Origin: Brachyspira murdochii DSM 12563 | GTDB taxonomy: Bacteria > Spirochaetota > Brachyspiria > Brachyspirales > Brachyspiraceae | Assembly: GCF_000092845.1 (NCBI RefSeq) | Contig: NC_014150.1 | Coordinates: 2,913,510-2,977,509 of the forward strand | Direction of reading: 5' to 3' | DNA length: 64,000 nt | Shown: in pieces, positions 1-64,000 of the stretch | Layout: each line of letters begins with the position of its first letter | How positions within the stretch are numbered: the stretch's first letter is position 1 | The notes under the pieces: model-generated | What the model was told of the DNA's origin: nothing | The model's input: only the letters and a program-made list of their open reading frames with translations | Database searches by the model: none | Translations under genes and position numbers: made by a program

Positions 1-65
1 TATCATATTCTAGTTTTGATGTGGGACTTCAGGTAGGATTAAAATTCGGACCTAGCACAAAATAG
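1..65 (+). CDS. C-terminal end of an outer-membrane-type protein (partial)
   Basis: An open frame enters from the left edge (first full codon at position 3) and ends at the TAG at 63-65. The visible residues, SYSSFDVGLQVGLKFGPSTK, alternate polar and hydrophobic residues and are Gly-rich, as in the last strand of a beta-barrel. A strong terminator follows at 93-137. The identity cannot be established from 20 residues; a barrel or autotransporter-like outer-membrane protein is only a suggestion. Confidence 0.45.
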   Translation, partial: SYSSFDVGLQVGLKFGPSTK

Positions 66-92
66 ATTGTTTTTAATTACTTGTACAAAGAT

Positions 93-137
93 AAACAGCT
101 TATTTATATATTTTTATAATAGGCTGTTTTTTTATTA
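93..137 (+). terminator. Rho-independent terminator
   Basis: An 11-bp stem pairs AAACAGCTTAT (93-103) with ATAGGCTGTTT (118-128), with one T/G wobble, and is followed directly by a run of T residues. It closes the transcript of the partial gene at the left edge and separates it from the gene at 163. Confidence 0.8.
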
Positions 138-162
138 TATAAAATTTATTTAGGATTAAAAT

Positions 163-768
163 ATGAATAATGATATTAATGCTATTATAGAGATTTCATT
201 AAATAATCAAAAGAATGCTTTCAGTATTATAAAAGAGCTTAATATAGAAAATGCTTTTAAATCTATTGGTGCAAGAGTAAATTTAGTAGGTTCTCTAAAG
301 ATGGGACTTTTAATGAAAAATAAAGATATAGACTTTCATGTATATACTTCTTCTCTTGATATAGAAAAGAGTTTTTTGGCCGTTTCAAAAATAGCAAAAA
401 ATAAAAAAATAGAGAAAGTAACATATACTAATTTGATAGATACAGATGAGCATTGTATAGAATGGCATTTATTTTACAAAGATGATTGTAATTCTGATAA
501 TATAGAAATTTGGCAGATAGATATTATTCATATATTAGAAGGTTCTTATTATGACGGGTATTTTGAAAAAGCTGCTGATGATGTAATAAATATGCTTACA
601 CAGGAAAAAAGAAATATAATATTAAAATTAAAATATGAAACACCGGATAATATAAAAATAATGGGTATAGAATATTATAAGGCTGTGCTTAAAGATAATA
701 TTCAAACTTTTGAAGAGTTCATCAAATGGAGAGATAAACAGTCATTTAATGGTATAATAGAGTTATAA
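163..768 (+). CDS. Nucleotidyltransferase-fold protein
   Basis: This 201-residue soluble protein resembles the DNA-polymerase-beta nucleotidyltransferase superfamily. It has a GS motif near residues 43-44 (VGSLKMG), a D-x-D pair about ten residues later (KDIDFHVY), and a third acidic position in WQIDII near residue 119, matching the metal-binding triad of the fold. There is no signal peptide or membrane segment. The start is supported by AGGA about 8 nt upstream. The gene sits alone between a terminator and a membrane glycosyltransferase, so context gives no substrate. It could be a small-molecule adenylyltransferase of the aminoglycoside-resistance type or a toxin-antitoxin-type nucleotidyltransferase, but no partner antitoxin is adjacent. 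Confidence 0.55.
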   Translation: MNNDINAIIEISLNNQKNAFSIIKELNIENAFKSIGARVNLVGSLKMGLLMKNKDIDFHVYTSSLDIEKSFLAVSKIAKNKKIEKVTYTNLIDTDEHCIEWHLFYKDDCNSDNIEIWQIDIIHILEGSYYDGYFEKAADDVINMLTQEKRNIILKLKYETPDNIKIMGIEYYKAVLKDNIQTFEEFIKWRDKQSFNGIIEL

Positions 769-852
769 TAAAAATTATTAAAATTACATATAGTATATTT
801 ACATTTTTTATGTATTGAAGTATTATATTCTATAATTTTTTAAGGAATATTT

Positions 853-2409
853 ATGAATAATAAAAAAGTAACAGTTATTATATCTATACTTCTTTTAATT
901 ATATCTATATGTTTAACCATTTTTACAAGAGTATATTCTTTTCCCAAAGCTGGAACAGACTTTGTGGATTTTCTTACACATTTTTATGATATGAAAAAAT
1001 ATTATGATAATAATACGATTCCTACAGTAGGTGCCAGATTTCAAATGGGACCATTAACTCAGGAAGTAGCTCCGCGTGTACCGGGAGGCTTTTTCTATAT
1101 TCATTATTTAATGTGTTATAAACTAGCTCATGAAAATATAGAATTAGCAAGAGTATTTAACTTTGTTACTATGTTTCTGCCTGCTATTATATTTTTGTTA
1201 TGGGTTTATAAAAGATTTGGTATTTCAATAATGTCAATATTATCTGTATTAACATTATTTAATGTGTATTTTGTATATACAAATAATATATTTTATAATC
1301 CAAATATTACGCTTTCTTTATCTTTTCTTCTTATACCATTACTAGGTGAATATATTATTGGAGATAGACCTTATATTCCAGCTATGATGTTTTTTCCATT
1401 GCTTGCATTAATGGGACAGGCACATTTTGCTGTTTATTATGGAATTGTCCCTACAATAATTGTTTATCTTATCATAAGATACAAATACACAATAAAAAAT
1501 ATTAAAGCACTTTCTGTAGGTGTGTTTTTAGCATTTTTGACATATCTGCCTTATCTAGTATCAGAAATAAAAAATGGTTTTTATAATACAAATAAAATGC
1601 TCAATTTTTCAGCAACTAGTGATTTAAGACAGGTATTTCCTTTTCCTCAGGTACATTCTTTATTAATGTTTCCTACAAATGAATTTTCGGTTATGTATTC
1701 TGCCAATAATTTTACAAAGATAATGAGTTTTTATTTGAATAATAATCCTTTTTTTGTATTTACTTTGGCTGTACTTATAATATCTATATTGGTAATATTT
1801 ATAGCTTTTTTATATTCAGCTATAAATTTTTTCAAAAATAAGCAGTATAAATTTGATATAAAAACTGATGATAAATTATTGTTTTTAACAAAAGAATTAA
1901 TGCTAATATTTTTATTATATTTCCCAGTAACTATAGCTGTAACATTTTTAGGCAGAGGAGTATCAGGACAATTCAGATATCATTTTGGAGCTTTTTCTTT
2001 ATCGTTTGTTCCTATGCTTTATTTATTATATAATTTGAGTATTCGCTTAAAATATAAATATATAAATTATCTTTCTATATTTTATATGTTAAGTGCATTG
2101 GCTATGACTTTTAATATAGTAATATTTTATAAAAATTATCAGGAACCTTATAAATGGAAAAGTTATATTGATACAGTTCAGAATATAGCGAATGATGCAG
2201 ATGGTGAAAAATTTATTATAGAAAATGGTTCTCATGATTTTAGTCAAATGGGTTTTGTTTATAATAAAAAAGGATATTGGAATGAGGTTACAAATGATGC
2301 TAATATTATTTATCATTTAGAAAGCTCTAATAACAATACAAACATTATTAATTTACCAATAATATCAAGTAATAATATTTATATAGTTTATAAAGAGCAA
2401 TTAAAGTAG
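853..2409 (+). CDS. Polytopic membrane glycosyltransferase-like protein (GT-C type)
   Basis: A 518-residue protein with a signal-anchor-like first helix (residues 7-25) and roughly ten further hydrophobic segments up to about residue 425, ending in a soluble tail of some 90 residues. An acidic pair in the first external loop (TDFVDFL, about residues 36-42) and the overall plan resemble GT-C glycosyltransferases (PMT/ArnT, GT39/83), which transfer sugars from polyprenyl-phosphate donors at the outer face of the membrane. The family is assigned by topology rather than by a diagnostic motif. The start follows AAGGAA. Its stop lies 5 nt from the stop of the convergent GT2 glycosyltransferase, so the pair may act on the same envelope glycan. 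Confidence 0.55.
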   Translation: MNNKKVTVIISILLLIISICLTIFTRVYSFPKAGTDFVDFLTHFYDMKKYYDNNTIPTVGARFQMGPLTQEVAPRVPGGFFYIHYLMCYKLAHENIELARVFNFVTMFLPAIIFLLWVYKRFGISIMSILSVLTLFNVYFVYTNNIFYNPNITLSLSFLLIPLLGEYIIGDRPYIPAMMFFPLLALMGQAHFAVYYGIVPTIIVYLIIRYKYTIKNIKALSVGVFLAFLTYLPYLVSEIKNGFYNTNKMLNFSATSDLRQVFPFPQVHSLLMFPTNEFSVMYSANNFTKIMSFYLNNNPFFVFTLAVLIISILVIFIAFLYSAINFFKNKQYKFDIKTDDKLLFLTKELMLIFLLYFPVTIAVTFLGRGVSGQFRYHFGAFSLSFVPMLYLLYNLSIRLKYKYINYLSIFYMLSALAMTFNIVIFYKNYQEPYKWKSYIDTVQNIANDADGEKFIIENGSHDFSQMGFVYNKKGYWNEVTNDANIIYHLESSNNNTNIINLPIISSNNIYIVYKEQLK

Positions 2410-2414
2410 TATAT

Positions 2415-3248
2415 TTATTTTTGTTTATAAACATTTTCTTTTTTTGATATATTAAATTTTGAAAGTATATAAACAACACCAATTAAAAATCTTAAAAAGT
2501 ACATAGAAATTGAGTAAATAGGGTGAGCTAGTAGTTTTTTCCATTTACCATTTTCTATGTACACGCCAATATAACGGTAGAACATACCAAATTGTTTTTT
2601 TGTGGTTTCATCATGTCCCCATTTTTTGAAGTAGTTATCAAAGTTTGAGGCATAATAGCTTTTTTTAATTATATATTGTTTTAATGTGTGATTTTCATGA
2701 TGGTATAGAGGAGATTTTATTATAGATACTTCGCCTATTTGTTTTATGCGTCTGTCAATATCCCAATCTTCAGTACCGTTTAAGTTTAAGTCAAAGCCTC
2801 CTATTTTTATAAAAGCCTCTCTTCTAAAAAAACGCACAGCATCTATCACTGTGGCATCATAAAAAGAACGCTCAAAACTTCTTACTCTGTTAAAAAAGTT
2901 TTTTCCGTATATTTTCTCTGGTATGTATATTGCATTAATATTTTTATTATTTTCAAAAATCTCTAAACATTCTGTAATAACATTTTCTGATAAAGTCATA
3001 TCTACATCTAAAAAACCTATTATTTCTCCTTTGGACATCTCAGCTCCGTAATTTCTTTGTGCAGAACGTTCAGGTCCTTTAATAAAAGTTTTTGCTCCTA
3101 ATGATTTTGCTATTTCTGCTGTTTTATCTGTTGAACTATTATCTACTAATATTATTTCTGTATCTTTGTAGTTAGAGTTTTTTACAGCATTGATACAGTT
3201 AGCAATAAAGTTTTCAGAGTTTTTTGTTGTTATTATAATGCTTACCAT
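2415..3248 (-). CDS. Family 2 glycosyltransferase
   Basis: A 277-residue GT-A fold transferase. The N-terminus MVSIIITTKNSENFIANCI is the classic GT2 opening. VDNSSTDKT near residues 36-44 holds the nucleotide-binding acid, FLDVDM near 95-100 is the D-x-D metal motif, and NGTEDWDIDRRI near 157-168 carries the ED/RR catalytic region. A single hydrophobic segment near residues 248-263 may dock it to the membrane. It probably adds a sugar to a lipid-linked or surface glycan in the cytoplasm. The acceptor is unknown. It converges on the membrane glycosyltransferase at 853-2409. Confidence 0.85.
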   Translation of the reverse strand: MVSIIITTKNSENFIANCINAVKNSNYKDTEIILVDNSSTDKTAEIAKSLGAKTFIKGPERSAQRNYGAEMSKGEIIGFLDVDMTLSENVITECLEIFENNKNINAIYIPEKIYGKNFFNRVRSFERSFYDATVIDAVRFFRREAFIKIGGFDLNLNGTEDWDIDRRIKQIGEVSIIKSPLYHHENHTLKQYIIKKSYYASNFDNYFKKWGHDETTKKQFGMFYRYIGVYIENGKWKKLLAHPIYSISMYFLRFLIGVVYILSKFNISKKENVYKQK

Positions 3249-3419
3249 TTATTACTTACCAATATTTTAATATTTTTATATTATATTAATAATAAAAAAA
3301 TAACAATGTTTATTTGATAATATATTAATTTAATTTATAAACTATGAATGTAGTGTTTTACATATTTTATTATTTTAATGTGTAAATATTCTTTTTTATA
3401 TTATAATAATTTTGTACTA

Positions 3420-5405
3420 TTAAAAATTGTACCCAAATTCAAATTCCCAAGTAAAAGGCTTTGCTATAGAATATGCTGAAAGAATAGGAGTTTTATTAAA
3501 AATATTTTTGAAGTTCATAGAAAATATTAAATGCTCAAACCATATGGAGTAGAATGATATATTAAAGTCATGAAAAACTTCTGAATAATATATAGGTCTG
3601 TATTCTGATAAAGGTCTTGGGGCAGAGTATGTATAATAAATATTTAATGACAATGAAGTTAATACTTTATGATTTGGTATAAAGTCATATCCAAGCAATG
3701 CTGTAACTACATGTTCTGGCAAACCTATTTTAGGAAGTTTATTTTTTCCCATATAAGCAAGCTGATAAGAGTAACTTAACTTTGTTTTTATCTTATGATA
3801 TTTAGCAAAAGGTATATTATACTCAATTCTTGGTGTAACTATATGCGAAACTGCTATGTCTACATTTTCTGGAACAGTTGAATACCAAACTATTTTATTT
3901 GTGTATGTTGTATATGTATATGAGGCTTCTATTTTTAAATTTGTTATTGGTTCTAATGTTAGTTTAGTATATATTTGATTGTATTCTTCAGGTTTTAAAT
4001 ATGGGTTTCCAAAGTTGTTATAAAATAAATCATTGAATGTAGGTACAGAGTAGTCATGAGAGTATGAAAAATATAAACTGTATCCTCTGTAGAAGTTTAG
4101 ATTTGCTGCAATATTGTATGCCAAGTAATTATTATTTCTGCTTATATCAAAATCTTCATGCTGAAATTCATATTTTATACTTGGAAGAAATGAGAATATA
4201 GGTGTATTGTTATCCCAATATCCGAAAGATAATTGAGGCTCATATAATAATGAAATGGAATGTCTTTGAGGTGTAAAATTAAAATTTTGTTCTATAGTAT
4301 TAGTGTCTTCAATTAAAAAGTCATATCTATATTCTGGAGTTAGTTTATTGTAGAATGTTATAATATTTGGAATAAGCTCATCCATTCTTGATATGGAAGT
4401 ATTTAATGCTATTGCATGCGACTTATAGTCCGATATAGGTTTTCCATTTTGATAATAAGGTCTGTCAACAAAAGAATCAAAAACATAAGATAAGTTTATA
4501 TTATAATCAAGTATATCAGAAAATCCATTGTATGAAATAGAAGATGTTAATGTTGTAAACTTAAACCATGAATCTGTTGTGTTTATAGGAGGAAGCTGAT
4601 ATTTTGAGACTGCATCCGAATATGATATATTAACAAAAGCTCTTATGTAGTTTTTATTTTCAAAATTATATCTGTAGTCAAGAGATGAGTTTACTATAAG
4701 CTGTTTATTATCATTAATATATCCTATTATAGGTTTTTGAGAGCTATTTAAAAAATCATAATAATAATTGCCGTCAGTGTAATATGAGTCGGCGGTAAAA
4801 GTAATAATATGCTTATTGTCAAAGTTTTTAGAAAAAAGTATTGAAGGCGTTATAGTATTGTATGCTCCGTAGCCCAAAGATACTAATACAATATCTTCCA
4901 AAGGGGTTTTTGTGGTAATATAAATACTGTTTCCTATAATCTCAATTTTTTCTATTAGATTGGCAGGTATTCTCCTTAAATCTACCCCAGCGTCAGCATT
5001 TCCTTTTGCCGTATTCATAAGAACGCCGTTAATATATATTTTCATGTTGTCGGCATTTCCGCCAGCAGGTTCAACTGTTTCATTTCCCATATAAGAGCCT
5101 TTATTGACAAAACCTGACTGATTGGCAAGTACCTCCTGAGCATTTTTATAGCCTCTTCTTTCAATTTCTTCGGAAGTTATTACATTGTTATTAATCTTTA
5201 TAGGAGTTTTAGGGATTTTTATAGGGTTTGCAGTGTTGTTTGTATTATTTGTCTGAGCTGCATTAGTAATTTCAACCTGCGAAGTAACCCAGATACCGCC
5301 TTTAAGTTCTCTTATTAGATAAGTTTGAGCATTTATATTTTGATAATAAAAAAATATAGATATTATAATAAATAATGCTTTTGAAAGAATATTTAGTTTT
5401 TTCAT
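3420..5405 (-). CDS. TonB-dependent outer-membrane receptor, probably for cobalamin
   Basis: A 661-residue TonB-dependent receptor. It has a signal peptide (residues 1-26), a plug domain (about 65-165; ITSEEIERRGYKNAQEVLANQ, then IYINGVLMN and RRIPANLIEKIEIIG), and a beta-barrel rich in aromatic and Asn residues ending in a terminal Phe (EFEFGYNF). The gene lies 63 bp downstream of a lipoprotein that follows a cobalamin riboswitch, so the most economical reading is a BtuB-like importer of B12 or a precursor. Length is close to BtuB (about 600) but longer, with a Thr/Asn-rich linker before the plug. Substrate is inferred from the riboswitch, not from the protein. Energy-coupling genes (TonB/ExbBD) and BtuFCD are not in the window. 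Confidence 0.8.
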   Translation of the reverse strand: MKKLNILSKALFIIISIFFYYQNINAQTYLIRELKGGIWVTSQVEITNAAQTNNTNNTANPIKIPKTPIKINNNVITSEEIERRGYKNAQEVLANQSGFVNKGSYMGNETVEPAGGNADNMKIYINGVLMNTAKGNADAGVDLRRIPANLIEKIEIIGNSIYITTKTPLEDIVLVSLGYGAYNTITPSILFSKNFDNKHIITFTADSYYTDGNYYYDFLNSSQKPIIGYINDNKQLIVNSSLDYRYNFENKNYIRAFVNISYSDAVSKYQLPPINTTDSWFKFTTLTSSISYNGFSDILDYNINLSYVFDSFVDRPYYQNGKPISDYKSHAIALNTSISRMDELIPNIITFYNKLTPEYRYDFLIEDTNTIEQNFNFTPQRHSISLLYEPQLSFGYWDNNTPIFSFLPSIKYEFQHEDFDISRNNNYLAYNIAANLNFYRGYSLYFSYSHDYSVPTFNDLFYNNFGNPYLKPEEYNQIYTKLTLEPITNLKIEASYTYTTYTNKIVWYSTVPENVDIAVSHIVTPRIEYNIPFAKYHKIKTKLSYSYQLAYMGKNKLPKIGLPEHVVTALLGYDFIPNHKVLTSLSLNIYYTYSAPRPLSEYRPIYYSEVFHDFNISFYSIWFEHLIFSMNFKNIFNKTPILSAYSIAKPFTWEFEFGYNF

Positions 5406-5468
5406 TTTTATATAAATATGTAAAAGGGAGAATTATTTTATTTCTCCCCATAAATTATCATTTGATTA

Positions 5469-6032
5469 TTAATTTAATTTAATATACCCATAAGTTGCAC
5501 TTGGAGTTGTATACCATTCAGTGCTAGCATCAGGAAAAGTGTTTTCATCGTCACTTAAAGTACCTTTTGCATTGACGCATATTTCAGCACCTTCTTCATT
5601 AAGATATATAATAAACCACTTATAACCAGTGTAGGCAGTAGAACTATAATATAGCCCTCCTATATAATTTTTTCCATTGTTCACTACATTTGTAGCATAT
5701 TTGAATTTTGTTTTAATAGTTTCTTGACCATCATCATAATAATTACAATTTTCATCTGTTCTGCCATTTATAGTAGAATATAGATTGTCTTTATATATGA
5801 TTTGATTTGCTAAGTTTTCTTTCCAACTATTTTCAAAATAATCTTTTTTTGTCTGGTCAGTCCAAGGTTTTGATAACATTTCTTCCGATGCTATGAAAGT
5901 ATATGTTCTTTCTCCATCTGAACCGCCATTATTTATATTATTGTTTGGGTTGTTTGGATTGTTTTTAGCACATGATACGGCTAATATTAACACTGTTATG
6001 AGTGTTAATAGAATTTTGATTTGTTTTTGCAT
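5469..6032 (-). CDS. Riboswitch-controlled lipoprotein of unknown function
   Basis: A 187-residue protein with a lipoprotein signal peptide (residues 1-21, lipobox LAVSC with the lipidated Cys at 21), an Asn/Pro/Gly-rich flexible linker (to about residue 40), and a compact C-terminal domain rich in Tyr, Trp and Thr. I do not recognise the domain. It is the first gene after a cobalamin riboswitch and is followed by a TonB receptor, so it probably belongs to B12 capture. Surface B12-binding lipoproteins (BtuG/BtuH) partner BtuB in Bacteroides, but no similarity to those is visible by eye. The ribosome-binding site AAAGGAG lies inside a hairpin (6040-6081), consistent with translational control. 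Confidence 0.75.
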   Translation of the reverse strand: MQKQIKILLTLITVLILAVSCAKNNPNNPNNNINNGGSDGERTYTFIASEEMLSKPWTDQTKKDYFENSWKENLANQIIYKDNLYSTINGRTDENCNYYDDGQETIKTKFKYATNVVNNGKNYIGGLYYSSTAYTGYKWFIIYLNEEGAEICVNAKGTLSDDENTFPDASTEWYTTPSATYGYIKLN

Positions 6033-6039
6033 AAAAATG

Positions 6040-6081
6040 CTCCTTTATTTTTATTAAATTAAAAGCTTTTCAATAAAGGAG
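6040..6081 (-). promoter_or_regulatory. RBS-sequestering hairpin of the cobalamin leader
   Basis: On the minus strand the arm CTCCTTTATT (6081-6072) is perfectly complementary to AATAAAGGAG (6049-6040). The second arm contains the Shine-Dalgarno of the lipoprotein gene, whose ATG is at 6032-6030. The 22-nt loop contains a small self-complementary AAAAGCTTTT. No T-run follows the hairpin, so translational sequestration is more likely than transcription termination as the riboswitch output. Confidence 0.65.
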
Positions 6082-6185
6082 TGCATAAAATAATAATTTT
6101 TAGATATTAAAATGCTAAATATAAAATTGTGAACGTATATTTTTAATGAACAATTTTTATTAGCAATAATAAAAAAATAATAATT

Positions 6186-6309
6186 TTTCAGTGCACTCGC
6201 CTGTTTAAATGGTAAATCCGACTTCGTTAATTCTTTTATTAAAATAAAAAAAATTAAACTTTACGGTTGCGTGCCAGCGTGGGATTTTCACCCTCATTCC
6301 CATAGAATA
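6186..6309 (-). ncRNA. Cobalamin (B12) riboswitch aptamer
   Basis: Read on the minus strand, the leader contains the conserved core of the cobalamin riboswitch. It has a GGG-TGAAAAT-CCC stem-loop (about 6293-6281), followed by the CGCTGGC strand, the near-invariant GCAACCGTAA (about 6270-6261), and the later AAGTCGGA segment (about 6225-6218). The AT-rich stretch between them is an optional variable helix. A promoter lies just upstream at 6316-6344, placing transcription start near 6309. The downstream genes are a lipoprotein and a TonB receptor, the typical regulon of this riboswitch in outer-membrane bacteria. Boundaries are approximate; the pseudoknot partner was not traced with certainty. 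Confidence 0.82.
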
Positions 6310-6315
6310 CAATAT

Positions 6316-6344
6316 ATTATATATGTTTGTTTTTTTTATATCAA
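6316..6344 (-). promoter_or_regulatory. Promoter of the cobalamin riboswitch transcript
   Basis: On the minus strand TTGATA (6344-6339) and TATAAT (6321-6316) are separated by 17 nt, a near-consensus housekeeping promoter. Predicted transcription start is about 6309, immediately before the conserved riboswitch core. Confidence 0.7.
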
Positions 6345-6492
6345 GATGTTTTATAAGTAAACTTTTTAAAAAATTATATAAAAATTATTAAACTAGTTTT
6401 GTTTTCGTTTAATTTGTTTCATAAATGATACTTTTATTGTTTCAAAATTGAACTCTTAATTATCTATTTAAGCATGAAATTATACAATATTT

Positions 6493-7446
6493 CTAAAGTT
6501 TTTCTATATCTGAAGCATTCAAGCCTGTTAATTTGCTTATAAGATTGATGTCCATATTTTCTTTTTTCATTTCTTTTGCTATATTTATTTGACTTTCTTT
6601 GTAGCCTTGTTCTATCCCTTGTTCTATTCCCTTTTCTATACCCTTTTCTATACCCTTTTCTATACCTTGCTGAAAACCTATCTCTATGCCTTCTTTTTTT
6701 CCTTCTGACCTTTCATACTGAAGCATAGCAGCCTGTCCGTAAAGAAAAGTATCTCTTTCATTGTAAGCAGACATCTCTTTTTCATCAGCTACAAATCTTT
6801 TATATTTGTCTATAACTTTAGGCATGATATCATTACCTCCTAATAGTTTATTTATACTTTTTTCTAAATCTTTAGTTGTAAAAAAGTCAATCCAAGATAA
6901 AAGTTTATTTTTGTTATATTCACCTATACTAACATTTTTTAATATTTCTGCAAATCTTTTAATTTCTATAAAATGTATCTGTAAATCGTCCAATCTAAGA
7001 TTAGGATTATAAACATCTGCAAGTGTAAAACATTTATGTTCTTTTTTTATATCTGTTTCATTTCCTATAGTTAAATTAAAATTGATAAAACTGATACTAA
7101 TCATCTGACTTATACCTGTATATAAATCATTTTCTTTCAATTCAGAAGCTATATTTTTTGCTATGTAATATAATATTCGTTTTATAAAATTATTGTTTCC
7201 TACTAACTGTATTTCTATAAGTATCTTTTTACCGTCTTTTGTTTTTGCTTTAACATCTAGAATAGATTCTTTTAGGTTTTCATTTGAAGCTAAATTATAA
7301 GGATTAATAATTTCAAGATTGCTTACCGATTCAAAGTCCGCATCATTTAAAACAGCATTAACAATATTTTCTAATATATCCTCATCACCTTCAGTACCGA
7401 TTAAATATCGTACAAATAAATCATTAAGTCTGTTAATCTCTTTCAT
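6493..7446 (-). CDS. Rpn/YhgA-like PD-(D/E)XK nuclease family protein
   Basis: A 317-residue member of the Rpn family (recombination-promoting nuclease, often mislabelled transposase). The N-terminus MKEINRLNDLFVRYLIGTEG and the core LDVKAKTKDGKKILIEIQLVGNNNFIKRILYY (D near 83; E-x-Q near 97-99) carry the D...E-x-Q/K pattern of the nuclease fold. The C-terminal quarter has five or more Gly-Ile-Glu-Lys/Gln-Gly tetrads, a feature of this family that at DNA level is a 12-bp tandem repeat. The protein ends in a short helical domain (LISKLTGLNASDIEKL). A second member with the same end lies at 34693-35562. The ATG has no Shine-Dalgarno and starts 6 nt after a consensus -10 box, predicting a leaderless mRNA. 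Confidence 0.85.
   Translation of the reverse strand: MKEINRLNDLFVRYLIGTEGDEDILENIVNAVLNDADFESVSNLEIINPYNLASNENLKESILDVKAKTKDGKKILIEIQLVGNNNFIKRILYYIAKNIASELKENDLYTGISQMISISFINFNLTIGNETDIKKEHKCFTLADVYNPNLRLDDLQIHFIEIKRFAEILKNVSIGEYNKNKLLSWIDFFTTKDLEKSINKLLGGNDIMPKVIDKYKRFVADEKEMSAYNERDTFLYGQAAMLQYERSEGKKEGIEIGFQQGIEKGIEKGIEKGIEQGIEQGYKESQINIAKEMKKENMDINLISKLTGLNASDIEKL
6608..6670 (-). repeat. 12-bp in-frame tandem repeat in the Rpn gene
   Basis: Five near-identical 12-bp units (plus-strand unit TTCTATACCCTT and variants) encode successive GIEK/GIEQ tetrads. Two adjacent units are identical. Because the unit is a multiple of three, slippage would change repeat number without a frameshift. Confidence 0.8.
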
Positions 7447-7452
7447 AGCTTA

Positions 7453-7481
7453 ATTATACTGAAATTTTTTTAGTTTGTCAA
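7453..7481 (-). promoter_or_regulatory. Promoter of the first Rpn gene (leaderless geometry)
   Basis: On the minus strand TTGACA (7481-7476), a 17-nt spacer and TATAAT (7458-7453) match consensus perfectly. The ATG begins at 7446, only 6 nt after the -10 box, so transcription is expected to begin at or next to the start codon. Confidence 0.8.
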
Positions 7482-7706
7482 AAATTAATTTTTTAATTTA
7501 AAAAATATTTGCAGTATTTAATAGACTTAACTTATACTCCAGTTCTTTAAACTAGGTTTAATATATAAATAAAGTATGATTTTTCAGGTTTATGCAAAAA
7601 ACATCAAAAAATTGATAATACATTTGCAAAAATATAAAGATTAACAAACTATATTTTTATGTATATAAAAAAGTCATAAACTTTTAATATTGTCTTTTAT
7701 TATTAA
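7482..7706. other. Intergenic spacer, no gene recognised
   Basis: AT-rich spacer between the divergent promoters of the Rpn gene and the ABC importer. Both strands are broken by frequent stops, and no tRNA, T-box core or terminator with a convincing stem was found. Confidence 0.5.
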
Positions 7707-7734
7707 TTGACATTATTATTATATGTAGTATAAT
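7707..7734 (+). promoter_or_regulatory. Promoter of the ABC importer operon
   Basis: TTGACA (7707-7712), a 16-nt spacer and TATAAT (7729-7734) give a consensus promoter. The predicted start near 7741 leaves a leader of about 50 nt before the ATG at 7790, too short for a T-box or other large leader RNA. Confidence 0.8.
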
Positions 7735-7789
7735 TACTATATGTAGTTTTTTGATTTTTTTATCAATTATTAAATTAGGAGTTTGTTTT

Positions 7790-8758
7790 ATGAAGTATTT
7801 ATCTTCTTTATTTCTTATTATGTCTATGATATTTGTTTCATGTTCTAATTCATCGTCTTCTTCAAATGCATCAGGAGATAAGGTATTCAAAATAGGAATT
7901 TTACAGTTAATAGAGCATGATGCTTTAGATGCTTCATACAGAGGTTTTGTTGACGGACTTAAAGAGGCTGGATATGAAGATGGAAAAAATATTATAATAG
8001 ATTATCAGAATGCTCAGGGCGAACAGGCAAACTGTGTTACTATAGCTCAGAAGTTTGTTAATGATAAAAGCGATTTGATACTTGCAATAGCAACACCTGC
8101 AGCACAGGCAGTAGCTAATATGACAAAAGATATACCTATATTAGTTACAGCAGTTACAGATCCAGCAGCTGCCAAACTTGTAGCAGATAATAATGCACCG
8201 GGCGGAAATGTTACTGGTACTTCAGATTTAACTCCAGTAGAAGCTCAGATAGAATTGTTAAATGAGATTACTCCTAACTTAAAAACTGTAGGACTTTTAT
8301 ACTGTTCAAGCGAGCAGAACTCAGTATTTCAAATGGATATAGCAAAGAAAAAATTAGACTCTATGGGTATAAAATATATAGATGCTACTGTTACATCAGC
8401 TAATGAAATACAGCAGATGGTACAAAGTTTAATAGGCAGAGCTGAGGCAATTTACACTCCTACTGATAATATGATAGCAGCAGGTATGGCTACAGTGGCA
8501 TTAGTTGCTGAACCTGCTAAACTTCCAGTAGTTTGCGGGGAGGGCGGTATGACTATGCTAGGCGGAACTGCCACTTATGCTATAAGCTATTATGAACTTG
8601 GCAAATTAACAGCTACTCAGGCAGTATCTATATTAAAAGGTGAGAAAAAGCCTGCTGATATGCCTATAGAAACTTTAAAAACTTTTGATTTGGTTGTTAA
8701 TACTAATATGGTTAATAGTATAGGTATAACTATACCAGAATCATTGTATAATAAATAA
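7790..8758 (+). CDS. ABC transporter substrate-binding lipoprotein (PF04392 type)
   Basis: A 322-residue lipoprotein. Its signal peptide ends at the lipobox IFVSC (Cys near residue 18), followed by a Ser/Asn-rich linker and a two-lobed periplasmic-binding fold (FKIGILQLIEHDALDASYRGFVDGL at the start of lobe 1; VGLLYCSSEQNSV at the crossover). It belongs to the TrpX/YtsR-like group that pairs with a BPD_transp_2 permease and an ATPase, both of which follow directly. In Gram-positives some members take up tryptophan or related small molecules; the substrate here is not shown by sequence. The start at ATG 7790 is chosen over the in-frame TTG at 7751 because AGGAG lies upstream and the signal peptide then starts with MKYLSS. 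Confidence 0.88.
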   Translation: MKYLSSLFLIMSMIFVSCSNSSSSSNASGDKVFKIGILQLIEHDALDASYRGFVDGLKEAGYEDGKNIIIDYQNAQGEQANCVTIAQKFVNDKSDLILAIATPAAQAVANMTKDIPILVTAVTDPAAAKLVADNNAPGGNVTGTSDLTPVEAQIELLNEITPNLKTVGLLYCSSEQNSVFQMDIAKKKLDSMGIKYIDATVTSANEIQQMVQSLIGRAEAIYTPTDNMIAAGMATVALVAEPAKLPVVCGEGGMTMLGGTATYAISYYELGKLTATQAVSILKGEKKPADMPIETLKTFDLVVNTNMVNSIGITIPESLYNK

Positions 8759-8806
8759 TAAAAAGTAATAAATAAAATAAAGTAATAATAAAGAGGGTTT
8801 GTATAT

Positions 8807-9715
8807 ATGGAAGGGCTTTTACTTGCTATACAAGGTGCAGCGTCTCAAGGTATTATTTGGGGTATAATGACGCTTGGAGTTTATATAACATTTAAGGTTT
8901 TGGATTTTCCAGATTTAACTGTTGACGGCAGTTTTGCATTAGGCGGTGCTGTAAGTGCTATACTTATATCTAATGGTATGAATCCTTTTTTTACTTTATT
9001 TTTTGCTTTTTTAGCGGGTGCTTTGGCTGGATTTGCTACTGGATTTTTAAATACAAAATTGCAGATTCCGGGTATTTTGGCTGGTATTCTTACTATGATA
9101 GCTTTATATTCTATTAATATCAGGGTAATGGGAAACAGACCTAATATACCTCTTTTAGGAATGGATACATCTTTGACTATAATTCAAAATATGTTTTCAT
9201 TGAGTAAAGTATTATCTGATTTGCTTGTAGGATTTATATTTTCTGTAATTATTATAATTTTGATGTATTGGTTTTTTGGTACAGAGATGGGCTGTGCTAT
9301 AAGGGCTACTGGAAATAATGAAAAGATGATTAGAGCTTTGGGTGTAGATACTAATATTATGAAAATAATAGGACTTATGATATCAAATGCTTTGGTTGCT
9401 TTGTCTGGTGCTTTAGTTAGTCAAAGTCAGGGTTATGCGGATGTAGGTATGGGAACAGGTACTATAGTTATAGGGCTTGCCTCTGTTATAATAGGGGAGG
9501 TTGTATTTGGAAATAGATTTTCTTTCTGGTACAAACTTGCTTCTGTAGTGCTTGGTTCTATAATATACAGAATAATAATTGCGATAGTTCTTCAGTTGGG
9601 ACTTAAAGCTACTGACTTAAAACTTCTTACTGCGATAATTGTTGCTATTGCTCTTTCAGTGCCTGTATTAAACAGAAAGGTTACAAGAGTTGTAGGCGGT
9701 AAAAGAAAAGGTTAA
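8807..9715 (+). CDS. ABC transporter permease (branched-chain/BPD_transp_2 type)
   Basis: A 302-residue inner-membrane permease with eight or nine hydrophobic segments. The N-terminal block ITFKVLDFPDLTVDGSFALGGA and the cytoplasmic loop EMGCAIRATGNNEKMIRALGVDT (the coupling helix that contacts the ATPase) are typical of the permease that accompanies TrpX-type binding proteins. It lies 48 bp after the binding protein and 15 bp before the ATPase, forming one operon. It probably acts as a homodimer, since only one permease gene is present. Confidence 0.9.
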   Translation: MEGLLLAIQGAASQGIIWGIMTLGVYITFKVLDFPDLTVDGSFALGGAVSAILISNGMNPFFTLFFAFLAGALAGFATGFLNTKLQIPGILAGILTMIALYSINIRVMGNRPNIPLLGMDTSLTIIQNMFSLSKVLSDLLVGFIFSVIIIILMYWFFGTEMGCAIRATGNNEKMIRALGVDTNIMKIIGLMISNALVALSGALVSQSQGYADVGMGTGTIVIGLASVIIGEVVFGNRFSFWYKLASVVLGSIIYRIIIAIVLQLGLKATDLKLLTAIIVAIALSVPVLNRKVTRVVGGKRKG

Positions 9716-9730
9716 TCGGAGGGCAATAAT

Positions 9731-10519
9731 ATGTTGGAATTAAAAGAAGTTTATAAAACGTTTAATAAAGGCACTATTACAGAGAAAAAAGCAATTAAAG
9801 GTATAAATTTAAAATTAAATGACGGAGATTTTGTTACCGTTATAGGCGGAAACGGAGCTGGTAAATCTACGCTTCTTAATTTGATTGCAGGAGTTTATGA
9901 AGTTGACTACGGCACTATATCTGTTGACGGAGTTGATATCACAGATAAAAAGGAGTATGCAAGAGCTGGACTTTTTGGAAGGGTATTTCAGGACCCAATG
10001 GTAGGCACTGCTTCAAATATGGGTATAGAAGAGAATCTTGCACTTGCAAAGAGAAAAGGAAAGAGAAGAACTTTGAGATGGGGGATTACTCATGCTGAAA
10101 GAGAAGAGTATGTAGAAAAATTAAAAAGGCTTGATTTAGGACTTGAAACAAGGCTTCAGTCAAAGGTAGGTCTTTTATCAGGCGGACAGAGACAGGCTTT
10201 GACACTTCTTATGGCAACTCTTAAAAAACCTAGACTTTTATTATTAGATGAACATACTGCAGCTCTTGACCCTAAAACTGCTAAAAAAGTATTGGAGCTT
10301 ACTGAAGAGATAATAAGAGAAGATAAACTTACGGCGTTTATGGTTACTCATAATATTAAAGATGCTATTCATTACGGCAACAGGCTTATAATGATGAATG
10401 ATGGTAATATTATATATGATGTTTCAGGCGAAGAGAAAAAATCTTTAGAAATATCGGACTTGCTCAAAAAATTTGAAACTGCTGACGGTTCTTTAAGCGA
10501 CAAATTATTATTATCATAA
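9731..10519 (+). CDS. ABC transporter ATP-binding protein
   Basis: A 262-residue ATPase with Walker A GGNGAGKST (about 38-46), Q-loop VFQDP, signature LLSGGQRQAL (about 150-160), Walker B LLLLDEHTAAL and H-loop VTHN. DEHTAAL, where most ABC proteins have DEPT, is a feature shared by this importer subfamily. Third gene of the operon starting at 7790; the start follows a strong CGGAGGG motif. It energises import of the unknown substrate of the upstream binding protein. Confidence 0.93.
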   Translation: MLELKEVYKTFNKGTITEKKAIKGINLKLNDGDFVTVIGGNGAGKSTLLNLIAGVYEVDYGTISVDGVDITDKKEYARAGLFGRVFQDPMVGTASNMGIEENLALAKRKGKRRTLRWGITHAEREEYVEKLKRLDLGLETRLQSKVGLLSGGQRQALTLLMATLKKPRLLLLDEHTAALDPKTAKKVLELTEEIIREDKLTAFMVTHNIKDAIHYGNRLIMMNDGNIIYDVSGEEKKSLEISDLLKKFETADGSLSDKLLLS

Positions 10520-10648
10520 TAATTAATATGCATACACTTAAATATACAGCAGTTTATTTTATGCTTGTAAAAAAGCTATCTTATATATATAATTTATATA
10601 AGAGATTAGGATAAATATGTTTTCTAAAAATAAATTGCTGGGGGTGTT

Positions 10649-12595
10649 ATGATTAATAAATTCTATATAGTATTTTTTATTTTTATACTAATTTTTTCAG
10701 GATGCAGTAATAATTCTGTAAATAATACAAATGCATCCAATACTAATAATACTCAGGAAGAAATAGTAACTAATATTATAGATAATAAACTCCCGTTCTT
10801 TGATATGAAGTATGTATATAAAGCTGTGAGAGTCGATAAAGATAGTTTCAGCAATGCTTTAACAAATTATTATCAAGATGAATATTACAGCAATATTATA
10901 AACAGAAATAAAGATTTTCTTAATAAAAAACTTGTTGGAGATAATGATATAAAAAAATATTCTATAGATTTTATATCTAATGCCTATCATTACAGCTACA
11001 GAGATGATGTATCAGGAGATGATTTGTATGCTGATGATTTTACTCCATTTTATGCTTCAGAATATATATATGTAGAGAGAAATTTAGCTTTAAAAAAGGC
11101 TAGAGATTTGCTTTTAAGTATTAACAATAAAGATGCTGATACCTATTTTGCTTTATTTTTATCGTATATTGCCTGTGATTCATTGTATTATTTTTCTGAC
11201 TTGCAGAATTATTTAAGGGAGTGGAAAAAATCAGGCGGTACTAATATATCAATGATTATAGGTATAGTAGGTGAATATGATAATACAAATGAAATATATT
11301 CCAACAAAATGAATTTAGTCAATTATATAATAGAAGCACCAGAAGATTTAAGAGCTGAACAATTAATTGCTGATGCTTTTGAAAAAAAATTCTTAAAATA
11401 TATATCAAAAAATACAGGCTATTTAGATGTTTATAATGAAAATAATTATAATATATCTTCTATAATTTATGAAGGTACAGCACATATCTCTTCTATTGGA
11501 GTAATAAAAGATGTGTTAAATACTAATATAATGAACAGATATATAAGAACTTATGCCTCAGGAGCTTTGAACAGAAACAAAATAGATACTAACATAGAAT
11601 ATTATGAAAACTTTTATAATCTTGAAAATACATCTCCTAAAGAAAAGTATGATGAGTTTTCAGATTTATATTTTTTGGAGTTTAATAAAAATACTTTTGT
11701 TTATGCTATTGAAAATGATAAATTAAAAGAAGTTTATTACTTTAATCCTTTGTTCATTGGAAATACAAGATATGCAGTTTATGAAGCAGATGAAACATTT
11801 AATTTCCGTCTTGGCGATGATTCAAAATTAACTTCGGCTAAAACTAATGCTGTTAAAAATAATAATTTAAAAGATTTTGTTACCAATTCTAATTTTATCA
11901 CTAATGGTAAATTTCAAAGTGAAGAATATGCTGAGTATTTAAATGATATATTGTCTTTTCCATTATATTATCCTAATTTTTTCTTATGCGATATAAATAA
12001 TGACGGCAAAGAAGAGATAATGGTAACAGGTACTTATGAGCATTCTGGAGGAAGAGGAGGTATGGCATCATATACTTTGCTTTTGAAGGATAATTTGGAG
12101 CTTGATTTGGAAAGTGCAGCAGGAAAATCGATAAACAGCAGCAGTAAGCAGGGATTAAACACTTATCAGAAAATATATGAAGAAGATGGAAAAAATAAAA
12201 TGCTTCTTATAGATCCTCAGGCAAATACTGCTCAGGATATTTTTACAGAAAACGGCGTTGTTAGTGTAGTTCAGTTTACTTATAAAAATTATAAATTTAT
12301 ACCTAGATTATTATGGAAGGCAGATTTAATTGAAAAAGCTTTAAAAACAGATGCCAGCTTTGATATGAATAAAGCAGGCAGTGATTCTGATAAGGCAATA
12401 GTTTCTGATAAAACATTAAGAATAGGTGATAAACTTATAAGTGATAATTATTACAGAGAAAGAGAAAAACTTAATGAAGACGGAAAAGAAAAATTATTGG
12501 AAAACAGACGCCTAGAGACTAAAACTATTCAGGATAAACAGGGCAATGTCGAAGAAATAGAAAAAGAAATGATGAATATATTAGGAATGAAATAA
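10649..12595 (+). CDS. Large lipoprotein, function unknown
   Basis: A 648-residue protein with a lipoprotein signal (lipobox FSGC, Cys near 19) followed by an Asn/Thr-rich linker. The central part is mixed alpha/beta with many Tyr and Asn residues. Near residues 451-458 there is DINNDGKEEI, which matches the calcium-binding FG-GAP/VCBS-type D-x-[DN]-x-D-G loop and is followed by a Gly-rich stretch. The last 60 residues are charged and probably helical. I do not recognise a family beyond that loop. It has its own Shine-Dalgarno (GGGGGTG) and is separated by 129 bp from the ABC operon, so co-transcription is possible but not required. Confidence 0.7.
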   Translation: MINKFYIVFFIFILIFSGCSNNSVNNTNASNTNNTQEEIVTNIIDNKLPFFDMKYVYKAVRVDKDSFSNALTNYYQDEYYSNIINRNKDFLNKKLVGDNDIKKYSIDFISNAYHYSYRDDVSGDDLYADDFTPFYASEYIYVERNLALKKARDLLLSINNKDADTYFALFLSYIACDSLYYFSDLQNYLREWKKSGGTNISMIIGIVGEYDNTNEIYSNKMNLVNYIIEAPEDLRAEQLIADAFEKKFLKYISKNTGYLDVYNENNYNISSIIYEGTAHISSIGVIKDVLNTNIMNRYIRTYASGALNRNKIDTNIEYYENFYNLENTSPKEKYDEFSDLYFLEFNKNTFVYAIENDKLKEVYYFNPLFIGNTRYAVYEADETFNFRLGDDSKLTSAKTNAVKNNNLKDFVTNSNFITNGKFQSEEYAEYLNDILSFPLYYPNFFLCDINNDGKEEIMVTGTYEHSGGRGGMASYTLLLKDNLELDLESAAGKSINSSSKQGLNTYQKIYEEDGKNKMLLIDPQANTAQDIFTENGVVSVVQFTYKNYKFIPRLLWKADLIEKALKTDASFDMNKAGSDSDKAIVSDKTLRIGDKLISDNYYREREKLNEDGKEKLLENRRLETKTIQDKQGNVEEIEKEMMNILGMK

Positions 12596-12665
12596 TTAGA
12601 GTTTGTAATTTTTTTTGATTTATTTTATAATATTTACGTATTTTTTTAATATTAAAGGTTTTATT

Positions 12666-13181
12666 ATGAAAAGTTTAGTTATAAGAAAAACAAATATTAA
12701 TGCTCTTATATTGATTCTTCTTACTTTTATAAGTTTGGCTTCTCCAATAGCAGTTCATTATTTTGGATTAAGCGGAAAGGAGTTTCTGCCTATATTTTTT
12801 GCTTTATCTTTGGGAGCTTATATATTAAATCCTTTATTTTTAATTCTTCTTTCTATTATATCGCCTCTTATAAATTATTTTCTTACTAATATGCCTATGC
12901 ATCCTACTTTATATTTTTTAATTTTTGAGGGTATTGTATTTTCTTCTATAGTATTATTTTTTAGAAATAAAAATGTTTCTTTTATATTGATTACATTATT
13001 TGCTTTTATTTTTGCAAGATTTTCATCTATTATTTTGACATTTATTTTTGATATAAGTATTGATGCTTGGTTTAGAGGAGTTTTAAGCGGATATAAAGGA
13101 ATTATAGTAAATTTTGTATTTTCTGTTTTGATGTATTTCATATTCAAAGAAAATAATGTTAAAGATATTATAAATGAATAA
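12666..13181 (+). CDS. Small integral membrane protein
   Basis: A 171-residue protein with about five transmembrane segments (roughly residues 13-30, 37-55, 58-75, 92-110 and 140-158) and a Lys/Asn-rich tail. The layout resembles S-component or ECF-type core membrane proteins, but no signature is visible. The ATG at 12666 follows AAAGG and is preferred to the upstream TTG at 12615. Its stop overlaps the start of the ComF-like gene by 8 bp, so the two are translationally coupled. Confidence 0.7.
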   Translation: MKSLVIRKTNINALILILLTFISLASPIAVHYFGLSGKEFLPIFFALSLGAYILNPLFLILLSIISPLINYFLTNMPMHPTLYFLIFEGIVFSSIVLFFRNKNVSFILITLFAFIFARFSSIILTFIFDISIDAWFRGVLSGYKGIIVNFVFSVLMYFIFKENNVKDIINE

Positions 13182-13701
13182 TTTTAATCCGTATAAAGTT
13201 TTTTATATAGATGATATAAAAGTAACAGCACTTGGCGATTTAGATAAAGAGCTTGGCGATGAAATAAGGGCTTTGAAAAAAAAAGAAATAGATATACCTT
13301 ATAATATTTTTAATTGTATAGATGATTATATAAAAGCAAATGATAATAAATTTGATATACTTATTTATATACCTTCAAATAAAAGCTCTGGTATTATGAA
13401 TTATTTTTCTGATTATATATCTGATAAGTTTGATATAGCAAAATATGATTTAATAAAAATTATTAAAAATATAAAAGAGCAGAAATATTTAGAAAGTTTA
13501 AAAGAAAGAAAGGATAATATCAAAAATGCTTTTGAAATGGAAGAAAGTTTGATATTAATAAATAAAAATATACTTCTAATAGATGATGTTTATGCTTCAG
13601 GAGAAACTTTGAAAGAGGTTATTAAATTATTTAAGGCATTAAATTTTAATTATTATCTTGAATGTTTAATTTTTTGCTATAGAAATCATTTTTTTAGCTG
13701 A
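13174..13701 (+). CDS. ComF-like phosphoribosyltransferase
   Basis: A 175-residue protein whose C-terminal half contains the PRPP-binding signature ILLIDDVYASGETLKE (about 131-146), as in type I phosphoribosyltransferases and ComF/GntX. It lacks the N-terminal zinc finger of ComF, so either a short family member or a generic PRTase-like protein. ComF supports DNA uptake in naturally competent bacteria, but no other competence gene is nearby. Overlap with the preceding membrane protein suggests a two-gene unit. Confidence 0.7.
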   Translation: MNNFNPYKVFYIDDIKVTALGDLDKELGDEIRALKKKEIDIPYNIFNCIDDYIKANDNKFDILIYIPSNKSSGIMNYFSDYISDKFDIAKYDLIKIIKNIKEQKYLESLKERKDNIKNAFEMEESLILINKNILLIDDVYASGETLKEVIKLFKALNFNYYLECLIFCYRNHFFS

Positions 13702-13731
13702 AATAAAAAAATAGTATAAGGATTTAATATT

Positions 13732-14565
13732 ATGATGGACGCTCATATAAAAGAACTGACTAGAAAAATTGAAATGGAATCTAAAAAATTAGATAGAAAA
13801 ATTAAAGATATAGAAAAAATAAAATCAAGCATAACAAAAGATTTGAAAAAGAATGTTAAGGAGTTAAAAAACAAACAGTTAAAGAAACTTCAGGAAGAGA
13901 AGAAAAATATTACAGATAAAGTAAAGCAGATGAAAACAAATCTCATCAATGTAAAAAAAGATGATACTGCAAAAGAAGTTAGTAAGAGAATAGAAGACAG
14001 TAAAAAATTAAAAGAAAATCAGACTGTGAAAAAGCCTATAGACAAAACGGCAAAAAAAATGATGAATTTAATGGCTTTATATAATAAAAATGCTAATGAA
14101 GAGCTTATTGAGGTTTTATTAAAAGTAAAAGAAGATGATTTAAAAAAAGATGCTGGTGCTTATTTTAAATCTGTATATGGAATATTTAAGCATATGATTC
14201 AATGCGATATGTATTTTTTTGGTATATTCAGAAAATATTCCAATAAAAAACATATTGTTAATGAAGAGGTATTAACATATTTAAATAATGATTTTAGTTT
14301 TAATATAGATATAGATAAAGATTTAAAAGCATTAATAGATGTAAGAGAAAAACTTGATGATGTAATAATAGCTATTGTTAATTCTATAGATGATTTTAAT
14401 ATAGCAGGTAAGGTAGTAGTACCTAATAAAGAAGTAAAAAAGCCAAGATATCATTTAATAATGCATGAATTAAATCACAGTACTCATCATAGAGGTGAGA
14501 TTTCGGTTTTATTAGATCAAATGGGTTATAAAAATGATTATTCTAATTTAATGACTATGGTATAA
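13732..14565 (+). CDS. DinB-like protein with basic coiled-coil N-terminus
   Basis: A 277-residue protein in two parts. Residues 1-105 are a Lys/Glu-rich coiled coil (about one third Lys). Residues 110-277 resemble the DinB/YfiT four-helix bundle: MMNLMALYNKNANEELIEVL at the start, a His in IFKHMIQCDMYFF, and the C-terminal metal-binding HELNHSTHHRGEI with three histidines in the right places for the DinB metal site. Bundles of this type often act as metal-dependent thiol transferases or are induced by DNA damage. The coiled-coil extension is unusual for the family. The start has AAGG upstream; a second ATG follows immediately. Confidence 0.7.
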   Translation: MMDAHIKELTRKIEMESKKLDRKIKDIEKIKSSITKDLKKNVKELKNKQLKKLQEEKKNITDKVKQMKTNLINVKKDDTAKEVSKRIEDSKKLKENQTVKKPIDKTAKKMMNLMALYNKNANEELIEVLLKVKEDDLKKDAGAYFKSVYGIFKHMIQCDMYFFGIFRKYSNKKHIVNEEVLTYLNNDFSFNIDIDKDLKALIDVREKLDDVIIAIVNSIDDFNIAGKVVVPNKEVKKPRYHLIMHELNHSTHHRGEISVLLDQMGYKNDYSNLMTMV

Positions 14566-14847
14566 TTTTAACTATAAAAATAACGATAAAAAATTAGGCA
14601 TATATTAAAAAAAATTTATTTTGTTAATTTTGATATTTTTTTAGTACGATACTAAATGCTTATTTTGTATATGCATCAAAGTTATTTTAGAAAATAAAAC
14701 ACTAAAAATTAAGACATTGCGGTAATTTATTAATTTAGTTTTGAAGCAGTTATACTAGTAATAAAAAATCGTCTGTTATTAGAATATATGGCAAATGCTT
14801 ATATTTATTTTTTGTTTATGATGTAGTTATTTTTATATTTCTCCGGC
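14566..14847. other. Intergenic spacer, no gene recognised
   Basis: Very AT-rich, with no open frame of useful length on either strand, no tRNA and no clear hairpin terminator. It adjoins the decayed gene at 14848-15280 and may be eroded coding sequence from the same event. Confidence 0.4.
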
Positions 14848-15280
14848 TTATTTGTATATCAGCATTATTTTTTCAATAGCTTCATAATCAGCAATACATA
14901 TATTAAGAATTTTAGAGTAATCATATGAAGTATAGATAGCAGAATGTATTTGTTTAGTTATATTGCCTAACATTTTATTAAATTCTTCTGCGAAATATTC
15001 ATAAGCCTATTGGAATTCCATAGTCATCATAAACAGGAAGATATGATTGGAATAAGCCTTAATTTTTATATATAGCAGGCAGTTTTACTATTTCAGCCTG
15101 TTTGTTTATTCTGTCATTATATGAAAAGATAACCACAGAAAATAAAATTATTAGAAACAGATTTAAATAACATTTTATATGGAACTCTTTAAATAAGATA
15201 GGTAAATTTATTACACTGCTTATATTATAAAGAATAATTTTATTGAGGTAAAAAAGGTCAGTAATATATATTTTTATCAA
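14848..15280 (-). pseudogene. Decayed gene for a small membrane-anchored protein
   Basis: On the minus strand an ORF starting at 15280 has a hydrophobic segment (LNLFLIILFSVVIFSY) and runs to a TAA at 15061-15059. The same frame continues past the stop (GLFQSYLPVYDDYGIPIG) until about 15007, where a one-base frameshift carries it into another frame that stays open (AYEYFAEEFNKMLGNITKQI onward) and ends at 14848-14850. Joining these pieces gives a coherent protein of about 140 residues with one nonsense and one frameshift mutation. The intact family was not recognised. Confidence 0.6.
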
Positions 15281-15281
15281 T

Positions 15282-16187
15282 TTATTGTAAAAGCAGAAAT
15301 ATATAATATGATATAGGAGCTGTTAATATTACACTGTCAAATATATCAAACACCCCGCCATGACCCGGAAATAATTTACTTGAATCTTTTGTATCATACA
15401 TTCTCTTTATGAGGCTCTCTCCCATATCTCCAAGAAATCCTGTTAGAGTAAATATTGAAGTTAGTAGTATTATTTGCGGCAATGTAAAGTGCGGTATATT
15501 TTTACCAAGTACTGTAGTTAAATACCCATTAGAATATAAATAGTAGTACAAAATTCCTGTAGGTATTGTAAATATAAACATTCCTATAAGTCCCTCATAG
15601 CTTTTATTTGGAGATGCACTATTAGAAAGTTTATGCTTTCCTATTTTTCTTCCTACTACATATCCTCCTGTATCGCTTAGCCAAGCACATAATAAAATGA
15701 ATACTATATAATATTTACCGCTAGGCATAAAACGCATAAGAGATATATGCCATACCCCTAAACCTACATATATAAAGCAGAAAACAGCCGTTAATATAGC
15801 ACGTCCTTTTTCTTCAAATGTTGAGACATTAACTTTAAATATATTTATGATAAATAGGGCAGCTATCAAGGCAAAAACCATAACTAATGACAGATCCATA
15901 GAAGGATTTTTAGTTTCTATTATTTTATAAAGTGCTGAAAAATCGCCTTTGAATACTTTAACCCCGCAAATAGTTATAACATATCCTAATACCATAGCTA
16001 TCATGGTGGCAACAACTGTTCTTAGATTTTTTTGTCTATGAACTTTAGCCATATAGAATATTTCAGAAGCACTGAAAATTGATATTGATAATATTAACAA
16101 ATGAAACAGAGAAATAACTTTGTCATAAAGCAATATTATAATAAAGAGCGGTAATGTAACTGCTACGGATATAAGTCTTTTTTTCAT
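15282..16187 (-). CDS. cdsA: Phosphatidate cytidylyltransferase
   Basis: A 301-residue polytopic membrane enzyme making CDP-diacylglycerol from CTP and phosphatidic acid, the branch point of phospholipid synthesis. The C-terminal signature is clear: DMGESLIKRMYDTKDSS, then FPGHGGVFDIFDS. The Arg of the usual DRxD at the end of the motif is Ile here (DIFD), an uncommon change. About eight transmembrane helices are visible. It is the third gene of frr-uppS-cdsA, 7 bp after uppS, an order conserved in many bacteria. Confidence 0.93.
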   Translation of the reverse strand: MKKRLISVAVTLPLFIIILLYDKVISLFHLLILSISIFSASEIFYMAKVHRQKNLRTVVATMIAMVLGYVITICGVKVFKGDFSALYKIIETKNPSMDLSLVMVFALIAALFIINIFKVNVSTFEEKGRAILTAVFCFIYVGLGVWHISLMRFMPSGKYYIVFILLCAWLSDTGGYVVGRKIGKHKLSNSASPNKSYEGLIGMFIFTIPTGILYYYLYSNGYLTTVLGKNIPHFTLPQIILLTSIFTLTGFLGDMGESLIKRMYDTKDSSKLFPGHGGVFDIFDSVILTAPISYYIFLLLQ

Positions 16188-16194
16188 AATAAAA

Positions 16195-16911
16195 TTATAG
16201 GCCTCCGTATCTTCTATTTCTGTTTGAATATTCTTCTATAGCTTTTTTAAAATCTTCTTTAGAGAAATCAGGCCATAATATATCAGTAAAATAAAGCTCA
16301 CTGTATGAGGCTTGATACATAAGAAAATTACTTAGTCTTGCCTCTCCAGATGTTCTTATAATAAGGTCTGGATCCGGCATATCTTTTGTATATAGATAAT
16401 TTTGAATAAAGTTTTCATCTATATTTTCTATATCTATTTTATTATTTTTTACTTCATAACATATATTTTTTACAGCGTTTTTAAGTTCATCTCTAAAACC
16501 ATAATTTAAAGCTAATACTACAGTTAATATCGGATTTTTACATTTTTCCAATGTTTCTTTTTCTGTTTCTTCTATAGTTTTTATAGTATCTTTTGGAAAA
16601 AGAGAAATATCGCCTATATGTTTTACAAGTATATTATTAGAAATAAGTCTTTTTATTTCTTTTTTATAGAATTCTTTTAATAATCGAAAAAGTGCTTTTT
16701 TTTCCTCTTCAGGTCTTTTCCAATTTTCTGTGGAGAAAGCATATAAAGTTAAGTATTTTATATTTAATTCTCCGCATGCTTCGACTATGTTAATGACATT
16801 TTCGCTTCCAGCCCTATGTCCGTAACTTCTGCTTTTATTATGAGCTTTTGCCCATCTTCCATTGCCGTCCATGATTATAGCTACATGTATTGGTATATTC
16901 TGTTCAATCAT
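16195..16911 (-). CDS. uppS: Undecaprenyl diphosphate synthase
   Basis: A 238-residue cis-prenyltransferase making the C55 carrier lipid for peptidoglycan and surface glycans from FPP and IPP. IMDGNGRWAKAHNKSRSYGHRAG (about 13-35) contains the Mg-binding Asp and the N-x-R-W substrate motif. STENW lies near residue 71, and DLIIRTSGEARLSNFLMYQASYSEL near 182-205 is the second signature, with the diphosphate-binding RxSGE-R. Length matches the family. Its start overlaps the frr stop by 4 nt (ATGA), showing translational coupling; cdsA follows 7 bp after it. Confidence 0.96.
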   Translation of the reverse strand: MIEQNIPIHVAIIMDGNGRWAKAHNKSRSYGHRAGSENVINIVEACGELNIKYLTLYAFSTENWKRPEEEKKALFRLLKEFYKKEIKRLISNNILVKHIGDISLFPKDTIKTIEETEKETLEKCKNPILTVVLALNYGFRDELKNAVKNICYEVKNNKIDIENIDENFIQNYLYTKDMPDPDLIIRTSGEARLSNFLMYQASYSELYFTDILWPDFSKEDFKKAIEEYSNRNRRYGGL

Positions 16912-17456
16912 ATAGTGTCTAATTCTTTTTCTTTTGTATTAATCATTTCATCTATTTTTTTGATATAGGCATCTGTTTCGTTTTGTATTCTTTTCTCTTG
17001 AGATTTTGATTCATCTTCTGTAATTGTTTTATCTTTTAATTCTTTTTTTATTTTATCATTTTCATCTCTTCTTATATTTCGTACGGCTATTTTAGCTTCT
17101 TCGCCTCTATGTCTTACACCTTTTTTTAATTCTTCTCTTCTTTCTTTTGTAAGTTCAGGTACAACTATTCTTATATTTCCGCCGTCATTGAAAGGATTAA
17201 AACCCAAATCTGCTTTTAATATAGCTTTTTCTATGTCGCTAACCAATCCTTTATCGAATGGCTGTATCATAATAGTTCTTGAATCTGGAGTAGAAACATT
17301 TCCAACTTGTTTTAACGGCATATTGCTTCCGTAAGCCTCTACTTTAACTCCGTCTAGTATAGAAGCATTAGCTCTTCCTGTTCTTATACCTTTTAAATCA
17401 TTTTGTAAACTTGAAATAGCTTTTTCCATTCTGTCTTTATACGATTCTTTTGACAT
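16908..17456 (-). CDS. frr: Ribosome recycling factor
   Basis: A 182-residue protein that with EF-G splits post-termination ribosomes. The sequence fits throughout: LKGIRTGRANASILDGVKVEAYGS near 20-43, PDSRTIMIQPFDK near 61-73, FNPFNDGGNIRIVVPELTKERR near 90-111, and the helical LKKGVRHRGEEAKIAVRNIRRD. The two domains (three-helix bundle plus beta sandwich) are intact and length is typical (185). First gene of frr-uppS-cdsA. The upstream 270 bp contains no tsf/pyrH, which precede frr in many genomes. Confidence 0.97.
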   Translation of the reverse strand: MSKESYKDRMEKAISSLQNDLKGIRTGRANASILDGVKVEAYGSNMPLKQVGNVSTPDSRTIMIQPFDKGLVSDIEKAILKADLGFNPFNDGGNIRIVVPELTKERREELKKGVRHRGEEAKIAVRNIRRDENDKIKKELKDKTITEDESKSQEKRIQNETDAYIKKIDEMINTKEKELDTI

Positions 17457-17743
17457 AGATAATAAAACCTCTTTTAATTTTAAATAATTTTATTTTAGTA
17501 AATTATAATTTAATATAATACTATTGTCAAGTTAATTATATAATTTATGGTTTTGTTATATAATTTATTAATGTAATTTTTATTTTGTTAATATCAGTAT
17601 TTATTTTAAATTTATATTAAAATAATTAAAAATATTATAAATTTTATTTTATATAAATAACAATATAAAATAAATTACAATGCTGTAAATAAAATGATTT
17701 TAAGCTATAATAAATAATCAAAAAATGTATGGAGTATATTTTT

Positions 17744-18181
17744 ATGAATATATTAGTAAGTGCATGTCTTTTGGGTGTAAAATGCAGATATGACGGGAAT
17801 GACAATAAATCAGACATTATTATAAAACTAATATCTAGGGGTTATAATATTATACCAGTATGTCCAGAACAACTGGGAGGGCTTACTACACCTAGAAAAC
17901 CTGCTGAGATTATTAATGGAAGGGTTATAAATATAGATAATGAAGATGTAACAGAAAATTTTATAAAAGGTGCTGATGAGGTACTTAAGCTATCAAAATT
18001 ATATAGTGTTGAATTGGCTATATTAAAAGAGAAAAGCCCTTCATGCGGATTTGGAGAAATATATGACGGTACTTTTAGTAAAATATTGATAAAAGGTAAT
18101 GGCATTTGTGCTGATTTGCTTTCTAATAATAATGTAAAAATTATAGGTGAGTGTAAAATAAAAGAATATTTTGAATTATAG
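17744..18181 (+). CDS. DUF523 family protein
   Basis: A 145-residue protein with the conserved blocks of DUF523: ILVSACLLGVKCRYDG at the N-terminus, VCPEQLGGLTTPRKPAEI near 40-57, and LAILKEKSPSCGFGEIYDG near 85-103. Conserved Cys residues suggest a metal or Fe-S related role, which is not established. The ATG at 17744 is used because TGGAG lies 10 nt upstream; the longer form from 17729 would place the Shine-Dalgarno within the gene. Confidence 0.88.
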   Translation: MNILVSACLLGVKCRYDGNDNKSDIIIKLISRGYNIIPVCPEQLGGLTTPRKPAEIINGRVINIDNEDVTENFIKGADEVLKLSKLYSVELAILKEKSPSCGFGEIYDGTFSKILIKGNGICADLLSNNNVKIIGECKIKEYFEL

Positions 18182-18185
18182 TATA

Positions 18186-18213
18186 TTGAATTATTTATTT
18201 TATCTTATATAAT
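18186..18213 (+). promoter_or_regulatory. Promoter of manA (leaderless geometry)
   Basis: TTGAAT (18186-18191), a 16-nt spacer and TATAAT (18208-18213) are followed after exactly 6 nt by the manA ATG at 18220. No Shine-Dalgarno precedes the ATG, so a leaderless transcript is predicted. Confidence 0.65.
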
Positions 18214-18219
18214 TAAATT

Positions 18220-19197
18220 ATGTATTTGCTAGAATTTTATGAAATACCAAAAGAAGTTATTTGGGGAGGCAGTTCATTAGCTTCCGTATATTCAAAGCCT
18301 TTTGATAAAAGTAAGATTATAGGTGAGAGTTGGGAAATTTGTGATTTGCCTAATGATAATAGTGTAGTGTCCAATGGCGAACTTAAAGGAAAAACTTTAT
18401 CATATTTGGTGAAAGAATACGGCAGCGAACTTTTAGGAACAAAGTGTAAAGAAGATTATTTTCCTCTTTTAATAAAACTTATAGATGCAAGGGATAAATT
18501 ATCTATACAAGTACACCCTGATGAAAAATATGCTAATAAAAGACATAATAAGCATGGTAAAAATGAGATGTGGTATGTTATTGATGCCTTGGATAATGCT
18601 AAACTTCTTATAGGACTAAAAGAAAATATTACTAAAGAAGATTTAAAAAGAGCTTTGTATAATAAAGAAAATATTGAGGATAAGTTCAATTATTTTCATA
18701 TAAAAAATGGTGATGCTTTTTATATACCAAGCGGCTGTATACATGCTATATTAGGAAATGCAGTTATATCAGAGATACAAACTCCAAGCGATGTTACTTA
18801 CAGGCTTTATGATTGGAATAGGGCTGATAAAAATGGAAACTCTAGGGAGCTTCATATAGAAGATTCTTTTAATGTTGTAAAAGATATTAATGCTTTTAAC
18901 TTAAAATCTGCTAAACATAATAAAATCAAAGATGCATCATTAGAAATTAATATAGTATTTTCTAATGAATACTTTACAGCAGATGAATATATTGTTAGCG
19001 GGCAGTATTCTTCTAAAACTAATAAAGAAACTTTTGAAATAATTATGGTTATTGATGGAAATGGTTCGATAGAATCTGATATTCCAAATAATATTATTAA
19101 ACTTAATATTGGAAAAACGGTTTTGATACCAGCTAGTTTAGGAAATTATATAATAAAAAGTGATAAGTGTATAAAATTTCTGAGGGTAACTGTATAA
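18220..19197 (+). CDS. manA: Class I mannose-6-phosphate isomerase
   Basis: A 325-residue zinc enzyme interconverting mannose-6-P and fructose-6-P, feeding mannose use or GDP-mannose supply for glycans. Visible motifs are the N-terminal IPKEVIWGGSSL, KLIDARDKLSIQVHPDEKYA (zinc-binding Gln/His pair near 95-100), GKNEMWYVIDA (zinc-binding Glu near 110), and GDAFYIPSGCIHAI (His near 173). The C-terminal cupin half (about 240-325) is of the short firmicute-like type. Its stop lies 1 nt before the ATG of the Mla ATPase, so an mlaF-mlaD-suhB transcript probably begins at manA, an unusual combination. Confidence 0.93.
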   Translation: MYLLEFYEIPKEVIWGGSSLASVYSKPFDKSKIIGESWEICDLPNDNSVVSNGELKGKTLSYLVKEYGSELLGTKCKEDYFPLLIKLIDARDKLSIQVHPDEKYANKRHNKHGKNEMWYVIDALDNAKLLIGLKENITKEDLKRALYNKENIEDKFNYFHIKNGDAFYIPSGCIHAILGNAVISEIQTPSDVTYRLYDWNRADKNGNSRELHIEDSFNVVKDINAFNLKSAKHNKIKDASLEINIVFSNEYFTADEYIVSGQYSSKTNKETFEIIMVIDGNGSIESDIPNNIIKLNIGKTVLIPASLGNYIIKSDKCIKFLRVTV

Positions 19198-19198
19198 T

Positions 19199-19981
19199 AT
19201 GAGCGATATTATTATAGAATTAAAAGATGTTTATAAAACTTTTGGACCTCAAAGAGTACTTAATGGTGTTAATCTTAAGGTTAATAAGGGAGAGACTTTA
19301 TCTGTTATAGGAAATTCTGGATGCGGTAAAAGCGTGCTTATAAAACATTTAATAGGTCTGCTTCAGCCTGATTCTGGGTCTATAGTTGTAGACGGACAGG
19401 ATATTAATAAAATTTCTGATAATGAACTTACAGAAGTAAGAAAGAAATTTGCAATGGTGTTTCAAGGAGCTGCATTATTTGACTCATTAAATGTATATGA
19501 AAATGTGAGTTTCGGGCTTAGAAGAATAAAAAAAGATATGCCTGAAGATAGAATAAAAGTAAAAGTAGCAGAAGTTCTTGAAATGGTTGGTATGCCAAAT
19601 ATAGAACATAAAATGCCTTCAGAGCTTTCAGGCGGTATGAAAAAACGTGTAGGTTTGGCACGTGCTATTGCTATGGATCCTCAGATACTTCTTTATGATG
19701 AACCTACTACTGGATTAGACCCTGTAATGTCTAGGGTTATAGATGATTTAATAGTAAAAATGCAGTCTATTCTTAATGTTACAAGCATTGTTATAACTCA
19801 TGATATGACTAGTGTATTTAGAATGTCTGATAGAGTTGTTATGCTTCATAAGGGGCAGATTATTGAGGGAGGAGATCCGGATCATTTGGGTGAAACAGAT
19901 AACCCTCATTTGAAATTCTTCTTTATGAGCAGTATAGCAAAAAAAGGTGAAGATATAGAAAGTATAAGACCAAAAGATTAA
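19199..19981 (+). CDS. mlaF: Mla-type phospholipid transport ATPase
   Basis: A 260-residue ABC ATPase with Walker A GNSGCGKS, Q-loop VFQGAALFDSLNVYENV, signature ELSGGMKKRVGLARAI, Walker B ILLYDEPTTGLDP and H-loop ITHD. The phrases QGAALFDSL and SGGMKKRVGLARA are characteristic of MlaF/Ttg2A rather than of other ABC ATPases. It should power phospholipid movement between inner and outer membranes together with a permease (MlaE) and the MCE protein encoded next. No MlaE gene is present beside it; manA occupies the upstream position. Confidence 0.9.
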   Translation: MSDIIIELKDVYKTFGPQRVLNGVNLKVNKGETLSVIGNSGCGKSVLIKHLIGLLQPDSGSIVVDGQDINKISDNELTEVRKKFAMVFQGAALFDSLNVYENVSFGLRRIKKDMPEDRIKVKVAEVLEMVGMPNIEHKMPSELSGGMKKRVGLARAIAMDPQILLYDEPTTGLDPVMSRVIDDLIVKMQSILNVTSIVITHDMTSVFRMSDRVVMLHKGQIIEGGDPDHLGETDNPHLKFFFMSSIAKKGEDIESIRPKD

Positions 19982-20022
19982 TTCATTTTTTATATATAAT
20001 TTTTAGGATAAGGAAAACTATT

Positions 20023-20802
20023 ATGAAAAATAAAGTAAAATTAGGAATATTTTTTATAGTTACATTAGTATTATTTGTAGGTGCTATAATACTTCTCGGC
20101 AAGATAAAATTAAAAGGCGACGGATACAGACTTTATGTAGACTATATTTTTATAGGAGATTTGCAGGAGAATGGTAAAGTTTCATACAGAGGCGGCGGCA
20201 TACAGATAGGTTTCATTGAAAAAATAAGTATTAATCCAGATGGTACTATAAGAGTAACTTTATTTATAACAGATAAAACTGTTGTAATTCCAGAAGGAAC
20301 AAAATTTTCCATACAAACTGTTGGTTTAGGACTTGGAGAGAAGTATATAATGGTGTCTCCTCCTGCTACTACGACTACAGGTATGACCAGTATAGCAGCA
20401 GGAAGTGTGATAAAAGGTGTTGAGCCTTTCAGTATAGAAACTACATTAGGCTCTATTGGAGATATAGGAAAAGATTTAAACTTTCAGGAGTTTTCATCAG
20501 TAATAACTAATTTGGCACAGACTATAAATATGATATCAGATATTATAGGTACTAATGAAGTAACTATAACAAAAGCTATTTCAAATGTTAATGATAGTTT
20601 AGCCAATATTAATAATATAACTAGAGATTTATCCTATATTATATCAGATGTTGAAAGCGGTAAAGGTACTGCTGGAGCTGTAATGAAAGATCCTACTTTG
20701 CAAACTAATATTAACGAAATAATAAATAATATGAGAATATTTAGTGAGAAATTAAGAGATAATCCTTCAACTTTACTATTTAGAGAAACAGAAAAGAAAT
20801 AA
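20023..20802 (+). CDS. mlaD: MCE-domain protein (MlaD-like)
   Basis: A 259-residue protein with one N-terminal transmembrane helix (about 7-26) and an MCE domain (about 35-125; YIFIGDLQENGKVSYRGGGIQIGFIEKI, then TKFSIQTVGLGLGEKYIMVSPP). A helical C-terminal region follows, including ITKAISNVNDSLANINNIT and the GKGTAGAVMKDP motif common in MCE proteins. It is expected to sit in the inner membrane, form a hexameric ring in the periplasm, and receive phospholipid. It follows the Mla ATPase by 41 bp. Confidence 0.88.
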   Translation: MKNKVKLGIFFIVTLVLFVGAIILLGKIKLKGDGYRLYVDYIFIGDLQENGKVSYRGGGIQIGFIEKISINPDGTIRVTLFITDKTVVIPEGTKFSIQTVGLGLGEKYIMVSPPATTTTGMTSIAAGSVIKGVEPFSIETTLGSIGDIGKDLNFQEFSSVITNLAQTINMISDIIGTNEVTITKAISNVNDSLANINNITRDLSYIISDVESGKGTAGAVMKDPTLQTNINEIINNMRIFSEKLRDNPSTLLFRETEKK

Positions 20803-20826
20803 TTTTTTATTTATGGGAGATTAATA

Positions 20827-21756
20827 ATGATAGATGATATTATAACATTAATTATGAAAAGTATTAAAAATATTTCAAGCAGCAAAGAAAAGCCTAAAGC
20901 ATCACTATCAGAAAAAGAAATCGAATACAATAATATATTAAAAGAAATAAATAGTATTCCAAAATCTAAGTTAAATAAATGCTTAAAATCAGCAGAAAAA
21001 ATAGCTGTAAAAGCAGGTAAATATTCTTTAAAATATTTCGGCTGTCCTAAAAGCATATCCAAGAAAGGAAAAACGGATTTATTTACGGAAGTCGATTTAA
21101 AAAATGAAAAGATTATCAGAGAATATTTATTAAAATGCTATCCTAAATTTGGTTTTTATGGGGAAGAATCAAGTACTTCAGATAGTTCTGAAGAAAAGAA
21201 ATTCACTTGGATAGTAGATCCTATAGACGGAACTAGTAATTTTGTACATGGATATCCATTTTATTGTGTATCAATAGGTCTTGCTTATAAAGGCATACCT
21301 ATACTTGGAGTTGTTTATGCTCCTTTAACTAATACAGTTTATAAGGCACATATAAAATCTAAATCTTATAAAAATGATAAAGTTATTAGAGTAAGCAGCA
21401 GCAGTAAACTAGCAGAATCAATGATAATAACTGGTTTTTATTATAATGCCAGTGTAGATGATGATTTCTTACATGACAGAATGGTGGATTTTGCCAATAT
21501 GGTAAAAAGAACTCTAGCATTAAGACGTGACGGTTCTGCTGCACTTGATATATGTATGGTAGCAGAAGGAGCAGCAGACGGATTTTTTGAATACGGGCTT
21601 TCCCCTTGGGATATATGTGCAGGAACAATTATACTAAAACGTGCAGGCGGAATGGTAAGCAATATAAATATGAAAGAATATGATATTTTCTCAAAAAAAC
21701 AATATATAGCAAGTAATAAAAAAATTCACAAAGAAATGATAAAGGTACTTGAATAA
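20827..21756 (+). CDS. Inositol monophosphatase family protein
   Basis: A 309-residue metal-dependent phosphatase. The catalytic core has the metal-binding Glu/Asp sites: TDLFTEVDLKNEK, YGEESST, and the signature WIVDPIDGTSNFVHGYPFYCVSIGL, with the second signature SPWDICAGTIILKRAGG near 258-275. An N-terminal helical extension of about 45 residues (Ser/Lys-rich) is added to the usual 265-residue fold. It could hydrolyse inositol, nucleotide (3',5'-bisphosphate) or sugar phosphates; the sequence does not decide. It lies 24 bp after the MCE gene and probably shares its transcript. Confidence 0.9.
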   Translation: MIDDIITLIMKSIKNISSSKEKPKASLSEKEIEYNNILKEINSIPKSKLNKCLKSAEKIAVKAGKYSLKYFGCPKSISKKGKTDLFTEVDLKNEKIIREYLLKCYPKFGFYGEESSTSDSSEEKKFTWIVDPIDGTSNFVHGYPFYCVSIGLAYKGIPILGVVYAPLTNTVYKAHIKSKSYKNDKVIRVSSSSKLAESMIITGFYYNASVDDDFLHDRMVDFANMVKRTLALRRDGSAALDICMVAEGAADGFFEYGLSPWDICAGTIILKRAGGMVSNINMKEYDIFSKKQYIASNKKIHKEMIKVLE

Positions 21757-21773
21757 GTTTTTAATAGGTATAA

Positions 21774-23228
<1,455 letters not shown>

Positions 23229-23307
23229 TATATTATTACTGCTAAATAATAATAGTATTATACCGATAGTTTAAATAGTATTCAAAATATTTTATAGGTT
23301 GTATAGT

Positions 23308-26163
23308 ATGCTTTTTCAAGTAAATGAAGATAAACTAAAAAGAAGATTAAAATTTTATATACCAATATCTTTTATTATAATGGCCTGTATATCGGTAGGC
23401 TCTTATTCTATTCTATTAAGAACAATTTATCAGTTGGAAAACTCATTGATAGGTTATGTGTACTTATTTATATTCCTATTAATGATAGTTATTCCTGTTA
23501 GTATGTTTTTTGATTGTTTAAAGGTAGAAAGAGGAAAGTATATACCATTAGGAAAAATATTTGTTATTAAATCAGGTATTGCTGTAATTTTAGTAGCAAT
23601 TGTATCATATGCTATACACCTATTAACAAAAAAAGTTACTTTATTTGAAATTATTAATATACGTCTTACAATGGTAATATTTTTGATTACCGTGGCTATG
23701 ACATTCTCATCTATATTTTTTAATATATTAGTAAGACCTTTATATAAAAAGACAGGAAGAAAAGAGTATTATTTGCCTATGGTATACAGTTTTCTGCCTG
23801 CTTCTATGGCTACTATGATATTTATTGTTACATTAATTAATGGTTTGCATTACAGATCGGAAATTATTTATGACAGTCAGTATGATATGATGTTAAAAAA
23901 AGGTTATGCAAATGATTTTATTAATAATTTTTATGACGGTATGTCTAAATATGTTACAGCAGCAGATAACATATCTACATATATGAAGCTTATATATAGT
24001 AATTCTTATACATTAAATAATTATGTAGAAACATTATCTTCGTATTTGAGTACAAGATATGCTAATGATCGTAATATTGCAGGTTTCTCTATTTTTATAA
24101 GAGATTTAGAAAATATTAATATAACTCTTAATAGAGAAGACATGAATAGTTTATCTATGGAATGGAAATATGATAATAATAATTTAGTTACAATTAGTAC
24201 TAATATCAGACCGAATCTTTCTGGAAATAATTTGACAAAAATGTATGAAGGTACTAATTCTATAGTAGATATTATGCCTAATTCAGAGTTGTTTTATATT
24301 TATGCTCCTATTATTTTAAATGGTAAAAATATTGGTTTTGTTAGTTTAGAAGTTAGAAGTTCTGTTTATCAGGATATATTAAGCGATATAACTTTTAAAA
24401 ATAATTTGGATATTTTTATAACAGATGATTTATATGTTATAAAAGCTTCAAATAATCCTTCAGCTTTAGGAAATATGCAGAGAGATTTGGATAATGCTGT
24501 TGTTTCTGCTGATATTAAAGATGTTAGAAATAATAATTATAGAAATAATATTAGTGATGTTAAGATTATTGCTTTGAAAAATACAAATAAATTTGTAATT
24601 AAATATTCTGTCTTTAATAATTTGTATATTATTAATTTATGGCAGCACAGCAATGCTTATAATAATCAATTGTTTAGGGAAACTATTATAAAATCTTCAG
24701 TAGCTATTTATTTGGGATTATTGGCATTTTTAATAGTAATACTAGCATTAATTCTTTCTTTGAGAAAAACTCTTGTATTTGCTAAAAATGTTTCTGATTC
24801 TATTAGTGAGGGCGACGGAGATTTAACTATAAGGCTTCCTGTTATCAGTAATAATGAATCAGGAGAGTTAGTTCACTCTTTCAATAAATTCTTGGATAAA
24901 GTAAAAAATATTATTGTAAGCGTAAAAAATAATGCTTATACTTTAACCGGAAATATTCAAAACATGAGAGCTTCTATTAGTATTAGTATAAGCGATTTTA
25001 ATACTATATATAAAGAATTTGAAACAGAGCTTGAAAATTCTAATAAAATAGCAGAATCTTCTGCAAATGCCGCCAGAGTAAGTTTTATGCAGAGAACTAG
25101 ATTTACTGCTGTTAATGAAACAGTGCAGTTATTGTTAGAAAATATTAATGATATTAATAATAAAATGAAACTACAGTCTGAAGCAGTATCTAAAACAAGC
25201 AGTTCTGTACAGCAGATGATGGCTAATATTGTTACTGTAAGCCATGGAGCTACAAAAGCAAATGACTATGCTAAAATACTTTATACAGAAGCTCAGGACG
25301 GAAGTAATATAGGGGAATCTGTTGTGGATTCTATTCAAAGTATTAAAGAATATTCTAAACAGATTACAAATATTACTCAGGTTATACATAATATTGCAGA
25401 ACAGACTAACCTTTTGGCTATGAATGCGGCAATAGAAGCAGCACATGCAGGAGAGCATGGAAGAGGATTTACAGTTGTTGCTGATAAAATTAGAAAATTG
25501 GCCGAAGATACCGGAGAAAACTCTAAAATAATTAATGAAATCATTGAAGAAACTACTCAGGCTATAGATAAAACTGTATCTTTAGCTTTTAGAAGTTCTG
25601 AATCTATGGAAAAGATTTTGGAGGGTTCTAATACTCTTGCTGATTTAATATCTACTATATCAGGTGCTAATGACGAGCTTGACATAGGAAGACGTGAAAT
25701 ACTTATGAATATTACTAACTTAAATAATATTACTGAAGATGTTCAGGAGCTTTCGCTTAAGCAAATGCAGATGAGTTCGGCTGTTAGTCAGAATATTTCC
25801 AGTGTTGATAAATTGGCTGAAGATGTTGTTAATGTTGTTAATGCTACAGAAAGCGATATGAAAGAGCTTGTAAATTCTATAGAGAATGTTTCTAATCTTT
25901 CTACTACAAGCAGTAATAATATGGAAGTTATGGATAAGAGAATTAAAGAACTTCAATATATATTCCTACAGCTATACAAATTAGTTATATCTTTCAAAAC
26001 TGAAAAGACTGAGGAAGAGCTTGCTAAAGATAAAGGTAAAACTACATCTGTAGATAAGGAAAGATTAAAATTAGAACGTAAGGCAGAAAAACAAAGGGTT
26101 AAAGAAGAAAAGAGAAGATTAAAAGAATTAAAAAAAGAAAGCAATAGAGTAAAAAATAGATAA
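23308..26163 (+). CDS. Methyl-accepting chemotaxis protein
   Basis: A 951-residue chemoreceptor. Several hydrophobic segments lie in the first 180 residues, then a long sensory domain (about 190-460) with dCache-like features ([13 protein letters not shown] near the end), a further transmembrane helix (about 470-490), and a HAMP region ([24 protein letters not shown]). The signalling tip is [39 protein letters not shown], followed by a helical return arm and a strongly basic Lys/Glu tail. The ligand is unknown. The ATG at 23308, 9 nt after TATAGG, is preferred to the TTG at 23299. The extra N-terminal membrane helices are unusual for the simple two-helix receptor plan. Confidence 0.93.
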
Positions 26164-26184
26164 AAATAAATATGTATTTTAATT

Positions 26185-27396
26185 ATGAAAAGAGTTAGTA
26201 TTTTTGTATTTATATTTCAGCTATTACTCTTTAGCATAGTATTCTCTGAAATAACTCATAAATTCTATTGGAATTTAGAGAAAGGAAAAAGAATAGAATC
26301 TGTTAAAACTGCTGATGTAGAATATTATGAGAATGGTATATTAACAAGTATATACAAGGAAAGAAATATCGTTGATTTAACTGTTATTGCTATTGCCCCT
26401 AAAGGCGGATACAGAGTTAGCGGAGTATTTAAAATTTTTAGAATGATGAAAGGCGAAAAAGTTTTTCATCTTGATGAAGAGTATACAAGCGATTTTATTA
26501 TACATACTAATGGTAAATTTGAAGTGCCTTATAATTATTTTATGCCTAATGTAAGGCATGTCCCCACTTTTCCAGATAATGAAATTAAACTTACAGAATC
26601 TTGGAACAGAGAATCTATTGAAATTATAAAAGTAAATAATGCTCCTAACCTTACCATGGCATTATCAGCAGATTATTTATTTGCAAATATTGAAACTAAT
26701 GATGACGGAAGCAGAAATGCCGTTATACAATATCATATTATGACTGATAAAGATTTACTTCAGGCTGGACTTTCAAGAAAAGGATATCCTGAAAGAATAT
26801 ACGGATTTAATTATGGTACTTTTCTTTGGGATATGGATAAAAATATTCCGGTATCTCAGCAGGAAAGATATCAAATATTATTCGGATACGGCAGAGAATT
26901 ATCATATGCAAGTCTTCAGTATAAAATGAATATCATAAGCACATATAAAATTTATGACTCCATCACTAAAGAAGAAGAAGACTACAATAGAAAAAAATTA
27001 GAAAATGATTTGTATGATGATGATAATGTTACTATAGATACAGTTCCTGAAGGATTGGTTGTAAGACTTGGAGAGATTTTATTTGATACTGATTCTTATA
27101 CATTAAGACCAGAAGCTAAAAATACTATAGATAACATTGTAAAAGCTATTAAAGAAACTTATCCAGACAGAGAGATTATAGTTGAAGGGCATACTGATAA
27201 TACTGGAAGAAAAGAATATAATCAGGAATTATCAGAAAAAAGGGCAAAATCTGTAGCTGATTATATACTTCCTAATCTTGAGCATGATAAATTATCTTAT
27301 AAAGGTCTCGCTGATGAAGAGCCTATAGCTTCTAATGATACAGCAGATGGAAGACAAAAAAATAGAAGAGTTGATATTATAATAAAATTAAGATAA
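26185..27396 (+). CDS. OmpA-family peptidoglycan-associated protein
   Basis: A 403-residue protein with a signal peptide (1-21, ending near VFSEI), a central domain of mixed strand character, and a C-terminal OmpA-like domain (about 290-403). The OmpA domain shows GEILFDTDSYTLRPEAKNTIDNI, the peptidoglycan-binding VEGHTDNTGRKEYNQELSEKRAKSVADYI, and the final NRRVDIIIK. It probably links the outer membrane or periplasm to peptidoglycan. The gene starts 21 bp after the chemoreceptor stop without a clear Shine-Dalgarno. The central domain was not recognised. Confidence 0.9.
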   Translation: MKRVSIFVFIFQLLLFSIVFSEITHKFYWNLEKGKRIESVKTADVEYYENGILTSIYKERNIVDLTVIAIAPKGGYRVSGVFKIFRMMKGEKVFHLDEEYTSDFIIHTNGKFEVPYNYFMPNVRHVPTFPDNEIKLTESWNRESIEIIKVNNAPNLTMALSADYLFANIETNDDGSRNAVIQYHIMTDKDLLQAGLSRKGYPERIYGFNYGTFLWDMDKNIPVSQQERYQILFGYGRELSYASLQYKMNIISTYKIYDSITKEEEDYNRKKLENDLYDDDNVTIDTVPEGLVVRLGEILFDTDSYTLRPEAKNTIDNIVKAIKETYPDREIIVEGHTDNTGRKEYNQELSEKRAKSVADYILPNLEHDKLSYKGLADEEPIASNDTADGRQKNRRVDIIIKLR

Positions 27397-27445
27397 TAAT
27401 TTTTATATCTTTTTAAAAAATGATTTTTTAGCTTATAATTAAAAA

Positions 27446-28663
27446 TTAATTATAAATTATCTCTTTTCCTATAAACTTATCAGTAAATATAGCATTATCA
27501 TATACTTTATTTCCGCGTACTATAGTAGTTAATACTTTACCGCCTCTATTAAAACCTATATAAGGAGACCAGCCTGATTTAGTAATTATATCTTTCTCTT
27601 CTATTATAGAATTGTCTTTCATATCTATTATTACTAGATCTGCGTCATAATTTTCTTTTAACATGCCTTTATTTTTTATACCAAATATTTTTGAAGCATT
27701 TTCGCTCATAATTTTGGTTAATAATTTTAAATCCATTGTGCTGTCATTTACTTTATTTAGCATTAGTTCTAATGAATGCTCTACAGAAGGCACTCCGAAA
27801 GTAAGTTTTTCCAACTTTTCACTTATCAAATGAGGGGCATGATCAGTTCCTATTGTATCTATTGTGTAATCTAATATTGCTTTTAACAATGCTTTATTAT
27901 CAGATTTTTCTCTTAATTCAGGCTTCATTCTCAAAAGCATTTTATTTTTTTCATTTTTATTAACATCTTCAGTATTTAAAAATAAATGATGAGGAGTTGC
28001 CTCTCCATAAATCACCATTCCAGAATCTTTTGCTCTTTTTAGCGAATTGATTTCACTTTCCAATGATATATGACATAAATATAATGGTGTTTTTGTTTTT
28101 TTAGCTATTTCTATTGCTTTATCAGCCATTTTATCTTCTGCATGTACTGTAACTATTTTAGAACTTTCAAATAGCTTTTCTAATATTTTATCATCTTCTA
28201 CAAGCATATTTCCAGTAGAGGCATTAAAAAATATTTTTGTAGATGCTGCATCATTAATAATATTTTTTATATCATCACTGTTATCTGCTTTGCTTCCGCC
28301 GAAATGAAAACCATAATCAACATAAGATTTTCCTATCATCATATTTTTTTTGGCAATTAGATTTTCTTTTGTTATAGTGTTTGGTATAGTATTAGGCATA
28401 TCCAAAAAAGAAGTAACTCCGCCCCTTGCTGCAGCCTTGCTTCCAGAATTAAAATCTTCTTTTTGAGTAAGACCGGGATCTCTCATATGAACATGAGGAT
28501 CTATTATACCTGCAATCACATAATTATAGTTAGCATCTATTATATCTTTATCTTTATAGTTTTGAAAATTATTATCAAAATCTATTTTTTTTATTTTTTC
28601 ATCTTTTATTATGATGGAAACTATATTGCTGCTTTCTATTATTTTAGCATTTTTTATTATCAT
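27446..28663 (-). CDS. pyrC: Dihydroorotase
   Basis: A 405-residue type I dihydroorotase of the amidohydrolase fold, cyclising carbamoyl-aspartate in UMP synthesis. The metal-binding DPHVHMRDPGLTQKEDF lies near 56-72. GGVTSFLDMPNTIPNT follows, HAED and LCHIS carry further metal-binding His residues, and GTDHAPH (near 274-280) contains the catalytic Asp. An AAGGC motif precedes the ATG. It lies 100 bp downstream of pyrB on the same strand and may be co-transcribed, though a TATAAT box also lies just upstream of its own start. Confidence 0.95.
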   Translation of the reverse strand: MIIKNAKIIESSNIVSIIIKDEKIKKIDFDNNFQNYKDKDIIDANYNYVIAGIIDPHVHMRDPGLTQKEDFNSGSKAAARGGVTSFLDMPNTIPNTITKENLIAKKNMMIGKSYVDYGFHFGGSKADNSDDIKNIINDAASTKIFFNASTGNMLVEDDKILEKLFESSKIVTVHAEDKMADKAIEIAKKTKTPLYLCHISLESEINSLKRAKDSGMVIYGEATPHHLFLNTEDVNKNEKNKMLLRMKPELREKSDNKALLKAILDYTIDTIGTDHAPHLISEKLEKLTFGVPSVEHSLELMLNKVNDSTMDLKLLTKIMSENASKIFGIKNKGMLKENYDADLVIIDMKDNSIIEEKDIITKSGWSPYIGFNRGGKVLTTIVRGNKVYDNAIFTDKFIGKEIIYN

Positions 28664-28763
28664 ATTACTGCCTTTATTATATTGATGATTGTTTAGAGAT
28701 AATTTTTGATAATAAAAGCATTAATTATACTTTTACTATCAATTATTGTTAGATTATAAAATA

Positions 28764-29843
28764 TTATTTTCCTATTTCTCTATTACAGTAGTAGCAGAAA
28801 TCTCCGTAACTTCTTTTTGCTACTTTATTTTTTGTCTGTTCAAAGTGAGTAACACATTTGCCATTAGTACAAACCATTTCTTTATTTTCTACTACTTCAT
28901 AGTCTATTTCTTTTCTTTTTGCTTTTGACTCTATTATTCCAGTAGCAAGTGCAAGCATAGCCATTCTTGTAGGAACTCCGTTTCTAGCCTGTACAAAATA
29001 TTTAGCATATTTAGTATCATCTAGATCTATATTAATTTCATCTACTCTTGGAAGAGGGTGCATTATTATCATATTATCTTTGCATTTTCCTTCTATATCT
29101 TTTCTTGATATATTAAAAGCATTTTTTACTTTTTCGTACTCATTAATATTATCAAATCTTTCTTTCTGTATCCTTGTCATATATAAGCAGTCTATATCTT
29201 TTAATATCTCTTCATAGCTGTTAAGTTTTTTATATTTTATTTTAGCTTGGTCTAATTCTTTTAATATATAATCAGGTATTTGTATAATATCAGGTGAAAC
29301 AAAGTAAAGTTCTCCATTAAACATTTTCAAAGCTTTGGATAATGAATGAACAGTTCTTCCATATTTTGTATCCCCAACAAAAGCTATTTTTTTATTTTCA
29401 ATACTTCCAAGTTCATCTCTTAAAGTGTATAAATCAAGTAGCGTTTGGCTAGGGTGTTCATTAGAGCCGTCTCCAGCATTTATAACAGGGCATTTTGTAA
29501 CTTCTTCTGCGAATTTGGCAGCACCGTCTATATTATGACGCATAACTATAATATCAGAATAAGCAGAAACCATTATAAGAGTATCTCTCAAAGATTCTCC
29601 TTTCATTATGGAGCTTTTATCTGGGTTGTCAAATCCTAATTCTTTACATCCCATTCTGTAAGCTGCTGAAGTGAATGATAATCTTGTTCTTGTGGAAGGT
29701 TCAAAGAATATGCTGGTCATAATTTTACCGTCCATAATTTTTCTTCTTTCATCACTATCAGTGTTATCCAATTTTTTAGCTGTGTCTAATACTTCAATAA
29801 TTTCCTCTTTTGATAACTCTTTGATGGATATAAAGTTTTTCAT
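28764..29843 (-). CDS. pyrB: Aspartate carbamoyltransferase with fused PyrI-type zinc domain
   Basis: A 359-residue protein. Residues 1-310 are a complete catalytic chain: IFFEPSTRTRLSF (carbamoyl-phosphate site), GDGSNEHPSQTLLDLYTL, FVGDTKYGRTVHSL, MTRIQKERF and HPLPRVDEI. Residues 311-359 add a zinc module with Cys at 325, 330, 350 and 353. The C-x4-C and C-x2-C spacings equal those of the E. coli regulatory chain PyrI (Cys 109, 114, 138, 141). The nucleotide-binding allosteric domain of PyrI is absent. It is preceded by a leader ORF with an embedded terminator (29882-30034), so expression is probably controlled by attenuation rather than the enzyme by CTP/ATP allostery. Confidence 0.95.
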   Translation of the reverse strand: MKNFISIKELSKEEIIEVLDTAKKLDNTDSDERRKIMDGKIMTSIFFEPSTRTRLSFTSAAYRMGCKELGFDNPDKSSIMKGESLRDTLIMVSAYSDIIVMRHNIDGAAKFAEEVTKCPVINAGDGSNEHPSQTLLDLYTLRDELGSIENKKIAFVGDTKYGRTVHSLSKALKMFNGELYFVSPDIIQIPDYILKELDQAKIKYKKLNSYEEILKDIDCLYMTRIQKERFDNINEYEKVKNAFNISRKDIEGKCKDNMIIMHPLPRVDEINIDLDDTKYAKYFVQARNGVPTRMAMLALATGIIESKAKRKEIDYEVVENKEMVCTNGKCVTHFEQTKNKVAKRSYGDFCYYCNREIGK

Positions 29844-29881
29844 TGTTGCTCCCTTAAAAATAATTTATGATAATAGTTTTT

Positions 29882-30034
29882 TTATTTTGGAATAAAAAAA
29901 AGGAATAAAATTGTTAAAGATAACAACTTTATTCCTTGATTTTTAAAAAATTCCAAATTCGTTAATTTAAACAAATCAATAAAACAGGGTAATAAATAAA
30001 AAATAATCTTATGCTCTAAAAATATATTTTTCAT
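29882..30034 (-). CDS. Putative pyrB leader peptide (50 residues)
   Basis: On the minus strand a 50-codon ORF starts at ATG 30034-30032, with AGGA ending 7 nt upstream, and ends at TAA 29884-29882, 38 nt before the pyrB ATG. It begins MKNIFLEHKIIFYLLPCF and is rich in Phe, Leu and Ile, encoded by U-rich codons. The 17-bp terminator hairpin lies wholly inside the ORF, near its 3' end. This is the layout of the E. coli pyrBI leader (a 44-residue peptide), where a ribosome close behind a UTP-starved RNA polymerase prevents terminator formation. The sequence shows the ORF and hairpin; the mechanism is inferred by analogy. Confidence 0.6.
   Translation of the reverse strand: MKNIFLEHKIIFYLLPCFIDLFKLTNLEFFKNQGIKLLSLTILFLFFIPK
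29893..29937 (-). terminator. Attenuator terminator in the pyrB leader
   Basis: On the minus strand AAGGAATAAAGTTGTTA (29937-29921) pairs over 17 bp with TAACAATTTTATTCCTT (29916-29900), with one G/U wobble and a four-base TCTT loop. A run of T residues follows immediately. It lies between the pyrB promoter and the pyrB start codon and inside the leader ORF, as expected for a conditional terminator. Confidence 0.85.
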
Positions 30035-30065
30035 ATTAATTCCTGCTTTGTCTCAAATTGAATAG

Positions 30066-30093
30066 ATTATATCATGAGCATTAAAAAAATCAA
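30066..30093 (-). promoter_or_regulatory. Promoter of the pyrB leader transcript
   Basis: On the minus strand TTGATT (30093-30088), a 16-nt spacer and TATAAT (30071-30066). Predicted start near 30058, about 24 nt before the leader ATG. It is divergent from the dxs promoter at 30124-30151. Confidence 0.65.
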
Positions 30094-30123
30094 GTTTAAA
30101 TTTTATAATTTTATTTTTAATTA

Positions 30124-30151
30124 TTGAAATAAAATATTTTATAGTTATAAT
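30124..30151 (+). promoter_or_regulatory. Promoter of dxs
   Basis: TTGAAA (30124-30129), a 16-nt spacer and TATAAT (30146-30151) upstream of dxs. An 8-bp dyad, GCCTTATA (30153-30160) and TATAAGGC (30169-30176), follows the -10 box and its second arm contains the AAGG Shine-Dalgarno of dxs. Confidence 0.6.
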
Positions 30152-30182
30152 TGCCTTATATTTTATATTATAAGGCGTTGTA

Positions 30183-32039
30183 ATGTATTTAGAAGAAATA
30201 AATAGTCCAATTGATTTAAAAAAATTAACAGCAGAAGAATTGAAAATTTTATCATCTGAGATAAGAGAGTTTTTGATAAATAATGTTTCCAATACTGGAG
30301 GACATTTAGGAAGTAATTTAGGCGTAGTAGATTTAACTATCGTACTTCATTATTTGTTTTCTTCTCCGAGAGATGCTTTTATATTTGATGTTGGTCATCA
30401 GGCTTATACGCATAAAATTCTCACTGGAAGAAAAGACCGATTTCATACATTAAGGAAATACGGCGGACTTTCTGGATTTCCTAAAAGATGTGAGTCTGAA
30501 CATGATATAGAAGAAACAGGACATGCCTCTACTTCATTATCATTTGCTTATGGGCTTGCTTGTTCAAGAAACATATTAGGTCTTAAAGGTGATGTTATAG
30601 CTATAATAGGTGACGGAGCTATGACCGGCGGTATGGCTCTTGAAGCTATGAATAATATTGCAAATACTGACACTGATATAATTATAGTATTAAATAATAA
30701 TGAAATGTCTATAGGTAAAAATATAGGAGCTATATCAAAGTTTTTAAATACAACTTTAAATGATTCTTTAGTTCAGGAGGCTTCAGAAAAGGTTAGAGGA
30801 TTAGTTTCAAGCCTTCCTTTCGGAGATATTGCAAACGAGTTTATAGACAGAGGTAAAGGTGCTATTAGAACTTTTGTTGCTCCCGGTATAGCTTTTAGAG
30901 AGATGGGATTTAAATATTTCGGTCCTGTTGACGGACATGATTATGATGATCTTATAAATACTTTTCAGAAGGTAAAATCTATAAGAGGCCCGAGACTTGT
31001 TCAGGTTAATACAGTTAAGGGAAAAGGCTATAAAATAGCTGAAGAAAATCCTTCCAAATTTCATGGAATAGCTCCTTTTAATGTAGAAACTGGAGAACTA
31101 AAGACAAAACAAGAATCAAAAACCTTTTCTGCCCTTGCAGGCGAATGTATTGTAAACGCTGCAAAAGAAAATAAAAATATCGCAGCAATAACTGCCGCAA
31201 TGGAATCTGGAACAGGATTAACAGAATATGCCAAAATGTTTCCGGACAGATTCTTTGATGTAGGGATAGCAGAGCAGCATGCGGTAACATTTGCTGTAGG
31301 GCTTGCTGAAAGCGGTATAATACCTTTTGTTTGTTTATATTCTACATTTCTTCAAAGGGCATATGATCAGGTTATTCATGATGTTGGTATTATGAATGCT
31401 AATGTTAAACTTATGATAGATAGAGCTGGACTTGTACCAGAAGACGGAGATACTCATCAGGGGGTATTTGATGTATCTTTTTTGAGAATTGTCCCAAATA
31501 TTACTATTATGGCTCCTATAGCAGAAAAAGATTTTAGAAGTATGGTAAAAAAAGCTGTAGAATATAATGGACCTGTTGTTATAAGATATAATAAATCATC
31601 TGTAAGGGAATTAAAAAATGATGAAGTATTAGATGATATAGAAATAGGAAAAGCATATATTCTTAGAGAAGATAAAAAGAATAATAATGTTATAATAAGC
31701 TATGGTCAGACTCTTATTGATATAACAGAAGCAGCTGATGAACTTAATACAGATTTTACTATTATTAATCTTTCTACTTTAAAACCTTTAGATGAAGAGA
31801 CTATTTTAAAGTACATAAAAAAAGCTAATAAAGTTTTAATTATTGAAGAGGCTTTGGAGGCAGGAGGAATTGGAAGTGCTGTATTAGAATTATTAGCAGA
31901 TAATGATATATATATACCTGTCAAACTTCATGCATTGCCTAATAAATTTTTTGAATCAGCAGCAAGGTCTGAGCTTTTGAAAATGTATAAACTTGATAAA
32001 GACGGATTAAAAGAAATGATAAAAAGTTATTTTTTATAA
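30183..32039 (+). CDS. dxs: 1-deoxy-D-xylulose-5-phosphate synthase
   Basis: A 618-residue thiamine-diphosphate enzyme making DXP from pyruvate and glyceraldehyde-3-P, the first step of the MEP isoprenoid pathway that supplies UppS. Motifs include GGHLGSNLGVVDLTIVLHY, DVGHQAYTHKILTGR, the ThDP motif GDGAMTGGMALEAMNN (about 142-157), the transketolase segment DVGIAEQHAVTFAVGLA with the catalytic Glu, and DRAGLVPEDGDTHQGVFD. Full length for the family (about 620). Start ATG 30183 has AAGG upstream. Its 3' end overlaps the convergent HD-GYP-like gene by 6 bp. Confidence 0.96.
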   Translation: MYLEEINSPIDLKKLTAEELKILSSEIREFLINNVSNTGGHLGSNLGVVDLTIVLHYLFSSPRDAFIFDVGHQAYTHKILTGRKDRFHTLRKYGGLSGFPKRCESEHDIEETGHASTSLSFAYGLACSRNILGLKGDVIAIIGDGAMTGGMALEAMNNIANTDTDIIIVLNNNEMSIGKNIGAISKFLNTTLNDSLVQEASEKVRGLVSSLPFGDIANEFIDRGKGAIRTFVAPGIAFREMGFKYFGPVDGHDYDDLINTFQKVKSIRGPRLVQVNTVKGKGYKIAEENPSKFHGIAPFNVETGELKTKQESKTFSALAGECIVNAAKENKNIAAITAAMESGTGLTEYAKMFPDRFFDVGIAEQHAVTFAVGLAESGIIPFVCLYSTFLQRAYDQVIHDVGIMNANVKLMIDRAGLVPEDGDTHQGVFDVSFLRIVPNITIMAPIAEKDFRSMVKKAVEYNGPVVIRYNKSSVRELKNDEVLDDIEIGKAYILREDKKNNNVIISYGQTLIDITEAADELNTDFTIINLSTLKPLDEETILKYIKKANKVLIIEEALEAGGIGSAVLELLADNDIYIPVKLHALPNKFFESAARSELLKMYKLDKDGLKEMIKSYFL

Positions 32040-33167
32040 TTTTATTTTTTTTACTTCTTTTAAGTATTGTATAAACATATTTGTGATAATTGGATCAAGC
32101 ATTATATCTTTTTCTATAAAGTTTTCTGTCATATAGTTTACAGTTTCTTTGATTGATTTTTTAAAGCCATGTGTTAAAGTGTCGTATACATCTATAACTT
32201 CTAAAATTTTAGCCGGTAAATATGTTAAACTTTGCAGTGTTAATATATCTTTATAATCATAAGAAACTAAATATTCTATATTATGATTAGGATTTCTTTT
32301 TAGAGCTGCTTTATATAACTCGCTAAAAAGTCCGTATCCATGACCGTAGTATTCATGATGCAAAGAAACAGTTAAAGATATTCCTTCGCTTCCTCTCATA
32401 AAATATTTAGCAAAAGTATAATCTTTTATAGAGTGATTATCCTTTTTTTCTTCGTTTATTGGTATATAGTCATGATCATTTTCAAGAGCAATATCATGCA
32501 TTAATACTCCTATAGATGTATCCAGCAGCGTATTAGCTTCTACTTTTCTTATTCCTAGTTTAACATTTGTTTCTAAGCTGTTTTCAGTATCTATATTGTA
32601 CATTTTGTATATTTTTTCAGAATATTTGTAATAAGTTTTTTTAAAATCTACTCTGATTTTATTAGTTATTCCCTGACTCATTTTTTCATTAAAAAAAAGT
32701 ATTGCTTCTATTACTGTTAAGAATACCCTGTTAATATGACCTATTGAAGAATCAGATTTAAATGCTTCCATATTATCAAATATATTATTAGTTTCATACT
32801 CTTTTTTATATATTATCATAGAGATTTCAGAGATTAAAAGTTTTATCATTTTCGATAAACCCATTATATCTTCATCATCATTTTTTAGCATATTATTTTC
32901 TTTTTTCTGCAAATAATCGGCATATTGAAGTCTTAATATAAAAGCTATTTCCATAAGCATTTTAGATATTGCTGATGCAGTTTCAGAGTCTAGGAAGTTT
33001 TTACGATAATATGTTAATTTTACTATGTATTGTCGCAAATAATTTGATGTTTCTTTATTGGACATATTAATAATATTCTGAAGTATAGTTATTTCTTTAT
33101 TAGCGATTTCTTTATTTGTAGAGAGGCAAAATTTGAATTTAGTGTAAAATTCTTCTACTTTTTTCAA
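32034..33167 (-). CDS. Divergent HD-GYP-like phosphohydrolase domain protein
   Basis: A 377-residue soluble protein. The C-terminal half resembles an HD-GYP domain: VLMHDIAL (HD pair near 219-220), then SLHHEYYGHGYGLF (HHE and GxGY, near 263-276, with Gly where the GYP signature has Pro), and ILEVIDVYDTLTHG near 329-342. The N-terminal half is helical and unrecognised. HD-GYP enzymes degrade cyclic di-GMP; the altered GYP motif leaves activity uncertain. The start is TTG at 33167-33165, chosen because AAGGA lies 6 nt upstream and the next in-frame ATG is over 30 codons inside. The 3' end overlaps dxs by 6 bp. Confidence 0.72.
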   Translation of the reverse strand: MKKVEEFYTKFKFCLSTNKEIANKEITILQNIINMSNKETSNYLRQYIVKLTYYRKNFLDSETASAISKMLMEIAFILRLQYADYLQKKENNMLKNDDEDIMGLSKMIKLLISEISMIIYKKEYETNNIFDNMEAFKSDSSIGHINRVFLTVIEAILFFNEKMSQGITNKIRVDFKKTYYKYSEKIYKMYNIDTENSLETNVKLGIRKVEANTLLDTSIGVLMHDIALENDHDYIPINEEKKDNHSIKDYTFAKYFMRGSEGISLTVSLHHEYYGHGYGLFSELYKAALKRNPNHNIEYLVSYDYKDILTLQSLTYLPAKILEVIDVYDTLTHGFKKSIKETVNYMTENFIEKDIMLDPIITNMFIQYLKEVKKIKL

Positions 33168-33300
33168 AACTTATCCTTAAATATAGATATAATATTATAC
33201 ATTATAATATGATATTTTTCAATTATATTTTTTGTATATGCTTGTATTAAAATTATTATTAACGGTAATTTTTTAATTTTTTTAATAAAAAATATATAAA

Positions 33301-34683
33301 TTATGATATACCCAATCTTTTTACAGCCTCTGAAATATGTTCTAATCCTATAATTTTTATTCCTTCTATATTTTTTACTTCTTTTAAAGCCCGCTTAGAA
33401 ATATATACTTCTTTGAGAGAGAATTTTTTCATTTCTTTTATACGTCTTTCTATAAATCTTACAGGTCTTATTTCCCCAGAAAGTCCTAATTCTCCAATAT
33501 AGGCAGTTGTTCTTTGAATAGATATTCCAGACATACTAGAAGCTATTGCCATTGCTATAGATAAATCGCTTGCTGTTTCTTTTACATTAAGTCCGTTTGC
33601 TATATTAATATATACATCTTGATTTGAAAGGTTTAGATGAGCACGTTTTTCTAGTATTGCTATTATTATAAGAAGTCTGTACTGATCATAACCTATAGTA
33701 AGTCTTCTAGGATAACCGAATGCACTGCTTCCCACCAATGCCTCTTCTTCTACGCAAAATACCCTGCTTCCTTCTATTACAGGGGTTATGACGCTTCCTG
33801 CAAATACTGCTTCGTTTAATCCTCTTGTAAATACTCTTGAAGGGTCTTTTACTTCCATTAATCCTTTTTCAGCCATTTCAAATATTCCGACTTCATCTAC
33901 CGCTCCGTAACGGTTTTTTACGGCTCTTAATATTCTGTATATTCCTTTATCATCGCCCTCAAAATAAAGAACACAGTCTACTATATGCTCCAAAATTTTA
34001 GGTCCTGCTATAGTTCCTTCTTTTGTGATATGTCCTACCAAAAATATAGTTATATTTTTTAATTTTGCAGTCTGCATTAAAGCCCATGCACAGTTTTTTA
34101 TTTGTGCTGGAGATCCTGCTATACTATTTGTTGAAGGGCTGTATACTGTTTGTATAGAGTCTATTATGGCAAGTGTAGGCGGATTATCTAATAATGTATT
34201 TATTATATTATCGCAGTTGGACTCTGATGATATTAAAAAGTCTGAGTCTTCTAATATCAGTCTGTCAGCTCTTAATTTTATCTGCTCAATAGATTCTTCG
34301 CCTGTAAAATAATAAACTTTTTCATTTTTGGCAATATTTGAAGCAGTTTGTAAAAGCAAAGTAGATTTACCAATACCCGGTTCGCCTCCTATAAGTATGA
34401 CGCTTCCAGATACAATTCCTCCCCCTAAAACTCTGTTAAGCTCATCTATATTTGTTGATATTCTTGCACTTTCATTAGTTTTTATTTTTTTTATAGATGT
34501 TAATTGAGCTTTATCTGAAGAAACGGAAGTTCTTTCTCTTATAGCTTTATTTGTATTTTCTGTAGGTTCTGTAAAAGGTTTTAAGCTATTCCAAGAACCG
34601 CAGGAAGGGCATTTACCCATCCAATTAATAGTGCTTTCTCCGCAGTTATCGCAGACAAATATTGTGTTATTTTTCTTTGCCAT
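33301..34683 (-). CDS. radA: DNA repair protein RadA
   Basis: A 460-residue RadA/Sms ATPase that promotes branch migration in recombination. The N-terminal zinc finger is CDNCGESTINWMGKCPSCGSW (read as four Cys, about 10-30). The RecA-like core has Walker A GGEPGIGKSTLLLQ (about 98-111), the RadA motif KNRYGAVDEVGIFEM, and a C-terminal Lon-like domain (about 330-450; DVYINIANGLNVKETASDLSIA). Full length. It starts 9 bp after the stop of the upstream Rpn gene with no clear Shine-Dalgarno, so it is probably read through or coupled. Confidence 0.96.
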   Translation of the reverse strand: MAKKNNTIFVCDNCGESTINWMGKCPSCGSWNSLKPFTEPTENTNKAIRERTSVSSDKAQLTSIKKIKTNESARISTNIDELNRVLGGGIVSGSVILIGGEPGIGKSTLLLQTASNIAKNEKVYYFTGEESIEQIKLRADRLILEDSDFLISSESNCDNIINTLLDNPPTLAIIDSIQTVYSPSTNSIAGSPAQIKNCAWALMQTAKLKNITIFLVGHITKEGTIAGPKILEHIVDCVLYFEGDDKGIYRILRAVKNRYGAVDEVGIFEMAEKGLMEVKDPSRVFTRGLNEAVFAGSVITPVIEGSRVFCVEEEALVGSSAFGYPRRLTIGYDQYRLLIIIAILEKRAHLNLSNQDVYINIANGLNVKETASDLSIAMAIASSMSGISIQRTTAYIGELGLSGEIRPVRFIERRIKEMKKFSLKEVYISKRALKEVKNIEGIKIIGLEHISEAVKRLGIS

Positions 34684-34692
34684 ATTTATTAA

Positions 34693-35562
34693 TTATAGTT
34701 TATTTATTTCATCTACTGTAAGTCCTGTTAATTCACTTATCAATAAAATATCCATATTTTTATTTTTCATTCCTTTAGCTATTAATATAGATCTATTTTT
34801 TTCACCTTCTTCAATTCCTAGTCTACGCTCTTCCTCAAGCATTATTTGATTTCCATATAGGTAAGCCTCTCTTTTATCGTATTCATTCATCATTAATCTA
34901 TCTTTAATAAAGTTATTATATCGTCTCTGTACTTCTTCCATTACAGGTTTTTCTTTTACTAATTCTGACATTATAACCTCCCTATTATCTTTTTCTTTCA
35001 TTGTAAAGAATTTAAGCCAGCAATTTAAATCTGGTTTTAATAAATTATTATGAAATTTTTTAAGTTCAATTATATGTATTTGTAAATGATCTGTTAAAAG
35101 TCTTTGATTAACCGTATCATAAATCATATAGCAGGAATGTATATTATTACTGTTATCTAAATTAAAATTAAGAAGATTAATACTTATTACAGGAGTTAGT
35201 GCATCATATTTTTCGCCTTGCTTTAAAAGTTTACTGTAATTAGAAGCCCAATAATAAAGTATGCGTTCTGGAAATCTTGAATTGCCTTGAAGCTGAATTT
35301 CTATTATAACAACTGAACCATTTTGAGTTATGCACTTAACATCTGGGCGTCTGCCCACCTTCGGTGCTATAGTTTCTTTATCTTCATAGTTCTCCTTATA
35401 GTTAAATGGCGTCAAAATTTCAACTGATCTAAAAGTCTTCATTCCAACATCAAGCATTGTTGAATTAATAAAATCAAGCAATATTGCCTCACTTCCTTTA
35501 TCAGAGAAAAGATATCTCACAAAATAATCATTTAATACATTAATGCCGTTTTTTTTATTCAT
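34693..35562 (-). CDS. Rpn/YhgA-like PD-(D/E)XK nuclease family protein
   Basis: A 289-residue second member of the Rpn family. GINVLNDYFVRYLFSDKGSE opens the fold. RRPDVKCITQNGSVVIIEIQLQGNSRFPERILYYW (D near 77; E-x-Q near 89-91) is the nuclease core, and the tail ENRSILIAKGM-like region ends in LLISELTGLTVDEINKL, parallel to the protein at 6493-7446. It lacks the expanded GIEK repeats, keeping one GIEEGEK copy. The ATG at 35562 is chosen over a TTG at 35583 because a promoter places transcription start at this ATG; there is no Shine-Dalgarno. radA follows 9 bp downstream. Confidence 0.85.
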   Translation of the reverse strand: MNKKNGINVLNDYFVRYLFSDKGSEAILLDFINSTMLDVGMKTFRSVEILTPFNYKENYEDKETIAPKVGRRPDVKCITQNGSVVIIEIQLQGNSRFPERILYYWASNYSKLLKQGEKYDALTPVISINLLNFNLDNSNNIHSCYMIYDTVNQRLLTDHLQIHIIELKKFHNNLLKPDLNCWLKFFTMKEKDNREVIMSELVKEKPVMEEVQRRYNNFIKDRLMMNEYDKREAYLYGNQIMLEEERRLGIEEGEKNRSILIAKGMKNKNMDILLISELTGLTVDEINKL

Positions 35563-35568
35563 AAGTTT

Positions 35569-35596
35569 ATTATAACAAAACAAAATAATTTGTAAA
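35569..35596 (-). promoter_or_regulatory. Promoter of the second Rpn gene (leaderless geometry)
   Basis: On the minus strand TTTACA (35596-35591), a 16-nt spacer and TATAAT (35574-35569). The ATG begins at 35562, exactly 6 nt after the -10 box, the same spacing as at the first Rpn gene. Confidence 0.72.
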
Positions 35597-35650
35597 GGAA
35601 GTTATTTTCCATTATGCTATATAAAACTGTTTGTAACTATAAATATATTA

Positions 35651-37687
35651 TCACTTACTGTTAAACTTTTCAAAAATTTTCTCTCTTCTTTTTTTGTCGG
35701 AACTCCATAACATAAGCCCGAACACTATAACAGCAATAGGAAGCATAACTATATTTATTACTCTTACAAATAGTTTTACAGTCTCTGGTACTTGATAAGG
35801 AGGATTATATATAGCTCCTTTTCTTCTTATGCTCATAAGTCCGTTATCTCCTACCATATAATCAACTAGATTCATTAAGAAAATTTTGTTTGCACTATAG
35901 GCACTATTTTTAGCCATTTCATAAGAACCTACTGCTATAACTTTTCCGCTTGTAGTGGAGTTAATTCTGTTTATATCATTATTAATATTGTTTTGAGTAT
36001 TATCTGATAACGGTATATCCTTTCCTTCAAATGCACTGTTCATCTTTCCTTCAAATACAGAAGCTAATAATCTTTTTGATAATTTACTTGAATCAGTAGG
36101 CATTCCAGTCATAGATGCAGTGAAGTTCTCCGTTTCAACCCAGCTTTTATCGCTTGTGTAAATTAGAGGCGTAACTTTTATATCTGTATTATTTGTATTT
36201 GTGATAATTTCTGATGATATAGGAGTAAGCATTAAATTAATACTTTTAGTTATATCACTTTTGGCATTGATATTTTCTGCAGCTATTAAAGGTATATAGT
36301 ACATTTTTTGTTCCGGCATACCTTGCTGTAATTGTGCTTTATATGAATTATCATCAAATATCATGTTTTCTGCTACAGTAAATCCGTAATTAGGAAGTAT
36401 TTCATTAAGTCTGTTTGTAACAGGTATAAGTTTAGGTCCGTACATCTGAGCAGCAGGATCGTCTTGATTTATTTGTACGCCGTTAAGCATAAATAGTACA
36501 GGTTTTCCGCTCATAATGAATTGATCTAGTTTATATAATTCATAGTCGCTGAATGCAGTTTTGCTTCCTAAAACTATTAAAGCGTCTATATTAGAAGGTA
36601 TATCATTTAAAGAAATATCAACTGCTTCAAAATTATAATTTCCTTCTATCTCTGATACATACTCGCTTACACTATCATATGCATCATTAGGATTTCCGCC
36701 GAATTGAGGAGGTATAGTTATATAGTTTGCTTCTTCATGACCTTGTATATATCCTATAGTGGCTTTAAGTCCTAGCATACTGTCTATATTTTTTGATATT
36801 TCATCTTTTATTTGGTCAAAAGCTCCGTATAAGATATATGATGTAGAAAGATGTCTTATATCATCTCCGTTTTCTAAAACTAATGAGAAATAAGCACTTC
36901 CTTTATTTGCTACTATATTTCCGTTTGGGTCTTTTATATCATTCCATTCTATCTTTTCTACATTTAATTTTTTTATCAATTCTTCATTTTCTTTATTAGG
37001 GTTTGTCATGTCTACATTAATAAACTTTACTTTGTTCATTAAGTCTTTATTTGCTTCAGCAACTGCCTGCATAATAGAGTCTGGTATAATTTCCATTGCT
37101 CCTATTTGAAGAAGATCATATATTTCAGGAGACGATATATAATAAACATTTAAATTGTTTTCAAGTCTTTTTAATCTGTCATTTTTATCCATCATCTTTC
37201 TTATGATAGTATCTATATTGTATTCTAATCCTTCAGTTGACTGAATAAAAGGTATAGTCTCTATAGAGTCGCCGTATATAAAAGAAAGCCCCATATACGC
37301 TACTTTAGTCTGAGTTTGATCTTTTTCTAAAACACTTATTTGAGTTGGATTTATTCTGTATTGAGAAGCTAATTCAGAATGTTTTGATGCGTCTACTACT
37401 TCAAAACTTATATTTTTTCCTCCAGCTGTTTTGTATCCTTCAAACAAATCTTTTACGTATTTCTCGTAAGTTGAAAAAGGAGGCGGAAGATTTGGTGTAA
37501 CAAAAAACTTTACACTCATAGGCTCTTTTAAATTTTTAACCAAATTTTTGCTTTCTTTGCTTAGAGAGTATACTTTATCTTTTGTTAAATCTATCATTGG
37601 AGTGAATTGATTAATGATAGCATTTATCAGTATTATAATTACAACTATTAATGAAAATGTTATTATTCTGTCTTTTTTCTTTGTCAT
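35651..37687 (-). CDS. GldG-like ABC-transporter auxiliary protein
   Basis: A 678-residue protein with an N-terminal transmembrane helix (about 10-27), a large extracytoplasmic part and a second helix near the C-terminus (about 645-665) followed by a basic tail. MIDLTKDKVYSLSKESKNLVKNLKEPMSVKFFVTP is the typical opening of the GldG/ABC_transp_aux family, and IDALIVLGSKTAFSDYELYKLDQFIMSGKPVLFM matches its GATase-like core. In gliding Bacteroidetes GldG works with GldF (permease) and GldA (ATPase); neither gene is adjacent here. Related sets in spirochaetes probably serve envelope export or maintenance. Confidence 0.82.
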   Translation of the reverse strand: MTKKKDRIITFSLIVVIIILINAIINQFTPMIDLTKDKVYSLSKESKNLVKNLKEPMSVKFFVTPNLPPPFSTYEKYVKDLFEGYKTAGGKNISFEVVDASKHSELASQYRINPTQISVLEKDQTQTKVAYMGLSFIYGDSIETIPFIQSTEGLEYNIDTIIRKMMDKNDRLKRLENNLNVYYISSPEIYDLLQIGAMEIIPDSIMQAVAEANKDLMNKVKFINVDMTNPNKENEELIKKLNVEKIEWNDIKDPNGNIVANKGSAYFSLVLENGDDIRHLSTSYILYGAFDQIKDEISKNIDSMLGLKATIGYIQGHEEANYITIPPQFGGNPNDAYDSVSEYVSEIEGNYNFEAVDISLNDIPSNIDALIVLGSKTAFSDYELYKLDQFIMSGKPVLFMLNGVQINQDDPAAQMYGPKLIPVTNRLNEILPNYGFTVAENMIFDDNSYKAQLQQGMPEQKMYYIPLIAAENINAKSDITKSINLMLTPISSEIITNTNNTDIKVTPLIYTSDKSWVETENFTASMTGMPTDSSKLSKRLLASVFEGKMNSAFEGKDIPLSDNTQNNINNDINRINSTTSGKVIAVGSYEMAKNSAYSANKIFLMNLVDYMVGDNGLMSIRRKGAIYNPPYQVPETVKLFVRVINIVMLPIAVIVFGLMLWSSDKKRREKIFEKFNSK

Positions 37688-37831
37688 GTATTACCTGCTC
37701 ATTAAGTGTTTTTTATTTAATTAAAATATTTTGGATTAAAAAGTATATTATATATTAACATTATTATTTGTCAAAATATATAAAGTATAAACCCAAAAAT
37801 ATATTTTTTGTAATAATTTTTATATCAATAC

Positions 37832-37859
37832 TTGACATTTTTTTCTTGTGTGATATAAT
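37832..37859 (+). promoter_or_regulatory. Promoter of tRNA-Phe
   Basis: Perfect TTGACA (37832-37837) and TATAAT (37854-37859) with a 16-nt spacer, ending 11 nt before the mature tRNA. Confidence 0.85.
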
Positions 37860-37870
37860 AACTATCACTT

Positions 37871-37943
37871 GCCCAGTTAGCTCAGTAGGTAGAGCAAAGG
37901 ACTGAAAATCCTTGTGTCTAGGGTTCGATTCCCTGACTGGGCA
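37871..37943 (+). tRNA. tRNA-Phe (GAA)
   Basis: A complete cloverleaf of 73 nt. Acceptor GCCCAGT pairs with ACTGGGC, the D-loop contains AGCTCAGTAGGTAGAGC, the anticodon arm AGGACTGAAAATCCT has anticodon GAA, and the T-arm is GGGTTCGATTCCC. The 3' CCA is not encoded. Confidence 0.97.
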
Positions 37944-38008
37944 CATTCCTTTTATTTCCCCCAAATCAAAATAATCTATTTGCTATTTTAATAATTAATT
38001 TTATCCAC

Positions 38009-38036
38009 TTGACAATAACTTTTAATGCTTTAAAAT
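38009..38036 (+). promoter_or_regulatory. Promoter of the RluA-type pseudouridine synthase gene
   Basis: TTGACA (38009-38014), 16-nt spacer, TAAAAT (38031-38036). Predicted start near 38043, 24 nt before the ATG at 38067. Confidence 0.55.
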
Positions 38037-38066
38037 ATTTTTTATTAAAATATATAGCGGTAAAAT

Positions 38067-38780
38067 ATGAATATAGAAAAAGAAATGACAAATTACATTA
38101 ATCCAATCTATGAGGATAATCATATAATAGTGGCAGTTAAGCCTCCTAATATACCCGTGCAGGGTGATATAACAGGGGATTTATCTTTTTTTGATAATAT
38201 AAAAGATTATATAAAAATAAAATACAATAAAAAAGGAAATGTATTTTTGGGTCTTGTTCATAGATTAGACAGACCAGTATCTGGGATAATGGTTTTTGCC
38301 AAAACTTCTAAGGCTGCTTCAAGATTAAGTGAGGCTATAAGAGATAGAAAGTTTGAAAAGACTTATTATGCTGTTGTTAATGGCATACTTTTAGATAAAG
38401 AGGGTATGCTTGAAAACTATCTTATAAAAAAGACAAATAAATTGGGCAATATTGCTCAGGTGGTTTTTGAAAATACTAAAAATGCCAAAATAGCAAAATT
38501 AAAATACGAAGTTATAAAAGAAGACTTGATAAAAAATTTGAGTTTATTAAAAATAGAGTTAGAAACAGGAAGATTTCATCAAATAAGGGTTCAGCTTTCA
38601 AATATAGGGCATACCATATATGGAGACAGGAAATACGGAAACTATATAAAATATGACAGAGATAATGTTCCTTTAGCCTTATTTGCCAAAAGTTTGAGAT
38701 TTCCGCATCCTACAAAAGATGAATATATCTATGCCGAGGCAGATTTACCTAATTATAATCCTTGGAATATATTTTTATGA
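38067..38780 (+). CDS. RluA-family pseudouridine synthase
   Basis: A 237-residue RNA pseudouridine synthase. GLVHRLDRPVSGIMVFAKTSKAASRLS (about 65-91) holds the catalytic Asp in HRLDR. EKTYYAVVNG and ETGRFHQIRVQLSNIGHTIYGDRKYG are the remaining family motifs. It is short, with no N-terminal S4 domain, so it is of the single-domain RluA/TruC-like type acting on tRNA or rRNA; the target cannot be told. It lies between tRNA-Phe and tRNA-Lys on the same strand. Confidence 0.92.
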   Translation: MNIEKEMTNYINPIYEDNHIIVAVKPPNIPVQGDITGDLSFFDNIKDYIKIKYNKKGNVFLGLVHRLDRPVSGIMVFAKTSKAASRLSEAIRDRKFEKTYYAVVNGILLDKEGMLENYLIKKTNKLGNIAQVVFENTKNAKIAKLKYEVIKEDLIKNLSLLKIELETGRFHQIRVQLSNIGHTIYGDRKYGNYIKYDRDNVPLALFAKSLRFPHPTKDEYIYAEADLPNYNPWNIFL

Positions 38781-38808
38781 TAATTATGAAAAAAATTGTT
38801 TTTGGTAC

Positions 38809-38836
38809 TTGACAAAAAATAATAATATGCTATTAT
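38809..38836 (+). promoter_or_regulatory. Promoter of tRNA-Lys/tRNA-Glu
   Basis: TTGACA (38809-38814), a 16-nt spacer and TATTAT (38831-38836), about 30 nt before the mature tRNA-Lys. The next strong terminator follows tRNA-Glu, so the two tRNAs probably share this transcript. Confidence 0.7.
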
Positions 38837-38865
38837 ATACAAACATTCAAATGAATGAAACAAAC

Positions 38866-38938
38866 GGGCCAATAGCTCAGTCGGTAGAGCATCGCCCTTT
38901 TAAGGCGGTTGTCGAAAGTTCGAACCTTTCTTGGCTCA
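38866..38938 (+). tRNA. tRNA-Lys (TTT)
   Basis: A 73-nt cloverleaf. Acceptor GGGCCAA pairs with TTGGCTC (one G/T), D-arm AGCTCAGTCGGTAGAGC, anticodon loop CTTTTAA giving anticodon TTT, and T-arm AAAGTTCGAACCTTT. No encoded CCA. Confidence 0.97.
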
Positions 38939-38970
38939 TATAGAGTTTATGTTCTATTTATATTTAATAT

Positions 38971-39043
38971 GCCGGTGTGGTGAAGTGGCTAACACACAGG
39001 ATTTTCATTCCTGCATTCGCGGGTTCGAAACCCGTCACCGGTT
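38971..39043 (+). tRNA. tRNA-Glu (TTC)
   Basis: A cloverleaf of about 73 nt. Acceptor GCCGGTG pairs with CACCGGT (G/T at the first pair), the anticodon stem CAGGA/TCCTG encloses TTTTCAT, giving anticodon TTC, and the T-arm is GCGGGTTCGAAACCCGT. No encoded CCA. It lies 32 nt after tRNA-Lys. Confidence 0.94.
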
Positions 39044-39051
39044 CATTTCTT

Positions 39052-39079
39052 ACCATACTTGAGAGAGTATGGTTTTTTT
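39052..39079 (+). terminator. Rho-independent terminator after tRNA-Glu
   Basis: Stem ACCATACT (39052-39059) with AGTATGGT (39066-39073), followed by a run of seven T residues. Confidence 0.88.
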
Positions 39080-39199
39080 ATATTTTTTTATTAATTTATG
39101 TTATCAGTTACAAAAAATATCAATAATTGTATTGACAATTTTAATAGTTTACTATATCTTCTTTTTTAGATTACTATATATAAAAATTTGGAGAGAAAT

Positions 39200-40399
39200 A
39201 TGTATATATCTAAAAGAATTCAAAGGCTTAAAACTTCGCCTGTAAGAAAGTTAAATCCATATGCTGAAGAAGCTGTAAAAAGAGGAATAAAAATATATCA
39301 TCTTAATATAGGACAGCCTGATATTGAAACACCAAGCGTATTTTTGGAAGCTATTTCTAAATATAAAGGAAAAACTCTCAAATACGAGAATTCAAGAGGT
39401 ATGAAGCCGCTTATCAATAAAATTCAAGAGTATTATGATAAATTAGGTATTCATTATGAAGAAAATGAAATTACTATTACTAACGGCGGAAGTGAAGCAA
39501 TATTATTTAGTTTGCTTGCTATTTTTGATGAGGGTGATGAAATTTTGGTAGCAGAACCTTACTATGCTAATTATAATAGTTTTTATGATGTTCTTGATAT
39601 CAAACGTAATGCTGTTAGAACTTATGCTGAAAATGGCTTTCATCTTCCTAATCGCGATGAGATAGAAAAACATATTACTCCAAAGACAAAAGCATATATG
39701 TTCTCTAACCCTTCAAACCCTACTGGTGTTGTATCTACTAAAGAAGAGCTTGATGATATAGCTTATCTTGCTAAAAAACATAATATGTTCATCATAAGCG
39801 ATGAAGTATATAGAGAATTTGTTTATGGAGAGAGAAAAGCAATCAGCTTTGGTACTTATAAAGATTTAGCTGATAATGTTGTAATAATTGATTCTATATC
39901 AAAAAGGTTTTCAGCATGCGGAGCTAGAATAGGCTGTATAATAAGTAAAAACAAAGATTTCAGTAATGCTGTATTTAGAGAATGTCAGGCTAGATTATCT
40001 GCTCCTACACTTGAGATGGTTGGTGCTGCTGCTTTATATGATTTACCAGATAACTATTTTGAAGCTGCTAGAAAAGAGTATGACAATAGAAGAAAAATAT
40101 TATTTGAAGAGCTTACAAAGATGGACGGCGTAGTAATGAAAGAACCTGAAGGTGCATTTTATGTACTTGCAAAACTTCCAGTAAAAAATGCTGAGGACTT
40201 TGCTATATGGCTTTTAAAAGATTTTAATCTTGATAATGAAACTGTAATGTTTGCTCCTGGCGAAGGTTTTTATGCTACTGAAGGTTTGGGTAAAGATGAA
40301 GTTAGAATGTGTTATGCTTTAGAAGCTAAAGATTTGAAAAGATCTATGGAAATATTAAGACAAGGTTTAATAAAATACAAAAAAGAAGTAGAAAAATAA
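39200..40399 (+). CDS. Class I/II PLP-dependent aminotransferase (aspartate aminotransferase-like)
   Basis: A 399-residue fold-type I aminotransferase. It shows the N-terminal LNIGQPDIETP (about 32-42), NGGSEAILFSLLA (phosphate-binding region), SNPSNPTGVV with the PLP-contacting Asn, ISDEVYREF with the Asp/Tyr that contact the pyridine ring, and IDSISKRFSACGARIGCI with the Schiff-base Lys near 236. The C-terminal Arg that binds the alpha-carboxylate is in DEVRMCYA. Substrate could be aspartate or another amino acid. The start is ATG 39200, 4-5 nt after GGAGAG, rather than TTG 39188. Confidence 0.92.
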   Translation: MYISKRIQRLKTSPVRKLNPYAEEAVKRGIKIYHLNIGQPDIETPSVFLEAISKYKGKTLKYENSRGMKPLINKIQEYYDKLGIHYEENEITITNGGSEAILFSLLAIFDEGDEILVAEPYYANYNSFYDVLDIKRNAVRTYAENGFHLPNRDEIEKHITPKTKAYMFSNPSNPTGVVSTKEELDDIAYLAKKHNMFIISDEVYREFVYGERKAISFGTYKDLADNVVIIDSISKRFSACGARIGCIISKNKDFSNAVFRECQARLSAPTLEMVGAAALYDLPDNYFEAARKEYDNRRKILFEELTKMDGVVMKEPEGAFYVLAKLPVKNAEDFAIWLLKDFNLDNETVMFAPGEGFYATEGLGKDEVRMCYALEAKDLKRSMEILRQGLIKYKKEVEK

Positions 40400-40417
40400 T
40401 TTTTATATTAAAATTAA

Positions 40418-40447
40418 AAAAGGGGCTATTAAAAAATAGTCCCTTTT
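40418..40447. terminator. Bidirectional terminator between convergent genes
   Basis: AAAAGGGGCTATT (40418-40430) pairs with AATAGTCCCTTTT (40435-40447), one G/T wobble. T-runs flank it on both strands, so it can end the aminotransferase transcript and the OLD-family transcript. Confidence 0.85.
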
Positions 40448-40468
40448 ATTTATTATCAATTATTTTTA

Positions 40469-42475
40469 TTAGTCAATTTCATTTATCACCTTAAAGAAAT
40501 TATCTATTGTTTTCTTAGATATTAATTCTTTATTATAATAGTCTATTATATTATTTTTAAATAAACTTGAATAAAGAGCATCTTTATTTTTTTTATCTAT
40601 TTTGTAAATTTGTTTGTCTTTCTCACTAAATAAATCTTCTATTGTAACAAAATTTGTATTTATATCTGTAAGCTGTGTTACTTTGAGATTTGTATTTTTA
40701 GCGAGTTCTTTAAATTGATTAGCAGAGTTATCACCGTCAATTAATATAGAAGGATTTTTTGATATATTGCATAATCCTTCTATTATGATATTTTTTTGCT
40801 TTTCATCATTTTCTCTTCCTATACCATTAATAGGCATGAATGCTATATCTATTTCTTTATTTTCTATATATTCCATAAGTATTTTAAATGCTGTAAAATA
40901 ATTATAATCTGTAATGCCTTCTACATATATCAGTTTTGTATCTCTGGTAATATCTATATGTTTTATACCGAATGCATTTATAATTTTTTCAAGAGTATCT
41001 GATTTGCCGTAAGTTGCAGAGAAGTCGTTTTCTATTTTTATTCCTATACCGTCCTGTTTTATTTCAGCTATTTTTAATTCGTCTAAATAATTTATATCAG
41101 CAAAATATGGAATTTGAACAGATGTTATAATTGTAACTCCATTGTCTTTTGCAAACTGTTTTAAAAATTCTCTAAGTTCTTTTATTACTGGTACCGATAA
41201 ATGCTGCTCTGGTTCATCTATTATAATAATATCGCCTTTTTTAAACTCATTATAGTTCAATGTGTTGAAAAATAAACTGAAAAACCAATTAAATCCTTCA
41301 GATTCATTTTCTAAATTTGTAAGTCCGTTTTTGCTTTCAAAATATATTTTTATGAATTCTTTTTCTAATGATATCTTAAAACTATAATCACTATTTGATT
41401 TGTATAATTCATTGTTTGATATATATAAATCATTAAATCTTTTGGATATAGTATTTTCTAATATTTTATTTATCTCATTTTCTGTTTGTTTTGCAAATGC
41501 TACATCAGATAGTATATTGCTGTAATTATCTGATATATATTCATACATTTCCATATTATTGGCTGATTTAAATAAAGAATATAGAAAATTAGATTCTTTA
41601 ATAAAGTTTTTACTATTATTTTTTCGGTTATGTTTTGAAATTGAGTTTTCATTTTTTTTGTAGCATGATACTACAAGTTCATCACTTTTTATATTGTTTT
41701 TATGAACATATACTTGAGAGTTTTCTATACCGTCAATTTTTATTAATATATCTGTTAAATATTGTAAATCACTATTATTTATTTTATCTTCGTCTAGTAA
41801 GATATTATAATAATTATTCCATTTATCAAGTTCATAATATTCTGTTTTAAGTATGCTTATTAATAGTTTTAATTTATCTATTGTTTGATTTTCTTTATAT
41901 TTAGAAATTATATCCAAAATCTTTTCTGAAGAATAATCTAATATATCATTAAAATTTTCTTCTTCATTATTATCAGTTTTTATATTATTATCAATATTAT
42001 AATTATTTTTATAAATATAAAATAGCTCATTATCTTTATACACTTCATCATCGCTTTTAAATATGTAATTAAGTATTTTATATATATAATTTTTTTTCAA
42101 AACAATATCATATAAATCTTTGTTTTCTATAACAGTCCATACAATATTTTTATTTTGAGCATTACCTTTGTATATGATTCCTTCATCAGTTTCTATAAAT
42201 ATTGAAATTTCTGGTTTACAGTTTATAAAGCCTTCTATTTTGGGATTATCTCTTTTATCATCTATACAGCCTGTAAAAGCTTTTTCTACTGCAGAAAGTA
42301 TATTACTTTTTCCAATGCCGTTAGCTCCTATTATACTTATTAAAGATCCCTGTTTCATATCTCCGTTAAGATATAATCTTCCATACTTTAATTCATTTTC
42401 TTTACTTCGTTCATCTTCATTTTCTAATACTGGGTTAATGTTCCTAAAGTTTTTTATTGTTAAATACCTTTTCAT
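40469..42475 (-). CDS. OLD-family ATPase with TOPRIM nuclease domain
   Basis: A 668-residue protein. The N-terminal ABC-type ATPase has Walker A GANGIGKSN (50-58), a long helical/Asn-rich insertion, then ESEGFNWFFSLFFNTL and Walker B IIIIDEPEQHLSVP followed by ITSVQIPYF. The C-terminal TOPRIM domain shows KLIYVEGITDYNYF (catalytic Glu) and SILIDGDNSANQF (D-x-D), the two acidic motifs of OLD nucleases. No UvrD-like helicase (GajB) or reverse transcriptase is adjacent, so it is the stand-alone class 1 type; members have been tied to phage defence or DNA processing. The ATG at 42475 follows GGAGGAG, so the upstream ATG at 42490 is rejected. Confidence 0.85.
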   Translation of the reverse strand: MKRYLTIKNFRNINPVLENEDERSKENELKYGRLYLNGDMKQGSLISIIGANGIGKSNILSAVEKAFTGCIDDKRDNPKIEGFINCKPEISIFIETDEGIIYKGNAQNKNIVWTVIENKDLYDIVLKKNYIYKILNYIFKSDDEVYKDNELFYIYKNNYNIDNNIKTDNNEEENFNDILDYSSEKILDIISKYKENQTIDKLKLLISILKTEYYELDKWNNYYNILLDEDKINNSDLQYLTDILIKIDGIENSQVYVHKNNIKSDELVVSCYKKNENSISKHNRKNNSKNFIKESNFLYSLFKSANNMEMYEYISDNYSNILSDVAFAKQTENEINKILENTISKRFNDLYISNNELYKSNSDYSFKISLEKEFIKIYFESKNGLTNLENESEGFNWFFSLFFNTLNYNEFKKGDIIIIDEPEQHLSVPVIKELREFLKQFAKDNGVTIITSVQIPYFADINYLDELKIAEIKQDGIGIKIENDFSATYGKSDTLEKIINAFGIKHIDITRDTKLIYVEGITDYNYFTAFKILMEYIENKEIDIAFMPINGIGRENDEKQKNIIIEGLCNISKNPSILIDGDNSANQFKELAKNTNLKVTQLTDINTNFVTIEDLFSEKDKQIYKIDKKNKDALYSSLFKNNIIDYYNKELISKKTIDNFFKVINEID

Positions 42476-42507
42476 AATTCTCCTCCACATTTTATTTAAG
42501 GTGAGAT

Positions 42508-42536
42508 ATTTTAACTTATATATTCTTATGTTGCAA
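42508..42536 (-). promoter_or_regulatory. Candidate promoter of the OLD-family gene
   Basis: On the minus strand TTGCAA (42536-42531), a 17-nt spacer and TAAAAT (42513-42508), about 30 nt before the ATG at 42475. Moderate match only. Confidence 0.35.
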
Positions 42537-42800
42537 TAGTTTTATTTGATAATATATTTTATTTCAAAACCACTTGACAAAGTTAATTATGAAAATTATT
42601 TAATTTTAAAACTATAAATATTAAAAAAATTGAGTTTTGAAACAAGTCTAATAAATAATTTCAATATATTAAATTATTTATTATTAAAGGAATATAAAAT
42701 ATAATATTAGGATTAAAAAGTTAAATAATTTTGTATTTAAAAATGTTTTTAAACAAGTATAATTATATCATACAGAAAAATCAGATTTATATTTTGAAAT
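42537..42800. other. Intergenic region with an orphan plus-strand promoter-like site
   Basis: Gene-free region. It contains TTGACA (42574-42579), 17-nt spacer and TATTTA (42597-42602) on the plus strand, not followed by any plus-strand gene; the next plus-strand feature of note is the hairpin at 42808-42867. A short RNA is possible but nothing else supports it. Confidence 0.3.
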
Positions 42801-42867
42801 AATAAAAAATAATTTTAAGCTATAGTTAATAAAAAATATAATTAAAAACATACAGCTTAAAATTATT
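42801..42867 (-). terminator. Terminator of mtnK
   Basis: A perfect 14-bp inverted repeat: on the minus strand AATAATTTTAAGCT (42867-42854) pairs with AGCTTAAAATTATT (42821-42808) around a 32-nt loop, followed by T-rich TTTTTATT. It lies 9 bp after the mtnK stop. Confidence 0.7.
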
Positions 42868-42875
42868 TAAATTAA

Positions 42876-44138
42876 TTAAATTTTATCAATACTTGAATAT
42901 TTGTTTACAATGTCAGAAACTTTTTCTATATTTTCAATACTTTCTCTATTTACTAAAAACTCTCTTCCTATTTCTAAACATATCCAATCAAGCCTTGCTC
43001 TTTCTTTTAAATCTTCTATTGAAGCAATATCTTTATTTTTAGCAAGTCCTAAAGTTCTTCTTATAAGTACGCAGCCTGCAAAACCAATAGCATCTTTAAA
43101 TATTCTTTTTAATACAGTTTTTATATACACTTCAGAATGTTTTTCTCCTTCATCATAATTCCAATAGAGCGGTTTAGTTTCTTTTAAGTGCTTTTTCAAT
43201 AATTTTTCAAATTTTTCCAAAGTACCTGTTATCATATATTTAGCAGTGTCAAAAAGCCATTTTCTAAACTCTATTGAATTAGTACCGAGTCTTTTTTGAT
43301 GATATTCCTGAGATATGTAAGCCATAAAAAAGTTAGCACTTGCTTTTCCTATATCAAAACCTATAGGACCATAAAATGCAAATTCAGGGTCTATTACATA
43401 AGTTTCTTCTTCATTACCCATAAAACTTCCCAAATGAAAATCACCATGAAGTAATGCCTCTGCTTTTGTCATAAACGCATATTTCATTTCAGCAGCTGCT
43501 ATTTTTAGCTTAAAATCTCTTTGAAATTGTTTTACTTTTTCTATATTTAATTCTTCATAAAATACATTAGTTTCATTATCTTCAAAAGGGTGAGTAAAAA
43601 TAAAATCCTCTGTTAAACTACATAGTTCGGCATTCATGTATTCAGAGACAAGAGCCTTTTTTGTTTTGCTGTCTAAATAATAATCGGATGTGAAAAATAA
43701 TGTTTTTGAAAGAAAATCGGTTAAATCTTCTGCAGCTTTTGGAAATTTTCTTCCGTTTATTATTTCGCCTCTAAGCACTTTATGTTTATTTAGATTCTGC
43801 ATTATAACAACGCACATATCATCAGAATCATAATATATTTTAGGTACTAAATTTGGACATAATTTGTATTGTTCTTTAAGTGTTTTTATTTCTATTTTCA
43901 TTCTGTCTTTTTCTAAAGGATAATTTTCTCCTACACATCTTAAAAAAGGTACAGACTGTTTTAATATTACAGTTTCCTTATCATTGTTTTTATTTGTAAT
44001 ACTGTATACATAATTTAAGTTTCCATCTCCAATTTCTGTTATAACTAAATCATCAAAACTCGAGAATATATTTTTCATTTCATCAATTGTTTTTAAATAG
44101 TCTGATATAGTATTAATATTTAATTGTTTATAAGCCAT
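42876..44138 (-). CDS. mtnK: S-methyl-5-thioribose kinase
   Basis: A 420-residue kinase of the choline/aminoglycoside-kinase fold that phosphorylates 5-methylthioribose in methionine salvage. ITEIGDGNLNYVYSITN near 33-49 is the nucleotide loop, LLHGDFHLGSFMG near 228-240 is the catalytic Brenner-type motif, and YVIDPEFAFYGPIGFDIGKASANFF near 245-269 binds metal and is diagnostic for MtnK. Length is typical (about 400). The start follows AAGGAG. It is the last gene of arsS-mtnA-mtnK, 26 bp after mtnA. Confidence 0.93.
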   Translation of the reverse strand: MAYKQLNINTISDYLKTIDEMKNIFSSFDDLVITEIGDGNLNYVYSITNKNNDKETVILKQSVPFLRCVGENYPLEKDRMKIEIKTLKEQYKLCPNLVPKIYYDSDDMCVVIMQNLNKHKVLRGEIINGRKFPKAAEDLTDFLSKTLFFTSDYYLDSKTKKALVSEYMNAELCSLTEDFIFTHPFEDNETNVFYEELNIEKVKQFQRDFKLKIAAAEMKYAFMTKAEALLHGDFHLGSFMGNEEETYVIDPEFAFYGPIGFDIGKASANFFMAYISQEYHQKRLGTNSIEFRKWLFDTAKYMITGTLEKFEKLLKKHLKETKPLYWNYDEGEKHSEVYIKTVLKRIFKDAIGFAGCVLIRRTLGLAKNKDIASIEDLKERARLDWICLEIGREFLVNRESIENIEKVSDIVNKYSSIDKI

Positions 44139-44164
44139 ATTTATATCTCCTTTATATATTTTAT

Positions 44165-45214
44165 CTATCTACTTAGAAGTGCTTTTAAATTTTCTGTATA
44201 AGGCGGTTTTATTATTCCTTTTTCAGTTATAAATCCTGTTATAAGTTCATTAGGAGTAACATCAAAAGCTGGATTTCTTACCTTCATATCTAAAGGTGCA
44301 GTTTGTACTCCTGCAAAATTAATAATTTCTTTAGCGTCTCTTTCTTCTATTATTATATCATTACCAGTTTTGGTATTTAAATCGAATGTTGTAGAAGGAC
44401 ATGCTATATAAAAAGGTATATTGAAATATTTAGCTAAAATAGCAACTCCCATAGTACCTATTTTATTTGCAGCGTCTCCGTTTTCAGCAACCCTGTCGCA
44501 GCCTACTATTACCAAATCAACAAGTCCTTTTGACATTATAAAAGCAGCCATATTATCGCATATTAAAGTAACATCTATTCCAGCCTCCTGAAGTTCAAAA
44601 CTAGTTAATCTAGCTCCTTGAAGAAGCGGTCTTGTTTCATCAGCATATACTCTTATTTTTATTCCTTTCTGATGAGCTATATACATAGGGGCAAGTGCTG
44701 TTCCTATTCCGCTTACAGCGAGTCTTCCGGCATTGCAGTGAGTTAGTATTCCGCAATTATCTTTTAAAAGCTTTGAACCATATTCTCCTATTTTCTGGCA
44801 TATACCAATATCTTCAGAATGTATTTTTTTTGCCTCTTCTTCTAGTATGTTATATAGTTCTAAAGATGATTTGTCTTTTTTGTTTTTTATGGTATTTATC
44901 ATTCTATTTAAAGCGTAGCTTAAATTAACAGCAGTAGGTCTTGAAGAGTTCAAATATTTTGCTCTTTCTTCTACAAAGTTTATAAACTCATTAGTATTTA
45001 AATTAGTTTTATTTTTTAAGTTTATAAGCAAAGAATATGCAGCAGCAACACCTATTGCAGGAGCACCTCTTACCTTTAATTCTTTTATCGCATTATAAGC
45101 CTCTTCTTCATTTGATAATTTTATTTCTTTTACTGTTATGGGTATTAACGTTTGGTCAAGTATATACAATTCTTCTCCAGTCCATCTTACAGTAGGTATA
45201 TTTTTACTTTGCAT
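44165..45214 (-). CDS. mtnA: S-methyl-5-thioribose-1-phosphate isomerase
   Basis: A 349-residue isomerase converting methylthioribose-1-P to methylthioribulose-1-P. It carries VRGAPAIGVAAAYSL near 49-63, LTHCNAGRLAVSGIGTALAPMY with the catalytic Cys near 160, and ICDNMAAFIM then VIVGCDRVAENGDAANKIGT with the catalytic Asp near 240. Length and motifs separate it from eIF2B subunits. It lies between arsS and mtnK on the minus strand with its own GGAGAG. The same pair of enzymes is known to act on 5-deoxyribose (from 5'-deoxyadenosine) in some bacteria. Confidence 0.95.
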   Translation of the reverse strand: MQSKNIPTVRWTGEELYILDQTLIPITVKEIKLSNEEEAYNAIKELKVRGAPAIGVAAAYSLLINLKNKTNLNTNEFINFVEERAKYLNSSRPTAVNLSYALNRMINTIKNKKDKSSLELYNILEEEAKKIHSEDIGICQKIGEYGSKLLKDNCGILTHCNAGRLAVSGIGTALAPMYIAHQKGIKIRVYADETRPLLQGARLTSFELQEAGIDVTLICDNMAAFIMSKGLVDLVIVGCDRVAENGDAANKIGTMGVAILAKYFNIPFYIACPSTTFDLNTKTGNDIIIEERDAKEIINFAGVQTAPLDMKVRNPAFDVTPNELITGFITEKGIIKPPYTENLKALLSR

Positions 45215-45286
45215 AAAAAACTCTCCGAATAGTTTATGTATTATAATAAAGTATAGTAAAATGATTTTTTAATTTCAATAACTTAT

Positions 45287-46237
45287 TTAAGATAAATTAC
45301 CCTGACAGCTGCTTCCTTCTCCAGCAGTACATCCGTAACAGTAGTCTTCAACTGGTATATTATTATCTTTAAAATCATCAATAGTTAAATCGCCTATATA
45401 ATAAGATTTTCCATTCTGTGATAAAAGATTTTTCATTTGGTTAAAATCGCAGTCATAAACATTGCCGTCATATCCTATATTAATGGTATCAAGACACATT
45501 ACTTTAAACGCATTTGAGGCATTAAAATTATCTTCAAGGAGTTTCATATATGCTTCATATTTATTATTTTTCTTTAATTTTTCTTCAAATCTTCCTATGG
45601 GTATATTTGCTATTGTGTATAGATTATTAAATACTATATTATGATCATTTTTTAAATTTATTTTATAATCTTTTTCAAGTTCTTTTTGAGAAGAAGGTAA
45701 ATAATCGTCCAAAGGATTATAAACTAAATTTATTATCAAGTTTTTATCTATACCGTATCCTATTGAGTTTAGATACTTAAGCATATTTATACATTTTTCA
45801 TAAGTGCCGTTTCCTCTTTGTTCATCTACATTTTCTTTAGTGTAGCATGGAAGAGAGGCAGTTAATTCTACATTATTTTCTTTGAAAACATCTATAAGTT
45901 CTTTTTTATCTTCTAAAATAGTTAAATTTGTTCTTAATATTATTCTTTTTACATTTTTTAATTTTCTAAGCTCTTTTATAAAATATTCTATAAACTCTGA
46001 TTTTTCAGGAGCTCCTCCGGTAATATCAATATCAATTTCCTTACCGCAGTTTTTTATAAATTTTAAGCAGTCATCTATTACTTCTTTTGTTATAGTTTCT
46101 GTTCTGTTTTTGTTAGCATCAACATGACAGTGGGTACAATTTAGATTACAGCCATACCCAGTATTAATTTGTATTGTTTTAATTTCTTTTTTATTTAGTT
46201 TAATTGAGTATTTCTTTAACATTTCTGAAAAATGCAT
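45287..46237 (-). CDS. arsS: Arsenosugar-biosynthesis-type radical SAM protein (ArsS-like)
   Basis: A 316-residue radical SAM enzyme. The [4Fe-4S] cluster motif is GYGCNLNCTHCHVDA (Cys 30, 34, 37), followed by DITGGAPEKSEF. The family (DUF3641/ArsS) is recognised from SLPCYTKENVDEQRGNG, LVYNPLDDYLPSSQ, YDGNVYDCDFNQM and the C-terminal CYGCTAGEGSSCQG. In the family ArsS joins dimethylarsenite and the 5'-deoxyadenosyl group; whether that is its job here is open, as no ArsM-like arsenic methyltransferase is adjacent. First gene of arsS-mtnA-mtnK, with a strong GGAGG site. A 10-bp dyad lies upstream at 46274-46307. Confidence 0.88.
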   Translation of the reverse strand: MHFSEMLKKYSIKLNKKEIKTIQINTGYGCNLNCTHCHVDANKNRTETITKEVIDDCLKFIKNCGKEIDIDITGGAPEKSEFIEYFIKELRKLKNVKRIILRTNLTILEDKKELIDVFKENNVELTASLPCYTKENVDEQRGNGTYEKCINMLKYLNSIGYGIDKNLIINLVYNPLDDYLPSSQKELEKDYKINLKNDHNIVFNNLYTIANIPIGRFEEKLKKNNKYEAYMKLLEDNFNASNAFKVMCLDTINIGYDGNVYDCDFNQMKNLLSQNGKSYYIGDLTIDDFKDNNIPVEDYCYGCTAGEGSSCQGNLS

Positions 46238-46273
46238 TGTGATTCCTCCGTAAATATTTTATTAATATTGAAT

Positions 46274-46307
46274 AACAAGTATAATAAATAATATTACTAT
46301 ACTTGTT
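46274..46307. promoter_or_regulatory. Inverted repeat upstream of arsS, possible operator
   Basis: AACAAGTATA (46274-46283) and TATACTTGTT (46298-46307) are perfect 10-bp arms around 14 nt. The centre lies about 54 bp before the arsS ATG, so it could be an operator. On the plus strand it is followed by a T-run, so a terminator is an alternative, but no plus-strand gene ends there. Confidence 0.4.
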
Positions 46308-46498
46308 AATTTTTTTTAAATTGTTTATATGATTGTTTTATTTGTAATTAATTATATAAAATAATAATGATGATAATAGTTTTGAATTGCTTTTATAGAT
46401 TCACGATCTAATTAAATTAAAATAAGAGGGATTTTATTTTTATAATGCAGTGTTTTTTGTTTATAAAAATTATATTTCATAATAAAAAATAATAAAAA

Positions 46499-46906
46499 TT
46501 ATTTCGCTAATGCTTTAGAAAACTCATCGTATCCTGCATCTTTTAAATTATTAATGTTAGTAAATCCTAAATCAGCCATTATTTGAGATGCCTGACCAGA
46601 GCGGTTTCCTGTTCTGCAGAATAATAGATATTCTTTGCTTTTATCTAATGTTGATACTTTTTCTTTGAAATCAGCTGCTTTGAAATCTATATTAGAAGAA
46701 TTTTCTATAGTACCTGTTTCTTTAATTTCATCTGGAGTTCTAACATCTATTAGTATGATATCAGGATTAGATACTATTAGAGCTGCCGCCTCATCTACAG
46801 TTAGATTTTTGTAGTTTACAGCTTCAGAGGTTTCCTTTTTTTGACAGCCTGCCATTAATAATATAACAGATAATAGTGTGAAAGTGATAATAAGATTTTT
46901 TTTCAT
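46499..46906 (-). CDS. Rhodanese-domain lipoprotein
   Basis: A 135-residue lipoprotein. Its signal peptide ends at the lipobox LMAGC (Cys near 20). A single rhodanese domain (about 33-133) follows, with IILIDVRTPDEIKETGTIENSSNID and the active-site loop LLFCRTGNRSG, with the catalytic Cys present. Located outside the cytoplasm, it probably handles sulfane sulfur or acts in redox chemistry. The ATG at 46906 follows AAGGAG, so the longer frame beginning at 46969 is rejected. It lies 261 bp upstream of arsS on the same strand. Confidence 0.9.
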   Translation of the reverse strand: MKKNLIITFTLLSVILLMAGCQKKETSEAVNYKNLTVDEAAALIVSNPDIILIDVRTPDEIKETGTIENSSNIDFKAADFKEKVSTLDKSKEYLLFCRTGNRSGQASQIMADLGFTNINNLKDAGYDEFSKALAK

Positions 46907-47110
46907 GTAATTCTCCTTAAAAATTATATAAAATTTTTTATATAATATCATAGAGAGAATTATAGTCAATTAAAATTTTATTTATGCTTTTTATTAGTAT
47001 TAGTGATAAAATAATTTCTTTATCTTTTTGATAAAAAATTGTAAATTAATATAGCATTATTGTTAATAGTAGTGTATAATATTTAACAAATTTTTTAAAT
47101 GGATAGGATT

Positions 47111-48298
47111 ATGAAATTAAGATTATCAAAAAGAGCATTACAAGAAGATTTTCAGACTAGTTTTGTTAAGATGATTTTAGAAGTAGCTGCTAAAGGTAAT
47201 TTGATATCATTTGCAGGAGGATTGCCTAATCCGGCTTCTTTTCCAGTAGATGAAATAAAAGCAGCAGCTATTAAAGTATTGGAAACTAAAGGCAGCTATT
47301 CTTTGCAGTACAATAGTGCTCAAGGATATGAACCTTTAAGAGAGTTTATAGCCAACAGGTACAGAAAACAAGGCGTTAATGTAGAGGCTAAAGATATTCT
47401 CATTACAAATGGTTCGCAGCAGGCATTAGACATTATTTCTTCATGTTTGGTGGATCCAAGTGATACTGTTTTAGTTGAAGATCCGTCATATTTAGCAGCT
47501 TTGCAGTCATTTCATCTATATAATCCTAATATTAAAACTATTGATTTGAATGAAGACGGTGCAGATATAGAACAATTAAGAGAATCTATGAATAAGTATG
47601 ACCATAAATTCTTTTATGCAGTTCCTAACTTTCAGAACCCAACAGGAATAACTTATACAAATGCAGTAAGAGAAAAGATAGCTGAAATAATGAAAGGCAA
47701 GGATACATTCTTTATAGAAGATAACCCTTATGGAGAATTAAGATTTAAAGGTGAGCATCAAAAATCTCTTTATACTTATTTAGGAGAACAGGCTATACTT
47801 TTGGGTACTTTCTCAAAAACAGTTTCACCGGGTTTAAGAATAGGCTGGATAGTATGCAGTATTAAAGATCTTATGGATAAAATGACAGAGTATAAACAGC
47901 TTATCGATATGCATACCAGCACATTTGTTCAGGTGGTTATTACTCAGTATTTTGAGGACAATGATTACGATGCCCATATCAAAAAAATCATTGATATGTA
48001 TGGAAAACAATGCGGATATATGCTTGATGCTATGGATAAGCATTTACCTGATGATATGCATTGGACACACCCAGAAGGCGGTATGTTTGTGTGGGCTACA
48101 CTTCCTAAAGGAATTGACGCAGTTGAGTTTTATAAGAATGCCGTTGAGGCTGGAGTTGCTGTTGTTCCGGGCGAGCCTTTCTATGAGGCTAAAAGAGGAT
48201 TAGGTACTTTAAGACTTAATTATACCAACTCAAAACCAGAAGATATTGATAAAGGTATGTCTATCTTAGCAAAAGTTATTAAAGATATGCGTAAATAA
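47111..48298 (+). CDS. PLP-dependent aminotransferase (LysN/MocR-C type)
   Basis: A 395-residue fold-type I aminotransferase related to 2-aminoadipate/kynurenine aminotransferases and the C-terminal half of MocR regulators, with no DNA-binding domain. It has ISFAGGLPNPASFPVDE (about 31-47), NGSQQALDIISSCLV, VPNFQNPTGITY with the PLP-contacting Asn, FIEDNPYGELRF, and LLGTFSKTVSPGLRIGWIV with the Schiff-base Lys. The start is uncertain. The ATG at 47099 has no Shine-Dalgarno, whereas 47111 has GGATAGG just upstream; a TATAAT box at 47075-47080 suits either. A strong terminator follows. Confidence 0.9.
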   Translation: MKLRLSKRALQEDFQTSFVKMILEVAAKGNLISFAGGLPNPASFPVDEIKAAAIKVLETKGSYSLQYNSAQGYEPLREFIANRYRKQGVNVEAKDILITNGSQQALDIISSCLVDPSDTVLVEDPSYLAALQSFHLYNPNIKTIDLNEDGADIEQLRESMNKYDHKFFYAVPNFQNPTGITYTNAVREKIAEIMKGKDTFFIEDNPYGELRFKGEHQKSLYTYLGEQAILLGTFSKTVSPGLRIGWIVCSIKDLMDKMTEYKQLIDMHTSTFVQVVITQYFEDNDYDAHIKKIIDMYGKQCGYMLDAMDKHLPDDMHWTHPEGGMFVWATLPKGIDAVEFYKNAVEAGVAVVPGEPFYEAKRGLGTLRLNYTNSKPEDIDKGMSILAKVIKDMRK

Positions 48299-48322
48299 TA
48301 TTTTTTATGATAAAAATTATAT

Positions 48323-48350
48323 GAGGGGCTTTTATAAAGCCCCTTTATTA
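48323..48350 (+). terminator. Rho-independent terminator
   Basis: GGGGCTTT (48325-48332) pairs perfectly with AAAGCCCC (48336-48343), followed by TTTATTATT. Ends the aminotransferase transcript. Confidence 0.88.
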
Positions 48351-48604
48351 TTGCATAATTATTAATTTTATATTTGAAAATATGTAAATTTTTATAGACA
48401 TCATACAGGTATGAAGTATATAAAAAATTGTAATATATATCTAACATATGTTTTAATTATTTTACAATATTTTAATGTATTCATTAATTAATAAAAAATA
48501 TTGCTTTTTTATTTAACCTTTTTTCGATATTAACTGTTTATATCGTATATGATTGCCTCTCATATATAAAAATCTAAACACTATATTAAAAAAAGGAAAA
48601 AAGT
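48351..48604. other. Upstream region of the rubrerythrin gene
   Basis: Gene-free spacer of about 250 bp. A short dyad CGATAT/ATATCG (about 48535-48555) lies 50-70 bp before the ATG and could be an operator, but arms of 6 bp are common by chance at this base composition. No RNA gene or further ORF seen. Confidence 0.3.
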
Positions 48605-49213
48605 ATGATTAAAAAAATTAGTTTATTTTTATTATTATCATTTGTTTTTGCTAGTTTTGTATACGGACAAACAGCTAAATCTACATTAGACGGTTTATCA
48701 CAATCATATAACGGGGAAATGAATGCTTCTGCTTCTTATGCTGAATATGCTAAAGCAGCAAAAAATAAAAGCGTAGCAGCTATGTTTAGAGCAGCTTCTG
48801 CAGCTGAAGCTATACATGCTAAACTTTTAAATGAGATTGCTCTTTCTTCTAAATTATCATCAACTCCTTTAAAAGCTACAATCAATGCTGTAAAAACTTC
48901 TTCTGATGTTGATAATTTAAAAAGCGGTATAGCTGGCGAAACTTATGAATATACAAAAATGTATCCTGCATTCAGTAAAGTAGCTTCTGCTGAAAAAAAT
49001 AAAAATGTTGCTGATTTAATGAACAGAACAGCTGCTGTAGAAAAAACTCATGCTAGTTTATATACTAAAACTATGCAGGACTTAAATGCTAATAAAACTT
49101 TACCAGAAGGATATTATTTATGTCCAGTTTGCGGATATATAGAAGCAGGAAGTGCTCCTAGCAAATGTCCTTTATGTAATGCTACAGCTAGTTCTTTTCA
49201 AGTTTTTAATTAA
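48605..49213 (+). CDS. Exported rubrerythrin
   Basis: A 202-residue rubrerythrin with a signal peptide (1-22, cleavage near VYGQ). The four-helix di-iron domain retains all ligands by position: Glu38, Glu68 and His71 (EAIH), Glu112 and Glu115 (GETYEYTKMYP), Glu146 and His149 (EKTH). The C-terminal rubredoxin-like domain has Cys173, 176, 188 and 191 (CPVCG...CPLC). Rubrerythrins reduce hydrogen peroxide in anaerobes and are normally cytoplasmic; the signal peptide indicates a periplasmic form that would need an extracytoplasmic electron donor. RBS AAAGGAAA precedes the ATG; a strong terminator follows. Confidence 0.93.
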   Translation: MIKKISLFLLLSFVFASFVYGQTAKSTLDGLSQSYNGEMNASASYAEYAKAAKNKSVAAMFRAASAAEAIHAKLLNEIALSSKLSSTPLKATINAVKTSSDVDNLKSGIAGETYEYTKMYPAFSKVASAEKNKNVADLMNRTAAVEKTHASLYTKTMQDLNANKTLPEGYYLCPVCGYIEAGSAPSKCPLCNATASSFQVFN

Positions 49214-49254
49214 TTAAAATTATAATTGTTCAATTTACTAAAAGAGGCAAAAGA

Positions 49255-49291
49255 AGCATTGATAATAATTTTATTATCGATGCTTTTTTTT
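49255..49291 (+). terminator. Rho-independent terminator
   Basis: AGCATTGATAATAA (49255-49268) pairs with TTATTATCGATGCT (49271-49284), one T/G wobble and a 2-nt gap that opens to a small loop, followed by a T-run. Ends the rubrerythrin transcript. Confidence 0.88.
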
Positions 49292-49369
49292 ATTATATAC
49301 AAATTATAACTTGAAAAAATATCAATAGCCTATATAATATTTTCAATAATTTTTTAATCGGAGAAATAA

Positions 49370-50329
49370 ATGTCATATATGAATATTATAATAATAGCTT
49401 GTGCTGTTATAGTTGTACTTATTATACTTTTAGTTTTAATGAAAAAATCTAAAAGCAAACCTAAGGTGTCTTTAACTAGTGCTAAAAGTAAATTTTCATT
49501 ATCATCTCTTTTTAATACTTCATCTATTAACGATGAGTTTTTTGCAAGTTTGGAAAATACATTGATAACGGCCGATGCAGGAGTGGAAACTACAAAAGAT
49601 ATTATTTCAAAATTAAGAGAAGCTATAGAAAAAGAAAATATAAAAGAGCCTTCAGAAGCAAAAAAATATTTAAGGGAAATTTTAATATCAAAGTTTATAT
49701 CTAAAAAAATAGAATTAAAAGATAAAAATATACTTTTTATAGTTGGAGTAAATGGTGTTGGAAAAACTACATCAATAGCAAAATTAGCCAATATACTAAA
49801 AAAAGATCATAAAGTAATACTGGCAGCAGCAGATACATTCAGAGCAGCTGCAATAGAACAGTTAGAAGAGTGGGCTAATAGGCTTTCTGTTACAATAGTA
49901 AAAGGTCAGCAGGCAGGAGACCCGGCAAGCGTATTGTTTTCAGCTTTAGATAAAGCTAAGGCTGCAAATGCTGATATTGTAATAGTTGATACAGCTGGAA
50001 GATTTCATAATCAGGAAAATTTGGTAAGACAGCTTGAAAAAATGAAAAAAATAGCTACTGAAAGATTTAGTGAATTTAATTTTATACCTATATTGGTATT
50101 GGATGCTAATGTAGGACATAATGGGATAGAGCAGGCTAAAGTTTTTACTAATGCTTTAAATATACAAGGTGCTATAGTTTCAAAATTAGACAGCACTGCT
50201 AAAGGCGGGGTTGCTATAAGTATAGCTCATTATTTATCTCTCCCTATATACTATGGCGGATTTGGTGAGAAGGTTGATGACTTTAAGGAATTTGATGCTG
50301 AAAGTTTTGTAGATTCTATATTGCAGTAA
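49370..50329 (+). CDS. ftsY: Signal recognition particle receptor FtsY
   Basis: A 319-residue SRP-GTPase. A transmembrane segment (about 5-23) replaces the acidic A domain of E. coli FtsY, so it should be firmly membrane-anchored. The NG domain has GVNGVGKTTSIAKLA (G1, about 126-140), DTFRAAAIEQLEEWA, DTAGRFHNQENLV (G3), SKLDSTAKGG (G4) and YYGGFGEKVDD near the C-terminus. It delivers ribosomes to the Sec translocon with Ffh. The GGAG site supports the ATG at 49370; aroA follows 24 bp later. Confidence 0.95.
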   Translation: MSYMNIIIIACAVIVVLIILLVLMKKSKSKPKVSLTSAKSKFSLSSLFNTSSINDEFFASLENTLITADAGVETTKDIISKLREAIEKENIKEPSEAKKYLREILISKFISKKIELKDKNILFIVGVNGVGKTTSIAKLANILKKDHKVILAAADTFRAAAIEQLEEWANRLSVTIVKGQQAGDPASVLFSALDKAKAANADIVIVDTAGRFHNQENLVRQLEKMKKIATERFSEFNFIPILVLDANVGHNGIEQAKVFTNALNIQGAIVSKLDSTAKGGVAISIAHYLSLPIYYGGFGEKVDDFKEFDAESFVDSILQ

Positions 50330-50353
50330 AAGTTATATTTAGGAGTTATTCTT

Positions 50354-51616
50354 ATGCCTTTGACTATTAAACCTTCAGAAATTTTTGGTTCTGTTTATAT
50401 TCAAATGAGTAAAAGTGATGCACATAGAGCTTTGATAGCTTCTGCTTTATCTAAAAGCCCCAATATTATAAAACCTTGGATTGATAATGTAAGTATCGAC
50501 ATAGAAGTTACTAAAGATGCCGTTTCTAATTTTGCTGATTTAGAACTTATTGATGACGGGCTTAAAGTTGTTCCAAAAAAAGAATATAAAAAAGAATTAA
50601 CTATAGATGCAAAAGAATCTGGTACTAGTTTGAGGCTATTAATTCCTATTGTATCGGCACTTGGGCTTAACTGCACTTTTATAGGTTCTAAAAAGTTATT
50701 TTCAAGACCTATGGAAGTATATAAAAATATATGGAAAGAACAGGGACTAGAGTTTTCTCTTAACGAGGATTCTCTTAAAGTGTCTGGAAAATTAAAAAGC
50801 GGTGAGTTTAGAGTTGCTGGTAATGTAAGCAGTCAATTTGTAAGCGGGCTTTTATTTGCTCTGCCTTTATTAGAAGGAGATTCTAAGATTGTAATAGAAG
50901 GGGAGCTTGAGTCGGCACCTTATGTTATGATGACGCTAAAAACTCTTAAACATGCTAATATAGAAACTCTGAGAAAAGGAAGCGATGTAATAGAGGTATA
51001 TGGAAATCAGGAGTATTCTCTTACTGACTATGAAGTAGAATCTGATTGGTCACATGCGGCATTTTTTGCTGCTGCCGGGGCTTTAGGCGGAGAGGTTACT
51101 TTGTATGGGCTTAATAAATATTCTATACAGGGTGATAAGGAAATACTTAATATACTCAAGTTTATGGGTGCCCCTATAATTTATAATGATGATAATTCTA
51201 TAACTATAAAAAAAGCAAACAGACTTAATGCTATGGATATAGATATTTCAAATATACCAGATTTAGCACCTATAATAACATCTCTTGCTTCTACGGCAAA
51301 GGGAAGAACAAAATTGTATAATGCCTCAAGATTAAGATATAAAGAAAGCGACAGAATAAATGATCTTAAAGACAGCTTTAGTAAAATAGGAGCAAAAATA
51401 GAAGTTACAGAAAATGAGATTTTTATAGAAGGAATAGAAAAATTAGAAGGAGGAAAAACAACTTCTCATAATGATCATAGAATAGCTATGTCCCTTGCAG
51501 TTGCTTCTATAGCTTCAAATAATCCTATCACAATAGATGATGCTCAGTCTATTAATAAATCATCTTTTAACTTTATAGAACAGTTTAGGAGTATCGGTGT
51601 TAATATGGTATTATAA
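50354..51616 (+). CDS. aroA: 3-phosphoshikimate 1-carboxyvinyltransferase (EPSP synthase)
   Basis: A 420-residue enzyme joining shikimate-3-P and PEP in chorismate synthesis. SKSDAHRALIASAL at 17-30 is the N-terminal substrate loop, ESGTSLRLLIPIVSALG near 95-111 corresponds to the NAGTAMR region, and RYKESDRINDLKDSFSKIGA plus TSHNDHRIAMSLAVAS are C-terminal signatures. The ESGTSLR sequence (Ser where many enzymes have Ala) is typical of class II-like enzymes. It follows ftsY with an AGGAG site; its last 6 bp overlap the convergent binding-protein gene. Confidence 0.95.
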   Translation: MPLTIKPSEIFGSVYIQMSKSDAHRALIASALSKSPNIIKPWIDNVSIDIEVTKDAVSNFADLELIDDGLKVVPKKEYKKELTIDAKESGTSLRLLIPIVSALGLNCTFIGSKKLFSRPMEVYKNIWKEQGLEFSLNEDSLKVSGKLKSGEFRVAGNVSSQFVSGLLFALPLLEGDSKIVIEGELESAPYVMMTLKTLKHANIETLRKGSDVIEVYGNQEYSLTDYEVESDWSHAAFFAAAGALGGEVTLYGLNKYSIQGDKEILNILKFMGAPIIYNDDNSITIKKANRLNAMDIDISNIPDLAPIITSLASTAKGRTKLYNASRLRYKESDRINDLKDSFSKIGAKIEVTENEIFIEGIEKLEGGKTTSHNDHRIAMSLAVASIASNNPITIDDAQSINKSSFNFIEQFRSIGVNMVL

Positions 51617-52597
51617 AGTATTTAATATGCTTTTTAATAGTTCTAATTGTATGTAATTTGTTACTGGTACATTTTCATCAATTAGTTCTGAATGCCAAAA
51701 TACTTTCTGCTGAGTTTCATACCATTTTAATATATCGCCTGATTCGCAGGCGTTACTTATATCTGATGAAGAAAACCATATTCCAGTGTCTATTTCTTCT
51801 TTTATTGCCTCCATACTGTTTCCATTAAGTTTTGATACAAACTTTACAGCTTCATCTATATGATCCTTTCTATAATCCATTGCTTTTAATATTGCTCTTG
51901 AAAATTTAGAAACGGTTTCCCTATGAGTATTTATATATTCTAAAGTTGATACAAAGCTGCTTGTTAATATAATTCTATCAGAATAATTAGTAATATCAGC
52001 AAGCATTTTATAATCATTAGTATTCAAATTAGTAGTATAAGGTTCCCAAGTTGATATAGCATCAACCTCTTTATTTATAAGAGCATTTTCCAAATTTGTA
52101 ATATTAATATTTAATAAATTAATATCCTTTTTTGTAAGTCCTTCATTTTCTAAAGCTGCAAGCAGCATAGCCTCTCCGGATGTGCCAAAATGAGTAGCTA
52201 CAGTTTTTCCTTTTAAATCTGAAATTGTATTTATATTGTTGTATTTAGCTGTTATTATTTTTTCACCCTTACTTATTCCATTTGGTATTAAAATTTGTGC
52301 TTTTCCATCTATTATTAAATTATGAGCAGCATGTCCAATGTAAGCAAAGTCAATTTCTTCTGATATCATAGACAAAATAGCAGCATGTCCGTTAAAAAAT
52401 TCATGAAGTTCTGCATCTAAATTTTCTTCTTCAAAAAAACCTTTTTCTTTAGCTATGGCTACAGCAGAAGACCCTGCAAATTCGTATAAATATCCTATTC
52501 TTATTTTTGTTTTTGGGACTTTATCTTCTTTCTCTTCTTTATTAGAGCATGATATAATGCTAATCATTATAAAAAGAGTGTAAATTATTTTCTTCAT
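51611..52597 (-). CDS. NrtA/SsuA-type substrate-binding lipoprotein, copy 1
   Basis: A 328-residue lipoprotein with signal peptide and lipobox IISC (Cys near 17), a Lys/Glu linker and an NMT1/SsuA-like fold: IRIGYLYEFAGSSAVAIAKEKGFFEEENLD, then DLKGKTVATHFGTSGEAMLLAAL and VDAISTWEPYTTNL. The family binds nitrate, sulfonates, thiamine precursors or similar small molecules; the ligand is not indicated. No permease or ATPase gene is adjacent. A paralogue lies upstream at 52724-53716, and the short spacer between them holds the remnant of another copy. Strong AAGGAG site. Confidence 0.88.
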   Translation of the reverse strand: MKKIIYTLFIMISIISCSNKEEKEDKVPKTKIRIGYLYEFAGSSAVAIAKEKGFFEEENLDAELHEFFNGHAAILSMISEEIDFAYIGHAAHNLIIDGKAQILIPNGISKGEKIITAKYNNINTISDLKGKTVATHFGTSGEAMLLAALENEGLTKKDINLLNINITNLENALINKEVDAISTWEPYTTNLNTNDYKMLADITNYSDRIILTSSFVSTLEYINTHRETVSKFSRAILKAMDYRKDHIDEAVKFVSKLNGNSMEAIKEEIDTGIWFSSSDISNACESGDILKWYETQQKVFWHSELIDENVPVTNYIQLELLKSILNTL

Positions 52598-52632
52598 AAA
52601 ATTCTCCTTAATTTAAATTCTCAATTATTGAC

Positions 52633-52666
52633 TCTGAATGCTAAAATATTTTCTGCTGAATTGTAT
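52633..52666 (-). pseudogene. Remnant of the 3' end of a third binding-protein copy
   Basis: A 34-nt stretch in the spacer between the tandem genes matches 51687-51720 inside copy 1 at 29 of 34 positions (start TCTGAATGC, end in -AT). On the minus strand it corresponds to the codons for YETQQKVFWHSE near the C-terminus of copy 1. It is the scar of a duplication or partial deletion in the array. Confidence 0.7.
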
Positions 52667-52723
52667 GAAATAGTAAAAATAATATAATATAATATATTGT
52701 TTTATTCATATATAAAATCCAAA

Positions 52724-53716
52724 TTATAAAGTTGATAGTATATTTTTTAATCTATCTAATTCTACATAATTAGTAATAGGTACATTTTCTTTAATAATTC
52801 CAGAATCTAAAAATGTTTTTTGCTGAGTATTATACCACTTTTCTATGTTTTTATATTTGCATGAATTTTTTAAATCTGCTGATGAAAACCAAACGGCAGT
52901 ATCTATTTCTCTTTTCATCATATTTTCATCTTGTTCTGTTATTTCGGCTGTAATTTTTACTGCTTCATTTAAATTATATTTTCTATAATCCATAGCTCTT
53001 AATATTGCTCTTGAAAATCTTTCAACTGCATACGAATTATTCTTTATATATTTGGAAGTTGATATAAAACTGCTTATGAATACTGCTTCATTTGAATAAT
53101 TTGTTATACTTGATATTACAGTGTATTGATCTGGTATAGAGTCAGTGATTTCTTTTGTATATGGAGACCAAGTAGATACAGCATCTGCTTTTTTATTTAT
53201 TATCATATTGGCTAAGTTTGTAACGTTTACATTTAATAAATTTATATCTTCTTTTGTAAGTCCTGCAGATTTTAAAGCTATATTAAGCATTGTTTCTCCT
53301 GAGGTACCAAGATGTGTAGCTACAGTTTTTCCTTTTAAGTCTGATATAGTTCTTATATTAGTCCACTTACCGGATATTATTTGTTCAGCTTTACTTATTC
53401 CATTTGGAAACAATACTTGAACATATCCGTTTATAGCATGAGAATGAGCTCCGTTTCCTATATACGCAAATTCTATTTCATTTCCTATCATTGACAGTAT
53501 TTCAGAGGGTCCGCTATAAAATTTTATTAATTGAGCATCTAAATTTTCATCTTCAAAGAATCCTTTTTCCTTGGCTATTGCAATCGCAGAAGCTCCTGCA
53601 AAATCTGCTAAATACCCCACATTTATTTTTATAATATTATCTTCATTATCATTTTTTGTATTATTACTGCAGGATAATATTGCAATAGTTATTAATATGT
53701 ATATTATTTTTTTCAT
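52724..53716 (-). CDS. NrtA/SsuA-type substrate-binding lipoprotein, copy 2
   Basis: A 330-residue paralogue of the protein at 51611-52597. Lipobox ILSC (Cys near 16), then IKINVGYLADFAGASAIAIAKEKGFFEDENLD, DLKGKTVATHLGTSGETMLNIAL and ADAVSTWSPYTKEI. The two are alike over their whole length, indicating a tandem duplication, but differ in linker and pocket-facing residues (EFAGSSA versus DFAGASA), so ligand range may have diverged. It starts 6 nt after the mannosyltransferase stop and is probably co-transcribed with it. No transporter partner is in the window. Confidence 0.88.
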   Translation of the reverse strand: MKKIIYILITIAILSCSNNTKNDNEDNIIKINVGYLADFAGASAIAIAKEKGFFEDENLDAQLIKFYSGPSEILSMIGNEIEFAYIGNGAHSHAINGYVQVLFPNGISKAEQIISGKWTNIRTISDLKGKTVATHLGTSGETMLNIALKSAGLTKEDINLLNVNVTNLANMIINKKADAVSTWSPYTKEITDSIPDQYTVISSITNYSNEAVFISSFISTSKYIKNNSYAVERFSRAILRAMDYRKYNLNEAVKITAEITEQDENMMKREIDTAVWFSSADLKNSCKYKNIEKWYNTQQKTFLDSGIIKENVPITNYVELDRLKNILSTL

Positions 53717-53722
53717 TATTAA

Positions 53723-54445
53723 TTATCCATTGAAATATTTCTTTTTATTTCTAAATCTTAAACGAACAACCCTAAATAATGCTTCAGCTATAATATTTTT
53801 AGACATTTTAGATTGTCCGCTTCTTCTTTCATAAAATATAATAGGCTCTTCTTTTATTTTGTATCCATTGCTTTCAAAAGAGTAATTCATTTCTATTTGA
53901 AAAGAATAACCAGCTGAAATAATATTATCAAAATTCATTTTTTTTAATACTGAAGCCCTAAAACATTTAAATCCGCCTGTTATATCCATAATCTTTGAAC
54001 CTAGTATAAATGCTGCGTATCTGTTTCCATAATACGATAAAAAAAGTCTTCTTAAAGGCCAATTTACAACACTTATTCCATTACAATATCTTGAACCTAT
54101 AACTAAATCAAGTTTTTCTTTTTCTATCCTTTCTATAAACTTAACTACAAAATTAGGATCATGAGAAAAGTCAGCATCCATTTCTATTATATAGTCCGGA
54201 TTATATTGAAATGAATGTTTGAACCCAGCGATATAGGCAGGTCCAAGTCCTTCTTTTTTATCTCTTTTTAATAGATGAACCCTCTCATTATTCAAATATT
54301 TTTCTACGATAGTAGCAGTTCCGTCAGGACTATTGTCATCTACAACTAAAATCTCTATATATTCAGGAAGATTTAATACGGTATTTATCATATTTTCTAT
54401 ATTGTCTTTTTCATTGTATGTTGGAAGTACTATAATCGCTTTCAT
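53723..54445 (-). CDS. Polyprenol-phosphate mannosyltransferase-like GT2
   Basis: A 240-residue glycosyltransferase of the DPM1 type, lacking a membrane domain. IVLPTYNEKDNIENMI opens the fold, VVDDNSPDGTATIV near 35-48 is the nucleotide site, IIEMDADFSHDP near 85-96 contains the D-x-D, DITGGFKCFRASVL near 154-167 and EEPIIFYERRSGQSKMS near 198-214 are DPM-family blocks. It should transfer mannose or glucose to polyprenyl phosphate, providing donors for GT-C enzymes such as that at 853-2409. It overlaps the DUF4132 gene by 4 nt (ATGA). Confidence 0.9.
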   Translation of the reverse strand: MKAIIVLPTYNEKDNIENMINTVLNLPEYIEILVVDDNSPDGTATIVEKYLNNERVHLLKRDKKEGLGPAYIAGFKHSFQYNPDYIIEMDADFSHDPNFVVKFIERIEKEKLDLVIGSRYCNGISVVNWPLRRLFLSYYGNRYAAFILGSKIMDITGGFKCFRASVLKKMNFDNIISAGYSFQIEMNYSFESNGYKIKEEPIIFYERRSGQSKMSKNIIAEALFRVVRLRFRNKKKYFNG

Positions 54446-57153
54446 TTATTATCTGTTATCCTTCTATTTCTATTTTGTATAGTTTCTATTTTTTTTATTT
54501 TGTTTGCGTTTCTTTTTATGTGATTATCTATATTAAACATTATGTAGTTTACATATCTTAAATTTGATGCTGCGGGGTCTATAATATTTTTATATGAAAA
54601 TACTTCATTAGAATCTACTTTATAAAATACTATATCTCCAAATAATATTATATCATTATCTTCTATGGCATTATCCATTCCTATTAAATTTATTTTTACT
54701 CCTATGGATATAGAAGAATCTATAATTTTGTATCCTACTATATAAGAGTTTTCATAATCCAATTCCATATCTAATGTGTCTATTAAACTTTTAAAAGTTT
54801 TTATTTTCACTTCTTTATTTCTATATTTTACTATTATATTTTCTTTTATATCGCCTTCTTCAAAATGAAATGTAATCTCCTGCATTTGATTAAAAGGCTG
54901 CTTAATTTTAAATTTTGAAATAAGTGTTTTTGATTTTTCTATATCATCTTTTGACATTTCTATTGGGCTTGCTAAGGATAATTGATACTGCTTATTTATT
55001 TTATATATTTCATAATCTAATGTATAGAATGCATTCTCTTTTCTGCTGTATTTTACATGTTTTAGTATTTTACCATTTTTATTGTAGATAGTCCATATAA
55101 ACATATCAGCTAGTACATTCATAATATAATTGTTAGCAAATATTTCTTTCCAGTCTTCAACGCTCCATTTTTTTCCGGTCATTAATGCTTTGTATAATCT
55201 GTTTAATTGGAATTTATAGCATATTTTTATATGATTTTTTATACTTGTAAATTCGTCTAAAATATTTTTATCTAAACTGCTGTATTTGTCTAATTTATTG
55301 ATGCATTTATTAATGTTATTATCTAGTATTTTCTCTATATTTAATTTTTCATTTAAATATATAGTAAAAGAATATTTATCATCTTTAAGAGTTTTTGTTC
55401 CGTTTAAGTCTATTCCGAAATCAGGTATTATTTTATCACTTAATTTATCTTCAGATATATTTAATCTTTTAGCAACTGATTTAAATGCTAATTTTGATGT
55501 ATTTTTTATTTGAAAATATTTAAAGTTGCTTGATATATAATCAATAACTATAAGAGAATTAATGCTTCCATTAGAAGCCAATGCTGATATAGCATAATTA
55601 GCAAGGGATATTCTTCCAGATTCGCACCATTCTTTTATTTTATAAACTACCTTATCTATTTTATATTCATTTTCATACACCAAATATGGTATCATTACAT
55701 ATTTATAAGAGGTATCAGCACCCTCATGAATCCATTTTTCATATACATTTTTTATTACTGTTATAAATGAATTAAAATCAAAATATGATATAATTTTATC
55801 CAAATCTTTTATTTTTATAGGATTTTTTAATCTTGAATATTCTATATAAATATATTTCATTACTATAACTGGAATATTTTGATTAGTGTCTTTGCTTAAA
55901 ACACCATAGAGCATAGATTCATCTATACATAAAAGATTTTTCTCATATTTTTTATTGTAGTTTTTATTAACAAAGTTTACAAGACTGCTTATATCTTTAA
56001 AACCAGAATTAATAATCTTTTTATTTTTCCATTTTTTCAATATATCTTTTGCAAGATCACTATTTAAACCTTTTAAGTATTCATATGATTCTTTTTTCTT
56101 TCGATTAATAATTTTTATGGCAGCTTTTCTTATTTTTTTTGACTTGTTTTCAAGTAAAGAACATAGTACCTTACTTGAACTAAAATTTATTTCTTTGCTG
56201 TAGAGTTCATTCAAAAATGGTATGAAATTTTTACTGTTTTTTGTTATTCTTTTTATAAAATTTTTATTTGAGAATAGGTTTTCAAAATAATCGCTGTTAT
56301 TTTTTATAAGAGAGTAGAAAAAATTATTAAACTCTTTATTTTTTATTTGTACAGCAAATGAATCATAATATGATATTCTGTCATTATAAGAATAGAAAAA
56401 TATATATGATATGATAATATCTGATAAAGTTATGTCAAATCCGTTTAAATAATCAAGACTTTCCTGATATGTTGTATTGAATCCTTCTTTTTCTGTTAAT
56501 ATTAAATATATTAATGCTTTATAATTATTAGTCTTTAATATAATATTTAAAAGTCTTTTTGCTTTTTTGGAATATTCGGATAATAAAAGTATATAGTATA
56601 TTCTATAGTTTGTAAGAAGCGATTTTTTTATGAAAGAAATGTCATTAGAATTAGGAGCTTTTTTCAAATTATATGGGGCATATGGTCTTAAAGCACTAAA
56701 GTATCCGAAAGCTGATTTTTTTACATGAAATCTTTTAATGAGATCATATCTTTTATCATCTTCATAGATTATATCATCATTAATAACTGTAATACTGTTT
56801 GGGGTACCTAAATGTTCTACTATATTGTATTTAGCATAATAAGAGTCATATATTTTCTGCATAAGCAGATCTATTTTCTTTTCTGCTATTTTTATATTAG
56901 CTTTTTCATCTCCTTTTTTTAAGAGAATAGCAGTTAATATTAAATATATTCCGCAGTTATTGCTTTTTTCTAATTTTGAATAGAGAGTATAGAAATAATC
57001 TCTGTCTTTGCTGTATGTATAATTGGCTTCTCTTAGAAAATCTAGTGCATATATATCATTGTCTACTATTCCTCTGTTAATTATGCATATTTCTTTTTCT
57101 AAGTTATAGCCCTCATATCTTCTGCTAAATAACGAACTATTAAATTTTTCCAT
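54442..57153 (-). CDS. DUF4132-containing repeat protein
   Basis: A 903-residue soluble, Lys/Asn/Tyr-rich protein. The N-terminal two thirds look like irregular helical repeats (HEAT/ARM-like; for example LCSLLENKSKKIRKAAIKIINRK near 340-362 and ISLANYAISALASNGSINSLIVI). The C-terminal part matches DUF4132: RLYKALMTGKKWSVEDWKEIF, NVLADMFIWTIYNKNG, and SLASPIEMSKDD with IKQPFNQMQEI. DUF4132 occurs in MolR-like and WGR-domain proteins of unknown function. No WGR domain is visible. It is coupled by a 4-nt overlap to the mannosyltransferase, a pairing that may be operonic convenience. Confidence 0.75.
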   Translation of the reverse strand: MEKFNSSLFSRRYEGYNLEKEICIINRGIVDNDIYALDFLREANYTYSKDRDYFYTLYSKLEKSNNCGIYLILTAILLKKGDEKANIKIAEKKIDLLMQKIYDSYYAKYNIVEHLGTPNSITVINDDIIYEDDKRYDLIKRFHVKKSAFGYFSALRPYAPYNLKKAPNSNDISFIKKSLLTNYRIYYILLLSEYSKKAKRLLNIILKTNNYKALIYLILTEKEGFNTTYQESLDYLNGFDITLSDIIISYIFFYSYNDRISYYDSFAVQIKNKEFNNFFYSLIKNNSDYFENLFSNKNFIKRITKNSKNFIPFLNELYSKEINFSSSKVLCSLLENKSKKIRKAAIKIINRKKKESYEYLKGLNSDLAKDILKKWKNKKIINSGFKDISSLVNFVNKNYNKKYEKNLLCIDESMLYGVLSKDTNQNIPVIVMKYIYIEYSRLKNPIKIKDLDKIISYFDFNSFITVIKNVYEKWIHEGADTSYKYVMIPYLVYENEYKIDKVVYKIKEWCESGRISLANYAISALASNGSINSLIVIDYISSNFKYFQIKNTSKLAFKSVAKRLNISEDKLSDKIIPDFGIDLNGTKTLKDDKYSFTIYLNEKLNIEKILDNNINKCINKLDKYSSLDKNILDEFTSIKNHIKICYKFQLNRLYKALMTGKKWSVEDWKEIFANNYIMNVLADMFIWTIYNKNGKILKHVKYSRKENAFYTLDYEIYKINKQYQLSLASPIEMSKDDIEKSKTLISKFKIKQPFNQMQEITFHFEEGDIKENIIVKYRNKEVKIKTFKSLIDTLDMELDYENSYIVGYKIIDSSISIGVKINLIGMDNAIEDNDIILFGDIVFYKVDSNEVFSYKNIIDPAASNLRYVNYIMFNIDNHIKRNANKIKKIETIQNRNRRITDNK

Positions 57154-57233
57154 AAAAAACTCTTAATTGTTAATTAACTTTTATCTAATTATTATTATAC
57201 TATTATTTATACAAAAAATAAATAGTATATATT

Positions 57234-58262
57234 TTATAAATTTTTTACAGCTAATTGTCCGCAGCCTGCTAAGATTTCCTGCCCTTGTTTAAATCTTTCT
57301 ACTACTTCAATGCCATTATCTTTCAGTATAGACTTAAATCTTAATATAATATCTTTATTAGGTCTTTGAAGATGAGGAGCATGTTCTACCGGATTCATAG
57401 GAATGACATTTACTTTGAAAGGAAACTCTTTTTTCAAATTTACAAGTCTATAGGCATCATTAACAGAATCATTAACATCTTTTATAAGCACCCATTCAAA
57501 AGTTATCATTCTTTTTCCGTTTTTACTGTATCTTTTAAGTACAGCCATAAGGTTTTCAATAGGATATCTTTTATTAATAGGCATAATTTTATCTCTTACT
57601 TCATTTTTTAATGAATGTAAAGAAACGGCAAGACGGCAGTCTAAATCTTTTTCTATAAGCTGTTTTATTCCGACTACCTCGCCTGAAGTTGATATAGTAA
57701 TATGTCTTATTCCCAAATTAAAGCCTTTAAAAGAGTTAATAGTTTCTATGGCTTTGAAAAGATTTTTGGTGTTAGCTAAAGGTTCGCCCATACCCATAAA
57801 TACAATGGAATTTACCTTTTTTGTAACGGCCCTCATTAAAATAAATTCAGCAAGTATTTCATCAGCAGTAAGATTGCGTGATAAACCCATACTTCCAGTA
57901 GCACAAAAAGCACAGCCGTACCCGCATCCTACCTGTGATGACAGACAAAAAGTTACTCTATCTTTTTTTTGTAAAATAACAGATTCTATTTTTTTCTTAT
58001 CGTATAATGAAATTAATAATTTTTTTGTTCCGTATTCATCTTCGGATATAGTTTCTATTTTAGAATTATGTATAAAATAGTTTTCATCAAGTAATGCTCT
58101 TAAATTTTTTGGTATATTGCTCATATCCTCAAAACTTACAGCATACTTTTTATATATCCAATCAAGTACCTGAGAAGCATGGAACTTTGGAAAATTATTT
58201 TCCTCACAGAATTTAGATAAATCCTCTTCTGAAACATTCATTATAGATATTTTTTTTGACAT
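57234..58262 (-). CDS. rlmN: Dual-specificity rRNA/tRNA methyltransferase RlmN
   Basis: A 342-residue radical SAM enzyme methylating C2 of adenosine in 23S rRNA (A2503) and some tRNAs. HASQVLDWIYKK near the N-terminus, the cluster motif CGYGCAFCATGSMGLSRNL (C-x3-C-x2-C, about 112-130), VFMGMGEPLANTKN, ISTSGEV and the catalytic Cys in LAGCGQLAVK at the C-terminus are all present. Length is typical (about 345). It follows the FmdB-type gene by 62 bp; no clear Shine-Dalgarno precedes the ATG. Confidence 0.96.
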   Translation of the reverse strand: MSKKISIMNVSEEDLSKFCEENNFPKFHASQVLDWIYKKYAVSFEDMSNIPKNLRALLDENYFIHNSKIETISEDEYGTKKLLISLYDKKKIESVILQKKDRVTFCLSSQVGCGYGCAFCATGSMGLSRNLTADEILAEFILMRAVTKKVNSIVFMGMGEPLANTKNLFKAIETINSFKGFNLGIRHITISTSGEVVGIKQLIEKDLDCRLAVSLHSLKNEVRDKIMPINKRYPIENLMAVLKRYSKNGKRMITFEWVLIKDVNDSVNDAYRLVNLKKEFPFKVNVIPMNPVEHAPHLQRPNKDIILRFKSILKDNGIEVVERFKQGQEILAGCGQLAVKNL

Positions 58263-58324
58263 AGTTTTTTGTATATATTTTATTTTTTATTTAACTTATA
58301 ACCTATAAGTTTTAATCAGACCCC

Positions 58325-58552
58325 TCAGCAGCTTTTTGTAGGCGGAGTAGGGGATTCTGATGCACTGTTTTTGGCTTTATAATCATTTACATAAAAGCCT
58401 TTTCCTTTAAATATGATACCGCTATTTAAAGATATCATTCTTTTAGCTTCGCTGCCGCATTCTGGGCAAGCAGCTTTAGCTTCTGCAGTTATTGATTGAA
58501 ACTCTTCAAATTCATGACCGCAGTTTTCACATTTATATTCATAAGTCGGCAT
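58325..58552 (-). CDS. FmdB-family zinc ribbon protein
   Basis: A 75-residue protein with two zinc-binding C-x2-C knuckles, YKCENCGHEFEEFQS at 6-20 and ACPECGSEAKRMIS at 33-46. A short Gly/Phe/Tyr segment (GIIFKGKGFYVNDY) and a Ser/Pro tail ending SC follow. These match FmdB regulators, whose role is unclear. RBS GAGG precedes the ATG. Tail length varies in the family, so the C-terminal Cys has no assigned role. Confidence 0.9.
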   Translation of the reverse strand: MPTYEYKCENCGHEFEEFQSITAEAKAACPECGSEAKRMISLNSGIIFKGKGFYVNDYKAKNSASESPTPPTKSC

Positions 58553-58694
58553 GATTTTTCCTCTTTAATTTTTAAAAATTAATTGCTGATAAATATATTA
58601 TGTGAATAAAAATATGTCAAGTATATTTATTTACAGATTATATAAGTAATTGCTTATGAATAGATATACAGATAGACACAAACTAAAATTATAG

Positions 58695-60251
58695 TTATTT
58701 AATAATATCTTCATATCTTTCTTTTAAAATTTTCATATAGTTATGATATTTATTTGCAAGCATTAAATCAGGTTCTATTACATTATTATCGATTAAGGCG
58801 TCTCTAATTTCATCTAAAGAAACTTGCTTTTTTAGAAGAAGTACAGCAGATAAGGCAGCTCCCAAAGAAGCACCAGCTGAAGGCAGTATTTTTATAGGAG
58901 CTTCCCAAATATTTGATATTATTTTTACTATTTCTTTATTGTTTGAAACTCCGCCAGTAACAGCAAGATCTATTTTATTATCATCTCTGTTTTTATGTGT
59001 AAATTTGCTTAAATATATTTCTAATAATCCTAAAGAACTTAAAACTATACCTTTATAATCATCATCAAATGAAGGCTTTTCATAATATCTTTTTATAGGA
59101 AACGCCTTACTTATAGGAGCAGACTCATATTCTTTCTGCCAAAGCATTATTGGAAGATTATCAGCATTTGTTTCTAAAGATTTTTCAGCTTCTTTGTATG
59201 TTCTGTCATAGGAGTTCATAATTTCATCTAAAACTAAGCCTCCATTTGTTCTGCATAATATCATAAAAGGATTATCTATACCGTCATACATATTATTGGC
59301 AGCACCTGAATAATCTCTTGTGCTTTCATCTATATCAAGCATATAAACAAAACTAGTTCCTAATGATAATATATCGCCTTTATATAAAACTTTTGTCTGT
59401 GGATTATCACCGCTTCCTATACCAACTATACATTCACTATCAAAACCGTATCTTTCCATAAAGTATTCGGATATATAGCCTGCAAAACTAGATGGAGCAT
59501 CGATTTCTCCTAATTTTTGCTTTAAATCAATTGATATAGTGTTTAATAATGTATCATTCCATTCTCTTTTATTATAGTCCATCAAACTTGTACCAGAGGC
59601 ATTTCCAAAGTCAGTAGGTATATTGTCTTTAGCAGTTAATATTGAGGCTATAAATGTATTTAATAGAAATATTTTGTATGTATTTTCTGATAAACCTTTG
59701 TTATGGTCAAAATAGTATTTTATAACAGCACCTGTAAATCTAAGGGGAGAGTTTGAGGCTGTTATTTGTATCATTTTTTCTTTTCCGCCTGCTGCTTCTC
59801 TTAATTCATTGGCTTCTTTCTGTGTGCAGGAAGTTCTCCATATAGGTGTGGCATTATATGAATATGAGTCTTTAAACATATCCATTAAACTTTGATTTGC
59901 TGATGATTTATCTCTTAACTTCTCTAAATTATATTTATATTTTTCAGACAAATAAACATGTCCATGCTGCTGTGCTGATATTTGTATTGCTTTTATATCT
60001 TTTATACTGCATTTTTGTTTAAGTTCATCAAATGCTTTATTTAGTGCCGCCAAAAATATATTAGGGTCTTGTTCGGCTTTTCCTCTTACATTAGAATAAA
60101 TTAAAAGTGTATTTTTATTCATAGACGTTTTTTTTATTTCTTCTAATGAGTTAAAAGCTATAGATATATTTAATTCATTTTTTTTAGTTTCATAATTTAA
60201 AATACTTAGAGTTACACTTTGAGTGCTTAAATCTATTCCCAATGTATACAT
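58695..60251 (-). CDS. FGGY-family carbohydrate kinase (xylulokinase-like)
   Basis: A 518-residue sugar kinase. The N-terminal LGIDLSTQSVTLSILN (phosphate 1 motif), ISAQQHGHVYL near 92-102, NASGTSLMDYNKREWND with the catalytic Asp region near 215-230, VGIGSGDNPQTKVLYKGDILSLGTSFV, and the C-terminal DLAVTGGVSNNKEIVKIISNIW then PSAGASLGAALSAVLL. These fit xylulokinase (XylB) better than glycerol or ribulo kinases, but the substrate is not proven. No xylose isomerase or sugar transporter is adjacent. The ATG follows AGGAAG. Confidence 0.88.
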   Translation of the reverse strand: MYTLGIDLSTQSVTLSILNYETKKNELNISIAFNSLEEIKKTSMNKNTLLIYSNVRGKAEQDPNIFLAALNKAFDELKQKCSIKDIKAIQISAQQHGHVYLSEKYKYNLEKLRDKSSANQSLMDMFKDSYSYNATPIWRTSCTQKEANELREAAGGKEKMIQITASNSPLRFTGAVIKYYFDHNKGLSENTYKIFLLNTFIASILTAKDNIPTDFGNASGTSLMDYNKREWNDTLLNTISIDLKQKLGEIDAPSSFAGYISEYFMERYGFDSECIVGIGSGDNPQTKVLYKGDILSLGTSFVYMLDIDESTRDYSGAANNMYDGIDNPFMILCRTNGGLVLDEIMNSYDRTYKEAEKSLETNADNLPIMLWQKEYESAPISKAFPIKRYYEKPSFDDDYKGIVLSSLGLLEIYLSKFTHKNRDDNKIDLAVTGGVSNNKEIVKIISNIWEAPIKILPSAGASLGAALSAVLLLKKQVSLDEIRDALIDNNVIEPDLMLANKYHNYMKILKERYEDIIK

Positions 60252-60307
60252 TTTTACTTCCTGATATTTTATAGATTGATTGTATTATTTTTTATGATAT
60301 GTATTAT

Positions 60308-62032
60308 TTATATAATTTTTTTATTATTTTTAGCATGTTCTAATAATTCTTCAGCATGTTTTATGCTTGCTTCTGTAATTTCTTTTCCAGTTATCATTCT
60401 TGCAATTTCATTAACACGCATGGAATTATCTAGTTCTTCAATAGTAGAAGTTACAGTATCTTCGCCTTCATTTTTTGTAACTTTAAAATGATTATTAGCA
60501 TATATTGCAATTTGTGCCAAATGCGTAACACTTAATACCTGTTTTCTTTTTGAAAGGGCAGCTATTTTTTCACCTATAACCTCAGCTATTCTTCCGCCAA
60601 CTCCAACATCTATCTCATCAAAAACGCATGTTTCACAGTAGTCGCCTAAAGAAAGTACATTTTTTAATGAAAGCATTATTCTTGATATTTCCCCTCCAGA
60701 AGCAATTTTTCTAAGAGGCTGATATATACTCTGTTTATTCGGTGCTATTATAAACTCTATATTATCTATTCCATTAGAATTGGCCTTTATATTTGAGCCG
60801 TCAATATTTAGTATTCCTTCATCATCTTCATCTAAAGTTATTTCAACATCAAATTTTGTAGATGACATACCTAAATCATTCATCTCGCTTTCTATAGCCT
60901 TTATAAATTCATCTTTTCTATTATGCCTTATATCAGATATTTCTTTAGCAAGTATTGAAGTTTTTTCTCTTAAAGATTTTATTTCTTTTTTTAAATTTTC
61001 AATATCCTCTTCTGAGAAATTTAAAGACTCTAATTTTTCTTTTGCATCTTTGGCATATGATATAATTTCTTTTATATTAGAGCCGTATTTCTTTTTAAGG
61101 TTATTTATAAAGAAAAGTCTTTCATTAAGGGATTCAAGTTCTTCAGGGTTAAATTTTGTTTTGTATCTTATTTCTGTTAATACGCTTTTTATATCTTCGA
61201 GATTTAACGTTATGCCTTCTATCTGCGAAGCAATATCTGAAAGTCTGCTGTCATATTTTGATACCGTCTGCAATGCTCCTATGCTTCTTGTGAGTTTTGT
61301 ATAAGCTCCAGATTCGCTTCCGAATATATCTTTATTTATAGAAGAAAGCGATGAGGCTATACTTTCAGCATTTGACATCATTGTTATATCGTTTTTTATA
61401 TCCTCATCTTCATTGGGTTTTAATTTTGCTTTTTCTATTTCGTCTATTGCATATTCCAAAAATGATTTTTCTTTTAGAATAGAGTTTTTATTCTGAGATA
61501 TTTCATTATATTGTCTTATAAGTTTTGTTAATTTATAATAATGATTTTTATAATTTTCAAGTTTATCTTCTATATTTAAATAACTGTCATAAAAATTAAT
61601 ATGATTTGCAGGATTAAAAAGAGACTGATGTTCATGCTGTCCATGAATATCAACTATTAAATCTCCAAGCTCTTTTAATTCAGCAACTTTTACTCCTACA
61701 TTATTTATAAATGACTTGCTTTTTCCGTCTTTAGTAATTTCTCTTTTTATAGTAAGTTCATCATTATTAATTTCTATATTCCATTCTTTTAATTTATTTT
61801 TTACTATTTCTGAAGATGACTGAAGTTTGAAGTTTCCAGTAACAATAAGTCTGTCCCCATTAGAGCCTACCATTCTTATAGAGCCTTTTTCACCTGTAAT
61901 AAGTTCTAAAGCACTGATTATAATACTTTTACCGGCTCCAGTTTCTCCAGTAAGCACATTAAAACCGCTGCTGAAATTAATTTTTAATTTATCTATTAAA
62001 ACAAAATTTCTTATTTCAAGATATTTTAGCAT
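60308..62032 (-). CDS. recN: DNA repair protein RecN
   Basis: A 574-residue SMC-like ATPase in double-strand break repair. LKYLEIRNFVLIDKLKINFSSGFNVLTGETGAGKSIIISAL holds Walker A (GETGAGKS, about 30-37), the centre is a long coiled coil (about 150-370), and the C-terminal head has KIASGGEISRIMLSLKNVL (signature), CVFDEIDVGVGGRIAEVIGE (Walker B) and LSVTHLAQIA. DIHGQHEHQSLF is the typical RecN block. The ATG at 62032 overlaps the nadK stop (TAATG), so the TTG at 62044 is rejected. Confidence 0.95.
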   Translation of the reverse strand: MLKYLEIRNFVLIDKLKINFSSGFNVLTGETGAGKSIIISALELITGEKGSIRMVGSNGDRLIVTGNFKLQSSSEIVKNKLKEWNIEINNDELTIKREITKDGKSKSFINNVGVKVAELKELGDLIVDIHGQHEHQSLFNPANHINFYDSYLNIEDKLENYKNHYYKLTKLIRQYNEISQNKNSILKEKSFLEYAIDEIEKAKLKPNEDEDIKNDITMMSNAESIASSLSSINKDIFGSESGAYTKLTRSIGALQTVSKYDSRLSDIASQIEGITLNLEDIKSVLTEIRYKTKFNPEELESLNERLFFINNLKKKYGSNIKEIISYAKDAKEKLESLNFSEEDIENLKKEIKSLREKTSILAKEISDIRHNRKDEFIKAIESEMNDLGMSSTKFDVEITLDEDDEGILNIDGSNIKANSNGIDNIEFIIAPNKQSIYQPLRKIASGGEISRIMLSLKNVLSLGDYCETCVFDEIDVGVGGRIAEVIGEKIAALSKRKQVLSVTHLAQIAIYANNHFKVTKNEGEDTVTSTIEELDNSMRVNEIARMITGKEITEASIKHAEELLEHAKNNKKII

Positions 62033-62901
62033 TATCTGCCCCAATTAAGTTTATTTCTAAGTATATCGTAAAACAGTCTGTTAGCACTTTGAAATATGTA
62101 ACAGTTTTTATCACTTATTTTTGCCTTTATTTTATCATAATTTTTAAATTGGCATATATCATACCCATCTATAATAACCATAGCTTTTAAAGATTTTTCT
62201 GTTAATTCTAATTCTATAGTATCATGTTTTGGAATAACCAGCGGTCTGAACGTAAGTGAATGCGGAGCTATAGGTACAAAAGATATAGCATCAATACTAG
62301 GCGATAATATAGGTCCTCCTGCACTTAAGGCATAAGCAGTAGAGCCTGTAGGGGTTGCTATCACTACTCCGTCAGCTACTATTGAAGATATAAGTTTACC
62401 TGATATCATAATATTAATATATATAGCTCTTCCAGAACATTTACTTAAGACAAGTTCATTAACAGCTAAATATTCTTTAATAACTTTCTTATTAGTAGAA
62501 TATAGACTTACAGATAATAAAGTTCTAGGCTCTATTTCATAAAGTGTTTTTTTACCTTCAAGATATTCATTAAGTATCATATATGCTTCATTCGGAGGAA
62601 TCTCTGATATGAAACCAAGCGTGCCGTTATATATTGGTAGTACAGAAATATCATATTTTATAGCTATTTTTAAAGCAGATAATAATGTGCCGTCTCCTCC
62701 AATAGATATAAGCATTGATACATCTTTTAATTTTCTTATTGCTTTTTTAATATTCATATAAGTAGATATATCATAATCTATTATAATAGGTTCTATATTG
62801 TATTTTTTTAATATTTTTTTAATGTTTTTTAGAATGCAAGCAGGATCACCCCTAAGTGTATTTACTATAATTCCTATTTGCTTTTTTGCTTTGTTATTCA
62901 T
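62032..62901 (-). CDS. nadK: NAD kinase
   Basis: A 289-residue kinase making NADP. MLISIGGDGTLLSALK near 62-77 contains the GGDG motif, TLGFISEI near 94-101, VADGVVIATPTGSTAYALSAGGPILSP near 178-204 and the C-terminal VIDGYDICQF (about 246-255) are family signatures. Length is typical. It is translationally coupled to recN (stop and start share a base), a pairing found in many bacteria. Confidence 0.95.
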   Translation of the reverse strand: MNNKAKKQIGIIVNTLRGDPACILKNIKKILKKYNIEPIIIDYDISTYMNIKKAIRKLKDVSMLISIGGDGTLLSALKIAIKYDISVLPIYNGTLGFISEIPPNEAYMILNEYLEGKKTLYEIEPRTLLSVSLYSTNKKVIKEYLAVNELVLSKCSGRAIYINIMISGKLISSIVADGVVIATPTGSTAYALSAGGPILSPSIDAISFVPIAPHSLTFRPLVIPKHDTIELELTEKSLKAMVIIDGYDICQFKNYDKIKAKISDKNCYIFQSANRLFYDILRNKLNWGR

Positions 62902-63010
62902 ATTACTTTAATTAAAAACTCTAAAAATAATTCATTTGATTATATCAAACAGTAATTAATATATCAAGTTATATATTGATAATTTTTAATTTTTATAATA
63001 AACTATTGAT

Positions 63011-63748
63011 ATGATATTGTTTAGTTTAATTTATTTTTTGTTGGGATTTATCCATACATTATTATGCATTATTATCGCATTTCCTGTTTATCCGTTTATC
63101 CGTATATTCAGCAAAAAGAAGGCAAAATATTGGGTGCATTCAATGGCAAAAGTTTGGGGAAGAGTACTTATGAAAATGGCTTTTATCTCATTTAATGTTG
63201 AAGGAAAAGAAAATTATAATCCTAATAAAACATACCTTCTTACTCCTAATCATCAAAGCTCATTTGATATATTTGCATGTTTTTCAATATTTAAAAAATC
63301 ATATGCTTTTGTTTCAAAAGATACTTACGGAAAAGTGCCTTTAATAGGTTTTGGTATGTCGCTTGCTAATTATATATTTGTAAAACGCGGTACTGTAGGT
63401 GCTGTAAAATCTATAGATGATATGGAAGACAGATTAAAAAATGGTACTAGTATAGTTATATATCCGGAAGGAAGCAGAAGTGCTGACGGAGAAATAAGAA
63501 AGCCAAAAAGAGGAATATTAAAAATAGCAGAGAGATGTCCTGATATAGAAATACTTCCTGTTGTCATATATGGAACTAGAGATATTATGAAGGCAAAGAG
63601 TATTAAAATTAATCCTTTCAGAAAAATAAGAGTAAGATTTCTAAAACCTTTCTATCTAAAAGATATAGATGGAGATGATAATGCCAAGTTAAATTATTGG
63701 TATGAGATTATGTCTAAGAACTATAATGAGGTTAAAAACGGAAAGTAA
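63011..63748 (+). CDS. plsC: 1-acylglycerol-3-phosphate acyltransferase
   Basis: A 245-residue membrane-associated acyltransferase making phosphatidic acid, the CdsA substrate. An N-terminal hydrophobic hairpin (about 4-31) is followed by LTPNHQSSFDIFA (H-x4-D active site, about 74-86), NYIFVKRGTVGAV, IYPEGSRSADGEIRKPKRGILKIA (substrate-binding EGSR) and EILPVVIYG. Length matches PlsC. It is divergent from nadK; a TATAAT lies about 11 nt upstream of the ATG. Confidence 0.92.
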   Translation: MILFSLIYFLLGFIHTLLCIIIAFPVYPFIRIFSKKKAKYWVHSMAKVWGRVLMKMAFISFNVEGKENYNPNKTYLLTPNHQSSFDIFACFSIFKKSYAFVSKDTYGKVPLIGFGMSLANYIFVKRGTVGAVKSIDDMEDRLKNGTSIVIYPEGSRSADGEIRKPKRGILKIAERCPDIEILPVVIYGTRDIMKAKSIKINPFRKIRVRFLKPFYLKDIDGDDNAKLNYWYEIMSKNYNEVKNGK

Positions 63749-63852
63749 GGTATAAAAATTTATTTGTCTTTTAGAGGTTTATATTAATCAAGGATTAATT
63801 TTTATTAACAATAATAATTTTCCCTTTTAAAATTTAATAAATTTAAAAAAGC

Positions 63853-63883
63853 AAATCGCTATAAGTATAACTTATAGCGATTT
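63853..63883. terminator. Strong hairpin, probable bidirectional terminator
   Basis: A perfect 14-bp stem, AAATCGCTATAAGT (63853-63866) and ACTTATAGCGATTT (63870-63883), with an ATA loop. On the minus strand it is followed by GCTTTTTT. On the plus strand by TTTTGGAG. It lies about 105 bp after plsC and probably ends plsC and any gene entering from the right on the minus strand. Confidence 0.7.
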
Positions 63884-64000
63884 TGGAGTTTTATGTACTT
63901 ATAAAAAATTGATAATTTTCTTATTTACTTTTAAGTAAAGAGTTTTTTAAAATTAATTAAACTGTTATTTTTAGTAGTAATACTATATTAAATAAGTATT

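Follow-up and report, generated by a model that had tools for sequence, protein, structure and literature searches.

A Brachyspira cobalamin-riboswitch locus encoding a BtuB-like receptor and candidate B12-catching lipoproteins

Introduction

The closest described systems to the locus reported here are the BtuB-BtuG/BtuH/BtuJ/BtuK loci of Bacteroides, in which, according to passages of two papers, a riboswitch, a TonB receptor and small lipoproteins occur together, with several unrelated capture families per locus; in the same passages, surface B12-capture lipoproteins are documented mainly in Bacteroides so far (PMC10404256; PMC12751083). Spirochaetota are named among the phyla of the DUF4465 family in part of a further paper (PMC13398666). 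For Brachyspira, the relevant portions of two papers hold a species list (PMC8123684) and general remarks on TonB and lipoproteins (PMC3532143), and our literature search, whose coverage excluded most subscription journals, found no report of a cobalamin riboswitch, or of a B12 lipoprotein, in Brachyspira.

The window analyzed here is a stretch of 64,000 nucleotides from the genome of Brachyspira murdochii DSM 12563, a single contig of 3.24 Mb. An earlier note, made from its letters alone, had proposed that a cobalamin riboswitch governs a lipoprotein and a TonB receptor, and that the lipoprotein captures B12 in a spirochaete but belongs to a family other than BtuG/BtuH. The spirochaete setting is right, all relatives with a name being Brachyspira. 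Like the Bacteroides loci, it combines a riboswitch, a TonB receptor and small lipoproteins; unlike them, its lipoproteins lack sequence matches to the known capture proteins, have a predicted small barrel and stand in tandem cassette arrays, and DUF4465 (BtuJ, PF14717) was found in none of the 26 genus genomes.

Organization of the Locus

On the minus strand, a promoter candidate is followed by the aptamer, a linker, a switching strand, a Shine-Dalgarno sequence, the lipoprotein gene and the TonB receptor gene (Table 1). The receptor gene begins 64 bases downstream of the lipoprotein gene, and a glycosyltransferase gene lies 171 bases past the receptor on the same strand. The promoter sequence read by the earlier note is present and ranks first among 12 candidates between 5380 and 6500; since shuffled versions of this interval yield 8.5 +/- 2.9 candidates, it is plausible rather than proven. 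Similar hexamers precede the aptamers of relatives, as judged by eye. On the upstream side the promoter is adjoined by a gene for a PD-(D/E)XK transposase-family protein (PF12784; 6493-7446, minus strand), and a 321-aa relative occupies the equivalent place in G008.

Table 1. Features of the locus, in window coordinates.
Feature	Position	Strand	Basis
Sigma-70-type promoter candidate, TTGATA-17-TATAAT	6316..6344	-	11/12 consensus positions
Cobalamin (AdoCbl-II-like) aptamer core, P3-P6 and start of B12 box AAGTCGGA	6217..6302	-	R1 model, structure of 36 relatives, sub-threshold Rfam match 6295-6195
Aptamer 3' part: ACC, P13-like stem, loop with GAGTGCA (6198-6192)	6188..6216	-	Read from sequence
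AT-rich palindromic insertion of ~75 bases between aptamer and anti-Shine-Dalgarno	6102..6176	-	Similar stretches in other Brachyspira loci
Switching strand TGCACTCCTTTATT	6072..6085	-	Partner GAGTGCA (aptamer side) or AATAAAGGAG (Shine-Dalgarno side)
Shine-Dalgarno AATAAAGGAG of lipoprotein gene	6040..6049	-	Sequence
187-aa lipoprotein: signal peptide, lipobox LAVSC, Asn/Pro-rich tether, type-A mature domain without known family	5469..6032	-	ORF, profile searches
661-aa TonB-dependent receptor, BtuB-like	3420..5405	-	PF07715 and PF00593; NCBIfam

A Genus-Specific Model of the Aptamer

At gathering thresholds, Rfam reported three tRNAs and no cobalamin aptamer in the 64-kb window. RF00174 had no match over the whole host genome, and in a permissive search of 501 bases it scored the window aptamer at 15.7 bits (E 0.086), below its gathering cut-off of 31.5. 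Because these results, taken alone, would have spoken against an aptamer, we built a model specific to the genus. The motif GGTGAAAATCCCNNNCTGGCNCGCAACCGTAA, at up to three mismatches, occurs in 24 of the 26 genus genomes; the reversed motif, used as a control, was not found in any. Of its 38 occurrences, 36 entered the alignment for model R1; the window and one identical copy were held out, and four copies found later (G005, G014, G015 and G023) are not part of it. R1 scored the window aptamer at 94 bits (E 1.4e-22; 6302-6217) and gave no second match over the full 64 kb.

The B12 box is common to the 36 aligned sequences, as is a conserved P3-P6 core that shows covariation. In a structure of 16 pairs (P3, P4, P5 and P6), 97.9% of cells are paired, and 8 of the 16 pairs are altered on both sides, in 30 cells altogether. 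None of 500 shuffles equaled any of these measures, and sliding the partner by 1-3 columns lowered pairing to 31-56%. P5 and P3 are invariant and so lend no covariation support. The 3' part of the aptamer lies outside R1, which covers the core, and occurs in variant forms in all 38 compared copies. An L5-L13 kissing pair (GCAC/GTGC) is possible in most copies; six carry GGCCC in L5, which breaks the pairing, and the copies as a set do not support the loop consistently.

Across the genus, R1 recovered 42 aptamers, 31 of which stand at the receptor/lipoprotein locus; every one of the 26 genomes except G019 has at least one copy. Among 247 genomes sampled from the phylum, 104 contained a match, with those beyond the genus at 28-51 bits. 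Of 20 loci from relatives, 5 reached or exceeded the gathering score of RF01689 (AdoCbl-II); L032, L049 and L050, all situated before lipoproteins and receptor, scored 39-41 bits against a cut-off of 36.5. The Brachyspira form thus has the core helices, the GGTG..TCC and GC..GC elements and the B12 box of AdoCbl-II and cobalamin riboswitches (RF01689, RF00174), together with linkage to a BtuB-like receptor and metE, but it is AT-rich and many copies, including that of the window, fall under the Rfam cut-off. The low Rfam score of the window copy reflects the limits of detection and not the biology of the aptamer. A covariance-model scan recovers the cobalamin aptamer called by the earlier note with the held-out genus model, while Rfam's own model stays below gathering; covariation and the RF01689 matches in orthologous loci support the call.

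Conservation of the Locus Across the Genus

An aptamer and a receptor lie within one stretch at 23 loci, G005 being left out since its locus is split between contigs. A cobalamin aptamer stands in front at all 23, and six loci have two. At 22 of them, between one and six short lipoproteins come after the aptamer and ahead of a single TonB receptor, with one lipoprotein in five loci, two in five, three in seven, four in two, five in two and six in one (a frame beginning shortly before the motif is included in the count for G009). The gap ahead of the receptor is 7-323 bases. At the remaining locus, in G003, the aptamer is followed by the receptor and then by BtuF/C/D-type genes, and a lipoprotein is absent, which argues that the lipoprotein is accessory rather than essential. 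Genes of the BtuF/BtuC/BtuD type lie directly behind the receptor in both G001 and G003, the Pfam calls having been made on the G001 proteins and the G003 genes being their homologues by clustering.

Several other neighbors were seen. In G013 and G021 the gene immediately after the receptor (L078:7991-9427 and L085:4709-6145) encodes EutA (PF06277), the reactivase of ethanolamine ammonia-lyase, and an iron alcohol dehydrogenase follows the receptor in nine loci. In G001 a second aptamer directly precedes metE (L062:1342-3783), the sole such copy found in the genus.

The Lipoproteins and Their Possible Role

The window lipoprotein has the signal peptide and lipobox cysteine of bacterial lipoproteins and matches neither a Pfam nor a PHROG family, in keeping with its earlier description as a lipoprotein with no recognizable domain. 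Fifty of the 67 clustered members were aligned and have in common an invariant S20 and C21, and W70. Their Pfam matches are weak and scattered (the best, E 0.0022, is to a family of unknown function), and no lipocalin family is among the 21 Pfam families listed for them. The two main types, A (that of the window) and B, align over the first 34 columns only, at 74% identity; their sequences point to one export head and tether joined to different mature parts. In the phylum, profile A3 matched 24 of 247 genomes, all of them Brachyspira, and 221 others had no match. By eye, all 44 matches at E up to 1.3e-15 fall in the receptor locus, and the weaker matches cover mostly the N-terminal head.

No known B12-capture protein gave a sequence match to the lipoprotein, and neither BtuG nor BtuH was among the seven PDB sequences found at E up to 1. 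For the type A protein, AlphaFold2 gave a model of mediocre quality (pLDDT 69.5), whose closest fold match was weak (Z 4.9, the lipocalin-like staphostatin; next, Tp0751 at 4.7). A second model was therefore made for type B (pLDDT 83.2). Its top Foldseek matches were bacterial lipocalin-like proteins (E 0.006-0.04), and VIA-align placed it closest to Treponema Tp0751 (Z 8.5, rmsd 3.1, 104 residues), with FABPs and lipocalins at Z 6-7. Since Z values under 8 may reflect a common arrangement only, we say that the better-modelled type looks calycin-like and do not call it a calycin; identities to calycin and lipocalin-type proteins are about 4-13%, a Pfam lipocalin match is lacking, and the window type reaches only the Z of 4.9 given above. 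Moreover, as the mature parts of the two types do not align, the type B fold speaks for the paralogues and not directly for the window protein. BtuG, BtuH and BtuJ are resembled by none of the listed fold matches. Kinship with BtuG/BtuH found no support, there being neither a sequence match nor a listed fold match, although absence from the fold list is not proof. The earlier assignment to a different family stands as far as sequence and the different predicted shape go, with the same proviso on the fold list.

For the locus as a whole, the best explanation, which we hold to be probable if by no means secure, is a switch turned off by B12, a BtuB-like B12 transporter and a lipoprotein that catches corrinoids. 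The lipoprotein would be exported, tethered through its Asn/Pro-rich linker at what is presumably the cell surface, and would most likely catch B12 or other corrinoids for the receptor, by analogy with BtuG, BtuH and BtuJ of Bacteroides, although its small beta-barrel-like domain would be unrelated to theirs. We know of no B12 capture by the barrel-like fold class of the Brachyspira lipoproteins, and B12 capture is a candidate role that is consistent with the data.

Alternatively, the lipoproteins may be placed on the receptor or close to it and shield it, or vary the surface, against phages, bacteriocins or antibodies, with the common switch keeping both in step and no binding of B12. Arrays in which one to six copies have a common export head but non-aligning mature domains would suit such a role, as would the several decayed or fused copies (L071:2106; L076:1672-2601; L085:8500-8880; L066:3357-3887), which include an ATA in place of the usual start codon, a double-length frame of 309 residues and truncated copies. 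In eight genome pairs, dN/dS was 0.10-0.56 for matched lipoproteins and 0.05-0.18 for the receptor, so that the lipoproteins are constrained, yet diverge several times faster than the receptor. However, dN/dS is under 1 in every pair, the best-modelled type resembles calycins that bind small ligands, and no phage-family match was found, and we consider a shielding role unlikely, though it is the most serious of the alternatives. Less likely again is that the lipoproteins bind another ligand, such as a corrinoid remnant, a lipid or a host molecule, and are merely controlled by B12. The lack of sequence relation to any B12 binder and the existence of G003 without lipoproteins would agree with this, but the lipoproteins are confined to the locus and, the incomplete G023 aside, to genomes with a B12-type receptor. 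Capture of corrinoids for the receptor is the reading retained below.

The Receptor and the Case for B12 Import

The receptor has both the plug (PF07715, 1.4e-11) and the barrel (PF00593, 1.3e-6) of a TonB-dependent receptor, as the earlier note had recognized. At E 0.1 its only NCBIfam matches are two B12-receptor models, TIGR01779 (8.9e-12) and PRK10641 (1.1e-11); it is termed BtuB-like and not BtuB because its scores are below the equivalog cut-offs (44.3 of 599.7 bits and 44.0 of 836 bits, respectively). A PDB sequence search with the receptor and with its 18-member profile returned nothing at E 0.001. It is single-copy in 24 of the 26 genus genomes, with the others at 69-94% identity.

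A BtuC homologue is found in 25 of 26 genomes (host copy C1:653235-654233; in G024 a distant homologue only, E 8.6e-29). Twenty-four of the 26 encode PF02965, the domain of B12-dependent methionine synthase. G019 (2.0 Mb, 99% complete) is without aptamer, lipoprotein, receptor, BtuC and PF02965, and among the 21 genomes at least 90% complete it alone lacks each of these. G023, which is 85% complete, lacks the receptor and PF02965, perhaps owing to incompleteness.

Because of the aptamer, the linkage within the locus, the B12-receptor models and the co-loss in G019, a function of the locus in B12 import is well supported. The receptor would be the outer-membrane B12 transporter of Brachyspira, partnered by a BtuC-type permease whose gene lies at another place in the genome. 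The pairing of riboswitch and B12 receptor in the earlier note is upheld by the same co-loss, the held-out model with its covariation, the RF01689 hits and the linkage to metE and BtuFCD-type genes. Import of some other substrate, e.g., a siderophore or heme, might be argued from the two NCBIfam scores, both far below cut-off, and from the BtuF/BtuC/BtuD-type neighbors, which score equally well or better on siderophore and heme models (NCBIfam). We regard it as very unlikely, given that B12-receptor models are the receptor's sole NCBIfam families, that a cobalamin aptamer lies ahead of it at every one of the loci, and that it was lost together with the B12-dependent methionine synthase domain.

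The Leader Switch

In the leader, CTCCTTTATT (6081-6072) can pair at 10/10 positions with AATAAAGGAG (6049-6040), giving a 10-bp helix over the Shine-Dalgarno, and GAGTGCA can pair at 7/7 positions with TGCACTC in the switching strand. For the window alone, a shuffled linker attains 10 bp in 9.5% of trials, and in individual leaders the helix is often not significant. In the 32 leaders whose Shine-Dalgarno is recognizable, the mean length of the longest helix over it is 9.0 bp, compared with 5.5 bp in shuffled linkers. The hairpin said in the earlier note to bury the Shine-Dalgarno can thus form in the window, and most relatives can form the 10-bp helix as well. No Shine-Dalgarno was recognized in six leaders, which all belong to the gene-less kind described below.

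The window's two switching strands are separated by the insertion at 6102-6176, which is missing from the shorter linkers of relatives. Similar stretches occur elsewhere (L095, L090 and L064), and the insertion may be a small mobile repeat, making the switch longer. That the window aptamer is a dead relic, as this repeat-like separation from the anti-Shine-Dalgarno strand and the loss of the aptamer at the host's other copy might suggest, is highly improbable, the core positions and helices being intact, the 94 bits lying within the range of other copies and both switching strands matching perfectly.

A working switch is the preferred reading. In known btuB riboswitches B12 turns expression off, and by analogy a translational cobalamin riboswitch would here shut the B12-import operon when B12 is plentiful. 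With no B12, GAGTGCA would pair with TGCACTC and CTCCTTTATT would be kept off the Shine-Dalgarno, so that lipoprotein and receptor are made; with B12, the presumed ligand, bound, the aptamer would hold its 3' hairpin, and the freed strand would pair with AATAAAGGAG and block translation.

Gene-Less Aptamers

Ten of the 42 aptamers have no nearby gene on the same strand (G005, G007, G008, G009, G014, G015, G022, G023, G024 and G025). Some 180 bases past these gene-less aptamers lies a conserved 25-base element, ACATAAATAAACCAAATATCTAAAA, which is present in 12 of the 26 genomes (L094-L105) and mismatch-free in 11. It is a mostly unpaired stretch, and in 11 of 12 cases the hairpin after it has a predicted energy of -14 to -20 kcal/mol. 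Flanking sequence differs between copies, and the element lies before three different convergent genes, named from a look at their sequences as radical-SAM-like in eight, Sua5-like in three and another in G014. A clear T run follows the hairpin on the same strand in one subfamily only, so in the other the hairpin may be the terminator of the opposite gene. The host genome retains the element intact beside a ruined aptamer (L099:1501-1525; G000:C1:1757614-1757638), and in G006 (L095) the aptamer is ruined and the element has two changes.

EutX and Rli55 are small RNAs with B12 riboswitches, and cases of B12-controlled small RNA are known from Firmicutes. The gene-less units resemble EutX and Rli55 in that an aptamer is fused to a gene-less, hairpin-ended transcript, and differ in that the conserved part is a mostly unpaired 25-base stretch. 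They are candidates for a small RNA under B12 control, a proposal for which we see the balance as roughly even. Searching the 26 genomes for targets at up to three mismatches gave 20 places, namely 12 copies of the element itself and 8 sites within or next to unrelated genes (reversed-pattern control, 28); no target was found. As a short reading frame the element was rejected by eye, the two subfamilies having no start codon in common and one of them an in-frame stop.

Significance

The Rfam models miss AT-rich cobalamin aptamers throughout a genus, and with the gene-less unit, B12-controlled small RNAs would extend beyond the Firmicutes cases. A broader picture, which we offer tentatively and think rather doubtful, is that Brachyspira has a scavenging surface of its own, in which switch-governed, exchangeable lipoprotein cassettes (one export head with at least two unrelated barrel-like mature domains) would capture corrinoids for a BtuB-type receptor, while the same switch would drive a stand-alone small RNA whose invariant 25-base pairing region co-ordinates B12 metabolism in trans. 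The Brachyspira lipoprotein is a candidate for a new kind of B12-catching protein, and the locus, if the proposal is true, would supply a well-defined group of proteins on which binding can be tested simply. Competition for B12 shapes gut communities; a further, unrelated solution to B12 capture in intestinal spirochaetes would, if true, be a case of convergent evolution.

What the first reader, a model, noticed from the sequence alone, without database searches (positions are those of the whole stretch)
29882..30093. pyrB leader built like the E. coli pyrBI UTP-sensing attenuator
Seen: on the minus strand, in order, a promoter (TTGATT, 16 nt, TATAAT), an AGGA site, a 50-codon ORF with U-rich codons, a 17-bp hairpin with T-run lying inside the ORF, the ORF stop 24 nt beyond the hairpin's T-run region, then the pyrB Shine-Dalgarno and ATG. 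Known: in E. coli pyrBI a leader peptide overlaps the terminator and low UTP slows polymerase at U-tracts so the ribosome blocks the hairpin. Inference: the same logic operates here, with pausing at the T-rich stretches upstream of the hairpin. Most bacteria outside the enterics use PyrR or PyrB-independent control, so this would be an independent or rarely noticed case in a spirochaete. Caveat: T-tracts are common at this base composition.
Basis: partly seen in the sequence, partly recalled or inferred. Interest (0 to 1): 0.78.

Follow-up and report, generated by a model that had tools for sequence, protein, structure and literature searches.

The report
Translated attenuator controlling pyrimidine gene pyrB
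In the gut spirochaete Brachyspira, the gene that starts pyrimidine synthesis (pyrB) is preceded by a conserved off-switch hairpin lying inside a tiny translated gene, arranged as in the classic E. coli UTP-sensing switch and also found in Fusobacteria, so this textbook circuit is probably used well outside the enterics.

Summary
On the minus strand, upstream of a pyrBC operon, lie TTGATT-16-TGATATAAT, an AGGA site, a 50-codon ORF and a 17-bp hairpin with T8 inside that ORF. Of 82 divergently transcribed genes sampled from this genome, pyrB alone has such a leader terminator. In 24 Brachyspira genomes the leader ATG, its Shine-Dalgarno site and an ORF reaching the hairpin are conserved: 0 stops in 680 codons, against 82 and 44 in the other frames; pN/pS is 0.21. 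The stem covaries. The frame inside the hairpin and the ORF's end are not conserved. The best explanation is translation-coupled, pyrimidine-responsive attenuation working like E. coli pyrBI. The start site carries a conserved AATTT, the E. coli pyrBI initially transcribed sequence used for UTP-dependent slippage. The carA leader has the same plan, and the pyrKD leader a looser version. The pyrB and the same plan are shared with Fusobacteriales, so this is not an isolated spirochaete invention. PyrR protein is present, but no known PyrR RNA element was found. UTP dependence, pausing, slippage and start sites are unmeasured. It is a new member of a known kind, outside the enterics.

The parts
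30066..30093 (-). sigma-70-type promoter TTGATT-16-TATAAT with extended -10 (TGA TATAAT)
   Evidence: conserved in 24 Brachyspira genomes
30055..30059 (-). AATTT at the predicted start site: AATTT in 23/24 genomes, ATTT in 24/24; candidate site for UTP-dependent slippage
   Evidence: background 1 of 153 promoter-like sites; same letters in E. coli pyrBI
30041..30044 (-). leader Shine-Dalgarno AGGA
29882..30034 (-). leader ORF, 50 codons: MKNIFLEHKIIFYLLPCFIDLFKLTNLEFFKNQGIKLLSLTILFLFFIPK
   Evidence: 0 stops in 680 codons over 24 genomes against 82/672 and 44/669 in other frames; pN/pS 0.21
29991..30007 (-). conserved U-rich tract (ATTATTTTTTATTTATT), candidate RNAP pause region
   Evidence: pausing itself not tested
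29945..29950 (-). T6 tract 7-13 nt before the hairpin, candidate pause region
29900..29937 (-). intrinsic terminator hairpin, 17 bp, loop UCUU
   Evidence: covariation: 5 pairs with changes on both sides, 0/500 shuffles reach the covariation score
29894..29901 (-). terminator T-run (8 T; first two pair in the stem)
29849..29855 (-). pyrB Shine-Dalgarno AAGGGAG
28764..29843 (-). pyrB, aspartate carbamoyltransferase (359 aa) with PyrI-like Cys-x4-Cys / Cys-x2-Cys tail
27446..28663 (-). pyrC, dihydroorotase, 100 bp downstream (probable pyrBC operon)

Best explanation
The leader is a translation-coupled transcription attenuator of pyrBC that works like E. coli pyrBI. A short leader ORF is translated while RNA polymerase transcribes U-rich sequence ahead of a terminator that lies within or at the end of that ORF. 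When UTP is plentiful, polymerase outruns the ribosome, the hairpin forms and transcription stops before pyrB. When UTP is scarce, polymerase slows in the U-rich tracts, the ribosome closes up and covers the hairpin's ascending arm, and pyrBC is expressed. A second UTP layer is likely at the start site: AATTT, as in E. coli pyrBI, could cause reiterative addition of U when UTP is high. Shown here: the architecture, translation of the leader as judged by its evolution, the covarying hairpin, and conservation of the start site. Inferred: termination in vivo, pausing, UTP as the signal, and slippage.
For: Leader ATG, Shine-Dalgarno site and an ORF open into the hairpin in 24/24 genomes. 0/680 stops in frame against 82/672 and 44/669 in the other frames. 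pN/pS 0.21 in frame against 0.55 and 1.13 in the other frames. Hairpin 95% paired, with covariation beyond all 500 shuffles. The terminator is read away from the divergent upstream gene, so it cannot end that gene, and leader terminators are otherwise absent in the sample. Leader peptide U demand lies in the top 1.2% of genome windows. ATTT is invariant at the start site, background about 1-2%. No PyrR RNA element in 26 genomes and no consistent antiterminator pairing. The same plan, with a covering or abutting ORF, precedes carA (0/442 stops against 84 and 56) and, more loosely, pyrKD. Ribosomes at stops near a terminator repress it (PMC4824070). The pyrBI mechanism and its U-requiring leader are described in PMC10135430.
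Against: No expression, 3'-end or UTP data exist here. U-richness follows from the peptide and is not beyond intergenic norms. The carA leader is not U-rich (T 0.29-0.38), though a short T-tract precedes its hairpin in most species. PyrR protein is present. The spacing from the -10 to the first A of AATTT is 6 nt, against 7 in E. coli, so the start site could be the second A.
Confidence: 0.75

Rival explanations
1. PyrR-mediated attenuation: UMP-bound PyrR binds the leader RNA and favours the terminator, as in Bacillus; the leader ORF is secondary.
For: A PyrR-like protein above the NCBIfam cut-off occurs in 22 of 26 genomes.
Against: No RF00515 element in any of 26 genomes, although that model rings in only 3 of 14 controls. 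No consistent antiterminator pairing with the hairpin's 5' arm. The gene is solitary, far from the pyr operons. It does not explain why the leader ORF is kept open and translated.
Confidence: 0.1
2. Peptide-sensing attenuation: the conserved hydrophobic leader peptide stalls the ribosome in response to a ligand or an amino acid, and stalling rather than polymerase pausing sets the outcome.
For: The peptide is under purifying selection (pN/pS 0.21) and its U-richness is fully explained by its residues.
Against: No run of one amino acid. The C-terminal half and the frame in the hairpin vary between species. carA and pyrK leaders encode unrelated peptides. No alternative RNA structure for a stalled ribosome to switch.
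Confidence: 0.1
3. Only start-site slippage (AATTT) regulates pyrB in response to UTP; the terminator merely sets a fixed fraction of read-through.
For: ATTT invariant in 24/24 at the start site.
Against: Does not explain the conserved translated ORF reaching the hairpin. Fusobacteriales keep ORF plus terminator without AATTT at the start.
Confidence: 0.04
4. A chance or non-regulatory ORF and hairpin in AT-rich DNA.
For: A single leader has a 4-11% chance of being open by shuffling; T-tracts are common.
Against: Conservation across 24 species in one frame only, with covariation.
Confidence: 0.01

Closest known systems
E. coli pyrBI (pyrL) UTP-sensitive attenuator
   Same: Leader ORF with Shine-Dalgarno site overlapping an intrinsic terminator just before pyrB; U-tract ahead of the hairpin; TATAAT followed by CAATTTG in both; no antiterminator found.
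   Different: No sequence relationship of leaders; PyrB proteins lie far apart in the tree. Here the ORF usually stops within or shortly after the hairpin, while E. coli pyrL runs to 3 nt from pyrB. Hairpin is AU-rich. No separate pyrI gene seen next to pyrB. UTP response unmeasured.
Fusobacteriales pyrB leader (found here; no report found)
   Same: Shine-Dalgarno site, U-rich leader ORF ending in the hairpin, GGAAT...ATTCC stem with T-run; PyrB 56-68% identical.
   Different: Often GTG start, stronger GGAGG site, no AATTT at the start site.
E. coli pyrE attenuator (rph as leader ORF)
   Same: The leader ORF may end at or just before the terminator, as in Brachyspira pyrK leaders (from memory for pyrE).
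   Different: The leader is a full gene in E. coli; here it is a short ORF.
PyrR/RF00515 attenuators (Bacillus)
   Same: pyr terminator in the leader; PyrR protein encoded in the genome.
   Different: No PyrR RNA element in 26 genomes; translated ORF instead.

Membership tests
pyrBI-type UTP-sensitive attenuators | intrinsic terminator between promoter and pyrB | tested here: met
pyrBI-type UTP-sensitive attenuators | translated leader ORF that reaches the terminator | tested here: met
   24/24 genomes, 0/680 stops, pN/pS 0.21
pyrBI-type UTP-sensitive attenuators | U-rich sequence ahead of the hairpin | tested here: met
   T 0.44-0.53 against CDS 0.315; E. coli pyrL 0.34 by the same measure; not beyond intergenic range
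pyrBI-type UTP-sensitive attenuators | RNAP pausing and read-through depend on UTP | not testable with these tools
   needs in vitro transcription or reporters
pyrBI-type UTP-sensitive attenuators | no antiterminator or dedicated RNA-binding protein needed | tested here: inconclusive
   no consistent antiterminator, no RF00515, but PyrR protein present
UTP-dependent reiterative initiation (pyrBI promoter) | A then at least three T in the initially transcribed sequence, about 7 nt from the -10 | tested here: met
   AATTT 23/24, ATTT 24/24; start site not mapped
UTP-dependent reiterative initiation (pyrBI promoter) | slippage products at high UTP | not testable with these tools
   needs transcription assays
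Homologue by descent of the E. coli pyrBI leader | shared ancestry of leader or pyrB | tested here: not met
   E. coli PyrB outside the Brachyspira/Fusobacteriales group; model R1 finds nothing in the E. coli locus
PyrR attenuators (RF00515) | PyrR RNA binding element in the leader | tested here: not met
   model sensitivity limited (3 of 14 controls ring)

The most novel reading that the evidence does not exclude
Brachyspira runs a whole pyrimidine regulon (pyrBC, carA, pyrKD-FE) by leader-peptide-coupled terminators plus slippage-prone initiation at pyrB, with no role for its PyrR in attenuation. The pyrB attenuator is one element shared with Fusobacteriales, moved together with the gene between phyla or inherited from a common source, while its resemblance to E. 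coli pyrBI, including AATTT, is convergent.
Probability: 0.4. Interest if true: 0.72.

Novelty: new member of a known kind. Interest (0 to 1): 0.6.

Why it matters
UTP-sensitive, translation-coupled attenuation is a textbook circuit known mainly from enteric bacteria. A genus-wide case in spirochaetes, repeated in part at carA and pyrKD and shared with Fusobacteriales, would show that the circuit is widespread, can travel between phyla with its gene or arise repeatedly, and can coexist with PyrR. It would also imply tight transcription-translation coupling in Brachyspira and Fusobacteria, where I know of no direct evidence.

Tried and rejected
PyrR RNA element: none. Antiterminator in the leader: 5' arm pairs upstream only weakly and with no shared partner. 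A Shine-Dalgarno-sequestering helix (AGCAGG with CCUGUUUU) seen in the window's fold: read by eye on the alignment, it is broken in several clades, so dropped. U-enrichment by synonymous codon choice: not supported (mean z 0.5). Attenuators at the pyrE gene and at uracil permeases: no leader terminator. Architecture as a general spirochaete trait: among 40 pyrB upstream regions from other spirochaete families, only G075 and G026 show an ORF overlapping a terminator close to pyrB (a first attempt, mis-set the starts). Homology of the Brachyspira and Fusobacteriales hairpins by covariance model: suggestive only. pyrB leaders match at E 1e-5 to 0.05 in most of the fetched loci, but genome-wide the pyrB hairpin is not the best hit in every Fusobacteriales genome. 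Key primary papers (Turnbough and Switzer 2008; Han and Turnbough 2014; Shin 2020) were not held.

Full report
WHERE IT IS. The window lies in a 3,241,804-bp single-contig genome of the genus Brachyspira. Its pyrB is 99% identical to that of B. innocens ATCC 29796 and 85% to that of B. hampsonii. pyrB (28764-29843) and pyrC (27446-28663) lie in tandem on the minus strand. The upstream gene, 1-deoxyxylulose-5-phosphate synthase by its sequence, is divergent (30183-32039), so a minus-strand terminator between them cannot belong to that gene.

OBSERVATION. The stop codon ends 18 nt past the hairpin, not 24. The hairpin is the only terminator-like site in 800 bp (0.1 expected), and the leader folds with z = -5.2. 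In 464 kb sampled from the genome, 82 genes are divergent with a gap of at least 100 bp; only pyrB has a leader terminator, while 18 of 68 convergent gene ends have one by the same detector.

CONSERVATION. pyrB was found in 24 of 26 Brachyspira genomes, and the leader is present in all 24. The ATG is invariant, a Shine-Dalgarno site precedes it, and the ORF stays open into the hairpin in every species. From the ATG to the hairpin the leader frame has 0 stops in 680 codons; the other frames have 82 in 672 and 44 in 669. Over the first 16 codons of 18 distinct sequences, pN/pS is 0.21 in frame, 0.55 and 1.13 out of frame, and third positions vary most (permutation p = 0.02). The leader is therefore translated, or was until recently. 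The hairpin is 95% paired over 15 distinct rows, with five pairs changed on both sides; none of 500 shuffles reaches its covariation score, and slid versions fall to 46-62% paired.

WHAT IS NOT CONSERVED. The frame in which the ribosome reads the hairpin differs between species (IKLLSLTIL in some, NKVVIFNNF in others), and the stop lies anywhere from 12 nt into the ascending arm (L009) to beyond the T-run. The start is conserved; what matters mechanistically is that a ribosome can reach the ascending arm, and that holds in all 24. Experiments with another terminator show that a ribosome at a stop a few bases upstream represses it, and that the effect ends beyond about 27 nt (PMC4824070).

START SITE. 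Between the -10 and the Shine-Dalgarno site, the only fully invariant run is ATTT at positions 8-11 after the -10; AATTT is present in 23 of 24. Among 153 promoter-like sites in the sample, AATTT occurs at this position once. E. coli pyrBI has TATAATGCCGGACAATTTG. [quoted passage not shown] for carAB, interrupting the run of three T abolishes it, and an initial A and the -10 spacing matter (PMC6245113). A slippage layer is thus likely here, but the start site is unmapped and the spacing to the first A is 6 rather than 7.

U-RICHNESS. T content of the leaders is 0.44-0.53 against 0.315 in coding windows (1.5% reach 0.47), but 16% of intergenic windows reach it. Given the peptide, codon choice adds nothing (mean z 0.5), while the peptide's own U demand lies in the top 1.2% of the genome. 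U-richness is necessary for the model, not proof of it.

OTHER pyr OPERONS. carA has a conserved terminator about 50 nt upstream and a leader ORF with 0 stops in 442 codons, against 84 and 56 in 433 in the other frames, over 21 genomes. In most carA leaders a small CTGC-N7-GCAG hairpin followed by a T-tract precedes the terminator. The pyrKD operon, which precedes fused pyrFE, has in 14 genomes a terminator with a longer or interrupted stem and an ORF whose ATG lies exactly 8 nt after the -10, so it may be leaderless; the ORF ends 25 nt before to 48 nt after the hairpin start. In G000 it runs through the hairpin. For pyrK the other frames are not clearly worse (13, 18 and 15 stops), so that case is weaker. 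pyrE itself and uracil permeases show nothing.

PyrR. A PyrR-like protein above the curated cut-off is present in 22 of 26 genomes, away from the pyr operons in G000, but no RF00515 element was found (the model rings in only 3 of 14 control genomes). No consistent antiterminator was found. PyrR control remains the chief rival.

RELATIVES. Among 40 pyrB upstream regions from about 20 other spirochaete families, only G075 and G026 have an ORF overlapping a leader terminator close to pyrB. Outside the phylum the closest PyrB found was in a Cetobacterium metagenome-assembled genome (59%). A search of 96 genomes of its order, Fusobacteriales by inference from that label, gave PyrB up to 68% identical, against 55% for the best other spirochaete. 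Of the 30 best loci, 27 have a Shine-Dalgarno-led ORF ending in or near a GGAAT/ATTCC-type terminator. In the 24 that could be scored automatically the ORF has 1 stop in 824 codons, against 78 in 818 and 97 in 804 in the other frames (the start was picked as the Shine-Dalgarno-anchored codon with the farthest stop, which biases this test somewhat). A maximum-likelihood tree joins Brachyspira and Fusobacteriales PyrB with 100/99 support apart from four other spirochaetes, E. coli and an archaeon. Sampling of other phyla is thin, so direction and donor are open. A covariance model of the Brachyspira hairpin finds the pyrB leader as the best hit in all six Brachyspira genomes searched; in Fusobacteriales it is the top hit in some genomes but not all. 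Common origin of the RNA element is suggested, not shown.

MECHANISM. Most likely: high UTP lets polymerase outrun the ribosome and terminate; low UTP slows polymerase in the U-rich leader, the ribosome covers the ascending arm, and pyrBC is transcribed. This is the E. coli pyrBI logic (PMC10135430; PMC5021804). Architecture, leader translation and hairpin are supported here by comparative evidence; termination, pausing, UTP sensing and slippage are inferred.

NOVELTY. No paper in the held library reports pyrB attenuation in Brachyspira, and the searches for spirochaetes and Fusobacteria brought none. The library lacks most subscription journals, and a wide attenuator survey there does not mention spirochaetes (PMC2965389). 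It works like pyrBI; it is not a homologue by descent of the E. coli leader. I rate it a new member of a known kind, with above-average interest because of its spread, the parallel start site and the coexisting PyrR.

Noticed in passing
L064-L084, about 50-165 nt upstream of carA (G000:C1 near 2804020): carA has its own conserved leader ORF (MIWKKFKLKK... type) overlapping a strong terminator, in most cases preceded by a small CTGC-N7-GCAG hairpin with a T-tract; 0/442 stops in frame.
   Followed up: yes
L143-L161 except five, upstream of pyrK (L152: pyrK at 2192): The pyrKD-FE leader ORF begins exactly 8 nt after the -10 in 14 of 14 aligned genomes, so it may be a leaderless leader peptide, and it ends near or in a terminator with covarying stem.
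   Followed up: partly
L216-L245 (order of Cetobacterium), 20-190 nt upstream of pyrB: Fusobacteriales pyrB leaders have a Shine-Dalgarno-led, U-rich ORF ending inside a terminator; PyrB groups with Brachyspira.
   Followed up: yes
window 28764-28930 (-): PyrB ends in a PyrI-like zinc motif (VCTNGKCVTHFE...FCYYC; E. coli PyrI has VCPNSNCISHAE...KCKYC) without the PyrI nucleotide-binding domain.
   Followed up: partly
G000:C1:2212935-2213453 (L001 1363-1890 -): A solitary PyrR-like protein gene away from all pyr operons; role unknown where no PyrR RNA element is found.
   Followed up: partly
G001, G002, G018, G020: Four Brachyspira genomes have pyrB but no carA hit over the family cut-off (G020 is an incomplete, contaminated assembly).
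   Followed up: no
L163 (G075), 37-114 nt upstream of pyrB: Another spirochaete family has a 22-codon ORF (MKRFNWKLLDFFGYKLNKPFYF) ending inside a leader terminator, with a T6 tract about 20 nt before it.
   Followed up: no
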